This document shows, piece after piece, positions 1 to 64,000 of a stretch of DNA of 64,000 bases. The position numbers were made by a program, and so were the translations under genes. Source of the stretch: Flavobacterium sp. CYK-55 (GTDB taxonomy: Bacteria; Bacteroidota; Bacteroidia; Flavobacteriales; Flavobacteriaceae); assembly GCF_018413465.1 (NCBI RefSeq), contig NZ_JAHCDK010000001.1, positions 124,001 through 188,000 on the forward strand, given 5' to 3'. The notes under the pieces are model-generated. The model ran no database searches, was not told the origin of the DNA, and saw nothing but the letters and a program-made list of their open reading frames with translations. Within the stretch, counting starts at the first letter, position 1. Each line of letters begins with the position of its first letter.

Positions 1-35
1 ATTTTTTTTACGCAAAAATGTCAGTTTTTAGGCCA

Positions 36-51
36 TGGCACAATTTCTGAC
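36..51 (+). promoter_or_regulatory. possible sigma-54-like promoter of groESL
   Basis: TGGCACA sits about 45-60 bp upstream of the groES start, and GG is followed 10 bp later by GA. Sigma-54 promoters have GG-N10-GC (TGGCAC-N5-TTGC), so the -24 half matches well and the -12 half is imperfect. GTCAG (20-24) and CTGAC (47-51) form a short inverted repeat around it. No CIRCE element is seen. The assignment is inference from the motif only. Confidence 0.3.
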
Positions 52-95
52 CGGCGCGCGCCAAACATTATAATAACACATAAAAATATTCACTT

Positions 96-2032
<1,937 letters not shown>

Positions 2033-2052
2033 TCATTTCAAATACTAAAAAT

Positions 2053-2087
2053 AAAAAACCCGAAGTTGAATGCTTCGGGTTTTTTTA
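2053..2087. terminator. bidirectional rho-independent terminator (groEL / dedA)
   Basis: AACCCGAAG and CTTCGGGTT form a perfect stem around a short loop. It is flanked by A6 on the left and T7 on the right, so it can stop transcripts from both directions. It separates the convergent groEL and DedA genes. Confidence 0.9.
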
Positions 2088-2091
2088 ATGT

Positions 2092-2772
2092 TTATTCGGC
2101 TTTAGCCTTAGGTTTTTTGAAAAGCTTCATCAAAACCGGAAAAGTAGAGATTATGATGATTCCGATGACAATCCATTCAATATGGTGTTTGAGATCAATC
2201 CCGTATCCTAAAAACATCCCGTATAAATAATGCCCGGAGAAAATCAAGGTAAAAGACCATAAAAACGAACTCAGAACATTAAAGAACATAAACTTCTTTT
2301 TGTCCATTGAGACGATTCCGGCCACAATGGGCGCAAAGGTTCTGAAAATGGGTAAAAAACGCGCAAAGATGATGGCTTTTCCGCCATATTTTTCAAAAAA
2401 ATCTTTAGACTGAAACAAGTACTTTTTCTTAAACCAAAACGTATCTTCTTTTTTGAACAGATAATACCCACTTTTGGCACCAAACCAATATCCGGCCATG
2501 TTTCCTAAAACTCCAGCCAGTGCAATGAGTGTTGATAGAATGGTCACATTCATAAAATCGCCACCAATATAAGCGACATTTTCAACCAAATCACGACTGT
2601 AAATTCCTGAGAGAAATAAGAGACTGTCACCGGGCAAAAAGAATCCGGCAAACAAACCCGTCTCGGCAAAAACAATGAACAAAACAATAAACAAACCCAA
2701 TTGAACTCCGGCCAATTCAAAGGTAATGTAGAATTCCGGATTGAGTAATTGTGTCCATTCAAATTGATTCAT
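2092..2772 (-). CDS. DedA family (SNARE-associated/VTT) membrane protein
   Basis: This 226-residue protein belongs to the DedA family of inner-membrane proteins. Some members are implicated in undecaprenyl-phosphate or phospholipid flipping and membrane homeostasis. Visible family signatures are FLPGDSLL near residue 47 and FARFLPIFRTFAPIVAG around residues 136-152, where the arginines are the conserved functional positions. Hydrophobic segments cover most of the chain, and the C-terminus is lysine-rich and cytosolic-looking. It is a single gene converging on groEL. The exact substrate cannot be told from sequence. Confidence 0.88.
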   Translation of the reverse strand: MNQFEWTQLLNPEFYITFELAGVQLGLFIVLFIVFAETGLFAGFFLPGDSLLFLSGIYSRDLVENVAYIGGDFMNVTILSTLIALAGVLGNMAGYWFGAKSGYYLFKKEDTFWFKKKYLFQSKDFFEKYGGKAIIFARFLPIFRTFAPIVAGIVSMDKKKFMFFNVLSSFLWSFTLIFSGHYLYGMFLGYGIDLKHHIEWIVIGIIIISTFPVLMKLFKKPKAKAE

Positions 2773-2864
2773 CTTTTTGGTTTTATTTTAGAGTTCGTGA
2801 AAGTAAGAATAATTTAAGTTTCGCACAATTTATCGTACGACTTTAAAGCAATCTTAACGCTTGG

Positions 2865-3203
2865 TTATTGGCGTTCGTATTTGCAGCAACTATGCAAATT
2901 TTCATAAACAGAATCCTCCGCCTTGACTTCTTCAGAATCATGACCCACAGCAGCAATGGCTTTTTTGACAGCAAACAACGTGGTTTTTTCTTCATTAATA
3001 ATCAAAGTCAATTCATGCGTATTCATATCCCAACTGGCCGATTTAACGCCCGAAACACTTAGTGCCGCTTTTTCAATGCGTTTTTTACAAGTTTCACAAT
3101 TGCCGTTGACCTCAATAGTATATTGAGCATTTTTGTTTTTGATTTGTGCTTGAACTCCCGTCAAAGTGAGCATCAAGCAAAAAGTCATCAATAGTGTTTT
3201 CAT
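2865..3203 (-). CDS. secreted heavy-metal-associated (HMA) domain protein
   Basis: The first 19 or so of 112 residues form a signal peptide ending VQAQ, followed by one HMA ferredoxin-like domain. The metal site is CETC (C36, C39) in the context GNCETCKKRI, which resembles the GMTCxxC of copper chaperones. A second Cys pair lies near the C-terminus (SCCK). It is the last gene of a reverse-strand unit behind a HYC_CC_PP protein and a TonB-dependent receptor, 19 bp after the receptor. The location and motif suggest periplasmic copper or other soft-metal binding. The metal itself is inference. Confidence 0.82.
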   Translation of the reverse strand: MKTLLMTFCLMLTLTGVQAQIKNKNAQYTIEVNGNCETCKKRIEKAALSVSGVKSASWDMNTHELTLIINEEKTTLFAVKKAIAAVGHDSEEVKAEDSVYENLHSCCKYERQ

Positions 3204-3222
3204 AATGTATAATTTTTAAAGT

Positions 3223-5235
3223 TTATTTTATTTTGAACCGAAGCCCGGCATAGTACATTTGCCCATAAATAGGTGCGTAAACAATAGATGCATCAAAAGT
3301 ATTTCCAAACGGATTTTGCGCACCCAAAACGGCTTTTTGCTGTTTGTAATTAGTTAGATTTTCTGCGCCAACATATACCTCAAAAACTGATGAAAAAGTC
3401 CTGGTTATTTGTGCATTGATTACCGAAAAACCATTCACCTGAACCGGAAGTTGATCTGCAGCAGGATTTGAACCTGTATAAGGCAATTTTTGAGGCCCGA
3501 GCCAATTGAGCGTAGCATCGAACTTCCATTGGCGGCCTTTTTCAACAATATGCGTTGCATAAGCCAAATTAACAAAAAACCGATGCTTGGCCTGAAGCGG
3601 TCTTTGAGCCCTACCTGACCAATAATCGGTCTGAATATCATAGTATTTGTAGGCAGCTCGAAGATCAAAATGTTTTTTGAGTTCTAGGTTAAAATCAAAC
3701 TGAAAACTATGGGCAAATGAAGCTCCTTTGAGGTTATAAAGCAATACTTGCTGTGAATCGGAGTATAAATCAACTACAACTTGTTGGGTAAAATCTGTTC
3801 TGTAAAAATCGAGGTTGACATCAGCTTTTTTACCGAATAAAGTAAAGGCTTGTTGAAAACTCAAACCGTAATTCCAAGCAATTTCAGGATCTAAACCATA
3901 AATATTTCCGTGGTGGTCAACTAAAGAAAATGAGCGATTGCTGGCCATGAGGTTTTGATTTTCGGCAAAAACATTGGCGGCTCTTTTTCCGCGACCGGCA
4001 GATAATCGCAAAGTAGCTTTTTCCCAAGGTTGATAACGCAAATGCAAACGCGGTGTAGCAAAAGCACCTAATCGATTTTGGTAATCAAAACGCCCGCCCA
4101 AAACCAAACTGAAATTGTCGGCATTGTCATAAGTATATTCAAAGAAAATACCGGCAGAATTATCGGTTCGGCTCAAATCGGCACTTTGCCATAACTCATC
4201 GTAAACATCGGCTGTAAAATTAAAACCGGTGGCAAACTTATTTTTAGTGTTGTTGATGATGGAGTTAAAAATCAAATTTGAATAATAGCTGCGCTGACGG
4301 ATGTTATAAGTATTCAATCCAAAATACGATTGCTGGTTGTGATGGCTCAAGGCATTCTGAAAACCGATGCTTTGAAACGGCATATCTTTAAAAACATAAC
4401 CTATTTTGGTGGCTATATCAAATCGTTCTGTATTGATTTCTGAACCCCAATAGCGCTTGCTGCCAACATGTTGCGTTCTGTCAAAAAGCGTTTGTCCGGC
4501 CAGTTTATTGTCGCGCATGAATTTGGCGGTAATAAAAGCTACCCAACCCGTTTGGCTATTGGCATATTGCCAGCGATTGACTAGGTTAACTTGTTTGCTC
4601 AACGGATTATCCAGAAAACCATCATGGTTCATGTCGTTTTTGGCCTGACGCATATTGCCATGCCAATACAAACTAGTTGCCCATTTTTCGTTGAACTTAT
4701 GATTGAAATGTGTATTGAGTTCAAAGCGTGCATCGGTTGAACCGTATAAATTAAGATAAAACGGAATGTCTTTGAGTGGTTTAATGAGTTCGGTATTAAT
4801 CTGGCCCGAAATACTTTCATAGCCATTAACCACCGAACCGGCTCCTTTGGTAATTTGAATGCTTTCAACCCAAGTTCCTGGGGTAAATGACAATCCATAA
4901 GCCTGTGAAGCGCCCCGCACCGAAGGAATATTTTCTTCAGAGATGAGCAAATACGGACTCGTCAGCCCCAACATTTTGATTTGTTTGGTTCCGGTAAGCG
5001 CGTCTGCAAAATTGACATCAATGGCCGGATTGGTTTCAAAGCTCTCGGCCAGATTGCAACAAGCTGCTTTGAGTAATTCTTTGCTGCTCATCACCATGGC
5101 ATTTTGGGTGAGGCGATTTGATTTTTGAAGGCTTTTGCGTGAGTTTTCGATTTGGACATTCTTGAGCGTATCTTGCGCAAAAACAGATATCGATATTAAA
5201 CCTAGCCACAAAAGCAGTGAGGTTTTTAAATACAT
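3223..5235 (-). CDS. TonB-dependent receptor, probably metal-related
   Basis: About 670 residues from the chosen start encode an outer-membrane TonB-dependent transporter. A signal peptide (MYLKTSLLLWLGLISISVFAQ) precedes a plug domain at roughly residues 45-160 and a 22-strand-type barrel ending in aromatic-rich YYAGLRFKIK. The more upstream ATG (5259) would add eight residues before the signal peptide, so the internal ATG is preferred. It lacks the carboxypeptidase-like N-terminal domain common in Bacteroidota receptors. The plug carries a conspicuous ACCNLAESFETNPAIDV segment with two adjacent cysteines. Flanking Cys-rich and HMA proteins suggest uptake of copper or a related ligand, which is inference. 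Confidence 0.88.
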   Translation of the reverse strand: MYLKTSLLLWLGLISISVFAQDTLKNVQIENSRKSLQKSNRLTQNAMVMSSKELLKAACCNLAESFETNPAIDVNFADALTGTKQIKMLGLTSPYLLISEENIPSVRGASQAYGLSFTPGTWVESIQITKGAGSVVNGYESISGQINTELIKPLKDIPFYLNLYGSTDARFELNTHFNHKFNEKWATSLYWHGNMRQAKNDMNHDGFLDNPLSKQVNLVNRWQYANSQTGWVAFITAKFMRDNKLAGQTLFDRTQHVGSKRYWGSEINTERFDIATKIGYVFKDMPFQSIGFQNALSHHNQQSYFGLNTYNIRQRSYYSNLIFNSIINNTKNKFATGFNFTADVYDELWQSADLSRTDNSAGIFFEYTYDNADNFSLVLGGRFDYQNRLGAFATPRLHLRYQPWEKATLRLSAGRGKRAANVFAENQNLMASNRSFSLVDHHGNIYGLDPEIAWNYGLSFQQAFTLFGKKADVNLDFYRTDFTQQVVVDLYSDSQQVLLYNLKGASFAHSFQFDFNLELKKHFDLRAAYKYYDIQTDYWSGRAQRPLQAKHRFFVNLAYATHIVEKGRQWKFDATLNWLGPQKLPYTGSNPAADQLPVQVNGFSVINAQITRTFSSVFEVYVGAENLTNYKQQKAVLGAQNPFGNTFDASIVYAPIYGQMYYAGLRFKIK

Positions 5236-5286
5236 AAAAAGGTTGATAATGTGAAACAATCAGGTGAATCCTGCTGAAAAACACTA

Positions 5287-5691
5287 TCAGACCTCGTAGA
5301 ATATATATTGAGAATAAAGCCGATACAACGGCGGACCGTTGGCATCGCAGTAATGTGCTAAAAAAGGATTGCTCTGACGTATGGCAATTGAGGCAACATA
5401 TACCGTTTGCACAACTAACGGGGCAACAAAATCAATGGCTGATAATGAAAAAGATTTCTGAAGTTGACTGTCAGTTTTTTTCTGCAACAGCACTTTTTTG
5501 TTCTTGCAACATGAAGAACTTTCTTCTTTCATTCCGCAGCAAGATTTATCCTTTTGGGGTTTTGAAAAAGAAGTTGAGAAATCAATCGAGCGAACCTGAC
5601 CCCCGCAATAATGCAAATTCATGGTTAATCCAAATTGGGAAACCAAGAGCATCAGACTGAGCCATAAACTCATTTGTTTTTGAAATCTCAT
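5287..5691 (-). CDS. HYC_CC_PP family small Cys-rich protein
   Basis: This 134-residue protein has an N-terminal hydrophobic signal segment and the three signatures of the HYC_CC_PP family. LHYCGG is near residue 27, paired cysteines (SCCG, SSCCKNK) near residues 51-63, and NGPPLYRLY close to the C-terminus. The spaced Cys and His residues look like a metal-binding surface, although no function is established. It is the first gene of a unit with the TonB-dependent receptor and HMA protein. The -7 box ends four bases before the ATG, so the transcript would be nearly leaderless. Confidence 0.8.
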   Translation of the reverse strand: MRFQKQMSLWLSLMLLVSQFGLTMNLHYCGGQVRSIDFSTSFSKPQKDKSCCGMKEESSSCCKNKKVLLQKKTDSQLQKSFSLSAIDFVAPLVVQTVYVASIAIRQSNPFLAHYCDANGPPLYRLYSQYIFYEV

Positions 5692-5695
5692 GGCG

Positions 5696-5703
5696 CAAAA
5701 GTA
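5696..5703 (-). promoter_or_regulatory. -7 box of the HYC/TonB/HMA unit
   Basis: TACTTTTG on the reverse strand is an exact match to the Bacteroidota -7 consensus TAnnTTTG. It lies only four bases upstream of the start codon, so transcription should begin at or within a few bases of the ATG. Confidence 0.65.
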
Positions 5704-5743
5704 AAATTTCTCATCAGAATAAAAACCAATAATTTGTTAAAAA

Positions 5744-7099
5744 TCAAAGCTCTACTATTTGCCCCATTCGAGCTACGCCACAATCAAAACCGTATTTTTC
5801 TTGAATTTTTATGCGCAATTCATCAGCAGCTTGATTCTCGCCGTGTACCAAAAATACTTTTTGAGGTTGGGTTTTGAGTTCAGACAACCAATTGAGCAAA
5901 TCCGCTTGGTCTGCGTGGGCCGAAAGCCCTTGAATTTCTTGAATATGAGCGCGCACTTGATAATATTTCCCGCGGATTTTAATTTCCTGTGCTCCTTCGA
6001 GCAACTTCCTACCTCGTGTTCCTTCGGCTTGATAACCAATGATGACTATGGTGGTTTCTGGTCTTTCGAGATATCGCTCCAAATAAGTCAAAACGCGTCC
6101 ACCGGTAAGCATGCCACTAGCCGCTATTACCACTTTGGGTTGATGGTCAAAAACAGCTTGTATGGTTTGTTCATAATCTGATATAAACTGAAACGATTGG
6201 CACATTTCACGACAATCATTTTCTGAAAGTTTATGCCATGAGCGATTGTTCATAAAAACATCCAAAACATTAATGCCCATAGGCGTATCAATAATAAAAG
6301 GAATATCTGGAATCCTATCTGTTTTTCTGAGCTGCCAAAGCAAATACATGACACTCTGAGCGCGTTCAACGGCAAAACTTGGGATGATTACTGTTCCGCC
6401 TCTATCAAAAGTATTGTTGATATAAGCTTCAAGTTCGACAAGAACATCAGAGTCCGGGTGTAAACGGTTGCCATAAGTACTTTCAAGAAAAACATAGTCT
6501 GCTTTTTGAGGTTTGGTTGGAGCAAACATAAGTACATCATTATCACGACCAATATCGCCAGAGAAAACCAATGTTTTGTTTTCAAGCTCTAGAGCAATGC
6601 TGCAAGCGCCCAATATGTGCCCGGCATTGGTAAAAACCGCTGAGATTTCTGCATCTAAAACCAATGGTTCATTAGGTTTGACGATTCTGAATTTTGAAAA
6701 AACAGCTTCAGCTTGGGCTACATTATACAAAGGTTCAGCAACTTCATGCTTTGAATAATGCTCTTTATTGGCTTGATCAGCTTCTTCCTCTTGAATTTTG
6801 GCGCTGTCGAGCAAAATGAGTTTGGCAATGGCCGCAGTTGGCGATGTGCAATATATCTTTCCTGAAAAGCCTTGGTGCACCAATCGCGGAAGCCATCCGC
6901 AATGATCTAAATGTCCGTGGGTGAGTAAAACACAATCAATCGTTGAAGGCAAAACAGGCAATGGTTCCCAATTGAGTTCGCGAAGTGATTTAATACCTTG
7001 ATATTGTCCGCAATCAACTAAGATGCGCAGACCGTTGCTTTCGATAAGGGTTTTAGAACCGGTAACCGCTCCGGCTCCGCCCATGAATTGAATTTTCAT
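5744..7099 (-). CDS. MBL-fold beta-CASP RNase (RNA-specificity metallo-hydrolase)
   Basis: This 451-residue protein has a metallo-beta-lactamase core with the zinc motif HGHLDH (H61, H63, D65, H66) and later ligands such as GDIG and the terminal VHGE. A beta-CASP insertion (about 190-370) and a C-terminal RMMBL segment (LSAHADQADLL) are also visible. The family includes bacterial and archaeal homologues of CPSF73/Ysh1 that act on RNA. The gene begins 3 bp after the stop of the ATP-cone nuclease-like gene, so the two are translated from one message. Which RNA it cuts is unknown. Confidence 0.88.
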   Translation of the reverse strand: MKIQFMGGAGAVTGSKTLIESNGLRILVDCGQYQGIKSLRELNWEPLPVLPSTIDCVLLTHGHLDHCGWLPRLVHQGFSGKIYCTSPTAAIAKLILLDSAKIQEEEADQANKEHYSKHEVAEPLYNVAQAEAVFSKFRIVKPNEPLVLDAEISAVFTNAGHILGACSIALELENKTLVFSGDIGRDNDVLMFAPTKPQKADYVFLESTYGNRLHPDSDVLVELEAYINNTFDRGGTVIIPSFAVERAQSVMYLLWQLRKTDRIPDIPFIIDTPMGINVLDVFMNNRSWHKLSENDCREMCQSFQFISDYEQTIQAVFDHQPKVVIAASGMLTGGRVLTYLERYLERPETTIVIIGYQAEGTRGRKLLEGAQEIKIRGKYYQVRAHIQEIQGLSAHADQADLLNWLSELKTQPQKVFLVHGENQAADELRIKIQEKYGFDCGVARMGQIVEL

Positions 7100-7102
7100 A
7101 AT

Positions 7103-7936
7103 TTACAGTTGTTGTTGACAAAGCTCACGGGCTTCTTTGAGAATATTTTTAATTCGATTGGCACTCAAATGAATATCATCAAGTGCCGATGTTTGATGTA
7201 AAAGCTCTTTGACCAATATGATGTTTTGCTCCATGAGTTGATTTTTTTCATTCAAAGTCAAAGTCGTTAAACAAGTTATCGGATACAGATTATCGGCATC
7301 AATTTTATCGCGCAAATTGCTTTTTTCAGGATAATCCCAACTGAGTAAATGAAGACCTGAGCAGCGTCCGAATCTGAGCGCGTCAGAACTAAATCGATTA
7401 TTGGTTACAATCCAACAATGATGAATTTGACACAAAGCATCAAATAATAAATGTTCTTGATTTTTTAAATCATTAAACCGAGAAAGTATATACATAGGCA
7501 CTTTGACATCGGTAACAGATTCGCGTTGGGCATGAAATTTACATTCAATCATGGCGCATTGATCTTGTTTTTTGACCACCACATCAATTTCATGCGAAAC
7601 ACATTTCCCTGCCAATATTAAATTAGTTTGGGTTTGAAAACCTTCGGCTGAAAAAAGTCTGGCTATATATTTTTCAAAAAAGAAACCTGCCGGGCCTAAT
7701 TGCTCAATTGCTTGTCTGAGATTGTAACGAGCTGCGTGTGAATGTGATTTTTTTTTGAGTAAAGCAATCGCCGTTTTATAGATTTGTCGCGTAGATATTC
7801 CTTCAAATATTTGATTTTGAATTTGCTGAAGAATTCTGCTCACCGTGGTTTGATCTGCCCCAGATTTCACAAGAGAGTTTTGAAGTTTTCTGGCATCAAA
7901 CTCAACCAATTCTCCAGAGTTTTTTTGAATTTTCAT
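7103..7936 (-). CDS. ATP-cone plus PD-(D/E)XK nuclease-like fusion protein
   Basis: Residues 1 to about 85 look like an ATP-cone, the nucleotide-sensing domain of ribonucleotide reductases and NrdR (VEFDARKL near the start, then the helical tail). Residues 86-200 resemble the Mrr-like restriction-endonuclease fold, with candidate PD-(D/E)XK residues E116/D118 in HEIDVVV and E131/K133 in IECKFH. The C-terminal 70 residues are helical and unassigned. It lies immediately upstream of the beta-CASP RNase gene, 3 bp apart. A nucleotide-regulated nuclease acting with an RNase is plausible but inferred. No methylase or other restriction gene is nearby. Confidence 0.75.
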   Translation of the reverse strand: MKIQKNSGELVEFDARKLQNSLVKSGADQTTVSRILQQIQNQIFEGISTRQIYKTAIALLKKKSHSHAARYNLRQAIEQLGPAGFFFEKYIARLFSAEGFQTQTNLILAGKCVSHEIDVVVKKQDQCAMIECKFHAQRESVTDVKVPMYILSRFNDLKNQEHLLFDALCQIHHCWIVTNNRFSSDALRFGRCSGLHLLSWDYPEKSNLRDKIDADNLYPITCLTTLTLNEKNQLMEQNIILVKELLHQTSALDDIHLSANRIKNILKEARELCQQQL

Positions 7937-8002
7937 GGTATAAATCTCATTTGCTTAAAATTAGTGATTTTAAACTAAAATAAGATTTTTCTGTAGTTAT
8001 TT

Positions 8003-8018
8003 TTAGGGGTTCCCCTAA
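8003..8018. promoter_or_regulatory. palindromic candidate operator TTAGGGG-TT-CCCCTAA
   Basis: Two perfect 7-bp arms are separated by 2 bp, 60 bp upstream of the unknown gene that starts the signalling unit. The symmetry and position suit a binding site for a dimeric regulator, perhaps the LuxR-type protein encoded in the same unit. It lacks a T-tract, so it is unlikely to be a terminator. Assignment is inference. Confidence 0.45.
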
Positions 8019-8077
8019 TGCCTATTTCGATTTGTTTTGTGAAATTGCAGTATTAACCTATTAAAATATTTTTAGCT

Positions 8078-8689
8078 ATGGAAATTTTTGCCAGCAGTCA
8101 GAACTTTGAAAAATTTGGAATTGACCAACAAGAATGGGAAATTGAAAACGAGAACTACATTATTAACATTGATCCTCCCTCACCCAAGATTGGCTATACC
8201 CTATATACAATTATGTTGGTTGATTCAGATTTTGACAATCCTCCATCATGGCTTAAAACCAATTCTGATTTTATTGACTACACACTATCTTCTGAAAATA
8301 TTGAAAATCAACATCTTATTAGAGATCATCAAATAAACGCTGCCATTGACAATTTAATCAGCGAAGGAGCATCAATCAACATAACGGGAGCCAACTTAAT
8401 CAGCCAAAACTGTAGCTTTGACAACAAAAGCTATCAAGAGTATATGTCGTTTGCAATTGATGGAAACAGTTTAAGCATAGACATAGTCAGTAATTTTGAA
8501 CGTGGAATAAATTGTTTTTCATACCCTCTTTTTTGGGCCATCAAAAACAACAACAATGAAAAGAATATTCAAAATTGTATTTTTAATTTTGTTCAAATTG
8601 CCATTGATGGTAATGTAACTGTAGCTTTTAAGCTAAATTTTCAGGGTGGAAATGCAAAGTATTATGATTTTACAAACCATCCTATGTAA
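8078..8689 (+). CDS. hypothetical protein, first gene of a two-component unit
   Basis: I do not recognise this 203-residue protein. It has no signal peptide or membrane segment and is acidic and Asn/Ile-rich, with alternating hydrophobic residues suggesting a mostly beta fold. The stretches FAIDGNSLSIDIV and VQIAIDGNVTVAF look like strands of a sandwich. It lies 23 bp before a membrane protein and a histidine kinase/response regulator pair on the same strand, so it is probably co-expressed with them. It could be a target or accessory of that system. Base composition here is more AT-rich than in the neighbouring housekeeping genes. Confidence 0.6.
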   Translation: MEIFASSQNFEKFGIDQQEWEIENENYIINIDPPSPKIGYTLYTIMLVDSDFDNPPSWLKTNSDFIDYTLSSENIENQHLIRDHQINAAIDNLISEGASINITGANLISQNCSFDNKSYQEYMSFAIDGNSLSIDIVSNFERGINCFSYPLFWAIKNNNNEKNIQNCIFNFVQIAIDGNVTVAFKLNFQGGNAKYYDFTNHPM

Positions 8690-8712
8690 TTTAAAAATCC
8701 AATCCATTAAAA

Positions 8713-9378
8713 GTGTACCATTTAAACATTACAGATTTTTTTAACCGAATAAACCCGGTTCAAATATTCATTTTAGCAACTTTTTTAAATGGGGTTTTTA
8801 ATCTAAAATGGCAAAATAAACAACATTTCTTTTTATTGTTAGTTTTATTTGAAGGCCTGATTACTGAGGTTTTTTCAGTAACTCTTAGGTGTTTGAAAAT
8901 GCATTTACTTTTATTGTATTCTATTAGTTTTATATTCTATCATTTAATCTGGTTATTGATTATCACAAATACAAACGAATTGAAAAGTTGGCGAAAAATT
9001 ATTCTTTCCAGTTTTATCACTTTTGGAATTGTCAATCTTTTTTTTATCGAAAAAACCGGACTAAATAATTTAACATTTATCGTGGGCGCATTAATTTACA
9101 TTAGCCTCTTTTTGTACTTCAGTTATCATCAACTCAACCAAGAAAACTTATCTTATTTTACTAAAAACGAATACCTTCTGCTCTTTATTCCCATTATTTT
9201 CTTTTTTGGTTATAGTTTTATGTTTGGTTTTAGAAACTCTGATATCATACATGTTATCATTTACAAGAATATTGACTTGTATATTTTTGTGGGATATTTC
9301 GGCAACATCGTTTATTATTCACTCGCCAATTTATACATTTACAAAGAGAGAAAATCATCTGTAAACCATGAACACTAA
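8713..9378 (+). CDS. multi-pass membrane protein, likely split sensor module
   Basis: This 221-residue protein has about seven hydrophobic segments and short loops, and ends in a basic cytosolic tail (YIYKERKSS). No in-frame ATG lies in the first part, so GTG is taken as start. It overlaps the downstream histidine kinase start by 11 bp, indicating translational coupling. The layout resembles the 7TM sensor modules often fused to histidine kinases, here encoded as a separate protein. Function as the signal-receiving partner of the kinase is inference. I recognise no family. Confidence 0.6.
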   Translation: MYHLNITDFFNRINPVQIFILATFLNGVFNLKWQNKQHFFLLLVLFEGLITEVFSVTLRCLKMHLLLLYSISFIFYHLIWLLIITNTNELKSWRKIILSSFITFGIVNLFFIEKTGLNNLTFIVGALIYISLFLYFSYHQLNQENLSYFTKNEYLLLFIPIIFFFGYSFMFGFRNSDIIHVIIYKNIDLYIFVGYFGNIVYYSLANLYIYKERKSSVNHEH

Positions 9379-10132
9379 CATAGCATTTGGAGTCATTATT
9401 AGTTTTTTGTTTATCTGTTTGATTGTTCTTTTTTGCATTGTAATCATCAAGCTTTACATCCAAAAAATAAAAAAATACAATGCTGTACTGTATGAAAATG
9501 AAATTACTTTTCAGAAAACACTCAACAGTGCGCTCCTAGAAAGTCAGGAACATTTGCTCAATAACATTTCGCAAGACATACACGACGATGCCGGTCAGCA
9601 GCTAACGGTGATTAATTTTCAACTTGAACATTTTAAACTTGATTGGCCCGATGCTTCAGCAGATTTGAAACCTGTATCAGAATCACTGACAAACTTGGCT
9701 GATACTTTGCGCAAAGTAAGTCATTCCTTAAACAATCAATGGCTGAGTCAAAATGGTTTAATAAAAGCCATTACTCAAGAGGTTGAACGCATTAAAAAAA
9801 ACAAATTCATCGAGATAAATTACGTTGAGCCAACATCTGTAAAATCTTTTAAGCCAGAAGAGCAAATTGTACTTTTTAGGATTTTTCAAGAATGTCTAAA
9901 CAATACTTTTAAGCATGCAAGAGCCAATCAAATAAGTATTGTAATAAGTCAAAACCCATTTAGTATTTCTATTCAAGATAACGGTGTTGGTTTTGACATT
10001 TCACAATTAAACGCTTCACAAGGAATCGGAATTGCCAATTGTCAGCAAAGAGCTAAAGTGATTAATTATCACTTTGACATTCAAAGTCAACCCAATCACG
10101 GAACCCAAATCATCCTTTATGAATTAACATAA
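9368..10132 (+). CDS. sensor histidine kinase (HisKA_3/NarX-type)
   Basis: This 254-residue kinase has one N-terminal membrane helix (about residues 8-30) and a short coiled linker. The HisKA_3 dimerisation segment carries phospho-acceptor H72 in IHDDAGQQL. An HATPase domain follows, with N-box around ECLNNTFKHA, G1 DNGVGFD and a GIGIAN lid. No periplasmic sensor domain is present, so sensing probably depends on the overlapping upstream membrane protein. The cognate regulator gene starts 33 bp downstream. Confidence 0.9.
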   Translation: MNTNIAFGVIISFLFICLIVLFCIVIIKLYIQKIKKYNAVLYENEITFQKTLNSALLESQEHLLNNISQDIHDDAGQQLTVINFQLEHFKLDWPDASADLKPVSESLTNLADTLRKVSHSLNNQWLSQNGLIKAITQEVERIKKNKFIEINYVEPTSVKSFKPEEQIVLFRIFQECLNNTFKHARANQISIVISQNPFSISIQDNGVGFDISQLNASQGIGIANCQQRAKVINYHFDIQSQPNHGTQIILYELT

Positions 10133-10165
10133 CAAAAAACAACCACCACTATCGAGCTGCATCAC

Positions 10166-10825
10166 ATGGAAAACTTAATTAGAATTGGTTTGATTGACGA
10201 CCACAAAATAGTTCGTCAAGGCATTAAAGAGCTATTACATAAACTAGGAAACATTCAAGTAACCCATGAATTTGATAGCGGCGTTGAATTTTTATCGGCC
10301 ATACCGCTCAATGATGCACCTGATATGTATATTTTAGATTATTCGATGCCGCAAATGAATGGCATTCAGGTTCTAGAGGTTTTAGAAAAAAAAATTGATG
10401 AATATCGGGTTTTATTACTCACCCAACATTTTGATGAAGAAATCATTAGTCAGGCATACAACGCCGGAGCAAGAGGTTTTTTGAATAAAAACTGTACGGC
10501 TCAAGATTTAAATTTCGCCATAAAAAACATTATGACTGTTGGCTACAACAATGTCTCAGATATTCTCAAACGCGTTAAAAACTTTGATGAGCCCAACAAC
10601 TTAATACACCTCAATGTTGAGTTATCAGAACGTGAACTTGAATTTTTAACCTTGGTATGCAACGACGAAGAATTTACCTATGAACAAATGGCTCATAAAA
10701 TGGGGCTTTCGGTAAAATCGGTTGAAGGTTACAGGGCCGGGCTTTTTGATCGATACGGAATTAAATCAAAAGTAGGGTTGGTTTTGTTTTCATACAAATA
10801 CAAACTCACCGAACCATTTTTATGA
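10166..10825 (+). CDS. LuxR/NarL-type response regulator
   Basis: This 219-residue protein has a receiver domain (residues 5-120) with acidic pair D11-D12, phospho-acceptor D58 in YILDYSMP, and the conserved Thr and Lys further on. A LuxR-type helix-turn-helix follows at about residues 150-210, where YEQMAHKMGLSVKSVEGYR is the recognition region. It pairs with the preceding histidine kinase. Its stop codon overlaps the stop of the convergent exosortase-associated gene by 6 bp. The target may be its own unit, since a palindrome sits upstream of the first gene. Confidence 0.92.
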   Translation: MENLIRIGLIDDHKIVRQGIKELLHKLGNIQVTHEFDSGVEFLSAIPLNDAPDMYILDYSMPQMNGIQVLEVLEKKIDEYRVLLLTQHFDEEIISQAYNAGARGFLNKNCTAQDLNFAIKNIMTVGYNNVSDILKRVKNFDEPNNLIHLNVELSERELEFLTLVCNDEEFTYEQMAHKMGLSVKSVEGYRAGLFDRYGIKSKVGLVLFSYKYKLTEPFL

Positions 10826-11269
10826 AACTTCTTTGATTTTTTGAAAATATAGAGCTGGAAAAAACAGCAACAAAAAAAGTGGTTGAATAAGCAGTCTTCT
10901 GATATAAAAAAGTACAAAATTACTTTGATGATCTGAAAAATACAACAACCCAAATTGAGACAAAAGCAGCACCAAGCCTATAACTCCGTATAATATAAAA
11001 ATGAGTTTGAGCATTGAAGCATCGGAAAAAAACAAATAGATGATGGCAATTGAAATAACCGAATTGAGCAAATAGCGCAACAACATTGAACCCAACAAAG
11101 CAAAACCATCATATTGCGGGAAAGGCAAATTCAAATAATCATTCTTAAAATAATCCAAAAAAGGATCATAGAAAATTTTATGCTCAAATGCTCTAACGGC
11201 TATGAGCAACAAGACCAAAACAGCTATCAAGCTATATCGCGTGGTTTTATTCAGATTTTTTTGTAGCAT
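10820..11269 (-). CDS. exosortase F system-associated membrane protein
   Basis: This 149-residue protein has four or five hydrophobic segments and fits the small membrane protein that accompanies exosortase XrtF in Flavobacteria. The FEHKIFYDPFLDYFKNDYLN segment after the first helix is characteristic. Its start overlaps the end of xrtF by 23 bp, so the two are translationally coupled. A supporting role in the sorting and cleavage of C-terminally tagged exported proteins is known only from association. Confidence 0.85.
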   Translation of the reverse strand: MLQKNLNKTTRYSLIAVLVLLLIAVRAFEHKIFYDPFLDYFKNDYLNLPFPQYDGFALLGSMLLRYLLNSVISIAIIYLFFSDASMLKLIFILYGVIGLVLLLSQFGLLYFSDHQSNFVLFYIRRLLIQPLFLLLFFPALYFQKIKEVS

Positions 11270-11840
11270 ATTTTGAATATGAGCTCACCCATGTTACCCA
11301 AAGGCCAAAAACAACTCCGTAAATAAACAACGGAAACACCACCCCGTGCAACAAAGGTTCTTCATCCGGAAAATGTAATAAAGCCGCCGATAACAAAGCA
11401 ATACGCGTTACGTTGAGCAAGTGAATAACCAAACAACCCGAGAGGATAAAAATCAACGTACGCCAAAAAGTCCCCGAAAAAGCAATAACAAAAGCTGTAA
11501 ACAAAATCATAACGCTCATCGCATTACAACCTTCAACAATGCGCGATACATAATGCCCTTCTAAAATAACTTTTATTGACGCTTGGGTCAAATGTGGTTC
11601 TAAAACAACGTTATAACCTATCCAACCCAACAGCATTTTAACTTGATAAGCCACAGATTGTGTCATTGTATCAACTTCAAAAGTGAGTTGGTCATCAAAA
11701 GCCATCAAATACAATCGATACAAAATTGTCAAGCCAGCATAGGTAGCAAAAAACCGAAACAAAAAAGTAAAAAACGGACGATATGAGCTAAGCGCTTTTT
11801 TCAAGAAGTAATTTTTAACAAAAATATAGAAATTCCACAT
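11247..11840 (-). CDS. xrtF: exosortase XrtF
   Basis: This integral-membrane cysteine protease/transpeptidase acts on exported proteins with a C-terminal sorting signal. The triad is visible at C105 in EGCNAMS, R146 in NVTRIALLS and H165 in LLHGVVFP, set among several transmembrane helices. The start is uncertain. The ATG used here gives 197 residues, while an upstream ATG (11864) would lie within the divergent GAF gene's promoter, and a TTG further inside is also possible. The partner membrane gene overlaps downstream. No obvious substrate with the matching C-terminal signal is in the window. Confidence 0.87.
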   Translation of the reverse strand: MWNFYIFVKNYFLKKALSSYRPFFTFLFRFFATYAGLTILYRLYLMAFDDQLTFEVDTMTQSVAYQVKMLLGWIGYNVVLEPHLTQASIKVILEGHYVSRIVEGCNAMSVMILFTAFVIAFSGTFWRTLIFILSGCLVIHLLNVTRIALLSAALLHFPDEEPLLHGVVFPLFIYGVVFGLWVTWVSSYSKYATKKSE

Positions 11841-11851
11841 GCAGCAATGAA

Positions 11852-11859
11852 TACTTTTG
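11852..11859 (+). promoter_or_regulatory. -7 box of the GAF gene
   Basis: TACTTTTG matches TAnnTTTG exactly, 14 bp before the ATG. The predicted leader is about 10 nucleotides. Confidence 0.65.
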
Positions 11860-11872
11860 CACAAAAAATCCC

Positions 11873-12328
11873 ATGAGCTTTTCTAAACTACAGCACGAGA
11901 TCATTCAAATCGTATCACAAAAAGACAAAACGCGCGATGAGAAACTACTTGAAATTTGCCAATTACTCAACCAGAACATTGCTCATTACAATTGGGTTGG
12001 TTTTTATTTCCGCAACGGACAAAAAGAAGAACTTCTGCTCGGGCCTTATGTTGGAGCGCCTACCGATCATACCGTAATTCCGTTTGGCAAAGGCATCTGC
12101 GGACAAGTGGCCGTTTCCAATCAAAACTTTGTGGTGCCCGATGTATCGCTGCAAGACAACTATATCGCTTGTAGTTTTACCGTCAAATCTGAAATTGTCG
12201 TTCCGCTGTTTGTCAACGGCCAAAATATAGGCCAGATTGATATTGATTCGCACGAGCTCGACCCATTTACCGAGCAAGATGAGCGCTTTTTAGAATTTGT
12301 CAACCAACAAGTGTCTACTTTGTTTTAA
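11873..12328 (+). CDS. GAF-domain protein, probable free methionine-(R)-sulfoxide reductase
   Basis: This 151-residue single GAF domain has the fRMsr pattern: WVGFYF, a GKGICGQ motif, VPDV, NYIACS, SEIVVPLF and IGQIDIDS. Cysteines C76 and C100 are 24 apart, as in the catalytic pair of characterised fRMsr enzymes, while a third cysteine found in some members is absent. The enzyme would reduce free methionine-R-sulfoxide in the cytoplasm with thioredoxin. It is divergent from xrtF and followed by a dispersed palindromic repeat. The enzyme assignment is from family motifs. Confidence 0.82.
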   Translation: MSFSKLQHEIIQIVSQKDKTRDEKLLEICQLLNQNIAHYNWVGFYFRNGQKEELLLGPYVGAPTDHTVIPFGKGICGQVAVSNQNFVVPDVSLQDNYIACSFTVKSEIVVPLFVNGQNIGQIDIDSHELDPFTEQDERFLEFVNQQVSTLF

Positions 12329-12335
12329 AATTTTC

Positions 12336-12415
12336 AGAAGCTATTCCGGCCATTCGCTAAATCTTTTGCGCTGAACCCCAGCCCAAAAGGATATCGCTGC
12401 TGTCCGGGCTAGGGC
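12336..12415. repeat. dispersed imperfect palindrome, copy A
   Basis: The left arm (GAAGCTATTCCGGCCATTC...) and the inverted right arm (GCCCTAGCCCGGACAGCAG...) can be aligned over about 30 bp around a short loop. The same arms recur near 42.1, 45.8 and 61.2 kb. It lies between the GAF gene and the rpsO promoter and codes for nothing visible. Confidence 0.65.
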
Positions 12416-12495
12416 ACCTTTGGCAAAACAAACAAATCGCCTCAACATCAAAAGTCACGGCCAAAAAGTTTCCGAAATTAATTCAACAATCCATT

Positions 12496-12524
12496 TTTGT
12501 AATCAATATTTATTGTTACATTTG
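12496..12524 (+). promoter_or_regulatory. rpsO promoter (TTTG-N17-TACATTTG)
   Basis: TTTG at 12496-12499 and TACATTTG at 12517-12524 are separated by 17 bp, an exact Bacteroidota -33/-7 pair. The start codon is 57 bp downstream of the -7 box, leaving a leader of about 50 nucleotides that could carry S15 autoregulation. Confidence 0.8.
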
Positions 12525-12580
12525 CACACGAATTGAGAAAATCTCGATTCATACATAATAATCATTTAAACAATATTAGC

Positions 12581-12850
12581 ATGTACTTAACTAAAGAAGT
12601 AAAAGCTGAAATCTTCGCAAAACACGGAGGAAAAGCTGAAAACACCGGTTCTGCCGAAGGGCAAATCGCCTTATTCACCTTCAGAATTAACCACTTGACT
12701 GGGCACTTGAAAAAAAATCGTCACGATTACAACACCGAGCGCTCATTGGTTAAGTTAGTAGGTAAAAGACGTTCATTGCTCGATTATCTCAAGAAAACAG
12801 ATATCACCAGATACCGTGAGATTATCAAAGAATTGAATATCAGAAAATAA
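12581..12850 (+). CDS. rpsO: 30S ribosomal protein S15
   Basis: This 89-residue protein starting MYLTKEVKAEIF is a full-length S15, which binds 16S rRNA in the platform of the small subunit. The conserved GSAEGQIALFTFRI and HRNDYNTERSL-like region (KKNRHDYNTERSL) and the C-terminal YREIIKELNIRK are visible. An open frame extends 16 codons upstream without any conserved residues, so the internal ATG is preferred. A strong terminator follows and pnp lies downstream, the order seen in many bacteria. Confidence 0.97.
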   Translation: MYLTKEVKAEIFAKHGGKAENTGSAEGQIALFTFRINHLTGHLKKNRHDYNTERSLVKLVGKRRSLLDYLKKTDITRYREIIKELNIRK

Positions 12851-12861
12851 CAATTCAGAAA

Positions 12862-12889
12862 AAGAGGTGCCCGCGCGCCTCTTTTTTTT
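12862..12889 (+). terminator. rpsO terminator
   Basis: AGAGGTGC and GCGCCTCT pair, with one G-U, around a short loop and are followed by eight T residues. Confidence 0.88.
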
Positions 12890-12979
12890 AGCTATTAAGC
12901 ATAAAAGTTTGGTTTTTCATTGGGTACAACAACTACAACAACACAACGCCCTTTGTTTAATTAAAGAATAACAGAATTT

Positions 12980-15184
12980 ATGATTCCAAAAGTAACAACA
13001 GAAGTCATCGATTTAGGCGATGGTAGAACCATCTCAATCGAAACCGGAAAACTAGCCAAGCAAGCCGATGGCTCTGTAGTGGTTCGTTCCGGCGACTGTA
13101 TGCTATTAGCAACAGCCGTTTCGGCAAGAACCTCAAATCCGGGCGTGGACTTTTTGCCATTAACGGTAGATTACCGCGAAAAATTTGCCGCAGCAGGTCG
13201 TTTCCCGGGTGGATTTTTCAAAAGAGAAGCCCGTCCGAGCGATGCAGAGGTTTTGACCATGCGTTTGGTTGATCGCGTTTTGCGTCCGCTTTTCCCGGAT
13301 GATTACCACGCTGAAACGCAGGTAATGATTCAACTCATGTCACACGACGAAAACGTTATGCCGGATGCTTTGGCCGGATTGGCTGCTTCAGCTGCACTTG
13401 CCGTGTCTGACATCCCGTTCTACAACTTGATTTCAGAAGTTCGTGTAGCGCGTGTTGACGGAAAACTCATCATCAATCCGAGCAGAGCTCAATTAGAATT
13501 GTCTGATATTGACATGATGATTGGTGCTTCACTCGATTCAGTAGCTATGGTTGAAGGCGAGATGAAAGAAATTTCAGAAGCCGAAATGATTGAAGCCATC
13601 AAATTTGCACACGAAGCGATCAAAGTTCAAATCCATGCTCAGTTGCGTTTGCAAGAAGCTTTTGGCAAAAAAGAAATTCGCACTTATGAAGGCGAAGTTG
13701 AAGACGAAGAAGTTTACAAAAAAGTAAAAGCAGCCGCTTATGACAAATGTTACGCTATTGCACAAGAAGCTTCGGCTAAAAGTGAAAGAAGCGAAAAATT
13801 TGCTGCTGTAAAAGAAGAATGCAAAGCTTTGTTTACAGAAGAAGAATATGCTGAAAATGCTGACTTAGCAGGATTGGTCGGAAAATATTTCTACAAAACC
13901 AACAAAGAAGCGGTTCGAAATGTAATTCTTGAAAAAGGAATTCGTCTTGACGGTCGTAAAACAACTGAAATCAGACCTATTTGGTGTGAAACTGATTATT
14001 TGCCTTCAGTACACGGTTCATCACTTTTTACACGTGGTGAAACCCAAGCTTTGGCTACAGTAACTTTAGGAACTTCACGCGAGGCCAATCAAATTGATTC
14101 ACCATCAGAACAAGGAGAAGAAAAATTCTACTTGCACTATAACTTTCCACCGTTTTCAACCGGTGAAGCCAAACCGCTTAGAGGAACTTCACGTCGTGAA
14201 GTGGGTCACGGAAACTTAGCCCAACGCGCTTTGAAAAACATGATTCCTGCTGATTGCCCATATACGGTTCGTATTGTGTCTGAAGTATTGGAATCAAACG
14301 GTTCGTCATCAATGGCAACGGTTTGTGCCGGAACTATGGCGCTGATGGATGCGGGTATTCAAATGGTAAAACCTGTTTCAGGTATTGCGATGGGATTGAT
14401 CACAGACGGAGAAAAATTCGCAGTATTATCAGATATCTTGGGTGATGAAGATCACTTGGGTGACATGGACTTTAAAGTAACCGGAACCAAAGACGGTATC
14501 ACAGCTTGTCAGATGGATATCAAAATTGAAGGTTTGCGTTATGACATCATGGAGCAAGCACTTGAGCAAGCGCGTGCCGGACGTATGCACATCTTAGAGA
14601 AATTGGTTGAAACCATTGCTACTCCAAGACCAGACGTGAAGAAACACGCTCCTAAAATCATTATGCGTACCATTCCAGGCGCCTTTATTGGTGCTTTGAT
14701 TGGTCCGGGCGGTAAAGTAATTCAAGAATTGCAAAAAGCTACCGGAACTACGATTGTAATTAATGAAGTTGATGAGCAAGGTGTTGTTGAAATCTTAGGA
14801 ACTGATCCGGATGGAATTGCAGCAGTATTGGCTAAAATTGACTCTATTATTTTCAAACCTACCGTGGGCGAAAGTTACGAGGTAAAAGTGATTAAAATGT
14901 TAGATTTTGGCGCTGTGGTTGAATACACACAAGCTCCGGGCAATGAAGTTTTACTTCACGTTTCTGAATTAGCATGGGAACGCACTGAGAATGTTTCAGA
15001 TGTTGTTAACATGGGCGATGTGTTTATGGTGAAATATTTAGGGGTTGATCCAAAAACACGAAAAGAAAAAGTGTCTAAAAAAGCGCTGATGCCAAGGCCT
15101 CCTCGAGATGAAAATCGTCCGCCTCGTGACGAGAACCGTCCACCGAGAGACCACAACAGACCATCAAGAGATAAAAAAGACTAA
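12980..15184 (+). CDS. pnp: polynucleotide phosphorylase (PNPase)
   Basis: This 734-residue 3'-5' phosphorolytic exoribonuclease carries out RNA turnover and degradosome-type work in the cytoplasm. It has two RNase PH-like domains (about 5-230 and 310-545) separated by an all-helical domain. A KH domain with GxxG in IGPGGKVI (about 573-580) and an S1 domain (about 630-700, ending [10 protein letters not shown]) follow. The tail after the S1 domain contains a sevenfold-residue repeat, RPPRDEN, three times with variation. This tail is basic and acidic in alternation and could bind RNA or partners. A terminator follows. Confidence 0.97.
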
Positions 15185-15195
15185 TCTCTGAAGAT

Positions 15196-15235
15196 AAAAA
15201 AACCCTCATTTCATCGACGAAGTGAGGGTTTTTTG
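15196..15235 (+). terminator. pnp terminator
   Basis: AACCCTCATTT and AAGTGAGGGTT pair around a short loop, followed by T6. Flanking A and T runs could make it work in both directions. Confidence 0.88.
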
Positions 15236-15351
15236 TTAAAAATGGGTTCTGGTCGAGTTTCTTTAGTTTTTATCGAGTTTTCTGAATTGATTGAACGGGC
15301 CTGACTAATTTTACAGCAACAAACTAATACAAACCCCTAATCAAACAAACG

Positions 15352-16041
15352 ATGAAAAAACTCTTTGCTCTACTTTTTATTGCAACCTTATTTTCATGCT
15401 CTACAAGTGACGATTCAAACACAGAATCTACAACTTTCGCAGTAAATCCCGAGGCGAATGTAGCGCATGACACTTCAAACTACGGCATTTACAAAGGTAT
15501 TTTGGTTGGCCCATCCGGCGTAGCCAAGATCAACATTAACAACGACGGAACCATCAATGCAAAGTTGTCCATAAATGGCTCTGAGCATGTTTTTTCAACC
15601 CAAGAATCGGTTATTCACAATCAAAATATAAGTGGACTTACTTTTAGCAAAGGCAACATGAAATTTGATTTTAACTGCAATGCCCATGGCGATGAAATCC
15701 AAATAACCGATTTGATCATTCCGGGTTATGAAAAAGCTTCAATGATACTGATGAAAGAATATTCAGACGTTCAGGTAAAATGTTTTCAAGGAACCTATAC
15801 TGGCCAAACCGACAACGGAACTTTTAATATAATGACCAGCGGAGAGCTCGTATACGGATTGGCTTATTCGGTTCCGGATGATTCTGTATGGTATATTCAA
15901 GGAAGCAGTAAAGGCACCTCAATGACCGGCTCAATGGAAAACGCTAATTTTTCAGGTGGTATTTTTGGCAACAGTGCCAATGGTGTTTGGCAAAACTTTC
16001 TAAATCAAAACGGTTCTTGGAATGTTAATAGAACGCTATAA
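15352..16041 (+). CDS. hypothetical lipoprotein
   Basis: This 229-residue protein has a lipoprotein signal peptide whose lipobox LFSC puts the acylated cysteine at residue 16, followed by an Asp/Ser/Thr-rich linker. The mature part is rich in Gly and beta-forming residues (GNMKFDFNCNAHGDE, GTYTGQTDNGTFNI), suggesting a beta-sheet domain. The ending GVWQNFLNQNGSWNVNRTL is a pattern seen in short secreted Flavobacteriia proteins. It appears monocistronic with a strong terminator. No function can be assigned. Confidence 0.7.
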   Translation: MKKLFALLFIATLFSCSTSDDSNTESTTFAVNPEANVAHDTSNYGIYKGILVGPSGVAKININNDGTINAKLSINGSEHVFSTQESVIHNQNISGLTFSKGNMKFDFNCNAHGDEIQITDLIIPGYEKASMILMKEYSDVQVKCFQGTYTGQTDNGTFNIMTSGELVYGLAYSVPDDSVWYIQGSSKGTSMTGSMENANFSGGIFGNSANGVWQNFLNQNGSWNVNRTL

Positions 16042-16046
16042 ATGAT

Positions 16047-16086
16047 AACAGCAAAAAAACCGGTATATACCGGTTTTTTTGCTGTT
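16047..16086. terminator. bidirectional terminator
   Basis: A long near-perfect palindrome (AACAGCAAAAAAACCGG and its complement around TATATA) separates two convergent genes. Both flanks give T-runs in the respective transcript. Confidence 0.9.
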
Positions 16087-16101
16087 ATGTAAATGATGTA
16101 T

Positions 16102-16983
16102 TTAGTCAATCAACTTATTAATTGTGATTGAAGCTTTCTCTCCTTTTTTCAGATTTGACATAAGTTCAAAAGTTCTGTCTTGATCAATAATCTCAAACAT
16201 AGCTGTATTAGGCTTCATCTCACCTTCATCAACTGCTTCAATAGTAAAAACGTTTTGACCGTTTTCAAGATTAATGTTGATTTTCTTCTTTTTATTTAAA
16301 ATTTTATACTTGTCAAGAATAAGTTTATCGTTGTTGTATAAATTAATAATGTCTCCGTCTTCGTCTTTTGAATCCCATACTTCAAGTGTCATGCTGTTGT
16401 ATTTAGTAAAAACGTGGAGATTTTGACCTCTAACTAAATTATTGATTTTTAGACTGTCAAGAATAGCAATTGGATTAGATTTTTTCTTGACTACTTCATC
16501 AACTTTATTAGATTTTTGAATTTTAGAATTAATTTTATTAAGTACTTTGTAAAGCTTGTTTGAACCAATCAAAGTCAATGTTCCATCTATACATTTTTTA
16601 CTATTTTTATACAAGCCTTTAAAATCTCCTTCAAGTTTTGTATTGCTTTCTACCAACTTTATTTTTCCTGAAAAATTGACAAAACAAAACATATCTTGGC
16701 TAAAAGTTGATTTGGTATATAAAATAGTTTCTTCCCTAAAAGTCAACTCTTTAGTTTTTCGATTATAAGTTCCTGCAATAATATTTTTGGTTTCATTATC
16801 ACCTGCCATATCTGTTACAGAATAGCCTTTTATAACTCCATTGTTTTCGGTAAAAACCAGTCTATAACTAATCATCGTTTTGTCATTACCGTTGAGTTTT
16901 ATGGCACCCAAATATTCATAGCTCTCCTGTGAATAACCAAAAAAAGATAAAAAAAAGATAAAAAAAAGGATTTTTTTTTGCAT
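16102..16983 (-). CDS. hypothetical secreted protein
   Basis: This 293-residue protein has a very hydrophobic Phe-rich signal peptide (FFIFFLSFFGYSQ). The N-terminal half contains beta-strand-like segments (YEYLGAIKLNG, GVIKGYSVTDM) reminiscent of a lipocalin-like or calycin-type barrel. The linker is Lys/Asn-rich, and the C-terminal domain has immunoglobulin-like strand patterns (MTLEVWDSKDEDGD, GQNVFTIEAVDEGE). I recognise no family. A run of nine A residues just after the start codon, with further A/T runs in the signal-peptide codons, makes the frame prone to slippage. Confidence 0.6.
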   Translation of the reverse strand: MQKKILFFIFFLSFFGYSQESYEYLGAIKLNGNDKTMISYRLVFTENNGVIKGYSVTDMAGDNETKNIIAGTYNRKTKELTFREETILYTKSTFSQDMFCFVNFSGKIKLVESNTKLEGDFKGLYKNSKKCIDGTLTLIGSNKLYKVLNKINSKIQKSNKVDEVVKKKSNPIAILDSLKINNLVRGQNLHVFTKYNSMTLEVWDSKDEDGDIINLYNNDKLILDKYKILNKKKKININLENGQNVFTIEAVDEGEMKPNTAMFEIIDQDRTFELMSNLKKGEKASITINKLID

Positions 16984-17012
16984 TCAGTGTGTTTTTGTAT
17001 AGAAGTAATTAT

Positions 17013-17020
17013 TACTTTCG
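17013..17020 (+). promoter_or_regulatory. probable -7 box of the TM2 gene
   Basis: TACTTTCG differs from TAnnTTTG at one position and lies 29 bp upstream of the ATG. A TTTTTG is found 15 bp further upstream. Confidence 0.45.
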
Positions 17021-17049
17021 GCAAATATAAACCTTTTAAACCTTTAACA

Positions 17050-17418
17050 ATGAAAATGAAATTTATTCTTTCAATGATTGCAGTTCTTTTTGTGTCTGTA
17101 TTTGCTAGCTATGCTTCTTTCCCAGTTCAAAGAACTACACCGCAAAATGTTACTGTTACAACTGTTGTTGAAAAACAACAAGACGAGTTATCTTCACCAG
17201 CTGCTATGGGCGGAGGAAAAAGTCAAGTTATGGCTTTGATCCTATGTGCTTTAGTTGGAGGTATTGGTATTCACCGTTTCTACTTAGGTTACATCTGGCA
17301 AGGTATTGTTCAGTTGTTGACACTTGGAGGTTGCGGAATCTGGTCTTTGATTGACTTGATCAGAATTATCACTGGTGACTTACAACCAAAAGACGGAAGT
17401 TACAGCAAAACTCTATAG
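17050..17418 (+). CDS. TM2-domain protein with signal peptide
   Basis: From the internal ATG the protein has 122 residues, with a signal peptide (MKMKFILSMIAVLFVSVFASYA), a Thr/Val-rich spacer and a TM2 domain at about 58-115. Two helices joined by the GIGIHRFYLGYIWQGI turn are the family hallmark. The start upstream of the -7 box was rejected. A DUF2752 gene follows 3 bp later, an arrangement suggesting a joint membrane function, but no biochemical role is known for either family. Confidence 0.8.
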   Translation: MKMKFILSMIAVLFVSVFASYASFPVQRTTPQNVTVTTVVEKQQDELSSPAAMGGGKSQVMALILCALVGGIGIHRFYLGYIWQGIVQLLTLGGCGIWSLIDLIRIITGDLQPKDGSYSKTL

Positions 17419-17421
17419 TAA

Positions 17422-17736
17422 ATGCTACGCAGAATTGTCTTTTACACAAGAGTTATCGTAACCATAATAGCACCATTGGTTCTATTGTTATTACCTGTCA
17501 CATTTTTTGATACCGGCGAAAGCATATGTTTATCAAAAATGCTAGCTAATACAGAATGTTACGCTTGTGGAATGACAAAAGCAACTATGCATTTTATCCA
17601 TTTTGACTTTCAAAAAGCTTGGGATTACAATAAGTTATCGTACATAGTAGTACCATTGCTTTTTCCTTTATGGCTTAAGGCAGTTTATGAAATTCAAGGT
17701 AAATCATTACCTGGTGTTTTAGGAAAACTAACCTGA
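17422..17736 (+). CDS. DUF2752 membrane protein
   Basis: This 104-residue protein has two or three membrane segments and the DUF2752 signature ECYACGMTKATMHFIHFDFQ (about residues 44-63), equivalent to the common CPxCGLTRA motif. The two cysteines could bind metal or form a disulfide. It immediately follows the TM2 gene and is probably co-translated with it. A terminator follows. The function is unknown. Confidence 0.82.
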   Translation: MLRRIVFYTRVIVTIIAPLVLLLLPVTFFDTGESICLSKMLANTECYACGMTKATMHFIHFDFQKAWDYNKLSYIVVPLLFPLWLKAVYEIQGKSLPGVLGKLT

Positions 17737-17760
17737 TTGTCTTGATGAAATACAAAACAA

Positions 17761-17794
17761 ATTAGCTGTCCGAAAAAGGCAGCTAATTTTTTTT
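17761..17794 (+). terminator. terminator after the TM2/DUF2752 unit
   Basis: ATTAGCTG and CAGCTAAT are perfectly paired around an 11-bp loop, followed by T8. Confidence 0.85.
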
Positions 17795-17866
17795 GTACCA
17801 TTTTGTAACTTTTTTAAAATGCTTACCGTACAAGCCGAGAATCTTTTAAAAAAAGGAGTATAAAAC

Positions 17867-18730
17867 ATGAGACAACTCAAAATCACCAAACAGGTAACCA
17901 ATCGTGAAACCGCGTCGCTTGACAAGTATTTACAAGAAATTGGTAAAGTAGATTTGATTACAGCCGATGAAGAAGTAGAATTGGCACAACGTATCAAAGC
18001 CGGTGATCAAAGAGCCCTCGAAAAATTAACCAAAGCCAATCTTCGCTTTGTGGTTTCGGTGGCCAAACAATATCAAAACCAAGGATTAACACTTCCGGAT
18101 TTAATTAACGAAGGCAATTTAGGTTTGATTAAAGCCGCGCAACGTTTTGATGAAACGCGTGGTTTTAAATTTATTTCGTATGCCGTTTGGTGGATTCGCC
18201 AATCTATTCTTCAAGCACTTGCAGAACAATCGAGAATTGTTCGTTTGCCGCTGAACAAAATCGGTTCGATCAATAAAATCAATAAAATGTATGCTTTGCT
18301 CGAGCAATCAAACGAGCGACCGCCGTCAGCAGAAGAAATTGCCAAAGAATTAGACATGACGGTGAATGACGTGAAAGAAAGCATGAAAAATTCAGGACGT
18401 CACTTATCAATGGATGCGCCATTGGTTGAAGGTGAAGATTCAAACTTATACGACGTTTTGCGTTCGGGTGAATCACCAAATCCTGACCGTGAATTGATTC
18501 ACGAATCATTGCGTACTGAAATTGAGCGTTCATTAGAAACTTTGACGCCACGTGAGGCCGATGTGGTTCGCTTGTATTTTGGTTTGGGCGATCAGCATCC
18601 GATGACCCTTGAAGAAATCGGGGAAACCTTTGATTTAACACGTGAACGTGTACGTCAGATTAAAGAAAAAGCGATTCGCAGACTCAAACATACTTCCAGA
18701 AGTAAAATATTAAAAACATATCTTGGATAA
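17867..18730 (+). CDS. rpoD: RNA polymerase primary sigma factor
   Basis: This 287-residue primary sigma of the Bacteroidota type lacks region 1.1. Region 1.2 starts near residue 13 ([15 protein letters not shown]). Regions 2.1-2.4 run to about 125 and include [13 protein letters not shown] and [13 protein letters not shown]. Region 3 and region 4.2 ([22 protein letters not shown]) complete it. It directs housekeeping transcription from TAnnTTTG promoters like those found throughout this window. It is a single gene, followed by a terminator whose right arm begins a tandem repeat. Confidence 0.96.
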
Positions 18731-18809
18731 TCCAAGGGTAAAGTTCTCTAAGAATTTTACATACGATGACAACAGTCTGATTAACTGTTCGTTTTTTGAT
18801 TGATGATTG

Positions 18810-18843
18810 AAACTCCGGCTGATTACCGGAGTTTTGCTTTTTT
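18810..18843 (+). terminator. rpoD terminator
   Basis: AAACTCCGG and CCGGAGTTT pair around a 7-bp loop, followed by TTGCTTTTTT. The right arm is also the start of the first copy of the 63-bp repeat downstream. Confidence 0.82.
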
Positions 18844-19002
18844 AGGACAAGCAATCCTCCGGTCTGTTCGAGCTTTGCTCTCGGGTTCCCGGAGTTTTGC
18901 TTTTTTAGGACAAGCAATCCTCCGGTCTGTTCGAGCTTTGCTCTCGGGTTTAGCTTCGCTCAGTTCGCCTATGGCTCGGGTCCGGAGTTTTGCTTTTTAG
19001 GG
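18826..19002. repeat. tandem 63-bp repeat behind rpoD
   Basis: Two identical 62-bp units lie at 18826-18887 and 18889-18950 (period 63 bp). A third partial unit is at 18982-19002 (CCGGAGTTTTGCTTTTTAGG). Each unit begins with the right arm of the rpoD terminator and contains GAGCTTTGCTC, a small palindrome. The remaining DNA up to the rpe promoter (about 19003-19125) has no gene or further structure that I can identify. Short open frames here are repetitive and not credible. Confidence 0.85.
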
Positions 19003-19125
19003 CGTTGCCTTTGGCCGGGCTATCCGCTTCAATCTCTGCGAGGATTTTCGCTTCTATCCCTAACGCAAAATTAGTCGCTCAGAAAATTTATACTCTCATT
19101 CGAATTCAAAAAACTACAAAAAACC

Positions 19126-19133
19126 TATTTTTG
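19126..19133 (+). promoter_or_regulatory. -7 box of rpe
   Basis: TATTTTTG matches TAnnTTTG, 20 bp before the start codon. Confidence 0.55.
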
Positions 19134-19153
19134 TAAAACAACTTCACAACTTT

Positions 19154-19813
19154 ATGAGAACACCCATTATTGCTCCCTCAGTACTTTCGGCAGATTTTGG
19201 CAATTTGCAGCGCGATATAGAAATGATTAATCAGTCAAAAGCAGATTGGTTCCATATTGACATTATGGATGGCGTATTTGTGCCGAATATCTCTTTTGGT
19301 ATGCCTGTACTCGAAGCTATAACTCGACATACCCAAAAAACGGTTGATGTACATTTGATGATTATTGATCCAGACCGATACATCAAAAATTTTGCTGCAT
19401 TAGGCGCTAACATTCTAACGGTTCATTATGAGGCATGCACTCATTTACATCGAACCATTCAGGCTATTAAGGCTGAAGGCATGAAAGCTGGAGTGGCACT
19501 CAATCCACACACACCAATTTCGGTATTAGAAGACATCATTCAAGAAGTTGATTTGGTTTGTTTGATGAGTGTAAATCCGGGTTTTGGCGGACAATCTTTT
19601 ATTGAAAACACTTATCAAAAAATTAAAAAGCTCAAAACGCTCATCGAAGTAAAAAACGCTAAGGCTTTAATTGAAATTGACGGCGGTGTGTCAGACAAAA
19701 ACGCCCGTCAGCTATCAGCCGCGGGCGCAGATGTTTTGGTGGCCGGAAACGCCGTTTTTAAAGACGAAAATCCTGCCGAAGCGATCATCAGACTCAAAGA
19801 ATACGCTATCTAA
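19154..19813 (+). CDS. rpe: ribulose-phosphate 3-epimerase
   Basis: This 219-residue TIM-barrel enzyme interconverts D-ribulose 5-phosphate and D-xylulose 5-phosphate in the pentose phosphate pathway. Catalytic and metal-binding motifs are visible: HIDIMDGVFVPN (about 35-46), VHLMI (about 67-71), MSVNPGFGGQSF (about 138-149) and EIDGGV (about 175-180). Its stop codon directly abuts the stop codon of the convergent T9SS cargo gene, with no base between them. Confidence 0.95.
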   Translation: MRTPIIAPSVLSADFGNLQRDIEMINQSKADWFHIDIMDGVFVPNISFGMPVLEAITRHTQKTVDVHLMIIDPDRYIKNFAALGANILTVHYEACTHLHRTIQAIKAEGMKAGVALNPHTPISVLEDIIQEVDLVCLMSVNPGFGGQSFIENTYQKIKKLKTLIEVKNAKALIEIDGGVSDKNARQLSAAGADVLVAGNAVFKDENPAEAIIRLKEYAI

Positions 19814-21553
19814 CTATTCTTTTACAACACGCAAACTTTGCTGGCCTTCTTTGGTGCTTATCTGTACAATATAAACGCCTGAAGGAAATGCCTGCATAGA
19901 CACTTTTGAGGTGGTTGCTGAAATTAATTTCTGTCCCATCAAATTGTATATTTCAATATGACTCATTGGTTGCTTTGATTCAATATTGAGTTGGTCTTTT
20001 ACCGGATTCGGAACTATCACAAATGTATTATATTCAAAAGTTGAATTGGCCATTGCATTTAAATGAACTGTTACTGGCAATCGATCTGGACTTTCATATC
20101 CGTTGATGGTTTGGCTGGCATAATAGGTAACTCCATCTACCAAAAGAGTTGATAGAGGCAACGGATTGGCATTGATGTTTCGGTCTAAGCCGTCATACCA
20201 CTGAATGTTTTGTCCTTGAATAACTACATCAGCAAGCGTTTGGCCTGGATTAAAGGTTTGGTCTTGATTCCCTAGCGGAGCAGGAACAGCACTTTCATAA
20301 ACGATAAAATCAGCCGAATAACTAAAACAGCCAATAAAACTATCAGTAGCTTTTACAGAATATACATGTATACCTCCGTCTTTGTGTGTATTGACTAAAT
20401 AAGTTGCTTGGTTGGCATTCGGAATCGCAACACCTGATTCATACCATTGATAATTATAATTGCCGTTTAGTGAAGTTGATAACAATAAAGGCTGAACAAC
20501 AGTCGTACCTTCAACATAAATATAATCGTGATTGTCTTGTCCGGTAATTACAGGTGTTTGAACCGGAATAACCGTAATGTAAAAATAATCTTCACCACTG
20601 CACATCCCATTCACTGCGGGGGCATATATATAAACGATTTGGCTGTTCGTTAAAATATCGCCTGCTGACAAATGAGTTCCATTTCCACCAGATTGTGTAT
20701 AATAACTACCAAAATTAACCTGAGGAAGCGTATACGAACCACAAACCGTTACATCCGGAAGTGAATCAACCGGTACAGCAGTTTGAATGTCAAATGCCAG
20801 AGTGGCAACTGCAGTTCCGCCACAATTATCCGAACCTGTCACAGTAATGTTGTGAGCACCGGGAGCTAAATCATTTGGCAAAAGAATCGTCGCCGAACCC
20901 GATGGATTCAAAGCAACAGTATATAAAACACCATTGTCAATGCTGTAGGTAAGCGTTCCGTTAGAATTCGAAGCGTTCAGGGTCATAGCTATCTGCGTTC
21001 CTTGACAATAAACCGCTGGAGTAGGTGCTGAAATTTGAATCGTAGTCGCTGGAAAAACTGTTATAACCAAAGTAGTACTCATAGCACATTGACCCACGTT
21101 AGGCGTAAATGTATACATTGTTGTAAACTCATTGCTAACGGTAGCTGGACTCCAAGTTCCAGAGATTCCATTTATAGAAACTGTTGGCAATACCGGAGCA
21201 GGAGTACCAGCACAAATAGGGGCAATTTGGTTAAAATCTGGGGTTACATGCGGTTCAATTCCTACGGCAACCGTATAACTTTCTGCTGGATTAGTACCGT
21301 TGGCAGGAACCGTATAAACAACCGTATAGAACCCCGGCAAACTAGCAATAGGATAAATAGCACCAGTAACCGCGTCTAAACTCAAACCTCCGCCAGAGGA
21401 TGTAAAAATTCCACCTTGTTGACCTGTAATGGTGGGAACTTCTATCGGATCATCGACACAAAAAGAAAAGTTACTGTAAGAAAAACTGGTTTGCGCCTGA
21501 ACATGCAAAGCAGTATACAGGAAAGACAATAACGCAAGTAATTTTATTTTCAT
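19814..21553 (-). CDS. T9SS-sorted secreted protein with Ig-like domains
   Basis: This protein of about 579 residues has a signal peptide (MKIKLLALLSFLYTALHVQAQ) and several immunoglobulin/PKD-like segments, whose Cys-containing motifs (CAGTP, CQGTQ, CSGED) recur. A type IX secretion C-terminal sorting domain (about 500-579) contains VIVPNPVKDQLNIES, IEIYNLMGQKL and GVYIVQI. It should be exported across the outer membrane and cleaved or anchored by the Por machinery. The upstream ATG at 21631 adds 26 non-signal residues and overlaps the CBS gene, so the internal start is preferred. Adhesion or surface function is inference. Confidence 0.88.
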   Translation of the reverse strand: MKIKLLALLSFLYTALHVQAQTSFSYSNFSFCVDDPIEVPTITGQQGGIFTSSGGGLSLDAVTGAIYPIASLPGFYTVVYTVPANGTNPAESYTVAVGIEPHVTPDFNQIAPICAGTPAPVLPTVSINGISGTWSPATVSNEFTTMYTFTPNVGQCAMSTTLVITVFPATTIQISAPTPAVYCQGTQIAMTLNASNSNGTLTYSIDNGVLYTVALNPSGSATILLPNDLAPGAHNITVTGSDNCGGTAVATLAFDIQTAVPVDSLPDVTVCGSYTLPQVNFGSYYTQSGGNGTHLSAGDILTNSQIVYIYAPAVNGMCSGEDYFYITVIPVQTPVITGQDNHDYIYVEGTTVVQPLLLSTSLNGNYNYQWYESGVAIPNANQATYLVNTHKDGGIHVYSVKATDSFIGCFSYSADFIVYESAVPAPLGNQDQTFNPGQTLADVVIQGQNIQWYDGLDRNINANPLPLSTLLVDGVTYYASQTINGYESPDRLPVTVHLNAMANSTFEYNTFVIVPNPVKDQLNIESKQPMSHIEIYNLMGQKLISATTSKVSMQAFPSGVYIVQISTKEGQQSLRVVKE

Positions 21554-21583
21554 AAACAAATGATTTTGAGCGACTAAAATAAT

Positions 21584-21613
21584 AAAAAAATGCTCCCATT
21601 TCTGAGAGCATTC
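21584..21613 (-). terminator. terminator of the CBS gene
   Basis: AATGCTC and GAGCATT pair around a 10-bp loop, with T-runs on both sides. It separates the CBS gene from the T9SS cargo gene downstream. Confidence 0.82.
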
Positions 21614-21617
21614 TTTT

Positions 21618-22037
21618 TTAATATTGTTCAATGAGATATTTGATTAAATCAGTCGTTGAGACGATTCCGACCAGCAAATCACCTTCAACCACCGGAAGCG
21701 CATGAAACTCGCGTTTGGCCAAAATTTCAGCAACTTCTTTGATGCTTGTATCAGGAGAAACGGTCACTAAATCTCGAGCCATAACTTGCTCAAGCGAAAA
21801 CATATTGTAAACAGTTACTTCTACATTAGTCTCATCATCGTCAATAGCATCGGCATATGAAATTCTGAGCATATCGGTATAGCTCAGCATCCCTAAAATT
21901 TTATTGCCATTCACCACAGGAATATGACGGATATGATACTTTTTGAATAATTCCTCGGCTTTGGTTAAATCGTCGGTTAGATTGAGTTTAATGAGGTTTT
22001 TCGACATGATGGTCGATACCGGAACACGCTGTTTCAT
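21618..22037 (-). CDS. tandem CBS-domain protein
   Basis: This 139-residue protein is almost entirely a pair of CBS motifs (about residues 1-60 and 75-139), for example IRHIPVVNGNKILGMLSYTDM and FHALPVVEGDLLVGIVSTTDLI. Such Bateman modules bind adenine nucleotides and regulate partner proteins. No catalytic domain is attached, so a partner must be encoded elsewhere. The gene stands alone with its own terminator. Confidence 0.85.
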   Translation of the reverse strand: MKQRVPVSTIMSKNLIKLNLTDDLTKAEELFKKYHIRHIPVVNGNKILGMLSYTDMLRISYADAIDDDETNVEVTVYNMFSLEQVMARDLVTVSPDTSIKEVAEILAKREFHALPVVEGDLLVGIVSTTDLIKYLIEQY

Positions 22038-22158
22038 AATTATATTTTTTGATGATTAACTGTATTAAAGTTAGCTCATCAAAAGCAATGAAAATATGAT
22101 AAAAGTCAAGATCATTCTACGATTAGTTGATTCAACAGACAGATTTTGCTGCGCAGTT

Positions 22159-22325
22159 CCCTCAAAGCTCCGCTTTAAACATACGCAAAACAAAAAAACG
22201 CTCAAGCGAGCTTGGCAATTCCCGAATACAATCCAGTTAGTTTTTAATTGGGGTTGACTACGCCTTACCCTCAAAGCTCCGCTTTGAAAATACGCAAAAC
22301 AAAAAAACGCTCAAGCGAGCTTGGC
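22159..22325. repeat. two copies of a 58-bp repeat next to tRNA-Arg
   Basis: Copies at 22159-22216 and 22268-22325 are nearly identical over 58 bp. Each begins CCCTCAAAGCTCCGCTTT and ends with AACGCTCAAGCGAGCTTGGC. The second copy supplies most of the tRNA terminator. The first copy lacks the final T-rich arm. The stretch 22038-22352 contains no credible gene. Confidence 0.82.
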
Positions 22326-22332
22326 GTTTTTT
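22302..22332 (-). terminator. terminator of tRNA-Arg
   Basis: AAAAAACGC and GCGTTTTTT pair, with inner CAAGC/GCTTG and one bulged base. It lies about 20 bp beyond the 3' end of the tRNA on the reverse strand. Confidence 0.75.
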
Positions 22333-22352
22333 CTTATTTGCGTATTTATTCG

Positions 22353-22426
22353 TGACCTCGGAGGGGTTCGAACCCCCAACCCTCAGAGCCGAAATCTGAT
22401 ATTCTATCCAGTTGAACTACGAGGCC
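22353..22426 (-). tRNA. tRNA-Arg, anticodon UCG
   Basis: On the reverse strand the acceptor arms GGCCTCG and CGAGGTC pair, with one G-U, and the discriminator base is A. The T-arm GGGGGTTCGAACCCC and an anticodon stem TCAGA/TCTGA with loop TTTCGGC are clear, giving anticodon UCG, which reads CGA and related arginine codons. No CCA is encoded. The length is 74 nucleotides without a variable-arm extension. Confidence 0.93.
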
Positions 22427-22504
22427 ATTATTAGATGTTAAGACTCTAAGATTTTAGGAATTCAATATCTTATTGTCTTACAGTCCTATCGTCTTTTAAT
22501 CTTA

Positions 22505-22954
22505 TTAAGCCAATAATTTTTTAACCATCATAGAAATGGTTTTACCATCAGCCTGCCCAGCGAGTTCTTTTGAGGCCATGCCCATCACCTGACCCATAGC
22601 AGCCATTCCTGAGAAGCCATTCTCAGCAATAATTTTAGCCACTGCGGCTTCAATTTCAGCTTCAGAAAGTTGTGCCGGTAAGAATTTCTCAATCACGGCA
22701 ACCTGAGCGAGTTCAGGCTCGGCTAAATCAGCTCTGCCTTGTTCGGTATAAATAGTTGCGCTGTCTTTGCGCTGTTTTACTAATCGCTGGAGCAATTTGA
22801 TTTCTTCCTCAGAAGATAATTCTTCTTTGGCTCCGCTTTCGGTTTGGGCCAATAAAATGGCTGATTTAATGGCGCGTAAAGCTTCGAGCGCCACGGTGTC
22901 TTTGGCGCGCATGGCGGTTTTGATTTCCTCCATGATATTAGCAGATAAACTCAT
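22505..22954 (-). CDS. GatB/YqeY domain-containing protein
   Basis: This 149-residue protein matches the stand-alone YqeY family, which shares the C-terminal helical tail domain of amidotransferase GatB. Typical motifs are KTAMRAKDTVALEALRAIKSA near the start, EKFLPAQLSE and the GMAAMGQVMGMASK hinge. The family is suggested to bind tRNA or help aminoacyl-tRNA handling, but its role is not settled. It follows ftsZ on the same strand, separated by a dispersed palindrome, and precedes a tRNA gene. Confidence 0.9.
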   Translation of the reverse strand: MSLSANIMEEIKTAMRAKDTVALEALRAIKSAILLAQTESGAKEELSSEEEIKLLQRLVKQRKDSATIYTEQGRADLAEPELAQVAVIEKFLPAQLSEAEIEAAVAKIIAENGFSGMAAMGQVMGMASKELAGQADGKTISMMVKKLLA

Positions 22955-22980
22955 CTAATCTGTTTTTTAAGTGATACCTA

Positions 22981-23124
22981 TGCCCTGCCCCGGATGGACG
23001 CGAAAAGCCTTTTGCAGCGGACGGATTTTTTTCTAAGGCTAACCCAGCGACTCAAAGAAGCTTGGGCAGACTAAAGAAAAAACCGTCAAGCAAAAAAGCT
23101 TGTAGCAAACAGCCGGATAAGGCC
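22981..23124. repeat. dispersed imperfect palindrome, copy B (longer variant)
   Basis: The left arm (22981-23033, starting TGCCCTGCCCCGGATG) and the inverted right arm (23068-23124, read GCCTTATCCGGCTGTTTGC) align over about 50 bp. This makes a large hairpin between ftsZ and the yqeY-like gene. Its arm tips (GCCCTGCCCCGG) resemble the shorter copies A and E, but the inner sequence differs, so it may be a second subfamily. Confidence 0.6.
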
Positions 23125-23230
23125 CGACAAAACTACAAAAAAATGTTCGATAGTAACAGTGGCTTTTAAAACAAAATACCTCGAAAAACCAAAGCCTTCC
23201 GAGGTATTAGAAAAATATGGCAAACAAATT

Positions 23231-25174
23231 TTAATCGACGTTGTCGTGTAAAAAAGAATTGTTAGAACGCAACTGCACATCGTCATTACTGTCGGTTCCG
23301 AATGAAAGGCGTGAAGCTTGGTTTTGAGCTGGATTGGTTGTGATATCAATACCGAGTCTTTTGTAAGCTGGCTCTTTCTCAAACTCATCCATGCGCGACG
23401 GATTGTTGTGGAATTTATAGTTGAATTCTTTTAACTTTCTTCGGCGCTCGTCAGCTCTGAGTTTTAAAGTTTCTTCAATAGACATTTCCATCGGAGAAAC
23501 ATCTTCAAAAGCAGGTGAGAAATTCGAAACTTCTTCAACCTTTTTCATCGTGATATTGAGCTCTTCAGCAACAGGCTCTTCAGCTACTGCAGCTGCCGGT
23601 TTTGAATTGAGCAATTCGCTCTCAACTTCCATGTATTCTTCAAGTGAATAACGAACAATTCCGGTTTCGTTGAGCTCGGTCATCGGAACCACTTGAACCG
23701 GTTGATTCACAATGATTTCTTTGGTTTCATTACTGAGTTCAAAAACTATTTTGTTCTCATCAGTAGCCGCTTCAGGCTGACTTACCGACAAATCAAAAGA
23801 AAAGCTGGCTTGCTCTTGTTTTACTTCAGTAGCATCAACCACTTTGATTTCGTTGATGACTTCAACGGCTGGTTTAGCTTCAAAGGTTGGCATTTCAAAC
23901 GAAAGTGGCTGCTCTGCCGAAACAATTTCAAAGGTTACATCAAGGTTTTTGATGAATTCGGTCATCGCGATCAGTTCGTTTTCATTCAAGACTGGCTCCG
24001 CTGGAGATTCGTCTTCGATGAGTTCAAAAACAATTTTCTCATCTGAAGCAGCAGTTACTTGTGGCTGGTTTACTTCAACATCTAACTGAAATGAAGCAAC
24101 CGGCTTATTGGTCAAATCTCGCTCAATTTTGTGTTCACCATCAAGTGAGTGGATGATTTTTTTGGGTTCAGCGTTAACGATTCCGCTTTGTTGATCGGCG
24201 TTGAAACCTGTAGCAATAATGGTTACGGCTATAGCATCACCCAAAGTATCATCTTCACCAACACCCATAATGATGTTGGCATTATAGCCTGCTTCGGTTT
24301 GGATGTAATCGTTGATTTCTCCGATTTCGTCAATGGTAATTTCAGTAGTTCCAGAAACAATAAGCAACAATACGTTTTTGGCTCCGTTGATTTTGTTATC
24401 GTTAAGTAGCGGAGAATCTAAAGCCGCAACAATAGCATCTTTGGCGCGGTTGTCACCCAAAGCTGTCGCTGAACCCATAATCGCGGTTCCGCTGTTTGAA
24501 AGAACGGTTTTAGCATCTTTCAAGTCGATGTTTTGGGTGTAGTGGTGTGTGATGACTTCTGCAATTCCACGTGACGCAGTGGCCAATACTTCGTCGGCTT
24601 TTGAGAAACCGGCTTTAAAGCCCAAGTTACCGTATACTTCACGCAATTTGTTGTTGTTGATAACAATGAGTGAATCAACTTGTTTGCGCAATCTTTCAAC
24701 ACCGGCCAAAGCCTGATCTGAACGAACTTTTCCTTCAAATTGAAAAGGAACGGTAACGATTCCAACGGTTAAAATATCTCTTTCTTTAGCCAACTGTGCA
24801 ATTACCGGTGCAGCACCTGTTCCGGTACCACCGCCCATTCCGGCTGTAATAAATACCATTTTTGTATTGGTGTCGAGCATTTTCTCGATATCGGCAATAC
24901 TTTCAATAGCCGATTGTTGTCCTACTTCAGGATTGGCGCCTGCTCCTAAACCTTCTGTTAAGTTTACACCTAACTGAATTTTGTTGGGAACCGGACTATT
25001 TTGCAAAGCCTGAGAATCGGTGTTGCAAACAATAAAGTCTACTCCTTTAATTCCCTGCTTGAACATGTGGTTGATGGCATTGCTACCACCGCCACCTACT
25101 CCGATTACTTTAATCACGTTGGATTGATTTTTCGGTAAATCGAATGAGATTCCAAATTCTGAGTTGCTTGTCAT
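23231..25174 (-). CDS. ftsZ: cell division protein FtsZ
   Basis: This tubulin-like GTPase polymerises into the division ring. The 647 residues include the N-terminal GTPase domain with GGGGSNAINHM (about 27-37) and the tubulin signature GGGTGTGAAP (about 114-123). The linker from about residue 340 is very long, acidic and Val/Glu-rich. The conserved C-terminal peptide PAYKRLGIDI, which binds FtsA, is followed by an additional 37-residue tail. The usual FtsZ is 350-400 residues, and the long linker is common in Flavobacteriia. It is the last division gene of the cluster, 47 bp after ftsA. Confidence 0.97.
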   Translation of the reverse strand: MTSNSEFGISFDLPKNQSNVIKVIGVGGGGSNAINHMFKQGIKGVDFIVCNTDSQALQNSPVPNKIQLGVNLTEGLGAGANPEVGQQSAIESIADIEKMLDTNTKMVFITAGMGGGTGTGAAPVIAQLAKERDILTVGIVTVPFQFEGKVRSDQALAGVERLRKQVDSLIVINNNKLREVYGNLGFKAGFSKADEVLATASRGIAEVITHHYTQNIDLKDAKTVLSNSGTAIMGSATALGDNRAKDAIVAALDSPLLNDNKINGAKNVLLLIVSGTTEITIDEIGEINDYIQTEAGYNANIIMGVGEDDTLGDAIAVTIIATGFNADQQSGIVNAEPKKIIHSLDGEHKIERDLTNKPVASFQLDVEVNQPQVTAASDEKIVFELIEDESPAEPVLNENELIAMTEFIKNLDVTFEIVSAEQPLSFEMPTFEAKPAVEVINEIKVVDATEVKQEQASFSFDLSVSQPEAATDENKIVFELSNETKEIIVNQPVQVVPMTELNETGIVRYSLEEYMEVESELLNSKPAAAVAEEPVAEELNITMKKVEEVSNFSPAFEDVSPMEMSIEETLKLRADERRRKLKEFNYKFHNNPSRMDEFEKEPAYKRLGIDITTNPAQNQASRLSFGTDSNDDVQLRSNNSFLHDNVD

Positions 25175-25221
25175 ACTTTTTGGTATTTTGTATTCTTATT
25201 TATTATGTTGGGCTAATTCTT

Positions 25222-26646
25222 TTATTCTGCGTTGTCTAAAAATTCTTTGATTTTGTCTACATATCGATCAAAAAATGAACGGCGCATTTTGCTTTCGGTT
25301 GATTCCGGACGGATGAAAACCTCTTGCTCAGCTACTGGCTCGGGAGCGACTTCTTCAACCTTTTCAAAAACCGGAACTTCAGGTTCTACAGCTTTTGGAA
25401 TTTCAAACGGCTCAAATTTGCGTTCTACTTTAGGGCTTGATTTTTCAGGTACTGTTTGCGATTCAATGCGCACGGCACTCTGGGTTTGGTTTTCAATACT
25501 GTTCATGACCAAACCAACTGCGGTAGCATACAACGGACTAGAAATTTCTTCGTCAGAGTTTCCGGCCAAATGCTCATTCGGATAACCGATACGCGTATCC
25601 ATTCCGGTAATATACTCCACGAGTTGTTTGATGTGTTTCAAGTTAGACCCGCCACCGGTGAGTACAATTCCGGCAATAAGTTTCTTGCGCGGATCTTCGT
25701 GTCCGTAGGCTTTGATTTCGGCAAAAACCTGTTCAATAATTTCAACCACACGAGCGTGGATGATTTTTGATAGGTTTTTGAGTGATATTTCTTTAGGTTC
25801 ACGACCGCGTAATCCGGGAATAGAAACAATTTCATTGTCTTTATTCTCACCCGGCCAAGCCGAACCAAATTTTACTTTGAGTAATTCTGCTTGTTTTTCG
25901 ATGATCGAGCATCCTTCTTTGATATCATCCGTAATTACGTTACCGCCAAAAGGAATCACCGCTGTATGACGAATGATGCCATCTTTGAAAATGGCCAAAT
26001 CAGTCGTTCCGCCACCGATATCGATGAGTGCAACACCGGCTTCTTTTTCTTCTTGACTCAAAACCGCATCAGCTGAAGCAAGAGGCTCAAGGGTTAAGCC
26101 TGACAATTCAATGCCAGAACTTTGCACACAACGACCTACATTGCGAATCGATGAAGCCTGACCCACCACTACGTGAAAGCTACTTTCTAAGCGGCCTCCG
26201 TACATACCAATGGGTTCTTTGATGCCCGATTGACCATCAATTTTAAATTCTTGCGGCAAAACATGGATGATTTCTTCACCCGGCAGCATCGCCAATTTAT
26301 GTACTTGGTTGATGAGTAAATCAATGTCTTTACCACTAATAACCTCTTCTGGATTGCTGCGACTGATGTAATCAGAATGCTGAATACTGCGAATATGTTG
26401 TCCGGCAATGCCTACCACCACATCTTTGATTTGATATCCTGAATCGTTTTCGGCCTCGAGGATAGCTTGCTGAATAGAATGGATGGTTTGTGTGATATTA
26501 TTAACCACACCACGGGCAACTCCAAGACTTTTAGATTTTCCAACCCCTAAAATCTCGAGTTTTCCGTACTCGTTTTTCTTGCCAATCATGGCTACAATTT
26601 TAGTAGTTCCGATGTCTAGACCTACTGCAATGTTTTCTTTTTCCAT
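25222..26646 (-). CDS. ftsA: cell division protein FtsA
   Basis: This 474-residue actin-fold ATPase tethers FtsZ to the membrane. Phosphate-binding motifs GLDIGTTKIVAMIG (about 9-22) and DIGGGTTDLAIF (about 208-219) and the late GIVLTGGGSNLKHI are present. A Pro/Glu/Val-rich linker leads to a basic, amphipathic C-terminal helix (MRRSFFDRYVDKIKEFLD) expected to insert into the inner membrane. The gene starts 6 bp after ftsQ. Confidence 0.96.
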   Translation of the reverse strand: MEKENIAVGLDIGTTKIVAMIGKKNEYGKLEILGVGKSKSLGVARGVVNNITQTIHSIQQAILEAENDSGYQIKDVVVGIAGQHIRSIQHSDYISRSNPEEVISGKDIDLLINQVHKLAMLPGEEIIHVLPQEFKIDGQSGIKEPIGMYGGRLESSFHVVVGQASSIRNVGRCVQSSGIELSGLTLEPLASADAVLSQEEKEAGVALIDIGGGTTDLAIFKDGIIRHTAVIPFGGNVITDDIKEGCSIIEKQAELLKVKFGSAWPGENKDNEIVSIPGLRGREPKEISLKNLSKIIHARVVEIIEQVFAEIKAYGHEDPRKKLIAGIVLTGGGSNLKHIKQLVEYITGMDTRIGYPNEHLAGNSDEEISSPLYATAVGLVMNSIENQTQSAVRIESQTVPEKSSPKVERKFEPFEIPKAVEPEVPVFEKVEEVAPEPVAEQEVFIRPESTESKMRRSFFDRYVDKIKEFLDNAE

Positions 26647-26652
26647 AATCTA

Positions 26653-27375
26653 TTATTTGGTGCACACTATTTGTTGCGTGAACGTCAGATTTATTTTCTT
26701 GTAACGACCCAGCAAACTGTCAACTTCGGCTTTCTGATAAAAAGCTTTATAGTTGCTAAATTTCCTTTCGATGTTAATAGGTCGTCCAAATTCTAGGTCG
26801 AAATTGTAATTCCTAGTCGTCATCTTTAAGCTTCCGAGCGGCGAAATTTGTATCCCGATGATGTTTTTTTTCAAAAAGTCATCGTTGTAAATTTTACGCA
26901 GCACTTGGCTGAGTTCGTTTGGTTTTATGTTGTTAATTTCCCCCGAGATAATTGGAACTCTGGCTGTAAATTCCTCCGACAATGGCATTGTACCACCTTG
27001 ATAGTCAATGTAGAATGATTCCCCTTCATTACACAGCCTGGCAATAGGTGTTTTTTGTTTGACCACTGCCTTTAAAACCCCGTCTATACTTACAAAAACC
27101 TCTGACTTTTCAATCATTGGATTTGCATCTACAGACTTTTCCAATTTGTTCAAATCTAAATCAAGTTTTTTAATGCTTTGGGCCTGCGTTTTATTTTCTA
27201 TTAACAATTTATTAACCACTTCAGCCCTAATAAATGGGTTCTTATCATTGACAAAAATCACCTTTGATTGCGTCAATTTTCGGTGACTGTTTCTGATTGA
27301 TGAAAACGAATACAAAAACACCACTAAAGCAAACATCAACATTAATCGAATGTTATTCCAATTAAAAAATTTCAT
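26653..27375 (-). CDS. ftsQ: cell division protein FtsQ/DivIB
   Basis: This 240-residue protein has one N-terminal membrane helix (about 8-25) and a periplasmic POTRA-like region, followed by the beta domain. It links the cytoplasmic ring to the septal synthase complex with FtsL. The position between murC and ftsA and the motif KVIFVNDKNPFIRAEVVNKLL support the call. Its ATG overlaps the murC stop by 4 bp (ATGA). Sequence conservation in this family is low. Confidence 0.9.
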   Translation of the reverse strand: MKFFNWNNIRLMLMFALVVFLYSFSSIRNSHRKLTQSKVIFVNDKNPFIRAEVVNKLLIENKTQAQSIKKLDLDLNKLEKSVDANPMIEKSEVFVSIDGVLKAVVKQKTPIARLCNEGESFYIDYQGGTMPLSEEFTARVPIISGEINNIKPNELSQVLRKIYNDDFLKKNIIGIQISPLGSLKMTTRNYNFDLEFGRPINIERKFSNYKAFYQKAEVDSLLGRYKKINLTFTQQIVCTK

Positions 27376-28712
27376 AACAAAGAGGCTTTTATTGATTTGA
27401 CTAATTCCCCTATATCTCCGGCGCCAATAGTAACAATTACCTTGTGTTCGCTGGCTTTAATAGCTGAAATCAAATCAGCTTTTTCAACCAACTGTACATT
27501 TGGGTTGGTCATTTTTGACATGAGCCAACTTGAGGTGACGCCTTCTATCGGAAGTTCGCGCGCGGGATAAATATCTAAGAGCAAAACCTGATCAAAGGCC
27601 GACAAACTCTGAGCAAAACCATCGGCAAAATCACGAGTTCGACTAAACAAATGCGGCTGAAAAACAGCCAAAACTTTTTGGTTCGGATATAACTCGCGCA
27701 CCGCTTGATGCACTGCGTTGATTTCGGTGGGATGATGCGCATAATCATCAATAAAAACTAAACCGTCGGTTTTGATCTGAAACGAAAATCTGCGGCGAAT
27801 TCCCTGAAAACTAGCCAATGCTTTTCGGATATCATCTACAGAAACACCATAAGTGTAGGCCATCGCAAAAGCCATCAACGCATTGGTTAAATTATGTGTT
27901 CCGGGCAAATTGAACGAAAAACCACGAAGTGTTTCGGTAGGTGTTTGTATGTCAAAAACGTATGCGCTGTTTTCAATACGCACGTTAAAAGCCTTAAACG
28001 ATGCTTCTTTATTCACGGCTACAGTAACGCCCTCAAGCGACAGTCCTTGAGCAACAAATAACTTGGTTTTATCATCTACTTTATCGGCAAACTCGGCAAA
28101 TGAAGCTTCAATCGAGGCTTTATCGCCATAAATATCTAAATGGTCAGCATCGGTTGAAGTAACACAAGCAATATCCGGATGCAAATGCAAAAACGAACGA
28201 TCAAATTCATCGGCCTCAACTACCGTAATGGTTTTTCCTGAGCCAATCAAATTAGAATCGTAGTTCTCAACAATTCCGCCTACAAAAGCAGTTACATCCA
28301 GACCGCTTTGATACAAAACGTGTCCGAGAATACTCGAAGTAGTGGTTTTTCCGTGGGTGCCCGCAACGGCAAAACAAAAAGTATCGCGGGTAATGATGCC
28401 GAGCACTTCAGCTCTTTTCTTAATCTGATAGTCGCGCTCTTGAAAAAAGTTCCACTCGGCATGATGAACAGGAACCGCCGGAGTCACGACCACCAGAGTG
28501 TTATCGGGCAAAAAGGTGGATGGAATCAGAGCAATAGAATCTTCAAAATGAATCGAAATTCCGCCTTGAACAAGCTCACGCGTAAGTTCAGTTTCGGTTT
28601 TATCATAGCCAGAAACTTGCTTGCCAATGCTTTTAAAATATCGGGCCAAGGCGCTCATACCAATGCCGCCAATACCGATGAAATAAACGTTTTGAATTTG
28701 ATTCAGATTCAT
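27372..28712 (-). CDS. murC: UDP-N-acetylmuramate--L-alanine ligase
   Basis: This Mur ligase adds L-alanine to UDP-MurNAc in the cytoplasm. The N-terminal Rossmann motif FIGIGGIGMSALA, the ATP P-loop GTHGKTTTSSI (about 115-125) and the C-terminal domain with IDDYAHHPTEI are clear. The ATG used here gives 446 residues and starts 5 bp after murG. The ORF extends nine residues further upstream, into the end of murG. It overlaps ftsQ by 4 bp. Confidence 0.96.
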   Translation of the reverse strand: MNLNQIQNVYFIGIGGIGMSALARYFKSIGKQVSGYDKTETELTRELVQGGISIHFEDSIALIPSTFLPDNTLVVVTPAVPVHHAEWNFFQERDYQIKKRAEVLGIITRDTFCFAVAGTHGKTTTSSILGHVLYQSGLDVTAFVGGIVENYDSNLIGSGKTITVVEADEFDRSFLHLHPDIACVTSTDADHLDIYGDKASIEASFAEFADKVDDKTKLFVAQGLSLEGVTVAVNKEASFKAFNVRIENSAYVFDIQTPTETLRGFSFNLPGTHNLTNALMAFAMAYTYGVSVDDIRKALASFQGIRRRFSFQIKTDGLVFIDDYAHHPTEINAVHQAVRELYPNQKVLAVFQPHLFSRTRDFADGFAQSLSAFDQVLLLDIYPARELPIEGVTSSWLMSKMTNPNVQLVEKADLISAIKASEHKVIVTIGAGDIGELVKSIKASLL

Positions 28713-28717
28713 CTGAT

Positions 28718-29821
28718 TTATATTTTTTGTGGCGGACACAACCGCACAATTTCGTCAACTATATCTTGGGTCGCGCGCGGTTTGGCCAGCGCTTTGATGT
28801 TTTCACTAAGTGTTTTTTGCTGAGTCTCATCAGCAATTAAATGGCTGAAGACGGTTTCAAAATCAGTGTCGAGTTCGCTTTCGCGGATGAGGATCGCACC
28901 GTTTTGCTTAACAATCGCTTGGGCATTTTTGGTTTGATGATCTTCGGCCACATTGGGCGATGGTATAAAGATCACCGGCTTGCCCACCAAACAAAGTTCT
29001 GAAACCGATGAAGCTCCGGCGCGCGAAATCACAAAATCTGCCGCAGCATAAGCCAAATCCATACGATCAATAAAAGCGTTCACTTGAACATCTTTGCGAT
29101 CATTGTTTGATTGATATTGATCTAAATAGAGTTTGCCACATTGCCAAATGAGCTGAATATTATTTTGTGCCAAAAAGTCTAATTCGGCAGCAATGAGTTG
29201 ATTTACTCGACGCGCACCCAGACTTCCGCCCAAAACCAACAAAGTTTTTTGATTCGGATTTAAATTAAAATACGCTTGCGCCTCGGCCTTTTTCTCAAAA
29301 ATATCCACTAAATCCTGACGCACCGGGTTTCCGGTAAATTTGATTTTATCGGCCGGAAAAAACCGTTCTAAATGTTCATAAGCCACACAAATACTGGCCG
29401 CTTTTTTACCTAATAATTTATTGGTAATGCCCGGATAAGAATTTTGCTCTTGAACCACCGTCGGAACACCCGCAGCATTGGCCATTTGCAACAATGGACC
29501 GCTGGCAAAACCGCCTGTACCAATCACAACATCGGGTTTGAATTGCTTGATAATGGCTCTTGATTTGAGCAAACTGCTCATGAGTTTGAGCGGAAACATC
29601 GCGTTGTCTAAAGTCAATCGGCGTTGCAAACCTGCAATCCACAAACCTTTGATAGCATAACCGGCTTGCGGCACTTTTTGCATTTCCATTTTATCGCTGG
29701 CACCCACAAACAAAAATGCAGCATCCGGAAAACGCTTTTTGAGTTCATTAGCAATGGCTATGGCCGGATAAATATGTCCTCCGGTTCCGCCTCCGCTTAA
29801 GATGAATTTTAGGTTGGCCAT
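28718..29821 (-). CDS. murG: UDP-GlcNAc:lipid I N-acetylglucosaminyltransferase
   Basis: This 367-residue glycosyltransferase, peripheral to the inner membrane, makes lipid II from lipid I. Conserved elements are [14 protein letters not shown] (about 10-23), [22 protein letters not shown] and the UDP-binding GASSVSEL near residue 265. It lies 27 bp after ftsW. Confidence 0.96.
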
Positions 29822-29848
29822 TTTGTTTTTGTTGGTTTGCTGATGATG

Positions 29849-31171
29849 TTATTTTTTTCCGCGAACCGCATCCATCGGATTAGATTCGTCGGTTATTGAA
29901 TGTCCGTGTTCTTGCGCGAGCTCCATTTCACGCAAGGCGCGTTCTGCAATTTCTTCGCGTTCAATTTGTGCGTCAATCATGCGTTTAAGGGTTTCTTCGC
30001 GGCGTTTCTTCTCGTCTAATTCTTGAGCGATTTCTTCTTCTTTTTTGGTGACTCCAATGATGATTCCAATAGAGATGCAAGTCATCCATATAGAACTTCC
30101 TCCGCTGCTGATGAGCGGCAAAGTCTGTCCGGTAACCGGCAATAGTTCTACCGCCACGGCCATGTTGATGAGCGCCTGAAAGACGATTGGAAAACCCAAA
30201 CCAACTACAACCAATTTACCAAACAAAGTATTGGCTTTATGCGCCGCCACGATAAATCGGAAGAACAACAACAAATACAACGATAAAACGGTCAGTCCGC
30301 CAATAAGACCATATTCTTCAACAATGATGGCAAAAATGAAATCGGATGATGATTGCGGCAAGAAGTTTTTCTGTACGCTTTTGCCCGGGCCTAAACCTTG
30401 AATTCCGCCCGAGGCTATGGCAATTTTGGCTTTCTCAATTTGATAATCGTCTTCATCGGGTTTGTCGGTGGTAAAGTTTTCTAAACGGCTTTCCCAGGTT
30501 TTAACTCGATTGAAGAATTTGGCATCGGGAAAGGCTTTGCTGACCAAAACAAAAAAGGCCAAAGCCAATACGCCGGCACCGACAATAAGACCAATATATT
30601 TAAGCGGATATTGCCCCACAAAAGTGAGCATCAATACCATGGAGAACATGAGCGCGGCCGTTGAAAAGTTGGCCGGCAAAATCAGTCCTAAAGTAAAAAA
30701 TACTGGAGTCCAGAGTTCCCAAAGTGAGTTTTTAAAAGTAATCGGTTCTTCTCGCTTCTTGGACAGATAGCGCGCCACAAAAACCATGAGCACGATAAAC
30801 GCCAAAGTTGAAGTTTGAAAGGTAATTCCAACAAACGGAACTTGAATCCAACGACTCGCATTGGCTCCGGCAATGACGGTTCCTTTGACGAGTGTATAGG
30901 CCAATAACACCCATACCAAAGGCATAGCTGCCAATGATATAGCCCTGAAATAGTGATAAGGAACTTTGTGTACCCAATAAATAATCAAAAAACCAATACA
31001 GATGTGGGCAAAATGTTTGACTAAATAACCCAACGTATTTCCGGTGCCGTGACCCATATACGCCAAGTTACTACTGGCGCTAAAAACCGGCATAAACGAA
31101 AACAGCGCCAATAGGGCCACGAAGGTCCAGATGACTTTGTCTCCTTTGAGATTTTTAATGAGTTCAAGCAT
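29849..31171 (-). CDS. ftsW: septal peptidoglycan polymerase FtsW
   Basis: This 440-residue SEDS-family glycosyltransferase has about ten membrane helices. It polymerises lipid II at the septum together with FtsI. Recognisable segments are WIQVPFVGITFQTS, GIQGLGPGKSVQKNFLPQSSSDFIFAI and the C-terminal SSGGSS loop. An unusual charged cytosolic tail of about 65 residues follows the last helix (KKEEEIAQELDEKKRREETL onward) and is predicted to be helical or coiled coil. Confidence 0.95.
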   Translation of the reverse strand: MLELIKNLKGDKVIWTFVALLALFSFMPVFSASSNLAYMGHGTGNTLGYLVKHFAHICIGFLIIYWVHKVPYHYFRAISLAAMPLVWVLLAYTLVKGTVIAGANASRWIQVPFVGITFQTSTLAFIVLMVFVARYLSKKREEPITFKNSLWELWTPVFFTLGLILPANFSTAALMFSMVLMLTFVGQYPLKYIGLIVGAGVLALAFFVLVSKAFPDAKFFNRVKTWESRLENFTTDKPDEDDYQIEKAKIAIASGGIQGLGPGKSVQKNFLPQSSSDFIFAIIVEEYGLIGGLTVLSLYLLLFFRFIVAAHKANTLFGKLVVVGLGFPIVFQALINMAVAVELLPVTGQTLPLISSGGSSIWMTCISIGIIIGVTKKEEEIAQELDEKKRREETLKRMIDAQIEREEIAERALREMELAQEHGHSITDESNPMDAVRGKK

Positions 31172-31202
31172 GGTTGACGATTATGAAAGTTATCAGTCTT
31201 GT

Positions 31203-31248
31203 AGCGCAGCGGTCTTTTTTCTTACAGCGCAGCGATCTTTTTTCTTAT
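31203..31248. repeat. tandem 23-bp duplication at the murD 3' end
   Basis: Two 23-bp units (AGCGCAGCGGTC and AGCGCAGCGATC followed by T6CTTA) sit head to tail in the murD-ftsW gap. The second ends inside the murD stop codon region. They differ at two positions. Confidence 0.8.
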
Positions 31249-32579
31249 AAATTCTGAACCGCGTATTTAAATTGACGTCCGCGGTCTTCGTAATTTTCGA
31301 ATAAATCAAAACTCGCGCATGCAGGTGACAGCAATACGTTGTCGCCCTTTTCGGCCAAGCGCTGTGCCATTTTTACAGCCGCGCTCATGGAGTCAACTTC
31401 GACCATCACATCAACCACGTTGCCAAAAGCATCGATGATTTTTTTGTTGTCAACCCCCAAACAAATGATTGCTTTGACTTTTTCGTGCACGAGCGACATG
31501 AGTTCTGAGTAATCGTTGCCTTTGTCAACACCGCCCACAATCCAAACCGTTGGCGAAGTCATGCTGTCAAGGGCAAAAAAAGTCGCGTTTACATTGGTGG
31601 CTTTTGAATCGTTGATGTACTGCACGTTTTGAATTTTGAGCACTTTTTCTAAACGGTGTTCAACGCCTTGAAAATTGGAGAGACTCTCGCGAATGGTTTC
31701 CTTGCGGATTTTCATCAGTTTGGCTACCGATGTAGCAGCCATGGCGTTTTTGACATTGTGCTTTCCTTCGAGCGCCATTGACTCGGTCTCCATGATGAAC
31801 TCTTCTTCGTTGATGTTTACTTCCATTTTGTTTTGGTTTAGATAAGCTCCTTTGTCAAACTTTTGCGTGAGTGAAAAAGGAATTAATTGAGCATTCGTTT
31901 TGTTTTGTTTTAACCAGTTTACTGAGGCTTCATCGTCTGCATCATAAATGAGATAATCCTCAGGCGTTTGGTTCATGGTAATTCTAAATTTTGATGCGAT
32001 GTAATTTTCATACTTATACTCATATCGGTCTAAATGATCCGGACTGATGTTGGTAATGATGGCTACATCGGGTCGGTAGTGAATGATGCCGTCAAGCTGA
32101 AAACTACTGAGCTCCAACACGTAATAATCGTATTGGTTTTCGGCCACTTGCCAAGCAAAACTTTTTCCGATGTTGCCGCCCAAACCTACATTGAGTCCTG
32201 CCGATTTAAGCAGATGATAGGTAAGCATCGTCGTGGTGGTTTTGCCATTGCTGCCTGTGATTCCGATGGTGATCGCCTGGGTGAAAGGCGCCGCGAATTC
32301 AATCTCTGAAATCACCGGAATCTTGTGCTCATGCAGCTTTTTGACCATGGGTGATTTGTCTGGAATTCCGGGGCTTTTCATGACCACATCGGCATTCAAT
32401 ATCTTTTTTTCGGTATGGGTTTCTTCTTCCCATTTGATTCCGTTAAGCGTAAGAACTTCTTTGTAATGATTTTTAATCTTGCCAAAATCAGATACAAAAA
32501 CATCGTATCCTTTTTGTTTTCCGAGGATGGCGGTTCCCACACCGCTTTCGCCTCCGCCGAGTACCACGAGCCGCTGCAT
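31245..32579 (-). CDS. murD: UDP-N-acetylmuramoylalanine--D-glutamate ligase
   Basis: This 444-residue Mur ligase adds D-glutamate to UDP-MurNAc-L-Ala. The Rossmann start VVLGGGESGVGTA, ATP loop GITGSNGKTTTTML (about 107-120) and the YINDSKATN motif of the central domain are present. Its ATG overlaps the mraY stop by one base (TAATG), so the two are translationally coupled. A short tandem repeat follows its stop. Confidence 0.96.
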   Translation of the reverse strand: MQRLVVLGGGESGVGTAILGKQKGYDVFVSDFGKIKNHYKEVLTLNGIKWEEETHTEKKILNADVVMKSPGIPDKSPMVKKLHEHKIPVISEIEFAAPFTQAITIGITGSNGKTTTTMLTYHLLKSAGLNVGLGGNIGKSFAWQVAENQYDYYVLELSSFQLDGIIHYRPDVAIITNISPDHLDRYEYKYENYIASKFRITMNQTPEDYLIYDADDEASVNWLKQNKTNAQLIPFSLTQKFDKGAYLNQNKMEVNINEEEFIMETESMALEGKHNVKNAMAATSVAKLMKIRKETIRESLSNFQGVEHRLEKVLKIQNVQYINDSKATNVNATFFALDSMTSPTVWIVGGVDKGNDYSELMSLVHEKVKAIICLGVDNKKIIDAFGNVVDVMVEVDSMSAAVKMAQRLAEKGDNVLLSPACASFDLFENYEDRGRQFKYAVQNL

Positions 32580-33805
32580 TATCTGAGTTTTAAAGTCACT
32601 ATGGATAAGATGGCGAGCAATATGCCGACAATCCAGAATCGGGTTACAATTTTACTTTCGTGGTAGCCTTTTTTCTGGTAGTGATGATGCAAAGGCGACA
32701 TCAGAAAGATGCGTCTGCCTTCGCCAAATCGTTTTTTGGTGTATTTGAAATAACTCACTTGAAGCACCACCGAAAAATTCTCGACCAAGAATATCCCGCA
32801 CAACAGCGGAATCAGCAACTCTTTGCGCACCGAAATGGCCAAAACAGCAATCACACCGCCTATGGTTAAACTTCCGGTATCGCCCATGAATACTGAGGCC
32901 GGATATGAATTATACCACAGAAAACCCACCAAAGCTCCTACGAATGAGGCAATAAAAACCGTCATTTCGCCCGAGTTTGGGATGTACATGATATTGAGAT
33001 AGCTCGAGAAAATCACGTTCCCTGATACGAACGTAAAAATGCCCAGTGCGAGCACCGATATGGCCGAGGTTCCGGCTGCGAGCCCGTCAATTCCGTCGGT
33101 GAGGTTGGCTCCGTTGGATACGGCTGTGATGATGAAAATCACAATCGGAATAAAAATAATCCAAGCATAATTTTCGTAGTCATCGCCCATCCACGAAAGC
33201 AATTCGGCATAGTCAAATTCGTTGTTTTTAAAGAACGGAATAGTCGTAGCGGTAGATTTTTCATCAACTGGCATTTGCGAAATCACATTCTCTGCTTGCT
33301 TGAGCGTGATGGTATTCGGACTTTCTTTGCGCAAGGTTACACCCGGATGCAAATACAAAACCGAACCTACAATCAAACCCAGACCAACTTGACCAATCAC
33401 TTTAAAAATACCTTTGAGCCCTTGTTTGTCTTTTTTGAAAATCTTGATATAATCGTCAATGAAGCCGATGGTGCCCATCCAAAGCGTGGTAACAATCAGC
33501 AAAATGATGTAAATATTGTTGAGTTTGGTGAGTAAAAACACCGGAATCAAAGTCGCCATAATAATGATGAGTCCGCCCATGGTAGGTGTTCCTGCTTTTT
33601 CGTTTTGTCCGGCCAAACCCAATTCACGCACGGTTTCACCTACTTGCTGATTGCGTAAAAAGCCAATGATGCGTTTACCGTAAATGGTTGAAAGCGTCAA
33701 CGAAAGCAACACAGCCACTGCCGAACGAAACGTGATGTATTGAAAAACTCCAGTACCGGGAATGTTGAGCGTTTTATCGAGATATTCAAATAAATAGTAT
33801 AGCAT
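32579..33805 (-). CDS. mraY: phospho-N-acetylmuramoyl-pentapeptide transferase
   Basis: This 408-residue integral-membrane enzyme transfers phospho-MurNAc-pentapeptide to undecaprenyl phosphate to make lipid I. The motifs [25 protein letters not shown] and the late [12 protein letters not shown] are characteristic. About ten membrane helices are visible. The large loop after helix 4 contains a family-specific insertion of about 40 residues compared with E. coli. It starts 6 bp after murE. Confidence 0.97.
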
Positions 33806-33811
33806 GGCTTG

Positions 33812-35275
33812 TTATTTTTGCAGTTGATTTAATAGTTCGGTCACGATTTGCATATCGTCAAAATCATAACGAACGCCTTGAATTTCTTGATAGGTTTCAT
33901 GCCCTTTACCGGCAATAAGGATGATATCTCCGGGCTGAGCGAGCTGGCAAGCCGCTTGAATGGCTTGTTTGCGATCAGTAATCGACATCGTTTTTTTGAA
34001 GTTCTGAGCCTCGACACCTTTTTCCATATCAGCAATGATGGCTTGCGGATCTTCGGTGCGCGGATTATCAGAAGTAATAATCGCTTTATCACTCATTGAC
34101 GAAGCAATGTGCGCCATCATCGGACGTTTGGTTTTGTCGCGGTCACCACCACAACCTACAAGAGTAATGAGTTGTTCGTTGTTGGTGCGGATATCATTGA
34201 TGGTTTTGAGCACATTTTCAAGAGCATCCGGTGTATGCGCATAATCAACAATGGCGGTGATTTTTTGATTTGAAACAATATATTGAAAACGACCCGAAAC
34301 ACTCTCTAACTCAGACAACAAGCGCAAAGCTTCGAGCGGTTCCATGCCCAATTCAATCGCAGTTCCGTAAATGGCCAGTAAATTATAGGCATTAAAAGTT
34401 CCGATGAGTCGCACCCAAACTTCTTGGTCATTGATTTTAAGCAGCAAACCCGACATTTGGCTTTCAAGAATTTGCGCGCGATAATCAGCGTAGGTTTTAA
34501 GTGCATAAGTGCGTTTGTGTGCCGAAGTGTTTTGCAACATCAAGCTGCCGTTTTTATCATCGAGATTGGTCAAAGCAAAAGCAGTCTGAGGCAAATGATC
34601 AAAAAATGATTTCTTAACATCGCGGTATTCGGCAAAAGTTGGGTGATAATCTAAGTGATCATGCGAAAGATTCGTAAACACACCTCCGGCAAAATGCAAA
34701 GCATCGGTGCGTTTTTGGTGTACGCCGTGTGAACTGACTTCCATAAAGCAATAGGTCACGCCGGCATCAGCCATCATGCGCAGATATTTGTTGATGGTGA
34801 GTGAATCAGGTGTGGTATGCGTAGCTTTGTATTCGGTTTGATTGACCATAATTTTTACCGTCGAAAGCAACCCGCAGGCATAACCGGCTTTGCCAAACAT
34901 CTGATACAACAATGAAGCGATGGTGGTTTTTCCGTTGGTTCCGGTAATGCCCACGAGCTTTAATTCTTTGGATGGATGTCCGAAAAAATTAGCCGCCATA
35001 AAGGCCAAAGCCAAATTGGTATCTTTAACTTGAACATAAGTAATATGCTCTTGAATTTGCTCGGGCAATGTATCACAAATAACGGCAACCGCACCGTCAG
35101 CAATGGCTTTGGAAATGTAGTTATGTCCGTCAGAAAGGCTTCCGCGAATTGCTACAAAAACATCGCCCGCAGACATTTTTCTGGAATCAAAATCAATTTG
35201 ATTGATTTGAACTTCAGTGCTGCCTTTAACCGCCTCGATTGGCACTTTATATAATATGTCTTTTAAAACAATCAC
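33812..35275 (-). CDS. murE: UDP-MurNAc-L-Ala-D-Glu--meso-diaminopimelate ligase
   Basis: This 487-residue Mur ligase adds the third amino acid of the stem peptide. The ATP loop GITGTNGKTTIASLL is at about 107-121. The substrate-specificity motif DNPR (in TSDNPRTEDP) indicates meso-diaminopimelate rather than lysine. Its ATG overlaps the ftsI stop by 4 bp. murF is not next to it, unlike in E. coli. Confidence 0.96.
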   Translation of the reverse strand: MIVLKDILYKVPIEAVKGSTEVQINQIDFDSRKMSAGDVFVAIRGSLSDGHNYISKAIADGAVAVICDTLPEQIQEHITYVQVKDTNLALAFMAANFFGHPSKELKLVGITGTNGKTTIASLLYQMFGKAGYACGLLSTVKIMVNQTEYKATHTTPDSLTINKYLRMMADAGVTYCFMEVSSHGVHQKRTDALHFAGGVFTNLSHDHLDYHPTFAEYRDVKKSFFDHLPQTAFALTNLDDKNGSLMLQNTSAHKRTYALKTYADYRAQILESQMSGLLLKINDQEVWVRLIGTFNAYNLLAIYGTAIELGMEPLEALRLLSELESVSGRFQYIVSNQKITAIVDYAHTPDALENVLKTINDIRTNNEQLITLVGCGGDRDKTKRPMMAHIASSMSDKAIITSDNPRTEDPQAIIADMEKGVEAQNFKKTMSITDRKQAIQAACQLAQPGDIILIAGKGHETYQEIQGVRYDFDDMQIVTELLNQLQK

Positions 35276-37296
35276 GATAATTCGAGTAAAATGGTTGTCT
35301 TTTTGGTAAAAATTTGCCCGGGTTGGATGGATTGCGATTTGACTTTTCCAGTCCCTTTAACTCTAATATTTAACCCTAAATTTCCAAGTAATGCAATCGC
35401 ATCCATCCCAGGCATTCCTTTGACATTGGGAATGATATTTTTAGTATTCTGAACTTTGCTGTAATATTTTGAGTAGCTTTTTTCTTGTTGCGGATTTTTT
35501 TGATTTAGATTTTTGATTTCATTCATTGATGGTGCATCAGTAAATATTTTTTGCGCAATGCGTTTGAACACCGGACCGGCTACATCGGCTCCGTAATAAT
35601 TATTGTTAGAAGTATTGGGTTCATGTACCACAACAATACATGAATACTTCGGATCATCGGCAGGAAAATAACCTACAAAAGACGAGATGTAATGCTTTTC
35701 GGTTCCACCATTTTTGGCATAATTGGCTTGAGCGGTTCCGGTTTTTCCGGCCATCGAGAAATCTTTAGAATACAACTTTGAACCCGTTCCTTTTTTGACC
35801 ACATTTTGCATTACAGCTTTGAGCTTGTCAATAGTTTCTTGTGAGCATACACGCGGATTGATGACTTCTTTGTTGAATTTTTTAATGGTTTTGTTCCATT
35901 CTTTAATTTCTGAAACAAACTGCGGTTTGACCATTTCACCGTTGTTGGCTACTGCATTATAGAAAGCCAACGTTTGTAACGGAGTGATTGATACTCCATA
36001 GCCAAACGCCATCCACGGAAGTGAAATAGCGCTCCAACGTGGGCTATCCGGTTGCGGAATATAAGGTATGCCCTCGCCTTTAATCGGCAACCCTAATGGT
36101 TTGTTGAGTCCGAAATTATTGAGGTGATTGACAAATTTTTCGGGTTCGCTCTTATAGCTATTGTATACCGCTTGCACCAAAACGGTATTGGACGAAACTT
36201 CAAAACCGCGCGCCAATGAAATTCTACCATATCCACCTTCGTGCGAATCGCGCACTTTTTTGCCTGAATAAGTAATGATTCCCCCATAGCTGTCAAACAC
36301 AGCACTCGTATCGATTTTTTTATCTTCGAGCAAAGCCATTAAATCGGCCAACTTGTAGGTTGAACCCGGTTCGTGTGACTCGGCAATAGCATAATTAGTG
36401 GTTTCAAAATAAGTGCTATCAGCCGCTTTATTTGCACTCGCTGGATTTTTGCCCAAATTTGAAATCGCTTTTACTTTTCCGGTTTTGGTTTCCATAACCA
36501 CCACGCAGCCATGATCGGCGTTGTATTGTCGCAATTGTTTAAGCAAAGCATGGTGTGCAATATCTTGAATGTAGACATCAATGGTTGAAATCACATCGTA
36601 ACCATCTTGCGGCTCAACTTCATTGACATCACGGATGGGTTTCCACTGACCTTTGGCGATTTTTTGCTTGAGCACTTTGCCGTCTTTTCCGTTGAGGTAT
36701 TGACGAAATGCCCATTCGATGCCTTTTCCGTCTAAGCTTCCGTTAGGTGTTTTACGCTCATAGCCAATGGTTCGCTCGGCGATTTTTCCGATGGGATGCT
36801 CGCGAACGGTTTTTTGCTCGGTAATCATTCCACCTTTGTAAGCGCCCAAATTAAACAGCGGAAATCCTTTGATTTTCATGTAATCGGTATAGCTTAAATC
36901 ACGAGCCACTAAAAAATAACGGCTTTTGTTGGCACGTGCTTTTCTGAGGTTGTTGTATAATTCTCCGGAAGATTTTTTGAGCAATTTACCAAGTGAGTCT
37001 GCCAAGGAACGAACGTTTTTGTCAAAAGCTTCGGTTTTGGGCGCAACGGCATCAAAGCGAATGGTATATTTAGGAATAGAGGTAGCGAGCAAACTTCCAT
37101 CGGCAGAATAGATATTACCTTTATTGGCAGGAATCACAAAGTTTTTAACCGTGCGCTCTTTGGCGAGTTTTCGGTAGTATTCGCCTTCACTCCACTGAAT
37201 TTTGGTCAGCTTGAAAGTGACAGCTACCGCCATCATAAAAATAGCAAAGGCCACTAAATACATACGATACGATATGTTTTTGTCTTCTACTGCCAT
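35272..37296 (-). CDS. ftsI: septal penicillin-binding protein FtsI with PASTA domain
   Basis: This 674-residue class B PBP cross-links septal peptidoglycan. One N-terminal membrane helix is followed by the dimerisation domain and the transpeptidase domain. Its active-site motifs are SxxK in PGSTYKLA, SSN in EVSSNTVL and KTG in AGKTGTAQA. One C-terminal PASTA domain (about 610-674, beginning NIIPNVKGMPGMDA) may recognise lipid II or cross-links. Its start overlaps ftsL by 10 bp. Confidence 0.96.
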   Translation of the reverse strand: MAVEDKNISYRMYLVAFAIFMMAVAVTFKLTKIQWSEGEYYRKLAKERTVKNFVIPANKGNIYSADGSLLATSIPKYTIRFDAVAPKTEAFDKNVRSLADSLGKLLKKSSGELYNNLRKARANKSRYFLVARDLSYTDYMKIKGFPLFNLGAYKGGMITEQKTVREHPIGKIAERTIGYERKTPNGSLDGKGIEWAFRQYLNGKDGKVLKQKIAKGQWKPIRDVNEVEPQDGYDVISTIDVYIQDIAHHALLKQLRQYNADHGCVVVMETKTGKVKAISNLGKNPASANKAADSTYFETTNYAIAESHEPGSTYKLADLMALLEDKKIDTSAVFDSYGGIITYSGKKVRDSHEGGYGRISLARGFEVSSNTVLVQAVYNSYKSEPEKFVNHLNNFGLNKPLGLPIKGEGIPYIPQPDSPRWSAISLPWMAFGYGVSITPLQTLAFYNAVANNGEMVKPQFVSEIKEWNKTIKKFNKEVINPRVCSQETIDKLKAVMQNVVKKGTGSKLYSKDFSMAGKTGTAQANYAKNGGTEKHYISSFVGYFPADDPKYSCIVVVHEPNTSNNNYYGADVAGPVFKRIAQKIFTDAPSMNEIKNLNQKNPQQEKSYSKYYSKVQNTKNIIPNVKGMPGMDAIALLGNLGLNIRVKGTGKVKSQSIQPGQIFTKKTTILLELS

Positions 37297-37640
37297 AATC
37301 TTTGAAAGAAACTTTTCTCTTGCTCTTTTTTAACTTTAATTTTTACCGGCGGAACAGAAGCCGGATATATTTTTCGCGCTTCCATTTCTGAAGCGACGGT
37401 TGATTCCATTTTGAGTTGCATAAGCTCTGATCTGCGATCAACAAACTCGGAGCGAAGTTCTTTGACTTCTCCGGTCAAGGCAACAATTTTGAACACTTTT
37501 TGCTCGTAGCTCTGGGTGTTGGCTATCATTAGAATCGCCAGAATAATTAAAAAAACTATGAACCGCCAATTTTTGGCCGCATTGGCTTCTTCATTGATCA
37601 GAAACCTAGCTTTTAAAATGCTGTACACTCCGGTTTTCAT
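37287..37640 (-). CDS. ftsL: FtsL-like cell division protein
   Basis: This 117-residue protein has one membrane helix (about residues 27-44) and a short periplasmic coiled-coil segment (VKELRSEFVDRRSELMQLK). Size, topology and position between rsmH and ftsI identify it as the FtsL partner of FtsQ/FtsB that activates FtsW-FtsI. The sequence is poorly conserved across phyla, so the call depends mainly on context. Confidence 0.83.
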   Translation of the reverse strand: MKTGVYSILKARFLINEEANAAKNWRFIVFLIILAILMIANTQSYEQKVFKIVALTGEVKELRSEFVDRRSELMQLKMESTVASEMEARKIYPASVPPVKIKVKKEQEKSFFQRLWQ

Positions 37641-37646
37641 ATTCTT

Positions 37647-38549
37647 TTATAACGACAACTTCTCGGCAACTCTGAGTTTGGCACTTCGCGCTCGGTTGTT
37701 GATTTCAATTTCTTGCTGATCTGGGACAATCAGTTTTTCGACAATTTTAAACGGAACCGTAAATCGTCCGAAAAAGTCACGTTCTGGCTCGCCTTCGAAC
37801 ATTCCGTTGCGCATGAATCGCTTCACCAATCGATCTTCAAGCGAGTGATAGGATATTACGCTCAATCGTCCGCCGGGATGAAGAATCTCTAAAGACTGTT
37901 CTAAAAACTCTTTCAAAACTTCCATTTCTTGGTTGACTTCTATGCGAATGGCTTGATAAATCTGAGCCAAGATTTTATTGCTTTTGTGTGCCGGTAAAAA
38001 ACGACTCAGAACCGTTTTGAGCTGCTCGGTATTTTGAATAGGCTTTTGTTCGCGCGCCTCGATGATGGTTCTGGCCATAGCCGGTGCGCTTTTGAGTTCG
38101 CCGTATTCAAGCAAAATTCTAGTTAACCCTGCTGCATCATACATATTCACTACCTGATAAGCGCTGATCTCGTTTTTGCGACTCATGCGCATGTCAAGTT
38201 TGGCTTCAAATCGGGTTGAAAAACCGCGCTCTGCCACATCAAATTGATGCGATGAAACACCTAAATCAGCCAGAATACCGTCGACTTGTTTGATGCCGTG
38301 AAATCGTAAGAACCTTTTGATATATCTGAAATTCTCATGAATGAGTTCAAATCTCTCGTCTTTTAATGCGTTCTCAAGCGCGTCTTCATCTTGATCAAAT
38401 GCAAATAGTTTTCCGTTCGGGCCGAGTCTTTTGAGAATCTCACGCGAATGTCCGCCACCGCCAAAAGTCACATCGACATAAACTCCGTCGGGTTTGATAT
38501 TGAGCCCATCAACCGTTGGATGCAGCAATACAGGATTATGATATTCCAT
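37647..38549 (-). CDS. rsmH: 16S rRNA (cytosine1402-N4)-methyltransferase
   Basis: This SAM-dependent methyltransferase of 300 residues modifies the decoding centre of 16S rRNA. The start MEYHNPVLLHPTVDGL matches the family, and an ATG four codons upstream overlaps the end of mraZ. The SAM-binding motif DVTFGGGGHSREIL (about 25-38), the FAFDQDEDAL acidic segment and SYHSLEDRLVKRF are present. It is the second gene of the dcw cluster. Confidence 0.96.
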   Translation of the reverse strand: MEYHNPVLLHPTVDGLNIKPDGVYVDVTFGGGGHSREILKRLGPNGKLFAFDQDEDALENALKDERFELIHENFRYIKRFLRFHGIKQVDGILADLGVSSHQFDVAERGFSTRFEAKLDMRMSRKNEISAYQVVNMYDAAGLTRILLEYGELKSAPAMARTIIEAREQKPIQNTEQLKTVLSRFLPAHKSNKILAQIYQAIRIEVNQEMEVLKEFLEQSLEILHPGGRLSVISYHSLEDRLVKRFMRNGMFEGEPERDFFGRFTVPFKIVEKLIVPDQQEIEINNRARSAKLRVAEKLSL

Positions 38550-39009
38550 GATCGTCTTCATTTACCTGCCCCATAACATCTTCAGCCAAATCAGCAAAAT
38601 CAACCACTGAATCATCGATGGCTTTTTCATATAAATCTTTATCCCAAATCTCGATGATGTTCACCGCAGACGAAAGCACAACATCTTTTGATATCTGAGA
38701 AAAAATCACCAAATCTTTAGGAATAAGTAAACGACCCAAATTGTCCATTTCAACCACTTTTACTCCAGCGGTAAAACGTCGAATGAAGTCATTGTTTTTT
38801 TTGACGAAACGATTGAGTTTGTTGACTTTTTGCATCATGGCATTCCATTCTTGCATAGGGTACAACTCAAGACAAGGCTGAAAAACCGAACGCTTTAAAA
38901 CAAAACCATCTTGCAAAACAACAGAGAGCTGCTTTTTGAGCGGCAAAGGCAAAAGAAGCCTGCCTTTGGCGTCAACTTTACACTCGTATGTTCCGATGAA
39001 TGAGTTCAA
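38536..39009 (-). CDS. mraZ: transcriptional regulator MraZ
   Basis: This protein of about 157 residues has two SpoVT-AbrB-like repeats. The first contains GTYECKVDAKGRLLLP and the second VVEMDNLGRLLIPKDL. MraZ binds direct repeats in front of the dcw operon and autoregulates it. A TTG is chosen as start, giving LNSFIGTYECK. The upstream ATG at 39069 lies inside the operator array and upstream of the -7 box, so it would not be in the mRNA. Its end overlaps the start region of rsmH. Confidence 0.93.
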   Translation of the reverse strand: MNSFIGTYECKVDAKGRLLLPLPLKKQLSVVLQDGFVLKRSVFQPCLELYPMQEWNAMMQKVNKLNRFVKKNNDFIRRFTAGVKVVEMDNLGRLLIPKDLVIFSQISKDVVLSSAVNIIEIWDKDLYEKAIDDSVVDFADLAEDVMGQVNEDDHGIS

Positions 39010-39035
39010 GAAAATGGTTTTAAAATGTTTAGAGG

Positions 39036-39043
39036 CAAAAATA
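39036..39043 (-). promoter_or_regulatory. -7 box of the dcw operon
   Basis: TATTTTTG on the reverse strand matches TAnnTTTG. It lies 27 bp upstream of the proposed TTG start of mraZ and directly downstream of the MraZ boxes. Confidence 0.65.
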
Positions 39044-39054
39044 TAAAATAAAAT

Positions 39055-39100
39055 ACCACATTTTACCACAAAATACCACTTTGTTGATAAGTTTTACCAC
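39055..39100 (-). promoter_or_regulatory. MraZ operator: GTGGTA direct repeats
   Basis: On the reverse strand GTGGTA occurs four times: three copies at exact 10-bp spacing (GTGGTATTTT, GTGGTAAAAT, GTGGTATTTT) and one 21 bp upstream of them. MraZ is known to bind short G-rich direct repeats spaced by one helical turn in front of mraZ, and these occupy the same place. Repression by binding across the promoter is inferred. Confidence 0.8.
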
Positions 39101-39327
39101 TTATGGCAGCGTTTTGAGAAAAATCAAACCACAAGCCCACAACAAGTTCTTTGACAATTTGTTAAGAAATCAATACTTTTATATCTGAATGCAGAATTTT
39201 TGAAAATAGATTAACAAAAAGTCAAAGCATTATTTTGAAAATGCTTTTAGATGGCCTAACCCAAATAATGAACTCAACCTTCGGCTTTGAATTTGATTTT
39301 TATACCCATAAGCTTGGATATTCTTTA
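39101..39327. other. intergenic region with no recognised element
   Basis: This divergent spacer between the mraZ operator and the alpha/beta hydrolase promoter is AT-rich. I see no gene, repeat or terminator in it. Short open frames lack conserved features. Confidence 0.6.
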
Positions 39328-39335
39328 TATATTTG
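39328..39335 (+). promoter_or_regulatory. -7 box of the alpha/beta hydrolase gene
   Basis: TATATTTG matches TAnnTTTG, 25 bp before the ATG. No -33 TTTG at 17-19 bp spacing is seen. Confidence 0.55.
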
Positions 39336-39360
39336 CCCGACATAAATGCAAAACTGATAC

Positions 39361-40125
39361 ATGAATCACAACCTAAAAAAAGAAGGGCGATACACATATT
39401 TTGAAGCTGGCGAAGGAACACCTATTGTTATTCTGCACGGATTAATGGGCGGCTTGAGCAACTTTGATGGAGTGACTCATTATTTTTCAGACAAAGGATA
39501 CAAAATTGTCATCCCGGAGCTTCCGATTTATACGCAAAACATCCTCAAAACAAACGTCAAAGCATTTGCCAAATATGTTAAAGACTTTATTACATTCAAG
39601 GGTTTTGAAAGGGTGATTCTTTTAGGAAATTCATTGGGCGGGCACATTGCTTTATACCACTGTAAAATGTATCCTGAAAAAGTAGCCGGATTGGTGATTA
39701 CCGGCAGTTCAGGGTTGTACGAAAGCGCCATGGGCGACAGTTACCCTAAACGCGGAGATTACGAATACATCAAAAAGAAAGCGGAAGCTGTTTTTTATGA
39801 CCCTAAAATTGCTTCTAAAGAAATTGTTGATGAAGTTTTTGCTGTGGTGAATGACCGAATTAAAGTTCTTAAAACCCTCACCATTGCCAAAAGCGCGATT
39901 CGTCATAACATGGCCAAAGATTTGCCAAAAATGCACGTAAAAACCTGTATTATTTGGGGGAAAAATGACCAAGTGACTCCGCCCGAAGTAGCTGAAGAAT
40001 TCAACAAATTGATGCCTAATTCATCGCTTTATTGGATTGACAAATGCGGTCACGCTGCTATGATGGAGCATCCGGATGAATTTAACCGATTGTTGCACGA
40101 ATGGCTTCAAGAAGTACATTTATAA
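39361..40125 (+). CDS. alpha/beta hydrolase
   Basis: This 254-residue protein with the classic fold has an oxyanion-hole motif HGLMGG, a nucleophile elbow GNSLGGH (serine near residue 91), an acid in WGKNDQVTPPE and a catalytic histidine in CGHAAMMEHP. There is no signal peptide, so it is cytosolic. Substrate is unknown. Homologues in Flavobacteriia sit next to the engB-gldBC region, as here. A terminator and then engB follow. Confidence 0.88.
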   Translation: MNHNLKKEGRYTYFEAGEGTPIVILHGLMGGLSNFDGVTHYFSDKGYKIVIPELPIYTQNILKTNVKAFAKYVKDFITFKGFERVILLGNSLGGHIALYHCKMYPEKVAGLVITGSSGLYESAMGDSYPKRGDYEYIKKKAEAVFYDPKIASKEIVDEVFAVVNDRIKVLKTLTIAKSAIRHNMAKDLPKMHVKTCIIWGKNDQVTPPEVAEEFNKLMPNSSLYWIDKCGHAAMMEHPDEFNRLLHEWLQEVHL

Positions 40126-40131
40126 AACGCT

Positions 40132-40158
40132 AAAGTCCTTTTAATCGAGGGCTTTTTT
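40132..40158 (+). terminator. terminator after the alpha/beta hydrolase gene
   Basis: AAAGTCCT and AGGGCTTT pair, with one G-U, and are followed by a T-run. It lies just before engB. Confidence 0.65.
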
Positions 40159-40172
40159 ATTGACAAAATCTC

Positions 40173-40790
40173 ATGAAAATAACCTCAGCCGAATTCATCA
40201 TCAGCAATTCACAACCTGAAAAATGTCCGAACGAACCCTTGCCGGAGTACGCTTTTATTGGCCGATCAAACGTGGGAAAATCGTCGCTCATCAACATGCT
40301 GACTAACCACAAAAATTTGGCTAAAACCTCGGCCAGACCCGGAAAAACACAACTCATCAATCATTTTAAAATCAATCAAAATTGGTTTCTGGTAGATTTA
40401 CCAGGTTACGGATATGCGCGTGTTTCAAAACAAACCAAAGCAATCTTTCAGCAATTTATCACCGATTATTTTGAAAAAAGACAGCAACTCGTTTGTGCTT
40501 TTGTCTTGATTGATATTCGCCACGAAGCACAAAAAATTGACTTAGAATTCATGGAATATTTGGCTGAATCTGAAATTCCGTTTATGATTATTTTTACCAA
40601 AGCCGACAAAATTGGGCGTTCAAAAATCAGCGCCAATATTGCTGCTTACCAAAAGAAAATGTTGGCCAACAACTGGGCTGAAATGCCGCAGTATTTTGTA
40701 ACCTCATCACTTGAAAACACCGGAAAAGAATCTATTTTGGAGTTGATAGACCAAATCAATCAAGACTTTTTTAAAAACCAAATATTCTAG
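40173..40790 (+). CDS. engB: ribosome biogenesis GTPase EngB (YihA/YsxC)
   Basis: This 205-residue TrmE-Era-type GTPase is needed for large-subunit assembly. G1 GRSNVGKSSLIN (about 27-38), G2 in TSARPGKTQ, G3 DLPGYG and G4 TKAD are all visible. It is transcribed toward the gldC gene and ends 6 bp from it. Confidence 0.95.
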   Translation: MKITSAEFIISNSQPEKCPNEPLPEYAFIGRSNVGKSSLINMLTNHKNLAKTSARPGKTQLINHFKINQNWFLVDLPGYGYARVSKQTKAIFQQFITDYFEKRQQLVCAFVLIDIRHEAQKIDLEFMEYLAESEIPFMIIFTKADKIGRSKISANIAAYQKKMLANNWAEMPQYFVTSSLENTGKESILELIDQINQDFFKNQIF

Positions 40791-40796
40791 ATAAAT

Positions 40797-41132
40797 CTAT
40801 TTGATGAGTTCTAGTTTCTCAGCAAAATAATCACAGAAGTCTTTCATGGTTGCCGCCATTTTTTCATCGCCGGTAGCTCGTTGAAAAGTATCGGTCATGG
40901 CTACCAAAGTTTGATGAAAAAACTGTTTCATTTCATCCACTGGCATATCTTTGGTCCAGAGGTCAATACGCATGGTTTCTTTAGCTTTATGATCCCAAAT
41001 GGAGAGCAAAACCGCTTTGGACTCTTCGGCTTCAACACCGCCATCTCGGGCAGTCCATGTTAGTTTTTCAGGAATGCGGTTCTCATCTAAGGTTACCTTT
41101 ACTTTTATTTCAGATGTCATAGAATTACTCAT
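40797..41132 (-). CDS. gldC: gliding motility protein GldC
   Basis: This protein of about 111 residues matches GldC in length, composition and placement downstream of gldB. The starting segment EIKVKVTLDENRIPEKLTW and the ending CDYFAEKLELIK are typical. It is soluble with no signal peptide. The start may be this ATG, which overlaps gldB by 8 bp, or an ATG four codons further in, 4 bp after gldB. In Flavobacterium johnsoniae GldC assists gliding but is not absolutely required. Confidence 0.9.
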   Translation of the reverse strand: MSNSMTSEIKVKVTLDENRIPEKLTWTARDGGVEAEESKAVLLSIWDHKAKETMRIDLWTKDMPVDEMKQFFHQTLVAMTDTFQRATGDEKMAATMKDFCDYFAEKLELIK

Positions 41133-42090
41133 CTTTTTTGGGTTTGTAGTGGGATTGTTCAAAAATTTGTTTGGCATCAGTCACGAGCATGGTTTGCAGC
41201 GAAACATCATTGCTTTTCATATAGGAACGAACGATTTGCCAGCCGATCCAAGCACCGATTCGTCCGGGTGATTCGTTGTCAATTTCAAGATAAAATTTTG
41301 AGAACGGAGCAGGATTTACAAAGCGCGACAACAATTTTTGCTCTGTACTGTACAACATATCGCGCTCAATTAAATAACGCCAAACATAGGCCTCGTTTTC
41401 TTGACACCATTTTTGTTGTTGTGCAGAATATCCGATTCGTTCAGCATCTGTATAATCCGGAAGCAATATATCTTTTAAATAAAGCATTTTCCCTTCGTAA
41501 ATAAGCTGAGCGATAAAAGTGGCATTATCCGGCGGCGGAACTTGGGTTCGCGAAAAAGCAGTTACAACATCGGGCATCATTTGTCGAGGCTCAAAACCTT
41601 CTTTTAAATATTCAGGAAATTCGTAAAAACGATGATTGCGCCCTAAATACAACTCTAACGGAATGATGAGTTTGTCACGCGTATAGACAATCTTGGTCTG
41701 ATAATCCATCTCGGCAATGATGGTGTATACTTGTGGCAACTTAGTTTTTGGAAAATAATATTTGATGTGTTTGAACAAATCTTCGGTTTGCTGAGTTTGC
41801 GCGCTAAAATCACCATAACGCTTTTCAACTTCGCTGTACAGTTCGCGCCATTGCGGATTTTGAATTTTGTCTAACCAAACACGGTCATCATTCTCCGGCG
41901 GAAAAAAGAACGGATATTCTTGCTTGACTTGTAGCAAAGTTTGGGCATTGGCGCCAAAAAAAGCTTTTTCAAAACGATGCACTTTAAGCTGAACCGGAAT
42001 GGCTTCAACGGCTTTTTCAACTTTGGATTTTTTGTCGCAACCCCCGAAGGCCAAACTCAAAATCATCAACATCCACAAATGTTTTTTCAT
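41125..42090 (-). CDS. gldB: gliding motility lipoprotein GldB
   Basis: This lipoprotein of about 321 residues has signal peptide MKKHLWMLMILSLAFGGC with an FGGC lipobox. The mature part contains VHRFEKAFFGAN and IIAEMDYQTKIVYTRDKLIIPLELYLG, which fit GldB, and a late GRIGAWIGWQIVRSY segment. It is required for gliding and T9SS function in Flavobacterium. The longer frame to 42270 would include a dispersed palindrome and is not credible. It is coupled to gldC. Confidence 0.92.
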   Translation of the reverse strand: MKKHLWMLMILSLAFGGCDKKSKVEKAVEAIPVQLKVHRFEKAFFGANAQTLLQVKQEYPFFFPPENDDRVWLDKIQNPQWRELYSEVEKRYGDFSAQTQQTEDLFKHIKYYFPKTKLPQVYTIIAEMDYQTKIVYTRDKLIIPLELYLGRNHRFYEFPEYLKEGFEPRQMMPDVVTAFSRTQVPPPDNATFIAQLIYEGKMLYLKDILLPDYTDAERIGYSAQQQKWCQENEAYVWRYLIERDMLYSTEQKLLSRFVNPAPFSKFYLEIDNESPGRIGAWIGWQIVRSYMKSNDVSLQTMLVTDAKQIFEQSHYKPKKDE

Positions 42091-42103
42091 AAACGAGGAC
42101 AAA

Positions 42104-42181
42104 TTAGCCCTGATGGTCGCGGCATCCTTTTGCCTGTTTCTCAAACAGGGAAAAGATACAGCAGACAGCAGGAATAGCTTC
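42104..42181. repeat. dispersed imperfect palindrome, copy C
   Basis: TTAGCCCTGATGGTCGCGGC at the left end and the inverted GAAGCTATTCCTGCTGTCTG at the right end can be aligned. AGGATG and AAAGAT flank the loop. It fills the space between gldB and the nadE promoter. Confidence 0.7.
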
Positions 42182-42191
42182 AAATAATTTT

Positions 42192-42199
42192 TACTTTTG
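42192..42199 (+). promoter_or_regulatory. -7 box of nadE
   Basis: TACTTTTG matches TAnnTTTG, 38 bp before the preferred start codon and directly after palindrome copy C. Confidence 0.6.
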
Positions 42200-42236
42200 C
42201 AAAGATACATGGCACTTGAATAAATTTTCTGAAAAA

Positions 42237-43034
42237 ATGCATAAAAAAACCACTCTTGACATTGCGGCAACCAACGAACACATTGTAAACTGGCTTAAAA
42301 CCTATGCCGAAACTGCTCGAGTAGCGGGTTTTGTAGTAGGTATTTCTGGCGGAATTGACTCGGCCGTAACCTCAAGCTTGTGTGCTCAAACCGGCCTGAA
42401 GGTAATTTGTGTTGAAATGCCGATTCATCAAGCTGAGAGTCAAGTTTCACGCGGCCGTGAGCATATTGAGCAATTGCAAAAACGCTTTGCCAATGTCGAA
42501 CGTACCGAGGTTGATTTAACGCCGGTTTTTGAAAGTTTTAAGCAGCAAATTCCCGAGAGTACTGACGAGGCTAAACTGAATTTATCGCTGGCCAATTCGC
42601 GCGCGCGTTTGCGCATGACTACTTTATACTACATAGCGGGCATTCACGGTTTACTGGTAGCCGGAACCGGAAACAAAGTCGAAGATTTTGGCGTGGGCTT
42701 TTACACTAAATATGGCGATGGCGGAGTTGATTTGAGTCCGATTGCTGATTTGATGAAATCTGATGTTTATGCTTTGGGCGCTCATTTAGGAGTTCCGGAA
42801 TCAATCTTGAACGCTGCCCCTACCGATGGTTTGTTTGGCGACGACCGAACCGATGAAGACCAATTAGGTGCTAGTTATGATGAACTTGAATGGGCTATGC
42901 TAGCTTCTGAAGAAGGTAAAAAAAGTGAAGATTTTTCGGGCAGAGAAAGAGAAGTTTTTGACATTTACAGCAAATTACATAGAAATAACCTACACAAAAT
43001 GAATCCTATACCGGTATGTTTGGTTGTTCGTTAG
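42237..43034 (+). CDS. nadE: ammonia-dependent NAD+ synthetase
   Basis: This protein of about 265 residues catalyses the last step of NAD synthesis, from deamido-NAD and ammonia. The PP-loop SGGIDSAVTSSL (about 34-45), GTGNKVEDFGVGFYTKYGDGG and DRTDEDQLG are characteristic. It lacks the glutaminase domain of the longer form, so it uses free ammonia. An ATG seven codons upstream is also possible. It is divergent from gldB. Confidence 0.94.
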   Translation: MHKKTTLDIAATNEHIVNWLKTYAETARVAGFVVGISGGIDSAVTSSLCAQTGLKVICVEMPIHQAESQVSRGREHIEQLQKRFANVERTEVDLTPVFESFKQQIPESTDEAKLNLSLANSRARLRMTTLYYIAGIHGLLVAGTGNKVEDFGVGFYTKYGDGGVDLSPIADLMKSDVYALGAHLGVPESILNAAPTDGLFGDDRTDEDQLGASYDELEWAMLASEEGKKSEDFSGREREVFDIYSKLHRNNLHKMNPIPVCLVVR

Positions 43035-43126
43035 TTTTTATCAATTTATAAAAAAAAACAAGGATTTTAGTTTTTTTTAACTAGTTTAGGGGCAAATTAA
43101 ACAATCCCTCTTAAACACCACTTATT

Positions 43127-43756
43127 ATGATTAAAGTTTGTTTAGCCGATAATTATCCGGCGGTACACTTTGGAATCAAATCCTATTTCAAAGACCACTC
43201 GGATATCGGCATCGTAGCAAATGTTGGTAATTTCTCTATGGTCAAAGACGTTCTGTACTCTAGAGAAATTGATGTCCTCATCCTAGACCTTGATCTTGAC
43301 GGACTTTCAAGTTTGTATGAACTTAAAGCCATTATCAAGCATTATCCAAAAACCAAAATCATTGTTTTTAGCAGTTATTCTGAACAGATCTACGCTCCAA
43401 ATGCCATTAAAGCAGGTGTAGCTGGTTATGTACATAAAACTGCTAAAATTGAAACTTTGGGTATCGCCATTATGAAGGTACACCAAGGGCAAACGATTTT
43501 GAATGACTCGATTAAACGCAACTTGGCGCTGATTGCCAAACAAAACAAAAGCGAGCGTTTGTATCGAAAGCTTTCTAACCGCGAAATTGAGGTTTTGCGT
43601 TATCTGAGCAACGGTAAGAAAAACAATGAAATTTCTTCGATTCTCGGACTCAACGAAAAAACCATCAGTACATACAAACTGCGGTTGTTAACCAAACTCA
43701 ATGTGACCAACTTGGTTGATCTAGTCAACAAGGCGAGAACACTTGAGATTGTTTAG
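43127..43756 (+). CDS. LuxR/NarL-type response regulator, orphan
   Basis: This 209-residue protein has a receiver domain with D8, phospho-acceptor D54 in LILDLDLDG and K104 in YVHKTA. A LuxR-type helix-turn-helix follows (LSNREIEVLRYLSNGKKNNEIS, about 149-170). No histidine kinase is adjacent. A TTTAGGGG element lies about 40 bp upstream and resembles the palindrome in front of the other signalling unit. Its stop overlaps the dnaG stop by 4 bp. Confidence 0.9.
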   Translation: MIKVCLADNYPAVHFGIKSYFKDHSDIGIVANVGNFSMVKDVLYSREIDVLILDLDLDGLSSLYELKAIIKHYPKTKIIVFSSYSEQIYAPNAIKAGVAGYVHKTAKIETLGIAIMKVHQGQTILNDSIKRNLALIAKQNKSERLYRKLSNREIEVLRYLSNGKKNNEISSILGLNEKTISTYKLRLLTKLNVTNLVDLVNKARTLEIV

Positions 43757-45729
43757 TAGCGAGAAAGCACTCTTCCGAGTCTTTTAGAAAACGAGTGAAT
43801 CAGCTTGTAATAATCTGTTGCCATAGCTAGAGTTTCTGAGTTATCGGCATCAGGTTCTTGGCTTATATTGTCTTTTAATTCGTCAATAATTCTGTTGACC
43901 AAATACCACCGTAAAGTGAGTATGGTTTCAGAAACATATTGCGCAATGGTTTGGTCTTTAAGTTTAACTATGATTTGCTTTGACTCCCAATTGTGAAGAG
44001 AAAATTGCTCTTCAAGCATTAGAATATCGGTAATCACCGAAGCCATTTCGGGTTCTAAATGGGTTAAATATTGATCCATTTGGAACTCATCGGCTTGGTG
44101 AAAATAATCGGTTAGGTTTTTAAAAATGTCTCTAAACAATGGGTTACCGAGTTCGATTTCGTCTTCTTGCAGGCTCAAATAGACATATTGAAAAACCTTG
44201 AGCGTTCGTTTTTCAAGAGCCGTTTCAATTTCGCCGTCTTCACTGGTTTTGAGGACTAAATCTTCAAATTCTTCTTCGGTATTTCCGTATAGAAGCAGGA
44301 TTTCTATGATTTTGCGTTCAAGCTCATACAAGACATCAACAACTGCAACTTGCTCAGGCGTTTCATTCTTGACTACTTCAAAAGCTTTTTGCTCTTGACG
44401 GATTTTCTTTCCGGCTTCAGACAAATCTTTTTGAACCAGTTGAGCCAATGTACTCACCAGTACTTGCTCTGAAATATCCATGATGCGCGCACATTCTTGA
44501 ATGTAAATTTCGCGTTTGATTCGGTCAGGTATTTTAGAAATACTCGCCACCATATCGCGGATCAAATCGGCCTTTTTGATGGGATCACTGTTGGCTTCTT
44601 TCATCAAAAGCGAAGCCTTGAACTGAATAAAATCTTTGGCATTTTGCTCGAGATAAGCCACCAAATCATCATAAGAGTTTTTGCGCGCAAAACTGTCGGG
44701 GTCTTCACCTTCAGGAAAAGTACAAACGCGCACATTCATACCTTCTTCAAGAATCAAATCAATTCCGCGGATGGATGCACGCAAACCGGCCGCATCACCA
44801 TCATAAAGAACCGTAATGTTTTTGGTGAGTCGATTGACAAGCCTAATTTGATCGGGCGTTAATGCGGTTCCGGACGATGCCACGACGTTTTCAATACCAC
44901 TTTGGTGAAACTGAATCACATCGGTATAACCTTCGACCAAATAACAATTGTCAAATTTAGCGATGGCTTGTTTGGCTTGAAAAATGCCGTACAGTACTTT
45001 GCTTTTGTGGTAAATATCACTCTCGGGTGAGTTGAGATATTTGGCGACTTTTTTATCGTTGCCCAAGATGCGTCCGCCAAAGCCCAACACGCGACCCGAC
45101 ATACTGTGAATCGGGAACATAACCCGACCTCGGAATCGATCGAGCAATCCGCCTTCATCACGCACAATGGTAAGGCCTACGCTTTCAATAAACGTTTGCT
45201 GATAACCTTTGGCCAAAGCTTCTTGCGAAAAAGCATCGCGTTTTTCAGGCGAATAACCCAACGAGAATTTTTTGATGGATTCATCGGTAAAACCTCGCTC
45301 TCTAAAATAACTCAAACCAATGGCTTTGCCTTCTTCGGTTTGTAAAAGTGTTTGGTGAAAGTAATCACGCGCAAACTCAGAAACCAAAAACATACTCTCG
45401 CGCGCATCGGCTTGGGCTTTGTCTTCTTGGGTTTGCTCGGTTTCTTCGAGCTCAATGTTGTATTTTTTGGCTAAATAGCGAATGGCTTCTGGATAGGTAA
45501 AATGCTCGTGTTCCATTAAGAAAGCCACGGCATTGCCACCTTTGCCCGAGCTGAAATCTTTCCAGATTTGTTTGGCCGGTGAAACCATAAACGAAGGTGA
45601 GCGCTCATTCGAGAACGGGCTTAATCCTTTGTAATTGCTTCCGGCGCGTTTGAGTTGTACAAAATCACCAATGACCTCCTCAACGCGGGCGGTTTCAAAA
45701 ACGGTATCAATGGATGATTTTGAGATCAA
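43753..45729 (-). CDS. dnaG: DNA primase without zinc ligands
   Basis: This 658-residue primase has an N-terminal CHC2-like domain, a TOPRIM core (YLVEGYTDVIQFHQSG, VLYDGDAAGLRAS) and a C-terminal helicase-interaction region. It makes RNA primers for replication. The usual zinc ligands are all replaced: GLSPFSNE in place of CPFH (S37, S40) and KDFSSGKGG in place of KCFGCG (D58, S61). TTG is the start (LISKSSIDTV), with a -7 box just upstream. The longer frame to 45888 runs through a dispersed palindrome and is rejected. Confidence 0.94.
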   Translation of the reverse strand: MISKSSIDTVFETARVEEVIGDFVQLKRAGSNYKGLSPFSNERSPSFMVSPAKQIWKDFSSGKGGNAVAFLMEHEHFTYPEAIRYLAKKYNIELEETEQTQEDKAQADARESMFLVSEFARDYFHQTLLQTEEGKAIGLSYFRERGFTDESIKKFSLGYSPEKRDAFSQEALAKGYQQTFIESVGLTIVRDEGGLLDRFRGRVMFPIHSMSGRVLGFGGRILGNDKKVAKYLNSPESDIYHKSKVLYGIFQAKQAIAKFDNCYLVEGYTDVIQFHQSGIENVVASSGTALTPDQIRLVNRLTKNITVLYDGDAAGLRASIRGIDLILEEGMNVRVCTFPEGEDPDSFARKNSYDDLVAYLEQNAKDFIQFKASLLMKEANSDPIKKADLIRDMVASISKIPDRIKREIYIQECARIMDISEQVLVSTLAQLVQKDLSEAGKKIRQEQKAFEVVKNETPEQVAVVDVLYELERKIIEILLLYGNTEEEFEDLVLKTSEDGEIETALEKRTLKVFQYVYLSLQEDEIELGNPLFRDIFKNLTDYFHQADEFQMDQYLTHLEPEMASVITDILMLEEQFSLHNWESKQIIVKLKDQTIAQYVSETILTLRWYLVNRIIDELKDNISQEPDADNSETLAMATDYYKLIHSFSKRLGRVLSRY

Positions 45730-45751
45730 GTCAAAAAATTTTGCGTGTGGC

Positions 45752-45759
45752 CAAAGGTA
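45752..45759 (-). promoter_or_regulatory. -7 box of dnaG
   Basis: TACCTTTG on the reverse strand matches TAnnTTTG, 22 bp before the TTG start. Its place downstream of the upstream ATG supports the shorter reading frame. Confidence 0.65.
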
Positions 45760-45788
45760 CAAAGTTTCAGGAATGTTTCGGCATACTT

Positions 45789-45886
45789 TAGCCCTGACAG
45801 CAGCGGCATCCTTTTTTAAGGCTGAACCGCCGCGCAGCATAGGAGCAGCTTTGAAAAAGATACAGCGAATGGCAGGAAATAGCTTC
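45789..45886. repeat. dispersed imperfect palindrome, copy D
   Basis: TAGCCCTGACAGCAGCGGCA at the left and the inverted GAAGCTATTTCCTGCCATTC at the right align as in copies A and C. The loop is longer (about 40 bp). It sits immediately upstream of the dnaG promoter. Confidence 0.7.
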
Positions 45887-45895
45887 AAAAAAATA

Positions 45896-45927
45896 AAAAA
45901 AGCGCCTCTGAAACAGAAACGCTTTTC
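45896..45927 (-). terminator. terminator of the ECF sigma unit
   Basis: On the reverse strand AAAAGCG...CGCTTTT forms the stem with inner TCTG/CAGA, followed by T7. It ends the sigma, anti-sigma and outer-membrane protein unit. Confidence 0.8.
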
Positions 45928-45955
45928 AACCTAAATATAATCTAACTGAAACATA

Positions 45956-46987
45956 CTAATTGAAGTCAAATCGCAAGCCGAGCGATACGTTGCGTTGATC
46001 AATGGCATTGTTGCGAAACAGCGGATTGAGGTCATATTTGGCGTACAAGCTGAGTTCTCTGTAGCCGATATAAGCGCTGGCGCCGTAAATGAAATCGTTG
46101 ACATTGAAATCGCCGCGAGTTCGGCTACGCACATCGTTGCCACTGGCATCTTCATAGCAAAGAATTTGTTTTGATTTGATGTTTCCACCCACATAGCCAC
46201 CCAAACCGACGCGCACGCTTTTGTGTGTTTGAAAAGTAGTTTTTCCGTCTTTGGTTTTCTGGCCTGAAAAATCAAATTCTAAATGAAACGGCGCTACCAA
46301 ATATACGTTTCTAAAACGCGAATCATCTAAATGTTGCGGGCTATTGACCAAATTGGTTTGGTTGCCAGACTCAACAAAATAGCGATTCTCAGTAGGGCGC
46401 AAATTGTTGTACATGAGCGACAAACCATATTTGGCGTGCAATAAATTGTTGTTTTTGAAGATGCGTGTGTTGTAGGTGATGCCCCATTCGTAAAAATGCG
46501 ATCCCCAGTATCTGAAGTCAGAATTAGCTACAGCGCCATTAGTAACCAAGTTATTGAGTCCGAAGGCAAAGACAAATTGCGAAGTGGTTCTGCGTTCATT
46601 ATAATCGTTTATTTTGTATTTTTTTGATTTTAATCGGATGACAAATGTCCGGGTTGAATCGCTTTCTTGGAGTTTGCCATCAACTTTTTCTTGAACTAAA
46701 TCTCGGAGTTCGTTTTGGGCTGAAGCTACGCGGTTTTCAATATTTTTGGCGCGCGTATCGGCCAATTGAATTTTCTTTTGATCGGCTTGTTCTTGGGTAA
46801 TTTGGCCTTTGGCGAGTTCTTCGTTGATGGCCTCGACCTCAACTTTTAGGGCTTCTTTTTCTTCTTTGGTGATGACTGAAATTTTGTTGGCAATGCTTTT
46901 TGCGCGTGATTCAAAAGTTTCTTGTGCAAAGATTAAGTTGATGCACAAAAGTAAGATTCCTGTAAGGTAAAAAGTAAAACTTCTCAT
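45956..46987 (-). CDS. outer-membrane beta-barrel protein with coiled-coil domain
   Basis: This 343-residue protein has a signal peptide ending FAQ, then a Lys/Glu-rich helical region (about 25-95) likely to form a coiled coil. The C-terminal half looks like an outer-membrane beta-barrel: it has alternating aromatic strands (YEWGITYNTRIF, LHAKYGLSLMYNN, ELSLYAKYDLNPLF) and ends VSLGLRFDFN. It follows an anti-sigma-like gene by 16 bp and is presumably a target of that regulon. I recognise no specific family. Confidence 0.75.
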   Translation of the reverse strand: MRSFTFYLTGILLLCINLIFAQETFESRAKSIANKISVITKEEKEALKVEVEAINEELAKGQITQEQADQKKIQLADTRAKNIENRVASAQNELRDLVQEKVDGKLQESDSTRTFVIRLKSKKYKINDYNERRTTSQFVFAFGLNNLVTNGAVANSDFRYWGSHFYEWGITYNTRIFKNNNLLHAKYGLSLMYNNLRPTENRYFVESGNQTNLVNSPQHLDDSRFRNVYLVAPFHLEFDFSGQKTKDGKTTFQTHKSVRVGLGGYVGGNIKSKQILCYEDASGNDVRSRTRGDFNVNDFIYGASAYIGYRELSLYAKYDLNPLFRNNAIDQRNVSLGLRFDFN

Positions 46988-47003
46988 GATGATTGATTTT
47001 TAA

Positions 47004-47726
47004 TTATTGATTGATGTTTGTTTCTTGATTTCGGTTGGCTAATGCCACTTTGACGTTTTGATAGTTTTTGTTGATGCCCTTGATGACTTTTTCACGAAAA
47101 GAAAGTTGGAGTTCACCATCAACTTTTGAGAGTAAATTAGAAGCATTGACTTTGATGGTCGAGGTTTGAATTTTAACTTCAACATTGGCCAACGCTAACT
47201 CTGGATGGACAGCATTTTTTTCGGGTAAAGTCTGATTAATTGATTCTGTTTTTTGATGATTGATTGATGACTCCTGAGCGATTGATTGTGTTTCTGCGGC
47301 TGATTTTTGTGGTATTGATTTTTCTTGAATAGATTTCGATTGGCGGTTTTGAGAACTATGATTCTGAGCTACCGATTGTTGTTTGTTTTGAAAAGACGGC
47401 TCAACAACCTCTATTTTTTGAGGCTCGAGAGAAGGTTGTGTTATAGAATCTGATGCGGGTTGAATCGGCAGTGTGCTTTGATCAACTACTTCATTTCTGG
47501 GTGCATCTACCGCTGGTGTTGGATTGCTGAGAAAAACATAAGCAATGGCTAAAAAACCAATCAAAGCGGCAGCGATGTACAGCCATTGATGATTAAATCC
47601 GGATTTCTTTTCTTCGGCAACCGTAAGCATGGCGTCTAAGCGATCCCAAGCGACCGGACTCGGTTGAATTTCGCGCGTCTGCATTTTTTCTTTCAGTTGC
47701 TTTTCTAATTTTTTATTTGGTTCCAT
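47004..47726 (-). CDS. membrane anti-sigma-like protein
   Basis: This 240-residue protein has a cytosolic N-terminal segment (about 1-45), one membrane helix (about 48-66) and a long Gln/Ser/Ile-rich periplasmic region with many SIPQ/SIAQ repeats. Its start overlaps the ECF sigma gene by 14 bp, the common arrangement for sigma/anti-sigma pairs. No zinc-finger anti-sigma motif is seen, so the role is inferred from topology and position. Confidence 0.72.
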   Translation of the reverse strand: MEPNKKLEKQLKEKMQTREIQPSPVAWDRLDAMLTVAEEKKSGFNHQWLYIAAALIGFLAIAYVFLSNPTPAVDAPRNEVVDQSTLPIQPASDSITQPSLEPQKIEVVEPSFQNKQQSVAQNHSSQNRQSKSIQEKSIPQKSAAETQSIAQESSINHQKTESINQTLPEKNAVHPELALANVEVKIQTSTIKVNASNLLSKVDGELQLSFREKVIKGINKNYQNVKVALANRNQETNINQ

Positions 47727-48273
47727 TTTGATTGGATTTTAATTGGTGGATGTTTTCCTGAAGTATTCTTCGGGCATGCGACAATTGTGATTTTGAGGTG
47801 CCTTCGCTGATGTTGAGCATGGTGGCAATTTCATGGTGTTTGTAACCTTCAATGGCGTATAAATTGAAAATCATTTTATATCCGTCGGGCAAAGCATCAA
47901 TTAAAAACTGAAGTTCGTCAACGGTGAATTGGCTGTCGATTTCATTAAAAGTTTCTTCGTGATAAGATTCATCATCCATAAAACTAACTTTTTTGTGAGC
48001 TCGGATAAACGAAATACATTCGTGAATCATAATTCGGCGAATCCATCCTTCAAAACTGCCTTTGTGTTCAAAATTTTTGAGGTTGGTAAAAACCTTCATA
48101 AAAGCAGTAATCAGAACATCTTCGGCCAAATGCACATCTTTAATGTATTGACGACAAACGCCCAACATTTTAGCAGCATACTTGTTGTAAATCAAGTGCT
48201 GTGCCTGACGGTTGTTGTCAATGGCCAGTGCAATGGTTTGCTTTTCTTGCTGATGTAAATCAATTACTTTCAA
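47713..48273 (-). CDS. ECF-type RNA polymerase sigma factor
   Basis: This 186-residue sigma-70-family protein has region 2 (about 25-95, with HLAEDVLITAFMKVFTNL and FEGWIRRIMIHECI) and region 4 (about 130-180, LPDGYKMIFNLYAIEGYKHHEIA, then ISEGTSKSQLSHAR). No region 3 is present, as in ECF factors. It is the first gene of a three-gene unit with an anti-sigma-like membrane protein and an outer-membrane protein. An envelope-stress role is inference. Confidence 0.92.
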   Translation of the reverse strand: MKVIDLHQQEKQTIALAIDNNRQAQHLIYNKYAAKMLGVCRQYIKDVHLAEDVLITAFMKVFTNLKNFEHKGSFEGWIRRIMIHECISFIRAHKKVSFMDDESYHEETFNEIDSQFTVDELQFLIDALPDGYKMIFNLYAIEGYKHHEIATMLNISEGTSKSQLSHARRILQENIHQLKSNQNGTK

Positions 48274-48413
48274 AACCTGTTTTTAGCATGTGTTTCTATA
48301 AGCATAGACGCGCTTAGGTGAAAAAGGGTTGCATGAAGTGAAAAAAAAGAAGCTAAAAAAATGAAAATATTTTTTAACTATCTGATTTTTAAATGTTTTT
48401 GAATTTAAAAAAA

Positions 48414-49391
48414 TTAAATTTTTCTTTCAATAACATAGTTGACCATGAGGATCAAAGCTTTTTTATAGTCAGAATCGGGATATTTTTCTAACAAAGCGAG
48501 TGCTTGCAGCTGAAAATCGAGCATTTTTTGTTCGGCATAAGCCAATCCGTTTTTGTTTTTGACCAATGCAATCACTTCTTTGATGCGCTTTTTGTCTTTG
48601 TTGTGGTTTTTGATTGAATTAATCAACCAAGATTTCTCATCTTTTGAACAGTTGTTGAGCGTATAAATCAAGGGCAAAGTCATTTTTTGCTCTTTGATGT
48701 CAATGCCGGTGGGCTTTCCGATGGCATCGTCAGTATAATCAAACAAATCGTCTTTGATTTGAAAAGCCATTCCGATGAGTTCGCCAAAATGACGCATGTT
48801 TTCAACTTCATCATCGTTATCAACTACTGAACGGGCGCCTAAAGCACAACACGAAGCAATTAAAGTAGCTGTTTTTTTTCGGATGATATCGTAATAAACT
48901 GATTCAACAATGTCTAATCTGCGGGCTTTTTCTATTTGGAGCAATTCACCTTCACTCATTTCGCGCACAGCGACTGATATAATGCGCAGCAAATCAAAAT
49001 CACCATGATCAATAGAAAGCAACAAACCTTTTGAAAGCAAATAATCGCCCACCAAAACCGCAATTTTGTTTTTCCAAAGCGCATTGATCGAGAAAAATCC
49101 GCGACGGCGATTGCTGTCATCTACCACATCATCATGAACCAAAGTTGCTGTGTGAATCAGCTCGATGACCGAAGCTCCGCGATAAGTGCGTTCGTTTACG
49201 GTTCCGCCACTAAGCATTTTGGCCGTGAGAAACACAAACATCGGGCGCATTTGTTTGCCCTTTCGGTTAACAATATAATAAGTAATACGATTGAGCAATG
49301 CCACCTGAGAGCTCATCGATTCATAGAACTTCTTCTCGAAAAGTTCCATTTCGGACTGAATGGGCTGCTTTATTTGTGCGGTAATATTCAT
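48414..49391 (-). CDS. trans-polyprenyl diphosphate synthase
   Basis: This 325-residue all-helical enzyme extends isoprenoid chains, probably for menaquinone. The first aspartate-rich motif DDVVDD (in LVHDDVVDDSNRRRG) and the second in KDDLFDYTDD are present. GKQMRPMF supplies the diphosphate-binding Arg/Lys. The start MNITAQIKQP is supported by the -7 box just upstream. Chain length cannot be read from sequence. Annotation as octaprenyl synthase (ispB-like) would be a reasonable default. Confidence 0.92.
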   Translation of the reverse strand: MNITAQIKQPIQSEMELFEKKFYESMSSQVALLNRITYYIVNRKGKQMRPMFVFLTAKMLSGGTVNERTYRGASVIELIHTATLVHDDVVDDSNRRRGFFSINALWKNKIAVLVGDYLLSKGLLLSIDHGDFDLLRIISVAVREMSEGELLQIEKARRLDIVESVYYDIIRKKTATLIASCCALGARSVVDNDDEVENMRHFGELIGMAFQIKDDLFDYTDDAIGKPTGIDIKEQKMTLPLIYTLNNCSKDEKSWLINSIKNHNKDKKRIKEVIALVKNKNGLAYAEQKMLDFQLQALALLEKYPDSDYKKALILMVNYVIERKI

Positions 49392-49400
49392 ACAGAAGCC

Positions 49401-49408
49401 CAAAGATA
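49401..49408 (-). promoter_or_regulatory. -7 box of the polyprenyl synthase gene
   Basis: TATCTTTG on the reverse strand matches TAnnTTTG and ends 9 bp before the ATG, implying a leader of only a few nucleotides. Confidence 0.6.
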
Positions 49409-49452
49409 CTTATAAAAGTAATTGAGGCGCAATGCAATATTTTATATTTTTT

Positions 49453-49460
49453 TACATTTG
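49453..49460 (+). promoter_or_regulatory. -7 box of the lipoprotein gene
   Basis: TACATTTG matches TAnnTTTG, 56 bp before the start codon. Confidence 0.6.
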
Positions 49461-49516
49461 AATTAAACTCTTTTAAAAGTGTTCAGTCAAAAGGCAAACT
49501 TAAAAACGACGAGATT

Positions 49517-50410
49517 ATGAAAACAAGATTTTTAATGATGGGAGCTGTGCTAACATTGATGGTTACAGCTTGTAGTAAAGACGATTCTAAGAGCAGTGCA
49601 TCAGCTGCTGACTTTAGTGCAGATGAAGCCAAACTCAATTCAAAAATGGATATCGCCAATGATGATGTTTCTGATATTGTTGAAGCCCAATTTGATGCAA
49701 CACAAAGTAGTGCTGCAGGGCGAAGTGCAGAATCATCAGCTCTAACATCAAACTTACCTTCTTGTGCAACAGTAACGCGGATTCCCGCATTTGGAGAAAC
49801 AATTACTCCCGGAACTCAAGTGACGAAAACCATTGATTTTGGAACTACTGGTTGCACAATGAACAACGGAAATATCCTTAAAGGCAAAATCATCATCACT
49901 TTTACCTACCAACCGGGCGCAAATCCACAAACCATCAATTATCAATTTGATAATTTCTACCACAACGCTGTAAAATTTACCGGAAATAAAACTTTTACCA
50001 GAACCATGACAGATGCTACAGCAACATCGCCAAGTCATCCGGTGGTAGTAATGAATATGGATTTAGATGCGACTTTTCCTGATGGACGTGTGATTCACCG
50101 AACCGGAACCAGAACCAGAGAAATTATTGAAGGTTATGGAAACGGTGATTTGAGTGATAATGTATATTCTGTAACCGGAAATTGGACCAACACATTTCCA
50201 AATGCAAGTGTAAAAACCAGTACGATTACAACTCCACTCATAGTAAAAATGAGTTGTATCCAACAAAACAAACCACTTATTGTTCAAGGTGTAATTACTT
50301 TTCAGAGAAATACAAGAACAGCCACACTTGATTATGGCGATGGAGAGTGCGATAACATTGCAACGTACACAGTCAATGGAAATTCATACACTATTATAAT
50401 TGGCAACTAA
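49517..50410 (+). CDS. hypothetical lipoprotein
   Basis: This 297-residue protein has a lipoprotein signal (lipobox VTAC, cysteine at residue 19) and a Lys/Asp/Ser-rich linker. The mature part is mostly beta-like, with repeated Thr-rich strands (TPGTQVTKTIDFGTTGCTMNN, GKIIITFTYQPG). Four or more cysteines (GCTM, MSCIQ, GECDN) could pair. It is monocistronic with a strong terminator. Function is unknown. Confidence 0.68.
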   Translation: MKTRFLMMGAVLTLMVTACSKDDSKSSASAADFSADEAKLNSKMDIANDDVSDIVEAQFDATQSSAAGRSAESSALTSNLPSCATVTRIPAFGETITPGTQVTKTIDFGTTGCTMNNGNILKGKIIITFTYQPGANPQTINYQFDNFYHNAVKFTGNKTFTRTMTDATATSPSHPVVVMNMDLDATFPDGRVIHRTGTRTREIIEGYGNGDLSDNVYSVTGNWTNTFPNASVKTSTITTPLIVKMSCIQQNKPLIVQGVITFQRNTRTATLDYGDGECDNIATYTVNGNSYTIIIGN

Positions 50411-50429
50411 TCTTGCTAGAAATAAAAAC

Positions 50430-50462
50430 AAAAAACGCTCTCAAAATCGGGAGCGTTTTTTT
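50430..50462. terminator. bidirectional terminator (lipoprotein / rlmN)
   Basis: AAAAACGCTC and GAGCGTTTTT pair, with inner TC/GG around a short loop. The T-run on the right overlaps the rlmN stop codon, so the element serves both convergent genes. Confidence 0.85.
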
Positions 50463-51504
50463 ATGCTTCTTTATTGGCCAACTGACCGCATGCGGCATCG
50501 ATGTCTTTACCTCGACTGCGCCGTACTTTGGCCACAATATCATTAGACTCTAAAGCGCGAATGTATGCATTGATCGTTTTTTCATCAGCTTGTTGAAACA
50601 TTCCATCATCAATAGGGTTGTATTCAATTAGATTAACTTTACAAGGCACATATTTGCAAAATTTGACCAAAGCCTCGATGGATTTTGCATCGTCATTAAT
50701 ACCTTTCCAAACCACATATTCATAAGTCACACGACTTTTGGTTTTTTGATACCAATATTCAAGAGCTTTACGCAAATCAGTCAGCGGAAAATTCTTGGTA
50801 AATGGCATAATCTCGTTTCGGATTTCTTCTACCGCCGAATGTAATGATACCGCCAATTTGAATTTTACTCCATCGTCGGCCATCTTTTTAATCATCTTTG
50901 AAATTCCTGAGGTTGACACCGTAATGCGTTTGGGTGACATGCCCAAACCTTCCTCAGAAGTAATCATTTCAATCGCGCTCAAAACGTTATTATAGTTCAT
51001 CAGCGGTTCGCCCATACCCATAAAAACAATATTTGAAAGCGGCCTACCGTGATAAAATCTGCTTTCTTTGTCAATTGAAACCACTTGATCGTAAATTTCG
51101 TCCGGGTTCAGATTGCGCATGCGTTTGAGTCGAGCTGTGGCGCAAAAGTTGCAATCCAAACTACAACCCACTTGACTAGATACACAAGCGGTAGTGCGGG
51201 TTTCGGTTGGAATCAAAACTGATTCAACGATTAAACCATCATGCAATCGCAAAGCATTTTTAACCGTGCCGTCTTCACTGCGCTGCATTTGATCCACGTG
51301 AATATGGTTGATGACAAAATTATCTTCGAGCATTTGACGTGTGTTTTTTGACAAATTGGTCATGTCGTCAAAACGGTGCGCGCCTTTGCTCCAGAGCCAT
51401 TCATAGACTTGGTTTCCGCGAAAAGACTGATCGCCTTGAGCGGTAAAAAAATCGCGCAGTTGCTGTTTTGACAAAGCGCGGATATCTTTTTTATCGATTT
51501 GCAT
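50461..51504 (-). CDS. rlmN: 23S rRNA/tRNA (adenine-C2)-methyltransferase
   Basis: This 347-residue radical-SAM enzyme methylates A2503 of 23S rRNA and A37 of some tRNAs. The cluster motif CSLDCNFCATA (about 114-124), GMGEPLMNYNNVL and the conserved late cysteine in AACGQL are present. A -7 box overlaps the region a few bases upstream of the ATG, so the transcript would be almost leaderless. It is divergent from the O-methyltransferase gene. Confidence 0.96.
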   Translation of the reverse strand: MQIDKKDIRALSKQQLRDFFTAQGDQSFRGNQVYEWLWSKGAHRFDDMTNLSKNTRQMLEDNFVINHIHVDQMQRSEDGTVKNALRLHDGLIVESVLIPTETRTTACVSSQVGCSLDCNFCATARLKRMRNLNPDEIYDQVVSIDKESRFYHGRPLSNIVFMGMGEPLMNYNNVLSAIEMITSEEGLGMSPKRITVSTSGISKMIKKMADDGVKFKLAVSLHSAVEEIRNEIMPFTKNFPLTDLRKALEYWYQKTKSRVTYEYVVWKGINDDAKSIEALVKFCKYVPCKVNLIEYNPIDDGMFQQADEKTINAYIRALESNDIVAKVRRSRGKDIDAACGQLANKEA

Positions 51505-51508
51505 GCGG

Positions 51509-51516
51509 CAAATTTA
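51509..51516 (-). promoter_or_regulatory. -7 box of rlmN
   Basis: TAAATTTG on the reverse strand matches TAnnTTTG and ends four bases before the ATG. Confidence 0.55.
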
Positions 51517-51531
51517 ATTGAATTTACCCGA

Positions 51532-51560
51532 TTTGACTCTGAGATAATTTGATAACTTTG
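51532..51560 (+). promoter_or_regulatory. O-methyltransferase promoter (TTTG-N17-TAACTTTG)
   Basis: TTTG at 51532-51535 and TAACTTTG at 51553-51560 are 17 bp apart, an exact -33/-7 pair. The ATG is 15 bp downstream of the -7 box. Confidence 0.78.
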
Positions 51561-51575
51561 AGAAAATATTCAGCC

Positions 51576-52217
51576 ATGCACTTCCTATCAGAAGAACTCG
51601 AAGATTACGTTGAAAGACATTCTGAAAACGAACCCGAATTATTAGCGGCGCTCAACCGCGAAACCCACTTAAAAATTTTAAGCCCACGCATGCTCAGCGG
51701 TCATTTTCAAGGTCGCGTTTTGAGTATGTTGTCTAAACTCATTCGCCCGAAAAACATTCTTGAAATTGGCACCTATACTGGTTACTCAGCTTTGTGTTTG
51801 TGCGAAGGAATGACAGCAGACGGCGTTTTACACACCATTGATATCAAAGATGAACTCGTGGGTTTTCAGCGCAAATATTTTGACCAATCGCCTTGGGGCA
51901 AACAAATTGTGCAGCATTTGGGGCCAGCCACCGAAATCATTCCAAACCTGACCGATACATTTGATTTGGTTTTTATTGATGCCGACAAAGAGAATTATCA
52001 AAATTATTACGAATTGATTTTGCCCAAAATGAATCAAGGCGGTGTGATTTTATCAGACAATGTACTCTGGAGCGGTAAAGTTTTAGAACCCCTCAAAGAC
52101 AACGACCGAAGCACTAAAGCGCTGATGGCCTATAATGAACACCTCAAAAATGATCCGCGGGTTGAAACCGTTTTGCTGCCGATTCGCGACGGACTTACGG
52201 TGAGTCGTGTGCTTTAA
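51576..52217 (+). CDS. class I SAM-dependent O-methyltransferase
   Basis: This protein of 213 residues is of the caffeoyl-CoA/catechol O-methyltransferase type. The SAM motif EIGTYTGYSALCLCEGM (about 64-80), DLVFIDADKENYQNYYELI and LSDNVLWSGKV, the metal-binding region, are clear. The frame extends nine codons upstream, but that start lies before the -7 box. Its stop overlaps the PAP2 stop by 4 bp. Natural substrate is unknown. Confidence 0.92.
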   Translation: MHFLSEELEDYVERHSENEPELLAALNRETHLKILSPRMLSGHFQGRVLSMLSKLIRPKNILEIGTYTGYSALCLCEGMTADGVLHTIDIKDELVGFQRKYFDQSPWGKQIVQHLGPATEIIPNLTDTFDLVFIDADKENYQNYYELILPKMNQGGVILSDNVLWSGKVLEPLKDNDRSTKALMAYNEHLKNDPRVETVLLPIRDGLTVSRVL

Positions 52218-52768
52218 GCTTGAAAGTATTTTTTGAAATAGTGTTTTGAGAGCAAACCTCCGAAAACGCCCCCAAATAAATATCCGAACAAAATATCTCC
52301 CGGAAAATGAACCCCGAGATAGATGCGGCTGTACGCAAAAATGAGCGGAAATAAGAAAATCAAAAATCCCAATTTGTAGTATCGCTTGAGCAAGCCATAC
52401 ACAAAAACCATCGAAGCCATAGAATTGGCCGCATGCGCTGAAAAGAAACTAAACGTTACGCTGGGTTTCACTACGCGAATCAAATCTTTTATTTCAGGAT
52501 CGTTGCAAGGTCTGAGTCGCTCAAAAGTAACTTTGAATAAATTAGCCGATTGGTCACATAAAAACATGAGAATCGCAATATATACCATGCCGATTCCGAG
52601 GTTGCGCCAGCCGATTTTTTTTTGCAACAAATAAAACAACAACAAGAAAAAAGGAATCCAAGTCCATTGCTTGGTAATCATGAGCCAGAAACCATCGTAT
52701 TTTTCTGAGCCCAATGAATTAAGCAATACAAAAGCTTTTTTATCGAGCGCAATGATTTTTTCCAACAT
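52214..52768 (-). CDS. PAP2-family membrane phosphatase
   Basis: This 184-residue protein has about five membrane helices and the PAP2 active-site pattern. The first motif is KVTFERLRP. The second is FFSAHAAN, where many relatives have PSGH. The third is SRIYLGVHFPGD. Substrates of such enzymes include undecaprenyl pyrophosphate and phosphatidate. Its ATG overlaps the stop of tatA by one base (TAATG), so the two are coupled. Confidence 0.9.
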   Translation of the reverse strand: MLEKIIALDKKAFVLLNSLGSEKYDGFWLMITKQWTWIPFFLLLFYLLQKKIGWRNLGIGMVYIAILMFLCDQSANLFKVTFERLRPCNDPEIKDLIRVVKPSVTFSFFSAHAANSMASMVFVYGLLKRYYKLGFLIFLFPLIFAYSRIYLGVHFPGDILFGYLFGGVFGGLLSKHYFKKYFQA

Positions 52769-53115
52769 TATCTTTGACGTTTTATCGGGCCTTCTGGGAT
52801 ATCTTCGAGGCTCTGGGCCACTTCATTTTGGGTTTGTGCAGTTTCGGTCAACATTTGGGTTTTGGCTTTGTTGACTTCGGTTTCAATATCTTGGGTAAGT
52901 CCGGTAAAATTTCCGTGCAATTCTTCAAAAGTTTTGTCTAATCCGTTGGCTTGAGCTCCTTTCTGGATTTCACTTTTGATATCGTTGGTGGCATTTTTGA
53001 GTTGCGCCATAATCTTCCCCAAATTACGGGCGATTTCAGGAATTTTATCCGTTCCGAACAACATCAGAGCTACAAACATGATGAAAATTAATTCACCGCC
53101 TCCAATACCAAACAT
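52768..53115 (-). CDS. tatA: twin-arginine translocase subunit TatA/TatB
   Basis: This protein of 115 residues has an N-terminal membrane helix beginning at the start (MFGIGGGELIFIMFVALMLF). The family hinge GTDKIPEIAR, an amphipathic helix and a charged C-terminal tail follow. It forms the pore-like component of Tat export of folded proteins. The length and tail resemble the TatA/B proteins of Flavobacteriia. tatC is not in the window. A -7 box lies 17 bp upstream. Confidence 0.9.
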   Translation of the reverse strand: MFGIGGGELIFIMFVALMLFGTDKIPEIARNLGKIMAQLKNATNDIKSEIQKGAQANGLDKTFEELHGNFTGLTQDIETEVNKAKTQMLTETAQTQNEVAQSLEDIPEGPIKRQR

Positions 53116-53132
53116 AATCAATTATTTTGTGG

Positions 53133-53140
53133 CAAATGTA
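53133..53140 (-). promoter_or_regulatory. -7 box of the tatA-PAP2 unit
   Basis: TACATTTG on the reverse strand matches TAnnTTTG, 17 bp upstream of the chosen ATG. Confidence 0.6.
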
Positions 53141-53185
53141 CAAACTTAAGTGTTTGCTACACGACTTGGGTTGACTAATTAAATG

Positions 53186-55429
53186 TTAATCAAATTTTGA
53201 TTTGACTTCTTGTTTGGGCCAAACGTTGTTGGTTACATCAATATCAGCGGTTTCTTCTTTAGGATCAACCTGAATTTTTGAAATAGCTTTTTTACTAGCA
53301 AACACGCGGCTCACTTCGGCATCATTCATACGCCAAATTTGCGCCGGGAATTTGTAATCCTCAGTGGTTCCATCGTCAAACGTTAGCTGAACAATAATGG
53401 GCATCACCAAACCTCCGGGCTTGTCAAAAGTCACTTGATAGAAATATTTCGGAGCATCGAGCTTTGCCTGTTCTTCAGCCGTAAACTTGGTTTTGACAAA
53501 TTCATCCAAAGAAGTAATGCTGGCAATATTGAGTGGTTTTTTCATCTCAGGTTTAAAATCAGGGCTCGCATCAGCAATCATATACACAAGCGGGCCGCTG
53601 GCTTTGAGACGGTTGCGACGCGTAACTTCAGGCGCTTTGAAATCTTTAGGCGGATCATTGCTCACAAAATATTGCTGAACTTGTTTAATGCCAATGTCAG
53701 TATAATCAGTAGTGAAAAACCATCCTCTAAAAAACCAATCCAAATCAACACCTGAAGCGTCTTCCATCGTTCTGAAAAAATCATCCGGAGTTGGATGTTT
53801 GAACTTCCAGCGCGATGAATAAGTTCTAAAAGCATAATCAAACAAATCGTGTCCCATAATGGTTTCACGCAAAATGTTGAGACCGGCAGCCGGTTTTCCG
53901 TAGGCGTTGTTGCCAAATTGTTTGATGCTTTCTGAGTTGGTCATGATGGGCTCTAATTTCGATTGATCACCGCTCATATACGGAACAATTTTCTTGGCCG
54001 GACCGCGATCAGCCGGAAAGTTCGGATCAAATGACTGCTCAGCTAAATATTCCATAAAGGTATTGAGCCCTTCGTCCATCCAAGTCCATTGACGCTCATC
54101 TGAATTGACAATCATCGGAAAAAAGTTATGCCCGACCTCATGAATAATCACGCCCAACATGCCGTATTTGACGCGATCTGAATAAGTTCCATCGGCTTGT
54201 GGTCGCCCGAAATTCCAGCAAATCATCGGGTATTCCATGCCTTGATCTTGCGCATTCACTGAAACCGCTTTCGGATACGGAAAATCAAAAGTATATTTTG
54301 AATAGCTTTTTAAAGTATGCGCCACCGCTCGTGTTGAATAGTTTTCCCAGAGCGGATTGCCTTCTTTGGGATATACTGAAACGGCCATGATTTTCTTACC
54401 GCCAATTTCAACGGCCATGGCATCAAGGATAAATTTTCGCGAGGTTGAAATACCAAAATCACGCACGTTTTCGGCCTTGAATTTCCAGGTTTTCTTTTGG
54501 GTTGAAAAACCTTTCTCGGCAGCCATGGCTTCGGCTTGAGTTACCACAACCACTGGTTTTTCAAACGAGTTTTCGGCCTCAGTATAACGTTTGAGTTGTT
54601 CTGGTGTATAAACCTCAGCGCGGTTTTGTAAAACGCCGGTGGCTTCCATGATGTGATCGGCCGGAACGGTGATGTTGACTTCGTAATTTCCGAAAGTCAA
54701 AGCAAATTCTCCGCTGCCCCAGAATTGCTGATTCTGCCATCCTTCCACATCATTATAAACCGCCATGCGCGGATAAAACTGCGCCAAAACATAAAGGTTA
54801 TTTCCGTCGGCAAAATGCTCATAACCAGAGCGTCCACCATCAATCATATAATTATTGATGTTGTAATTCCACTTGATGTTCAAAACGATTTTTTCGCCAT
54901 GCGCCAATGGTTTTTGCAAGTTAATGCGCATCATGGTGTGATTGATGGTATAGGACATCGGATTGCCTTTGGCGTCTTTGACATAGTCGATTCTGAAACC
55001 ACCGTCAAATTTTTCTTCCAAGTATTTTCTTGAAAAACCAGCTACGCTGATCGACGGATCCATTTTAGAACTTTCAACCAAAGGCGTTTGCGAGCTGCGT
55101 GCCGCAATGTTTTGATCTAATTGCAACCATAAATAATCCAATGATTCCTTAGCATTGTTGGTATAAGTAATGGTTTCGGTTCCGAATAAACGAGCGTTTT
55201 TATCGTCGAGTTCAACATCTATTTTATAATCGGCTTGTTGCTGATAATACTCCGGCCCCGGAGCGCCGGAAGCCGTTCTGTAGCTATTCGGCGTGGCCAA
55301 CAAATCATACATCTGACGGAATTTATTTTCGTCAACATGCCCCTTTTCTTTGACTTTTGGAGTTTCTTGAGCCTTGATCGGAGCCGATATGATTGATAGC
55401 AAAAAGACAATCAAAAGATGTTTTTTCAT
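53186..55429 (-). CDS. secreted M1-family metallopeptidase
   Basis: This 747-residue protein has a signal peptide ending IKAQ. The M1 zinc motif is HEVGHNFFP, with the third ligand glutamate in WMDEGLNTFMEY 19 residues further. The substrate-site motif DQGMEYPMICW replaces the usual GAMEN. The N-terminal region forms the beta-saddle domain. An exported aminopeptidase-like enzyme is expected. It follows a gene cluster of DUF6702-like and carboxypeptidase-regulatory-like proteins on the same strand, after a 73-bp gap. Confidence 0.9.
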   Translation of the reverse strand: MKKHLLIVFLLSIISAPIKAQETPKVKEKGHVDENKFRQMYDLLATPNSYRTASGAPGPEYYQQQADYKIDVELDDKNARLFGTETITYTNNAKESLDYLWLQLDQNIAARSSQTPLVESSKMDPSISVAGFSRKYLEEKFDGGFRIDYVKDAKGNPMSYTINHTMMRINLQKPLAHGEKIVLNIKWNYNINNYMIDGGRSGYEHFADGNNLYVLAQFYPRMAVYNDVEGWQNQQFWGSGEFALTFGNYEVNITVPADHIMEATGVLQNRAEVYTPEQLKRYTEAENSFEKPVVVVTQAEAMAAEKGFSTQKKTWKFKAENVRDFGISTSRKFILDAMAVEIGGKKIMAVSVYPKEGNPLWENYSTRAVAHTLKSYSKYTFDFPYPKAVSVNAQDQGMEYPMICWNFGRPQADGTYSDRVKYGMLGVIIHEVGHNFFPMIVNSDERQWTWMDEGLNTFMEYLAEQSFDPNFPADRGPAKKIVPYMSGDQSKLEPIMTNSESIKQFGNNAYGKPAAGLNILRETIMGHDLFDYAFRTYSSRWKFKHPTPDDFFRTMEDASGVDLDWFFRGWFFTTDYTDIGIKQVQQYFVSNDPPKDFKAPEVTRRNRLKASGPLVYMIADASPDFKPEMKKPLNIASITSLDEFVKTKFTAEEQAKLDAPKYFYQVTFDKPGGLVMPIIVQLTFDDGTTEDYKFPAQIWRMNDAEVSRVFASKKAISKIQVDPKEETADIDVTNNVWPKQEVKSKFD

Positions 55430-55502
55430 AGAATTTGTTTTAAGTATGCTAATTACAACCAGATAAAAGTAGTTGTTTTTTAAAAATTGTTACCGGTCAA
55501 TT

Positions 55503-55991
55503 TTATTTTAACAGTCCACTGGTGGTTTCAGCCGTGAGCAGCAAACTTTGTTTTTTACCGCCTAATTGACTCTGAATAATATTTTGTTGTTGATCTGAAA
55601 TTTCTAAAAGTGCCGTATTCTGAACTTTGAGCGAAGTTATTTTGGGCACTGCATTGATTTTGTAATAACCCAACAAAACATTGTCTTGATATTCATGCGA
55701 TACATATTGGCAAATACTCTTTTTTCCGTTGACAAAAACGATAAAATGTTCGCTCAAATACCGATTCATGAGTTGCTCATCAAGTGTAGATTCAGTGGTT
55801 TCGCCCAAATGAGTTTTTTGTTTGTAGTTTTTTTGGATGGCCGCATTGAGGTCGTCAATAAAAATACGCGTCGTAATTTCAAGTCTTTGCTTTTTTGCGT
55901 TGTAGTCAATTTTATAGATAGAAACATAAAACTTATGTGCCACGAATGAGCACAAAGTCAAAAACAAAAATAAAGCGACTATCTTTTTCAT
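55503..55991 (-). CDS. DUF6702-like protein
   Basis: From the ATG used here the protein has 162 residues, with an N-terminal signal peptide (MKKIVALFLFLTLCSFVA) and the family pattern HKFYVSIYKIDYN just after it. The body is predicted beta-rich with IFIDDLNAAI and LLGYYKINAV. It matches the DUF6702 family as I recall it, which has no known function. It sits between two carboxypeptidase-regulatory-like genes and the M1 peptidase. Confidence 0.72.
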   Translation of the reverse strand: MKKIVALFLFLTLCSFVAHKFYVSIYKIDYNAKKQRLEITTRIFIDDLNAAIQKNYKQKTHLGETTESTLDEQLMNRYLSEHFIVFVNGKKSICQYVSHEYQDNVLLGYYKINAVPKITSLKVQNTALLEISDQQQNIIQSQLGGKKQSLLLTAETTSGLLK

Positions 55992-56006
55992 TGGGCTCAA
56001 AAATAG

Positions 56007-56747
56007 TTATTTCTGCTCAGCTTCGAGGTCTTGAAGATAATTCCGAGCCAATCCGAGCGCCAGAAACTTGGTCAAGGTTTTATTTTTGGCTCTGAGCGCC
56101 CTCACAAAATCTGTATCATTGATGATGTAAAAGTCAAAACCCGAAATATAATCTTCAGGGATTTTCAAAGTTTGGGTGTAATATTCATCATCAAACCAAC
56201 CATCTAATTGCAAAAGCAAACGCTCTTTTTGCTCCACTTGAACTTCCTTTTTAAGCATGCGCGTTCTGCCTGAAATGCCATTTAAAATCGGATTGAGCGG
56301 AACAATTCCACCGCCCGTGGTAGCTTCTCTAAGTCGGCGTTGGGCTTGTGTGTATTTTCGTTGACCGCGCGGAATAATCCCCAAATTTTCGGCGGTGATT
56401 CCTTTGTTGTCATTGACGGTTACTTCAGGTAAAGGTACCGTGGTTTCTGACATGACCGCTTTGACAAAACCAGCTTTGAGTATTTCTTCGGTAATTTTTA
56501 CGCGTCGCGTTTCAAGGTTAACAGCCGTAAAAACCAATGCTTCGTCAACTCTGACTTTAATTTTAAACGTTCCGTCGGCCGCGGTTGATGTTGTATAACC
56601 AGAATCATCATTGCGAACGTTGACTTTTTCAAGCGGAACATCGCGCAAAACCACCAAACCGCTCATTTCTTGTCTAGGTAAAACTTGGGCTTGAAGTGAA
56701 AAAACCACAAGCATGCAGAAAAAAATAAGGCTGATTTTAGACGTCAA
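56007..56747 (-). CDS. carboxypeptidase-regulatory-like domain protein, second copy
   Basis: This 246-residue protein has a signal peptide ending LQAQ. A small CarboxypepD_reg-like beta-sandwich (about 25-100) carries the phrase GYTTSTAADGTFKI and resembles the N-terminal domain of TonB receptors. A C-terminal helical domain of unknown role follows. The next gene upstream has a similar plan, so the two look like diverged duplicates. It is 4 bp from that gene. Confidence 0.78.
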   Translation of the reverse strand: MTSKISLIFFCMLVVFSLQAQVLPRQEMSGLVVLRDVPLEKVNVRNDDSGYTTSTAADGTFKIKVRVDEALVFTAVNLETRRVKITEEILKAGFVKAVMSETTVPLPEVTVNDNKGITAENLGIIPRGQRKYTQAQRRLREATTGGGIVPLNPILNGISGRTRMLKKEVQVEQKERLLLQLDGWFDDEYYTQTLKIPEDYISGFDFYIINDTDFVRALRAKNKTLTKFLALGLARNYLQDLEAEQK

Positions 56748-56751
56748 AAGT

Positions 56752-57501
56752 TTACGGATTTGTAGTAGCTAGTTTTTTGAATTCATTGTTTTTGCGGATT
56801 AAAAAATCCATCAGTTCAAAATCGGTGTTTTTTTCGGTATATTTTTTTGACTGATTGTCGTTGTTACAATACACCAAAAACAATTTGAGGTGATCGTCGA
56901 CTATTTTGAGCGTTTCATTAAAAAAAGAATATTGAATGCGTTTGACCACAAGTTCGGTAAAAGCCATTTCGTCGGTAAAGTTGTTTTTCTTCGGATTGTT
57001 TTTGCGCAAAACCTTCAAAACGTCTTTGTACAATCGCACAAAATCAACGCCGTTTGGAATCGCATTATAATTGGGCACAGCAATGTTTTTGGGAGAAGTT
57101 TGCGCATCATCAGCATATTTTTTGTCGGCAATCGCTTGCTTATTTTTTAAGCTCGGATCTTGATTTTTACTGGTTACCACAACTTCAGCCAATTCGTTGG
57201 TAAAAATTTGAAGTTTAACTTTGAACAAATCCAAATCGAGGTCATCATGATGAATCACTACTTTTTTAGACTTAAACAACAAACCTGAAAAAACCAACGT
57301 ATCGTTTTCTCTGGCCAAAATATTAAAATAGCCTTTGGGTAAAGAAGTTGTTCCGGTGCGGGCATTGATGTTAAAAATTACCACGTTTTCAACTTTAATC
57401 GAATCGTTGATGATTTGTCCATGCAAAAATTTTCTGGGTTGCTGCGCTTGAACCACTAATGAAATCAAAAGGAAACTAAAAATAATCAGCCGTGTTTTCA
57501 T
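56752..57501 (-). CDS. carboxypeptidase-regulatory-like domain protein, first copy
   Basis: This 249-residue protein has a signal peptide ending VQAQ. The beta-sandwich domain carries the phrase GTTSLPKGYFNILARENDTLVF, and a helical C-terminal domain (about 110-249) follows. It is the first gene of a four-gene reverse-strand run leading to the M1 peptidase. A link to envelope assembly or peptide handling is inferred from context only. Confidence 0.78.
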   Translation of the reverse strand: MKTRLIIFSFLLISLVVQAQQPRKFLHGQIINDSIKVENVVIFNINARTGTTSLPKGYFNILARENDTLVFSGLLFKSKKVVIHHDDLDLDLFKVKLQIFTNELAEVVVTSKNQDPSLKNKQAIADKKYADDAQTSPKNIAVPNYNAIPNGVDFVRLYKDVLKVLRKNNPKKNNFTDEMAFTELVVKRIQYSFFNETLKIVDDHLKLFLVYCNNDNQSKKYTEKNTDFELMDFLIRKNNEFKKLATTNP

Positions 57502-57699
57502 GATCTAATAATTTATCATTGTCCTTTAAAGTTAATATTTTTCTTGCGTTTGAAGCTTGATAAAAGTCAGAAAGCCCGCAGAAAAATCAGCTGTAAATTA
57601 ACACAAACTTTTGCGAGTGAAATGATAAGGCTTTGTTAATTTAAAATCATCCGCAAAAGTTCTGGAAAGCTTTTTATCTTTAAGCCATAAAACAAATTC

Positions 57700-58416
57700 A
57701 TGAAAAAACTCATCATCGCCAGTACTTCAACCTTGCATGGCGGAAATTATTTAGACTATCTAATGCCGACTTTGGCTACCTTTTACCAAAATTGCACAAC
57801 AATATTATTCATCCCGTATGCGCGTCCCGGCGGAATTTCACATGATGAATACACCGATAAAGTACGATCAGCATTCAAGCAAATAGGCAAAGAAGTCAAG
57901 GGTTTACATGAGTTTGAACATCCGCAGCAAGCCATCAAAAATGCTGAAGCAATTTTTACCGGCGGCGGCAATACTTTTTTGTTGGTTTCGCAGCTTTATA
58001 AGTTTGAGGTAATGACCGTTTTGGCCGAACAAATCAAAGCCGGAACGCCTTATTTGGGCACAAGCGCCGGAAGTAACATCACCGGCCTAACGATGCAAAC
58101 TACCAACGACATGCCGATTATTTATCCGCCGAGTTTTCAGACTTTGGGCATGATTTCGTTTAATTTGAATCCGCATTATTTAGATCCGGACCAGAATTCA
58201 AAACATATGGGTGAAACCCGCGAAACCCGCATCAAAGAGTTTCACAGTTTTAATTCAGTACCGGTCTTGGGCTTGCGCGAAGGCAGTTGGCTCGAGGTTT
58301 TAGGTGATCGAATTACACTCAAAGGTAACCTCAGCGCTCGTTTGTTTAGAGCCGGTCAAGAACCCGAAGAATGGCCAACAGAATCTGATTTGAGTTTTTT
58401 GAATCAATTGAGATAA
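57700..58416 (+). CDS. pepE: dipeptidase E (Ser-type, S51)
   Basis: This 238-residue cytosolic alpha-aspartyl dipeptidase has the nucleophile motif GTSAGSN (serine near residue 125) and FTGGGNTFLL. It hydrolyses Asp-X dipeptides. No signal peptide is present. A bidirectional terminator follows. Confidence 0.93.
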   Translation: MKKLIIASTSTLHGGNYLDYLMPTLATFYQNCTTILFIPYARPGGISHDEYTDKVRSAFKQIGKEVKGLHEFEHPQQAIKNAEAIFTGGGNTFLLVSQLYKFEVMTVLAEQIKAGTPYLGTSAGSNITGLTMQTTNDMPIIYPPSFQTLGMISFNLNPHYLDPDQNSKHMGETRETRIKEFHSFNSVPVLGLREGSWLEVLGDRITLKGNLSARLFRAGQEPEEWPTESDLSFLNQLR

Positions 58417-58423
58417 TACATAA

Positions 58424-58460
58424 AAAAAGCCGCTTGATCAGTAAAAGCGGCTTTTATTTT
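58424..58460. terminator. bidirectional terminator (pepE / glycogen-binding-like gene)
   Basis: AAAAGCCGCTT and AAGCGGCTTTT pair around an 8-bp loop, with A/T runs on both sides. Confidence 0.9.
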
Positions 58461-58473
58461 TTTAACCCGAAAA

Positions 58474-58770
58474 TTATACTTCTAATACTGAGTTTTCAGC
58501 ACCAGCGTATGCGTTCCATCGGTATGAATCCGCCTCTGGCTCGTTGATGAACACACCATCAACTATATAGCGATATTCATACGAAGCATCTTTAACCAAA
58601 TCAAAAACACCTTTAAAAGATCCGTTTTTGAGTTTTCCTAAAGCGCCTTCTTCAATGTTCCAGTTGTTAAAATCACCTACTACAGCTGCTGATTGCGCTT
58701 CTTTAGCCTCAACAGTAAAAGTTACTTTACAAACCGGTTTTGTTTTTATAAATTGCTTCTTAACAGACAT
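58474..58770 (-). CDS. isoamylase early-set (glycogen-binding-like) domain protein
   Basis: This 98-residue protein consists of one Ig-like early-set domain of the AMPK/isoamylase type. VVGDFNNWN (about 31-39) and YEYRYIVDGVFINEPEADSY are the family signatures. It contains no catalytic domain, so it probably binds glucans or acts as a partner. It is monocistronic. Confidence 0.88.
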   Translation of the reverse strand: MSVKKQFIKTKPVCKVTFTVEAKEAQSAAVVGDFNNWNIEEGALGKLKNGSFKGVFDLVKDASYEYRYIVDGVFINEPEADSYRWNAYAGAENSVLEV

Positions 58771-58955
58771 AACTTATTCATTTTTAGAATTATGAAACAA
58801 AGTAAATGATTAAAAAGACACAAAAAACGCATGCAAAACGATTTACGGATATGACAAAATCCAACTCAAAAAAAGTGAAGCTTCACAATTTAAACCGCGC
58901 TTGATTTAGAATCTGAAATAAGAAAACGTTTTCACTCTGAGGATTTTTAAAAAAC

Positions 58956-59011
58956 AAAAGCGCCGATTTTAAAGTGAAAATTTAAAAAATCACTCCAAAA
59001 TCGACGCTTTT
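58956..59011 (-). terminator. pckA terminator, long stem
   Basis: Two 22-bp arms (AAAAGCGCCGATTTT... and AAAATCGACGCTTTT) pair with three mismatches around a 12-bp loop, followed by a T-run on the reverse strand. The stem is unusually long for a simple terminator. The rest of the 58771-59032 gap holds no gene that I can identify. Confidence 0.75.
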
Positions 59012-59032
59012 AAGCTATTGAGCAGCAACTAT

Positions 59033-60658
59033 CTACAATTGCGGACCGGCTGCTACTAAGTTTTTACCTTCTTCGTTATCGGTATATTGTTGGAAGTTTT
59101 TGATAAATCTGCCCGCCAAATCAACCGCTCTTTCGTTCCACTGCTCAGCAGCTGCATAAGTGTTGCGCGGATCAAGGATTTCAGCGTTTACATTAGGCAA
59201 AGCAGTCGGCACTTCAAAATTGAAAACCGGAACCTGAGTGCTATCAGCGTGTTCGATTGAGCCGTCTAAAATAGCATCAATAATGGCACGCGTATCTTTG
59301 ATAGAAATTCGCTTGCCGGTTCCGTTCCAACCTGTATTAACCATGTAAGCTTTGGCGTTGTGTTGCTCCATTTTTTTGACCAATTCTTGACCGTATTGCG
59401 TTGGATGCAATGACAAAAACGCTTTGCCAAAACAAGCCGAGAATGTGGGTTGTGGCTCGGTTACTCCGCGCTCAGTTCCGGCTAATTTGGCCGTAAACCC
59501 AGATAAGAAATAGTATTTGGTTTGTTCAGGGGTTAGTTTTGAAACCGGTGGCATCACTCCGAAAGCATCTGCCGTTAAGAAGATAACTTTGGTGGCGTGC
59601 CCTGCTTTTGAAACCGGACGAACAATGTTTTCGATGTGATCAATCGGGTAAGATACACGCGTGTTTTGGGTAACTGAACCATCGGTAAAATCAATTTTTC
59701 CTTGGGCATCGAGCGTTACATTTTCTAGAAGCGCATTTCTGCGGATGGCATTGTAAATATCCGGCTCGTTTTCTTTGCTCAAATCAATAGTTTTGGCATA
59801 ACAACCGCCTTCAAAATTAAAGACGCCTTCATCATCCCAACCGTGCTCGTCATCACCAATGAGTTCTCTTTTCGGATCAGTTGACAAAGTAGTTTTTCCG
59901 GTTCCTGACAAGCCAAAGAACACCGCAACATCACCGCCTTTACCTTTGTTGGCTGAACAGTGCATCGAGGCCATTCCTTGAAGTGGCAAGTAGTAGTTCA
60001 TCATAGAGAACATTCCTTTTTTCATTTCGCCACCATACCAAGTTCCGCCAATGAGTTGCATTTTTTCGGTGAGGTTAAAAGCGATATAAACTTCAGAATT
60101 TAATCCGTGTGCTGCAAAATCTTTGAATCCAGATTTAGAGCCATTCATGACGATAAAATCAGGCTCACCAAAATTCTCAAGTTCTTGCTCGGTTGGACGA
60201 ATAAACATATTTTTTACAAAGTGCGCTTGCCAAGCCACTTCCATAATGAAACGCACTTTAAGACGCGTGTTGGCATTGGCACCGCAAAAGGCATCTACCA
60301 CAAACAATCTTTTTCCTGAAAGCTGTTGAACGGTGTTTTGTTTGAGCGCTTCCCATGTATTTTGTGAAATAGGTTTGTTATCATTAGCGGCTTTATCAGA
60401 ATTCCACCAAATGGTGTTTTCGGTCACGCTATCTTTGACAATATATTTGTCTTTCGGAGAACGCCCGGTAAATTCACCGGTCATTACGTTGACGGCGCCC
60501 AGTTCAGAAAGTTGTCCTCTTTCGTATCCTTCTAAGGCCGGATTGAGTTCTTCATTATACAACAAATCAAACGAAGGATTGTAGACAATTTCGGTAGCGC
60601 CTGTGATTCCGTATTTTTCTAACGAAATCGATTTCGTAATTTGAGCGTAGGTATCCAT
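59033..60658 (-). CDS. pckA: phosphoenolpyruvate carboxykinase (ATP)
   Basis: This 541-residue enzyme converts oxaloacetate and ATP to PEP and CO2, the first committed step of gluconeogenesis. The kinase-1a P-loop [11 protein letters not shown] (about 249-259), the metal-binding [11 protein letters not shown] and the start of the substrate site [12 protein letters not shown] (about 61-72) are all present. It has a -7 box 36 bp upstream of the ATG and a long terminator. Confidence 0.96.
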
Positions 60659-60693
60659 ATAAAAAGTATTTTGTGTTGTGTTTAAGATTTGCG

Positions 60694-60701
60694 CAAAAGT
60701 A
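60694..60701 (-). promoter_or_regulatory. -7 box of pckA
   Basis: TACTTTTG on the reverse strand matches TAnnTTTG, about 35 bp upstream of the start codon. Confidence 0.6.
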
Positions 60702-60739
60702 AAAAGAATATTTTAGCTACTCTTGGCAAACCAAAAATA

Positions 60740-61126
60740 TTATGCTTTTTTCTTGAAAAAATCGATAAAAACCAATATCCAACCGACAATCATCAAAAGT
60801 CCGCCAATGGGGGTTATCCAACCAAAAGGTTTGAAGTCAATTCCGGTAACAGAACCTGTGGCCAATAAATAAATCGAGCCAGAAAAAAACAAAACGCCAA
60901 GACTTGTACAATAAAAAACCGCCGAGCGAATCTTATCCGACAGTCCGGGCAAAAGCACAACAAAACACAAAAACAAAGCGTGATAGATTTGATATTTGAC
61001 ACCGGTTTCAAAAGTTATAAGCTGTTCAGGCGTGAGCACTTTTTTAAGTCCGTGGGCACCAAAGGCACCGAACATAATGGCCAACGCGCCCATGAAAGTT
61101 GCGGTAAGGATTATTTTTCTATTCAT
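60740..61126 (-). CDS. DUF423 membrane protein
   Basis: This 128-residue protein has four membrane helices. The DUF423 features are GAFGAHGLKK (about 21-30), YQIYHALFL and the C-terminal PIGGLLMIVGW. No function is established for the family. It is a single gene. Confidence 0.9.
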   Translation of the reverse strand: MNRKIILTATFMGALAIMFGAFGAHGLKKVLTPEQLITFETGVKYQIYHALFLCFVVLLPGLSDKIRSAVFYCTSLGVLFFSGSIYLLATGSVTGIDFKPFGWITPIGGLLMIVGWILVFIDFFKKKA

Positions 61127-61189
61127 AATATTGAGTATAATAAAGGATGTTTTTTTAGGTTTAATGAATTAACATGAAAGAAGTCAAAT

Positions 61190-61270
61190 GCCCTAGCCCC
61201 GGTTGCAGTGGCATCCTTTGGACTGGTTCTTTCCAGGCCAAAGATAGAACGAAAAACGGGATAAAGCTTC
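61190..61270. repeat. dispersed imperfect palindrome, copy E
   Basis: GCCCTAGCCCCGGTTGCAGT at the left and the inverted GAAGCTTTATCCCGTTTTTC at the right align, with GGCATCCTTTG near the loop as in copies A, C and D. It lies upstream of the DUF3108 gene promoter. Confidence 0.68.
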
Positions 61271-61284
61271 TCATAAAAAAATAC

Positions 61285-61292
61285 TACATTTG
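61285..61292 (+). promoter_or_regulatory. -7 box of the DUF3108 gene
   Basis: TACATTTG matches TAnnTTTG, 24 bp before the ATG. Confidence 0.6.
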
Positions 61293-61316
61293 TTCATCAA
61301 AAAAATTTTCAAGCAC

Positions 61317-62072
61317 ATGAAAAAACTTCTTTTTATTGCCTCGGCTCTTTTGTTGTTTGCCCAGAACGGTCAAAGCCAAGCGGTCAAAGCCGGCGAAAAA
61401 CTCACCTACTCTGCCTCGTACAACATGAGCGGACTCATGACTCCGCTGGCACAAGTAACTATGGAAACCGAATCTGTATCAACGTCTAAAAGCACTTTGT
61501 TGCATTTGATTTGTGAAGCCAACACGTTTAGCAAATGGGATTCGTTTTTTAAAATTCGCGACAGTTATGAATCATACGTCAACCCGAGTACTCTAAAACC
61601 GAGTTTGTACAGAAGAGAAATTCTTGAAGGAACCTACAGCAAAAAAGAAAAATATATTTTCAAAAACGGAACGCTTGAGTGTACGGTGAATAAAAAGAAT
61701 ACCCCCGAACGCAGAAGCGCTTTCCGCATTCGACCAAACACACAGGATGTTGTAACAACATTATATCAGGTGAGAAATATTGATTTCAGCAAAATGAAAC
61801 CGGGTCAAACCAAATCATTCATTGTGGTTTTTGACGAAAAAGAAATGAGCGCGACCGTAAAATATATGGGCAAAGAAACCATCGATGCCGGACCGTTGGG
61901 TTCAAAAAGTTGCTATAAAGTTTCAATCGGAGCCAATACCGACAAACTGCGCGGCACCGACAAAAACCTGATTTGGCTCACAGCCGACAACAAAAAAGTT
62001 CCGGCTTTGATTAAATTCAGCATCCCGGTGGGCACCGGACAACTATTGCTTACTAACGTAAAAGGAATCTAA
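61317..62072 (+). CDS. DUF3108 periplasmic protein
   Basis: This 251-residue protein has a signal peptide (MKKLLFIASALLLFAQNGQSQ) and a beta-rich body with the family pattern LTYSASYNMSGLMTPLAQ at the start. KSCYKVSIGANT and KKVPALIKFSIPVGTGQLLLT come near the end. DUF3108 proteins are presumed periplasmic or lipid-binding without proven function. The frame extends nine codons upstream through the -7 box, so the internal ATG is preferred. The next gene begins 1 bp after its stop. Confidence 0.85.
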   Translation: MKKLLFIASALLLFAQNGQSQAVKAGEKLTYSASYNMSGLMTPLAQVTMETESVSTSKSTLLHLICEANTFSKWDSFFKIRDSYESYVNPSTLKPSLYRREILEGTYSKKEKYIFKNGTLECTVNKKNTPERRSAFRIRPNTQDVVTTLYQVRNIDFSKMKPGQTKSFIVVFDEKEMSATVKYMGKETIDAGPLGSKSCYKVSIGANTDKLRGTDKNLIWLTADNKKVPALIKFSIPVGTGQLLLTNVKGI

Positions 62073-62073
62073 T

Positions 62074-62391
62074 ATGAGAAAAGCTTTTATTGTATTATCG
62101 TTTATTTTTACCCTTTTGGGAATTGTTTTCGTGATTTTACCCATGGGAACTCTCGGATTTTTGCCGGTAGGTATATCGTTGCTTTTTAGCGGATTGGCCT
62201 TTGCCAAATCACAAGCTTCAGATCGTTCAGTTCCTAAATATTTATTGATGTTCGGAGGCATTCTGTTTCTGGCCGTAATTATTCGCGTGATGATGCCGGA
62301 CGAAGTAGCCAAAGACAGTGAACTAGAGCAACACAAAATCGAATCAAAACAAGAAGACCTCAAAGATCTTGAAGAATTAGAAGCTCAATAA
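62074..62391 (+). CDS. small membrane protein
   Basis: This 105-residue protein has two or three membrane helices in the first 75 residues (LSFIFTLLGIVFVILPMGTLGFLPVGISLLFSG pattern, read in parts) and a charged Glu/Lys coiled tail. I recognise no family with confidence. It shares a transcript with the DUF3108 gene. Confidence 0.65.
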   Translation: MRKAFIVLSFIFTLLGIVFVILPMGTLGFLPVGISLLFSGLAFAKSQASDRSVPKYLLMFGGILFLAVIIRVMMPDEVAKDSELEQHKIESKQEDLKDLEELEAQ

Positions 62392-62411
62392 TCTTGAGTT
62401 ATTTAATATAG

Positions 62412-62435
62412 AAAGCCTGCCTCGTGCGGGCTTTT
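62412..62435 (+). terminator. terminator after the DUF3108 unit
   Basis: AAAGCCTGC and GCGGGCTTT pair, with one G-U, and a TTATTTT run follows. Confidence 0.72.
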
Positions 62436-62453
62436 ATTTTGGGGTGAATTTTA

Positions 62454-62461
62454 TACCTTTG
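62454..62461 (+). promoter_or_regulatory. -7 box of the saccharopine dehydrogenase-family gene
   Basis: TACCTTTG matches TAnnTTTG, 17 bp before the ATG. Confidence 0.6.
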
Positions 62462-62478
62462 GCAACAATTTTTTACGC

Positions 62479-63825
62479 ATGAGAAACATACTGATTATTG
62501 GTGCCGGCCGTTCGGCATCATCGCTTATTGAATATTTACTTCAAAAATCAAACAGCGAACAACTACATCTAACCATTGCCGATTTATCGGTTGAACTGGC
62601 CCAAAAAAAAACCAATAATCATCCCAATGCTACGGCTATTGCCCTAGATATCAACCATGCTGATGAACGTCAAGCGCAAATTCAAAAAGCCGATTTGGTT
62701 ATCTCAATGCTGCCGGCGCATATGCATATTGAAGTAGCGCAAGATTGTGTAACATACAAAAAACACATGGTCACCGCTTCATACATCAGCGATGCCATGC
62801 AAAACCTCAATCAAGCGGCGAAAGCCAACGGTTTGGTTTTTATGAACGAAGCCGGACTCGATCCGGGCATTGATCATATGAGCGCGATGAAAATCATTGA
62901 TGAGATTCGCGAAAAAGGCGGCAAAATATTTTCATTTGAATCGTATTGCGGCGGACTCATAGCTCCGGAATCTGACAACAACGCCTGGAACTACAAATTT
63001 ACCTGGGCACCGCGCAACGTAGTATTGGCCGGACAAGGCGGCGCTGCCAAATTCATTCACGAAGGCACTTATAAATATATTCCGTATCAAAAGTTGTTTC
63101 AGCGCACCGATGCCTTAGAAGTAACCGGCTACGGAAGTTTTGAAACCTATGCCAACCGCGACTCGCTTAAATATCGTTCGGTTTATGGTTTAGAAGATAT
63201 ATCGACGCTTTTGCGCGGAACCATTCGTCGCGCCGGATATTCGCGCGCTTGGGATGCTTTTGTACAATTGGGCATGACTGATGACAGTTATACCATTGAC
63301 CATTCGGAACAAATGAGTTATCGCGATTACGTATGTTTGTTTTTGCCCTATTCAAGCCCTGAAAACACAGAAAAACAATTTTGTGCACAAGTAGGCATAG
63401 CACAAACCGATGATGTTTGGCGCAAGTTTGCCGAACTCGATTTGTTCAGCAACACCAAAAAAGTAGGCCTCAAAAACGCTACGCCGGCCCAGATTCTTGA
63501 AAAAATTCTCACCGAAAACTGGACACTCGAACCCTCCGATAAAGACATGATTGTCATGTATCACAAATTTGGTTACGAACTAGATGGCCAGAAAAAACAG
63601 ATTGACTCGCAAATGGTGTGCATTGGTCAAGATCAAATCTACACCGCCATGGCCAAAACAGTAGGCTTACCGGTAGCGATGGCGGCTTTGCGCATACTCA
63701 ATAAACAAATCACCCAACCCGGCGTACAATTGCCGATCAGCAAAGAAGTGTATTTGCCGCTTTTGGCCGAACTTGAAACCTACGGCATTCACTTTACCGA
63801 AACCGAAAAACCTTATATAGGTTAA
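62479..63825 (+). CDS. saccharopine dehydrogenase-family oxidoreductase
   Basis: This 448-residue protein begins with a Rossmann NAD(P)-binding domain (IIGAGRSASSLIEYLL, about 5-20). The saccharopine dehydrogenase C-terminal domain follows, with MNEAGLDPGIDHMSAMK and SYCGGLIAPESDNN. The reaction would be oxidation or formation of saccharopine in lysine metabolism. In Flavobacteriia this gene often stands next to an Lrp/AsnC regulator, as it does here. The direction of the pathway cannot be judged. Confidence 0.9.
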   Translation: MRNILIIGAGRSASSLIEYLLQKSNSEQLHLTIADLSVELAQKKTNNHPNATAIALDINHADERQAQIQKADLVISMLPAHMHIEVAQDCVTYKKHMVTASYISDAMQNLNQAAKANGLVFMNEAGLDPGIDHMSAMKIIDEIREKGGKIFSFESYCGGLIAPESDNNAWNYKFTWAPRNVVLAGQGGAAKFIHEGTYKYIPYQKLFQRTDALEVTGYGSFETYANRDSLKYRSVYGLEDISTLLRGTIRRAGYSRAWDAFVQLGMTDDSYTIDHSEQMSYRDYVCLFLPYSSPENTEKQFCAQVGIAQTDDVWRKFAELDLFSNTKKVGLKNATPAQILEKILTENWTLEPSDKDMIVMYHKFGYELDGQKKQIDSQMVCIGQDQIYTAMAKTVGLPVAMAALRILNKQITQPGVQLPISKEVYLPLLAELETYGIHFTETEKPYIG

Positions 63826-63865
63826 TCGATTTTCTGAATGTAGTTTTAATTAAAAGCCAAATACC

Positions 63866-63873
63866 TATTTTTG
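63866..63873 (+). promoter_or_regulatory. -7 box of the Lrp/AsnC gene
   Basis: TATTTTTG matches TAnnTTTG, 17 bp before the ATG. Confidence 0.55.
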
Positions 63874-63890
63874 GTTAAAAATTTCAACTC

Positions 63891-64000
63891 ATGAAGATCA
63901 ATCAGCTGCAAATAGAAATCGATGGTATCGACAAAGAAATCCTCCGCGACCTCATGGAAGACGCGCGCAAACCCATTTTGCAAATCGCCCATAAAATAGG
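63891..64000 (+). CDS. Lrp/AsnC family regulator (partial, cut by window end)
   Basis: The first 36 codons read MKINQLQIEIDGIDKEILRD and continue LMEDARKPILQIAHKIG, matching the N-terminal helix-turn-helix of Lrp/AsnC regulators. The rest lies beyond the window. Its own -7 box separates it from the saccharopine dehydrogenase-family gene, which it may regulate. Confidence 0.85.
   Translation, partial: MKINQLQIEIDGIDKEILRDLMEDARKPILQIAHKI

What the first reader, a model, noticed from the sequence alone, without database searches (positions are those of the whole stretch)
5744..7936. Nucleotide-sensing nuclease paired with a beta-CASP RNase
An ATP-cone fused to a PD-(D/E)XK-like domain (E116/D118, E131, K133) is encoded 3 bp upstream of a complete CPSF73-like metallo-RNase, with nothing else in the unit. 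Seen: motifs and spacing. Known: ATP-cones sense ATP/dATP, and beta-CASP proteins cut RNA. Inference: a nucleic-acid processing or defence module controlled by nucleotide pools.
Basis: partly seen in the sequence, partly recalled or inferred. Interest (0 to 1): 0.6.

Follow-up and report, generated by a model that had tools for sequence, protein, structure and literature searches.

The report
ATP-cone nuclease paired with RNA-cutting enzyme
Two neighbouring genes, one for a predicted nucleic-acid-cutting enzyme with a built-in nucleotide-sensing domain and one for an RNA-degrading enzyme, are inherited together in many bacteria, often beside stress-survival or nucleotide-recycling genes, which suggests that they recycle nucleic acids when energy runs low rather than fight viruses.

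Summary
Window 7103-7936 (-) encodes a three-domain protein: ATP-cone, Mrr/PD-(D/E)XK nuclease core (E88, E116, D118, E131, K133 invariant in 95 of 95 relatives) and AF1548-like tail; its model (pLDDT 94) matches AF1548 at Z 23. Three bases downstream lies a complete beta-CASP RNase of the TTHA0252/CPSF73 type. In a Bacteroidota survey 43 of 76 nuclease genes have the RNase directly downstream on the same strand, and 43 of 44 RNases above 600 bits are so placed. In the window's family 29 genomes have both genes, 12 neither, none only one. No virus or phage relative was found and no defence family recurs among the neighbours tested. Outside Flavobacterium the pair often sits among universal stress proteins and Hsp20. 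In two plasmids and three other loci an AMP-phosphorylase-like enzyme and PRPP synthetase follow it; a Bradyrhizobium trio of that kind, without the nuclease, is reported as induced at low oxygen. Best reading: an ATP/dATP-tuned nucleic-acid turnover module for energy stress. Sensing and substrates are untested; defence is not supported. The window's own genome lacks the phosphorylase.

The parts
7103..7936 (-). AF1548-like ATP-cone/PD-(D/E)XK protein (277 aa), first gene of the pair
7727..7936 (-). ATP-cone, residues 1-70
   Evidence: Pfam PF03477 28.9 bits, cut-off 25.8; fold match to NrdR Z 9.3 and RNR R1 Z 8.6
7343..7687 (-). Mrr-type PD-(D/E)XK nuclease core, residues 84-198
   Evidence: Pfam PF04471 over cut-off; fold match 1y88 Z 23.1, AspBHI 11.9, Cdn1 10.3
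7538..7546 (-). E131-C132-K133 of the nuclease motif (D118 is encoded at 7583-7585, E88 at 7673-7675)
   Evidence: invariant in 95 of 95 relatives
7121..7285 (-). AF1548-like C-terminal domain, residues 218-272, perhaps helix-hairpin-helix-like
   Evidence: Pfam PF22357 25.5 bits, cut-off 23.9; residues 216-277 match RAD51 chain 8gyk, Z 8.4, rmsd 2.5, 62 aligned (weak for a helical domain)
5744..7099 (-). MBL-fold beta-CASP ribonuclease (451 aa), second gene of the pair; 3 nt lie between the two genes
   Evidence: Lactamase_B, Beta-Casp and RMMBL over cut-off; TTHA0252 E=5e-67
6902..6919 (-). H61-x-H63-x-D65-H66 metal motif of the beta-CASP enzyme
   Evidence: invariant in 9 of 9
5287..5691 (-). 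same-strand Cys-rich small protein 52 nt downstream; possibly co-transcribed
   Evidence: cluster c5, 47 loci, 46 of them at the second place after the nuclease
10820..11864 (-). XrtF exosortase and XrtF-associated protein; directly upstream of the pair in many Flavobacterium loci, here separated by a + strand cassette at 8078-10825
   Evidence: TIGR04128 and TIGR04127 on relatives' copies

Best explanation
The two genes form one conserved functional unit for turning over cellular nucleic acid under stress or low energy. The first protein is a PD-(D/E)XK nuclease with a small helical, perhaps helix-hairpin-helix-like, nucleic-acid-binding tail, whose N-terminal ATP-cone binds ATP/dATP and sets its activity or assembly. 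The second is an RNase of the TTHA0252 type that degrades the RNA. Where neighbours extend the unit, released nucleotides are phosphorolysed (AMP-phosphorylase-like enzyme) and the ribose goes through PRPP synthetase, and in one plasmid on to phosphoketolase and acetate kinase. Shown here: domains, catalytic residues, fold, conserved pairing, co-presence and co-absence, gene neighbours. Inferred: nuclease activity, nucleotide gating, substrates, cooperation of the two proteins, and the stress role.
For: Pairing: 23 of 23 Flavobacterium-type loci, window included; 71 of 80 loci of a genome scan have the RNase downstream on the same strand, 70 of them within 250 nt (these are the 80 nearest of 579, so they lean to close relatives); Bacteroidota survey 43 of 76 nuclease places, and 43 of 44 RNases over 600 bits adjacent. 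In family f1, 29 genomes have both, 12 neither and 0 only one, including three where the genes are unlinked (Fisher 1.3e-10, relatedness not corrected). The paired RNases chosen for the tree form one clade (46 of 47 rows, support 100/99). Stress context: Usp, Hsp20, PF02482 (ribosome-hibernation factor, recalled) and 2-hydroxyacid dehydrogenase neighbours; 2-6 Usp genes within 10 kb against 0.02-0.07 expected at six paired places in five genomes picked after such genes had been seen. Salvage neighbours: nuclease, RNase, phosphorylase and PRPP synthetase in this order in Pontibacter and Criblamydia plasmids and in L125, L173, L224 (one further ORF lies between genes in L173 and L224). B. diazoefficiens bll3115-3117 (MBL, PRPP synthetase, phosphorylase) are up at 0.5% O2: transcripts 15.4-, 7.7- and 5.1-fold, proteins log2 2.9, 4.4 and 2.1 (PMC6515984, passages). 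TTHA0252 is reported to have 5'-3' exo-RNase activity (PMC4229858, passages).
Against: The window's genome has no phosphorylase homologue (same search positive in G255 and G309), so the salvage branch is missing here, and its pair sits beside exosortase and metal genes, with no Usp listed within 10 kb. 33 of 76 nuclease genes lack the RNase next door (two of these lie at a contig end and cannot be judged), and on the nuclease tree the label changes 12 times, at least 10 forced by starred branches, so the nuclease also occurs without it. The Bradyrhizobium trio does not include the nuclease, and that genome was not searched. Paired genomes G309, G337 and G411 also have no Usp listed near. No binding, activity or expression data for the nuclease were found.
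Confidence: 0.5

Rival explanations
1. Anti-phage defence: phage take-over shifts ATP/dATP pools, the ATP-cone switches on the nuclease, and nuclease plus RNase degrade phage or host nucleic acids.
For: The nuclease core's nearest solved relatives after AF1548 include CRISPR ancillary nucleases Can2, Cdn1 and Card1 and modification-dependent REases; the RNase's next relative after TTHA0252 is type VII Cas14; one neighbour protein is a HaeIII-type REase and single neighbours match type I and IV REase models.
Against: No viral or phage homologues; PADLOC matches weak (E 9e-5 at best); 17 PADLOC families touched by 91 neighbours, none in more than 3 (no background rate measured); recurrent chromosomal place in many Flavobacterium.
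Confidence: 0.12
2. Regulatory unit: protein 1 is a nucleotide-responsive regulator or adaptor (NrdR-like cone plus nucleic-acid-binding tail) that controls the RNase or local transcription; its nuclease site is secondary.
For: This RNase subfamily goes with protein 1 (43 of 44 adjacent) while protein 1 also occurs with other neighbours.
Against: The catalytic residues are invariant in 95 of 95 relatives, paired or not, which a pure regulator would not need.
Confidence: 0.2
3. DNA-repair or restriction-like enzyme (AF1548/Mrr type) that is merely co-expressed with a general RNase; neighbours without shared function.
For: Mrr_cat domain and fold matches to AspBHI, MspJI and EndoMS.
Against: Concordant presence and absence in the window's family even where the genes are unlinked, and pairing in different genomic contexts.
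Confidence: 0.15

Closest known systems
AF1548 (PDB 1y88), Archaeoglobus fulgidus; Pfam AF1548-like_C
   Same: nuclease core and C-terminal domain over 183 residues, Z 23.1, 33% identity; same predicted D/E/K site (PMC1821046, passages)
   Different: the crystallised chain begins at the nuclease core and has no ATP-cone; its genome neighbourhood was not examined here
TTHA0252, beta-CASP RNase of Thermus thermophilus
   Same: MBL, beta-CASP and RMMBL domains, aligned over residues 2-447; reported exo-RNase (PMC4229858, passages)
   Different: this subfamily is tied to an ATP-cone nuclease; TTHA0252's own neighbourhood was not examined here
CARF-PD-(D/E)XK ancillary nucleases (Can2/Card1/Cdn1)
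   Same: ligand-sensing domain joined to a PD-(D/E)XK nuclease (the CARF part is recalled)
   Different: the sensor is an ATP-cone, not CARF; no search for CRISPR arrays was made
Low-oxygen MBL, PRPP synthetase and thymidine-phosphorylase trio (B. diazoefficiens bll3115-3117; Pseudomonadota plasmids)
   Same: related beta-CASP enzyme (42-46% identity for the eight plasmid copies opened), in six of those eight with the phosphorylase and PRPP synthetase that follow the pair in Criblamydia and Pontibacter (lack them)
   Different: the nuclease was found in only two plasmid records of that collection, Pontibacter and Criblamydia; no phosphorylase in the window genome
Type VII CRISPR Cas14
   Same: MBL/beta-CASP core, 396.5 bits over residues 1-433
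   Different: well below the family cut-off of 800 bits; matched only to position 425 of 612 of the model

Membership tests
AF1548-like PD-(D/E)XK nuclease | Mrr_cat and AF1548-like_C domains over Pfam cut-off | tested here: met
   28.3/21 and 25.5/23.9 bits
AF1548-like PD-(D/E)XK nuclease | catalytic D, E, K at the AF1548 positions | tested here: met
   D118, E131, K133 in 95 of 95; AF1548 D38/E51/K53
AF1548-like PD-(D/E)XK nuclease | same fold as 1y88 | tested here: met
   Z 23.1, 183 residues, rmsd 2.9, on a predicted model
AF1548-like PD-(D/E)XK nuclease | nuclease activity | not testable with these tools
   needs purified protein
ATP-cone proteins | ATP-cone domain by profile and fold | tested here: met
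   28.9/25.8 bits; NrdR Z 9.3, RNR R1 Z 8.6
ATP-cone proteins | lysines at NrdA K9/K21 positions (their role in nucleotide binding is recalled) | tested here: met
   K5 94 of 95, K17 83 of 95; alignment with NrdA and NrdR
ATP-cone proteins | binds ATP/dATP | not testable with these tools
   needs ITC or a structure
TTHA0252/CPSF73-type beta-CASP RNases | Lactamase_B, Beta-Casp and RMMBL domains with conserved metal motifs | tested here: met
TTHA0252/CPSF73-type beta-CASP RNases | RNase activity | not testable with these tools
   reported for TTHA0252 (PMC4229858, passages)
RNase J | TIGR00649 over cut-off | tested here: not met
   16.7 bits, cut-off 400
aCPSF1/FttA | TIGR03675 over cut-off | tested here: not met
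   279.2 bits, cut-off 580.2; matched only from model position 176
Cas14 (type VII CRISPR) | NF045584 over cut-off | tested here: not met
   396.5 bits, cut-off 800
known anti-phage defence systems | strong PADLOC match or recurrent defence neighbours | tested here: inconclusive
   best match E 9e-5; no PADLOC family in more than 3 of 91 neighbours; no background rate was measured

The most novel reading that the evidence does not exclude
The pair is the energy-charge-sensing front end of a 'nucleic acid to ATP' survival pathway: when ATP falls, the ATP-cone releases the nuclease, the beta-CASP RNase finishes RNA to nucleotides, and (where present) the AMP-phosphorylase-like enzyme, PRPP synthetase, phosphoketolase and acetate kinase turn the ribose into acetyl-phosphate and ATP. 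Flavobacterium would keep only the sensing and cutting part.
Probability: 0.22. Interest if true: 0.78.

Novelty: new variant of a known kind. Interest (0 to 1): 0.52.

Why it matters
The first protein matched no NCBIfam model and the plasmid records call its relatives only 'ATP cone domain-containing protein' and the RNase only 'MBL fold metallo-hydrolase'. Ten term searches of the held paper library listed no paper whose title or abstract start describes the pair; only listings and passages of five papers were seen, so this is weak evidence of absence. If the reading holds, an ATP-cone, known mainly from ribonucleotide reductases and NrdR (partly recalled), would control nucleic-acid breakdown instead of nucleotide synthesis. 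It would also give a testable role to a beta-CASP, phosphorylase and PRPP-synthetase gene set whose members are induced by low oxygen in Bradyrhizobium without an explanation in the passages read.

Tried and rejected
Defence reading: no support. Fusion of the ATP-cone to the RNase: the second ATP-cone downstream of the nuclease in four genomes belongs to a putative glucoamylase in the copies read. RNase J, aCPSF1 and Cas14 membership: below cut-off. The viral-contig scans used short peptide patterns and can miss distant relatives. Card1, NucC and FokI appear among the fold matches and were not pursued. The second structure job was not used; the complex was not modelled; one ATP-cone paper (PMC5794259, passages) gave nothing on nucleases.

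Rows dropped and choices made before counts: one search looked at 30 of the 33 match rows. One search used 76 of the 87 match rows (dropped: fragments G279 x2 and G397 x2, four glucoamylase-fused cones, weak partial hits G259:C24, G252 and G359) and 61 RNase rows (those above 440 bits); the 600-bit line was drawn after seeing the list. The RNase profile A2 was built from paired copies, which favours paired ones at the top. Two of the 33 'unpaired' places (G356, G441) have the downstream side at a contig end. Co-occurrence used E<=0.001 for the nuclease and E<=1e-60 for the RNase. The five genomes were picked after Usp genes had been seen near the pair; of the other 12 genomes, G187, G239, G142, G423 and G164 also list Usp within 10 kb of the nuclease (in G423 and G164 it is unpaired), and G000, G203, G165, G309, G337, G352 and G411 list none; that table is cut at the weak end. 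Neighbour scan A5 used 91 of 269 dereplicated neighbour proteins, taken from the first 150 printed. The trees used chosen rows, not every locus fetched.

Full report
What is there. Window 7103-7936 (-) and 5744-7099 (-) are two complete ORFs three bases apart. The first protein has three domains over their Pfam cut-offs: ATP-cone (1-70), Mrr_cat (84-198) and AF1548-like_C (218-272). Its only solved sequence relative at E<=1 is AF1548, 1y88 (E 1e-28). PMC1821046 (passages) predicted AF1548 to be a restriction-type endonuclease with D38/E51/K53; by the alignment these are D118/E131/K133 here. A model from 33 aligned sequences has pLDDT 94.1 and pTM 0.89. VIA-align gives 1y88 Z 23.1, then AspBHI 11.9 and Cdn1 10.3; the first 81 residues match NrdR (Z 9.3, an integrative model; crystal chain 9gex Z 8.5) and RNR R1 (8.6), and residues 216-277 match RAD51 (8gyk, Z 8.4), i.e. 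perhaps a helix-hairpin-helix-like domain (that name is recalled, and the tool warns that Z of this size is weak for helical folds). The second protein is a complete MBL/beta-CASP/RMMBL enzyme, closest to TTHA0252.

Residues. In 95 relatives (46 paired, 49 unpaired with the RNase) E88, H115, E116, D118, E131, C132 and K133 are invariant; in the ATP-cone K5 is kept in 94, G8 in 92, K17 in 83 and T49 in 91 of 95. K5 and K17 align with K9 and K21 of E. coli NrdA, and T49 and Y53 with T55 and H59; that these bind nucleotide in NrdA is recalled. R10 of NrdA is not kept here, nor in E. coli NrdR. Binding capacity is therefore plausible, not shown.

Pairing. Of 30 loci read from the relatives search, all 23 Flavobacterium-type loci (window included) and one locus of another family have the RNase directly downstream; six more distant loci do not within 1.5 kb. 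Of 80 loci from the genome-contig scan, 71 have it downstream on the same strand, 70 within 250 nt. In a draw of 395 Bacteroidota genomes, 76 full nuclease genes occur in 71 genomes; 43 are followed by the RNase at -1 to 58 nt (one at 327), 33 are not. Seen from the RNase, 43 of 44 copies above 600 bits are adjacent to a nuclease, and 0 of 17 between 440 and 600 bits. In the window's family 29 genomes have both genes and 12 neither, none only one; three of the 29 (G164, G352, G423) carry them unlinked. The Fisher value 1.3e-10 ignores relatedness. The 46 paired RNases put in the tree lie in a single clade of 47 rows at support 100/99, the exception being the unlinked G423 copy. On the nuclease tree the paired label changes 12 times, at least 10 forced by starred branches. 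So this RNase subfamily goes with the nuclease, while the nuclease also occurs alone or in other settings.

Context. In many Flavobacterium loci the order is XrtF, XrtF-associated protein, nuclease, RNase, small Cys-rich protein, TonB receptor, HMA protein. In the window a + strand cassette (8078-10825) separates the XrtF genes from the pair. Outside Flavobacterium the neighbours differ: universal stress proteins (50 ORFs in 21 loci), Hsp20 (12 loci), PF02482 (4 loci), 2-hydroxyacid dehydrogenase and others. At six paired places in five genomes 2-6 Usp genes lie within 10 kb against 0.02-0.07 expected; at two unpaired places in the same genomes there are none. These five genomes were chosen after Usp genes had been seen; seven of the 17 searched, the window's own among them, list none near. 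In L125, L173 and L224 and in plasmids of Pontibacter actiniarum and Criblamydia sequanensis (Chlamydiota) the pair is followed by an AMP-phosphorylase-like protein and PRPP synthetase; in Criblamydia phosphoketolase and an alpha-glucan phosphorylase precede it and an acetate/propionate kinase follows. The phosphorylase is over the cut-off of TIGR02645 but under that of the AMP phosphorylase equivalog (471-506 bits against 535); its best solved relatives are 4ga4-4ga6 (recalled as the Thermococcus AMP phosphorylase).

Low oxygen. Six of the eight Pseudomonadota plasmids opened carry RNase, phosphorylase and PRPP synthetase, without an annotated nuclease of this kind in the stretch shown; one has an annotated phosphoketolase and three a protein annotated as xylulose 5-phosphate 3-epimerase, which in the one tested matches phosphoketolase models far below their cut-offs (143 of 962 bits). 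The other two opened lack the trio. In Bradyrhizobium diazoefficiens the trio bll3115-3117 is induced at 0.5% O2 at transcript and protein level (PMC6515984, Table 2 passages). That these Bradyrhizobium proteins belong to the same families rests on their annotation; their sequences were not compared here.

What speaks against the pathway reading in this genome: no phosphorylase homologue in the window's genome, while the same search finds it in G255 and G309; no Usp listed within 10 kb. The window copy can at most be the sensing and cutting part.

Defence. No relatives in viral contigs (two scans) or phage records; weak PADLOC similarity to CARF-PD-(D/E)XK proteins (E 9e-5); 17 PADLOC families touch the 91 neighbours tested, none in more than three. 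One HaeIII-type REase neighbour was seen. This lowers but does not exclude a defence role.

Verdict. A genuine, conserved two-gene unit; mechanism inferred as nucleotide-tuned nucleic-acid turnover in energy or oxygen stress.

Noticed in passing
L165-L168 (G306, G208, G404, G342), about 370 bp after the nuclease gene: An ATP-cone is joined to the N-terminus of a putative glucoamylase (PF10091; ATP-cone 24.8 bits, just under its cut-off of 25.8), perhaps copied from the neighbouring nuclease; a nucleotide-sensing domain on a glycoside hydrolase.
   Followed up: partly
window 8078-10825 (+): Cassette with what look like a histidine kinase (9368-10132) and response regulator (10166-10825) plus two unknown proteins, between the XrtF genes and the pair; absent there in other Flavobacterium loci read. 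The kinase and regulator names are read from the sequence, not from a family search.
   Followed up: no
L127:11373-11816, L130:7516-7938 and relatives: Two small proteins (clusters c13 and c20) recur beside the pair in stress islands and match no Pfam family over its cut-off and no NCBIfam model.
   Followed up: no
L074, L087: Contigs titled Bifidobacterium breve and Candidatus Nitrotoga MAGs carry Flavobacterium-like copies of the pair (nuclease 59-61% identity), probably misbinned.
   Followed up: no
L234:1-18828 (Criblamydia plasmid): A Chlamydiota plasmid carries the pair in a compact run of phosphoketolase, alpha-glucan phosphorylase, phosphorylase, PRPP synthetase and acetate kinase genes; its RNase nests among Bacteroidota copies in the tree, which suggests transfer.
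   Followed up: partly
window 12339-12414 (-), 19009-19071 (-), 42102-42179 (+), 45786-45883 (+), 61191-61267 (+): Five copies of the Flavo-1 RNA (RF01705) in 64 kb, plus an S15-Flavobacteria leader at 12517-12583.
   Followed up: no
L066: In one Flavobacterium MAG about 1.86 kb separates the nuclease and RNase genes; what lies between was not examined.
   Followed up: no
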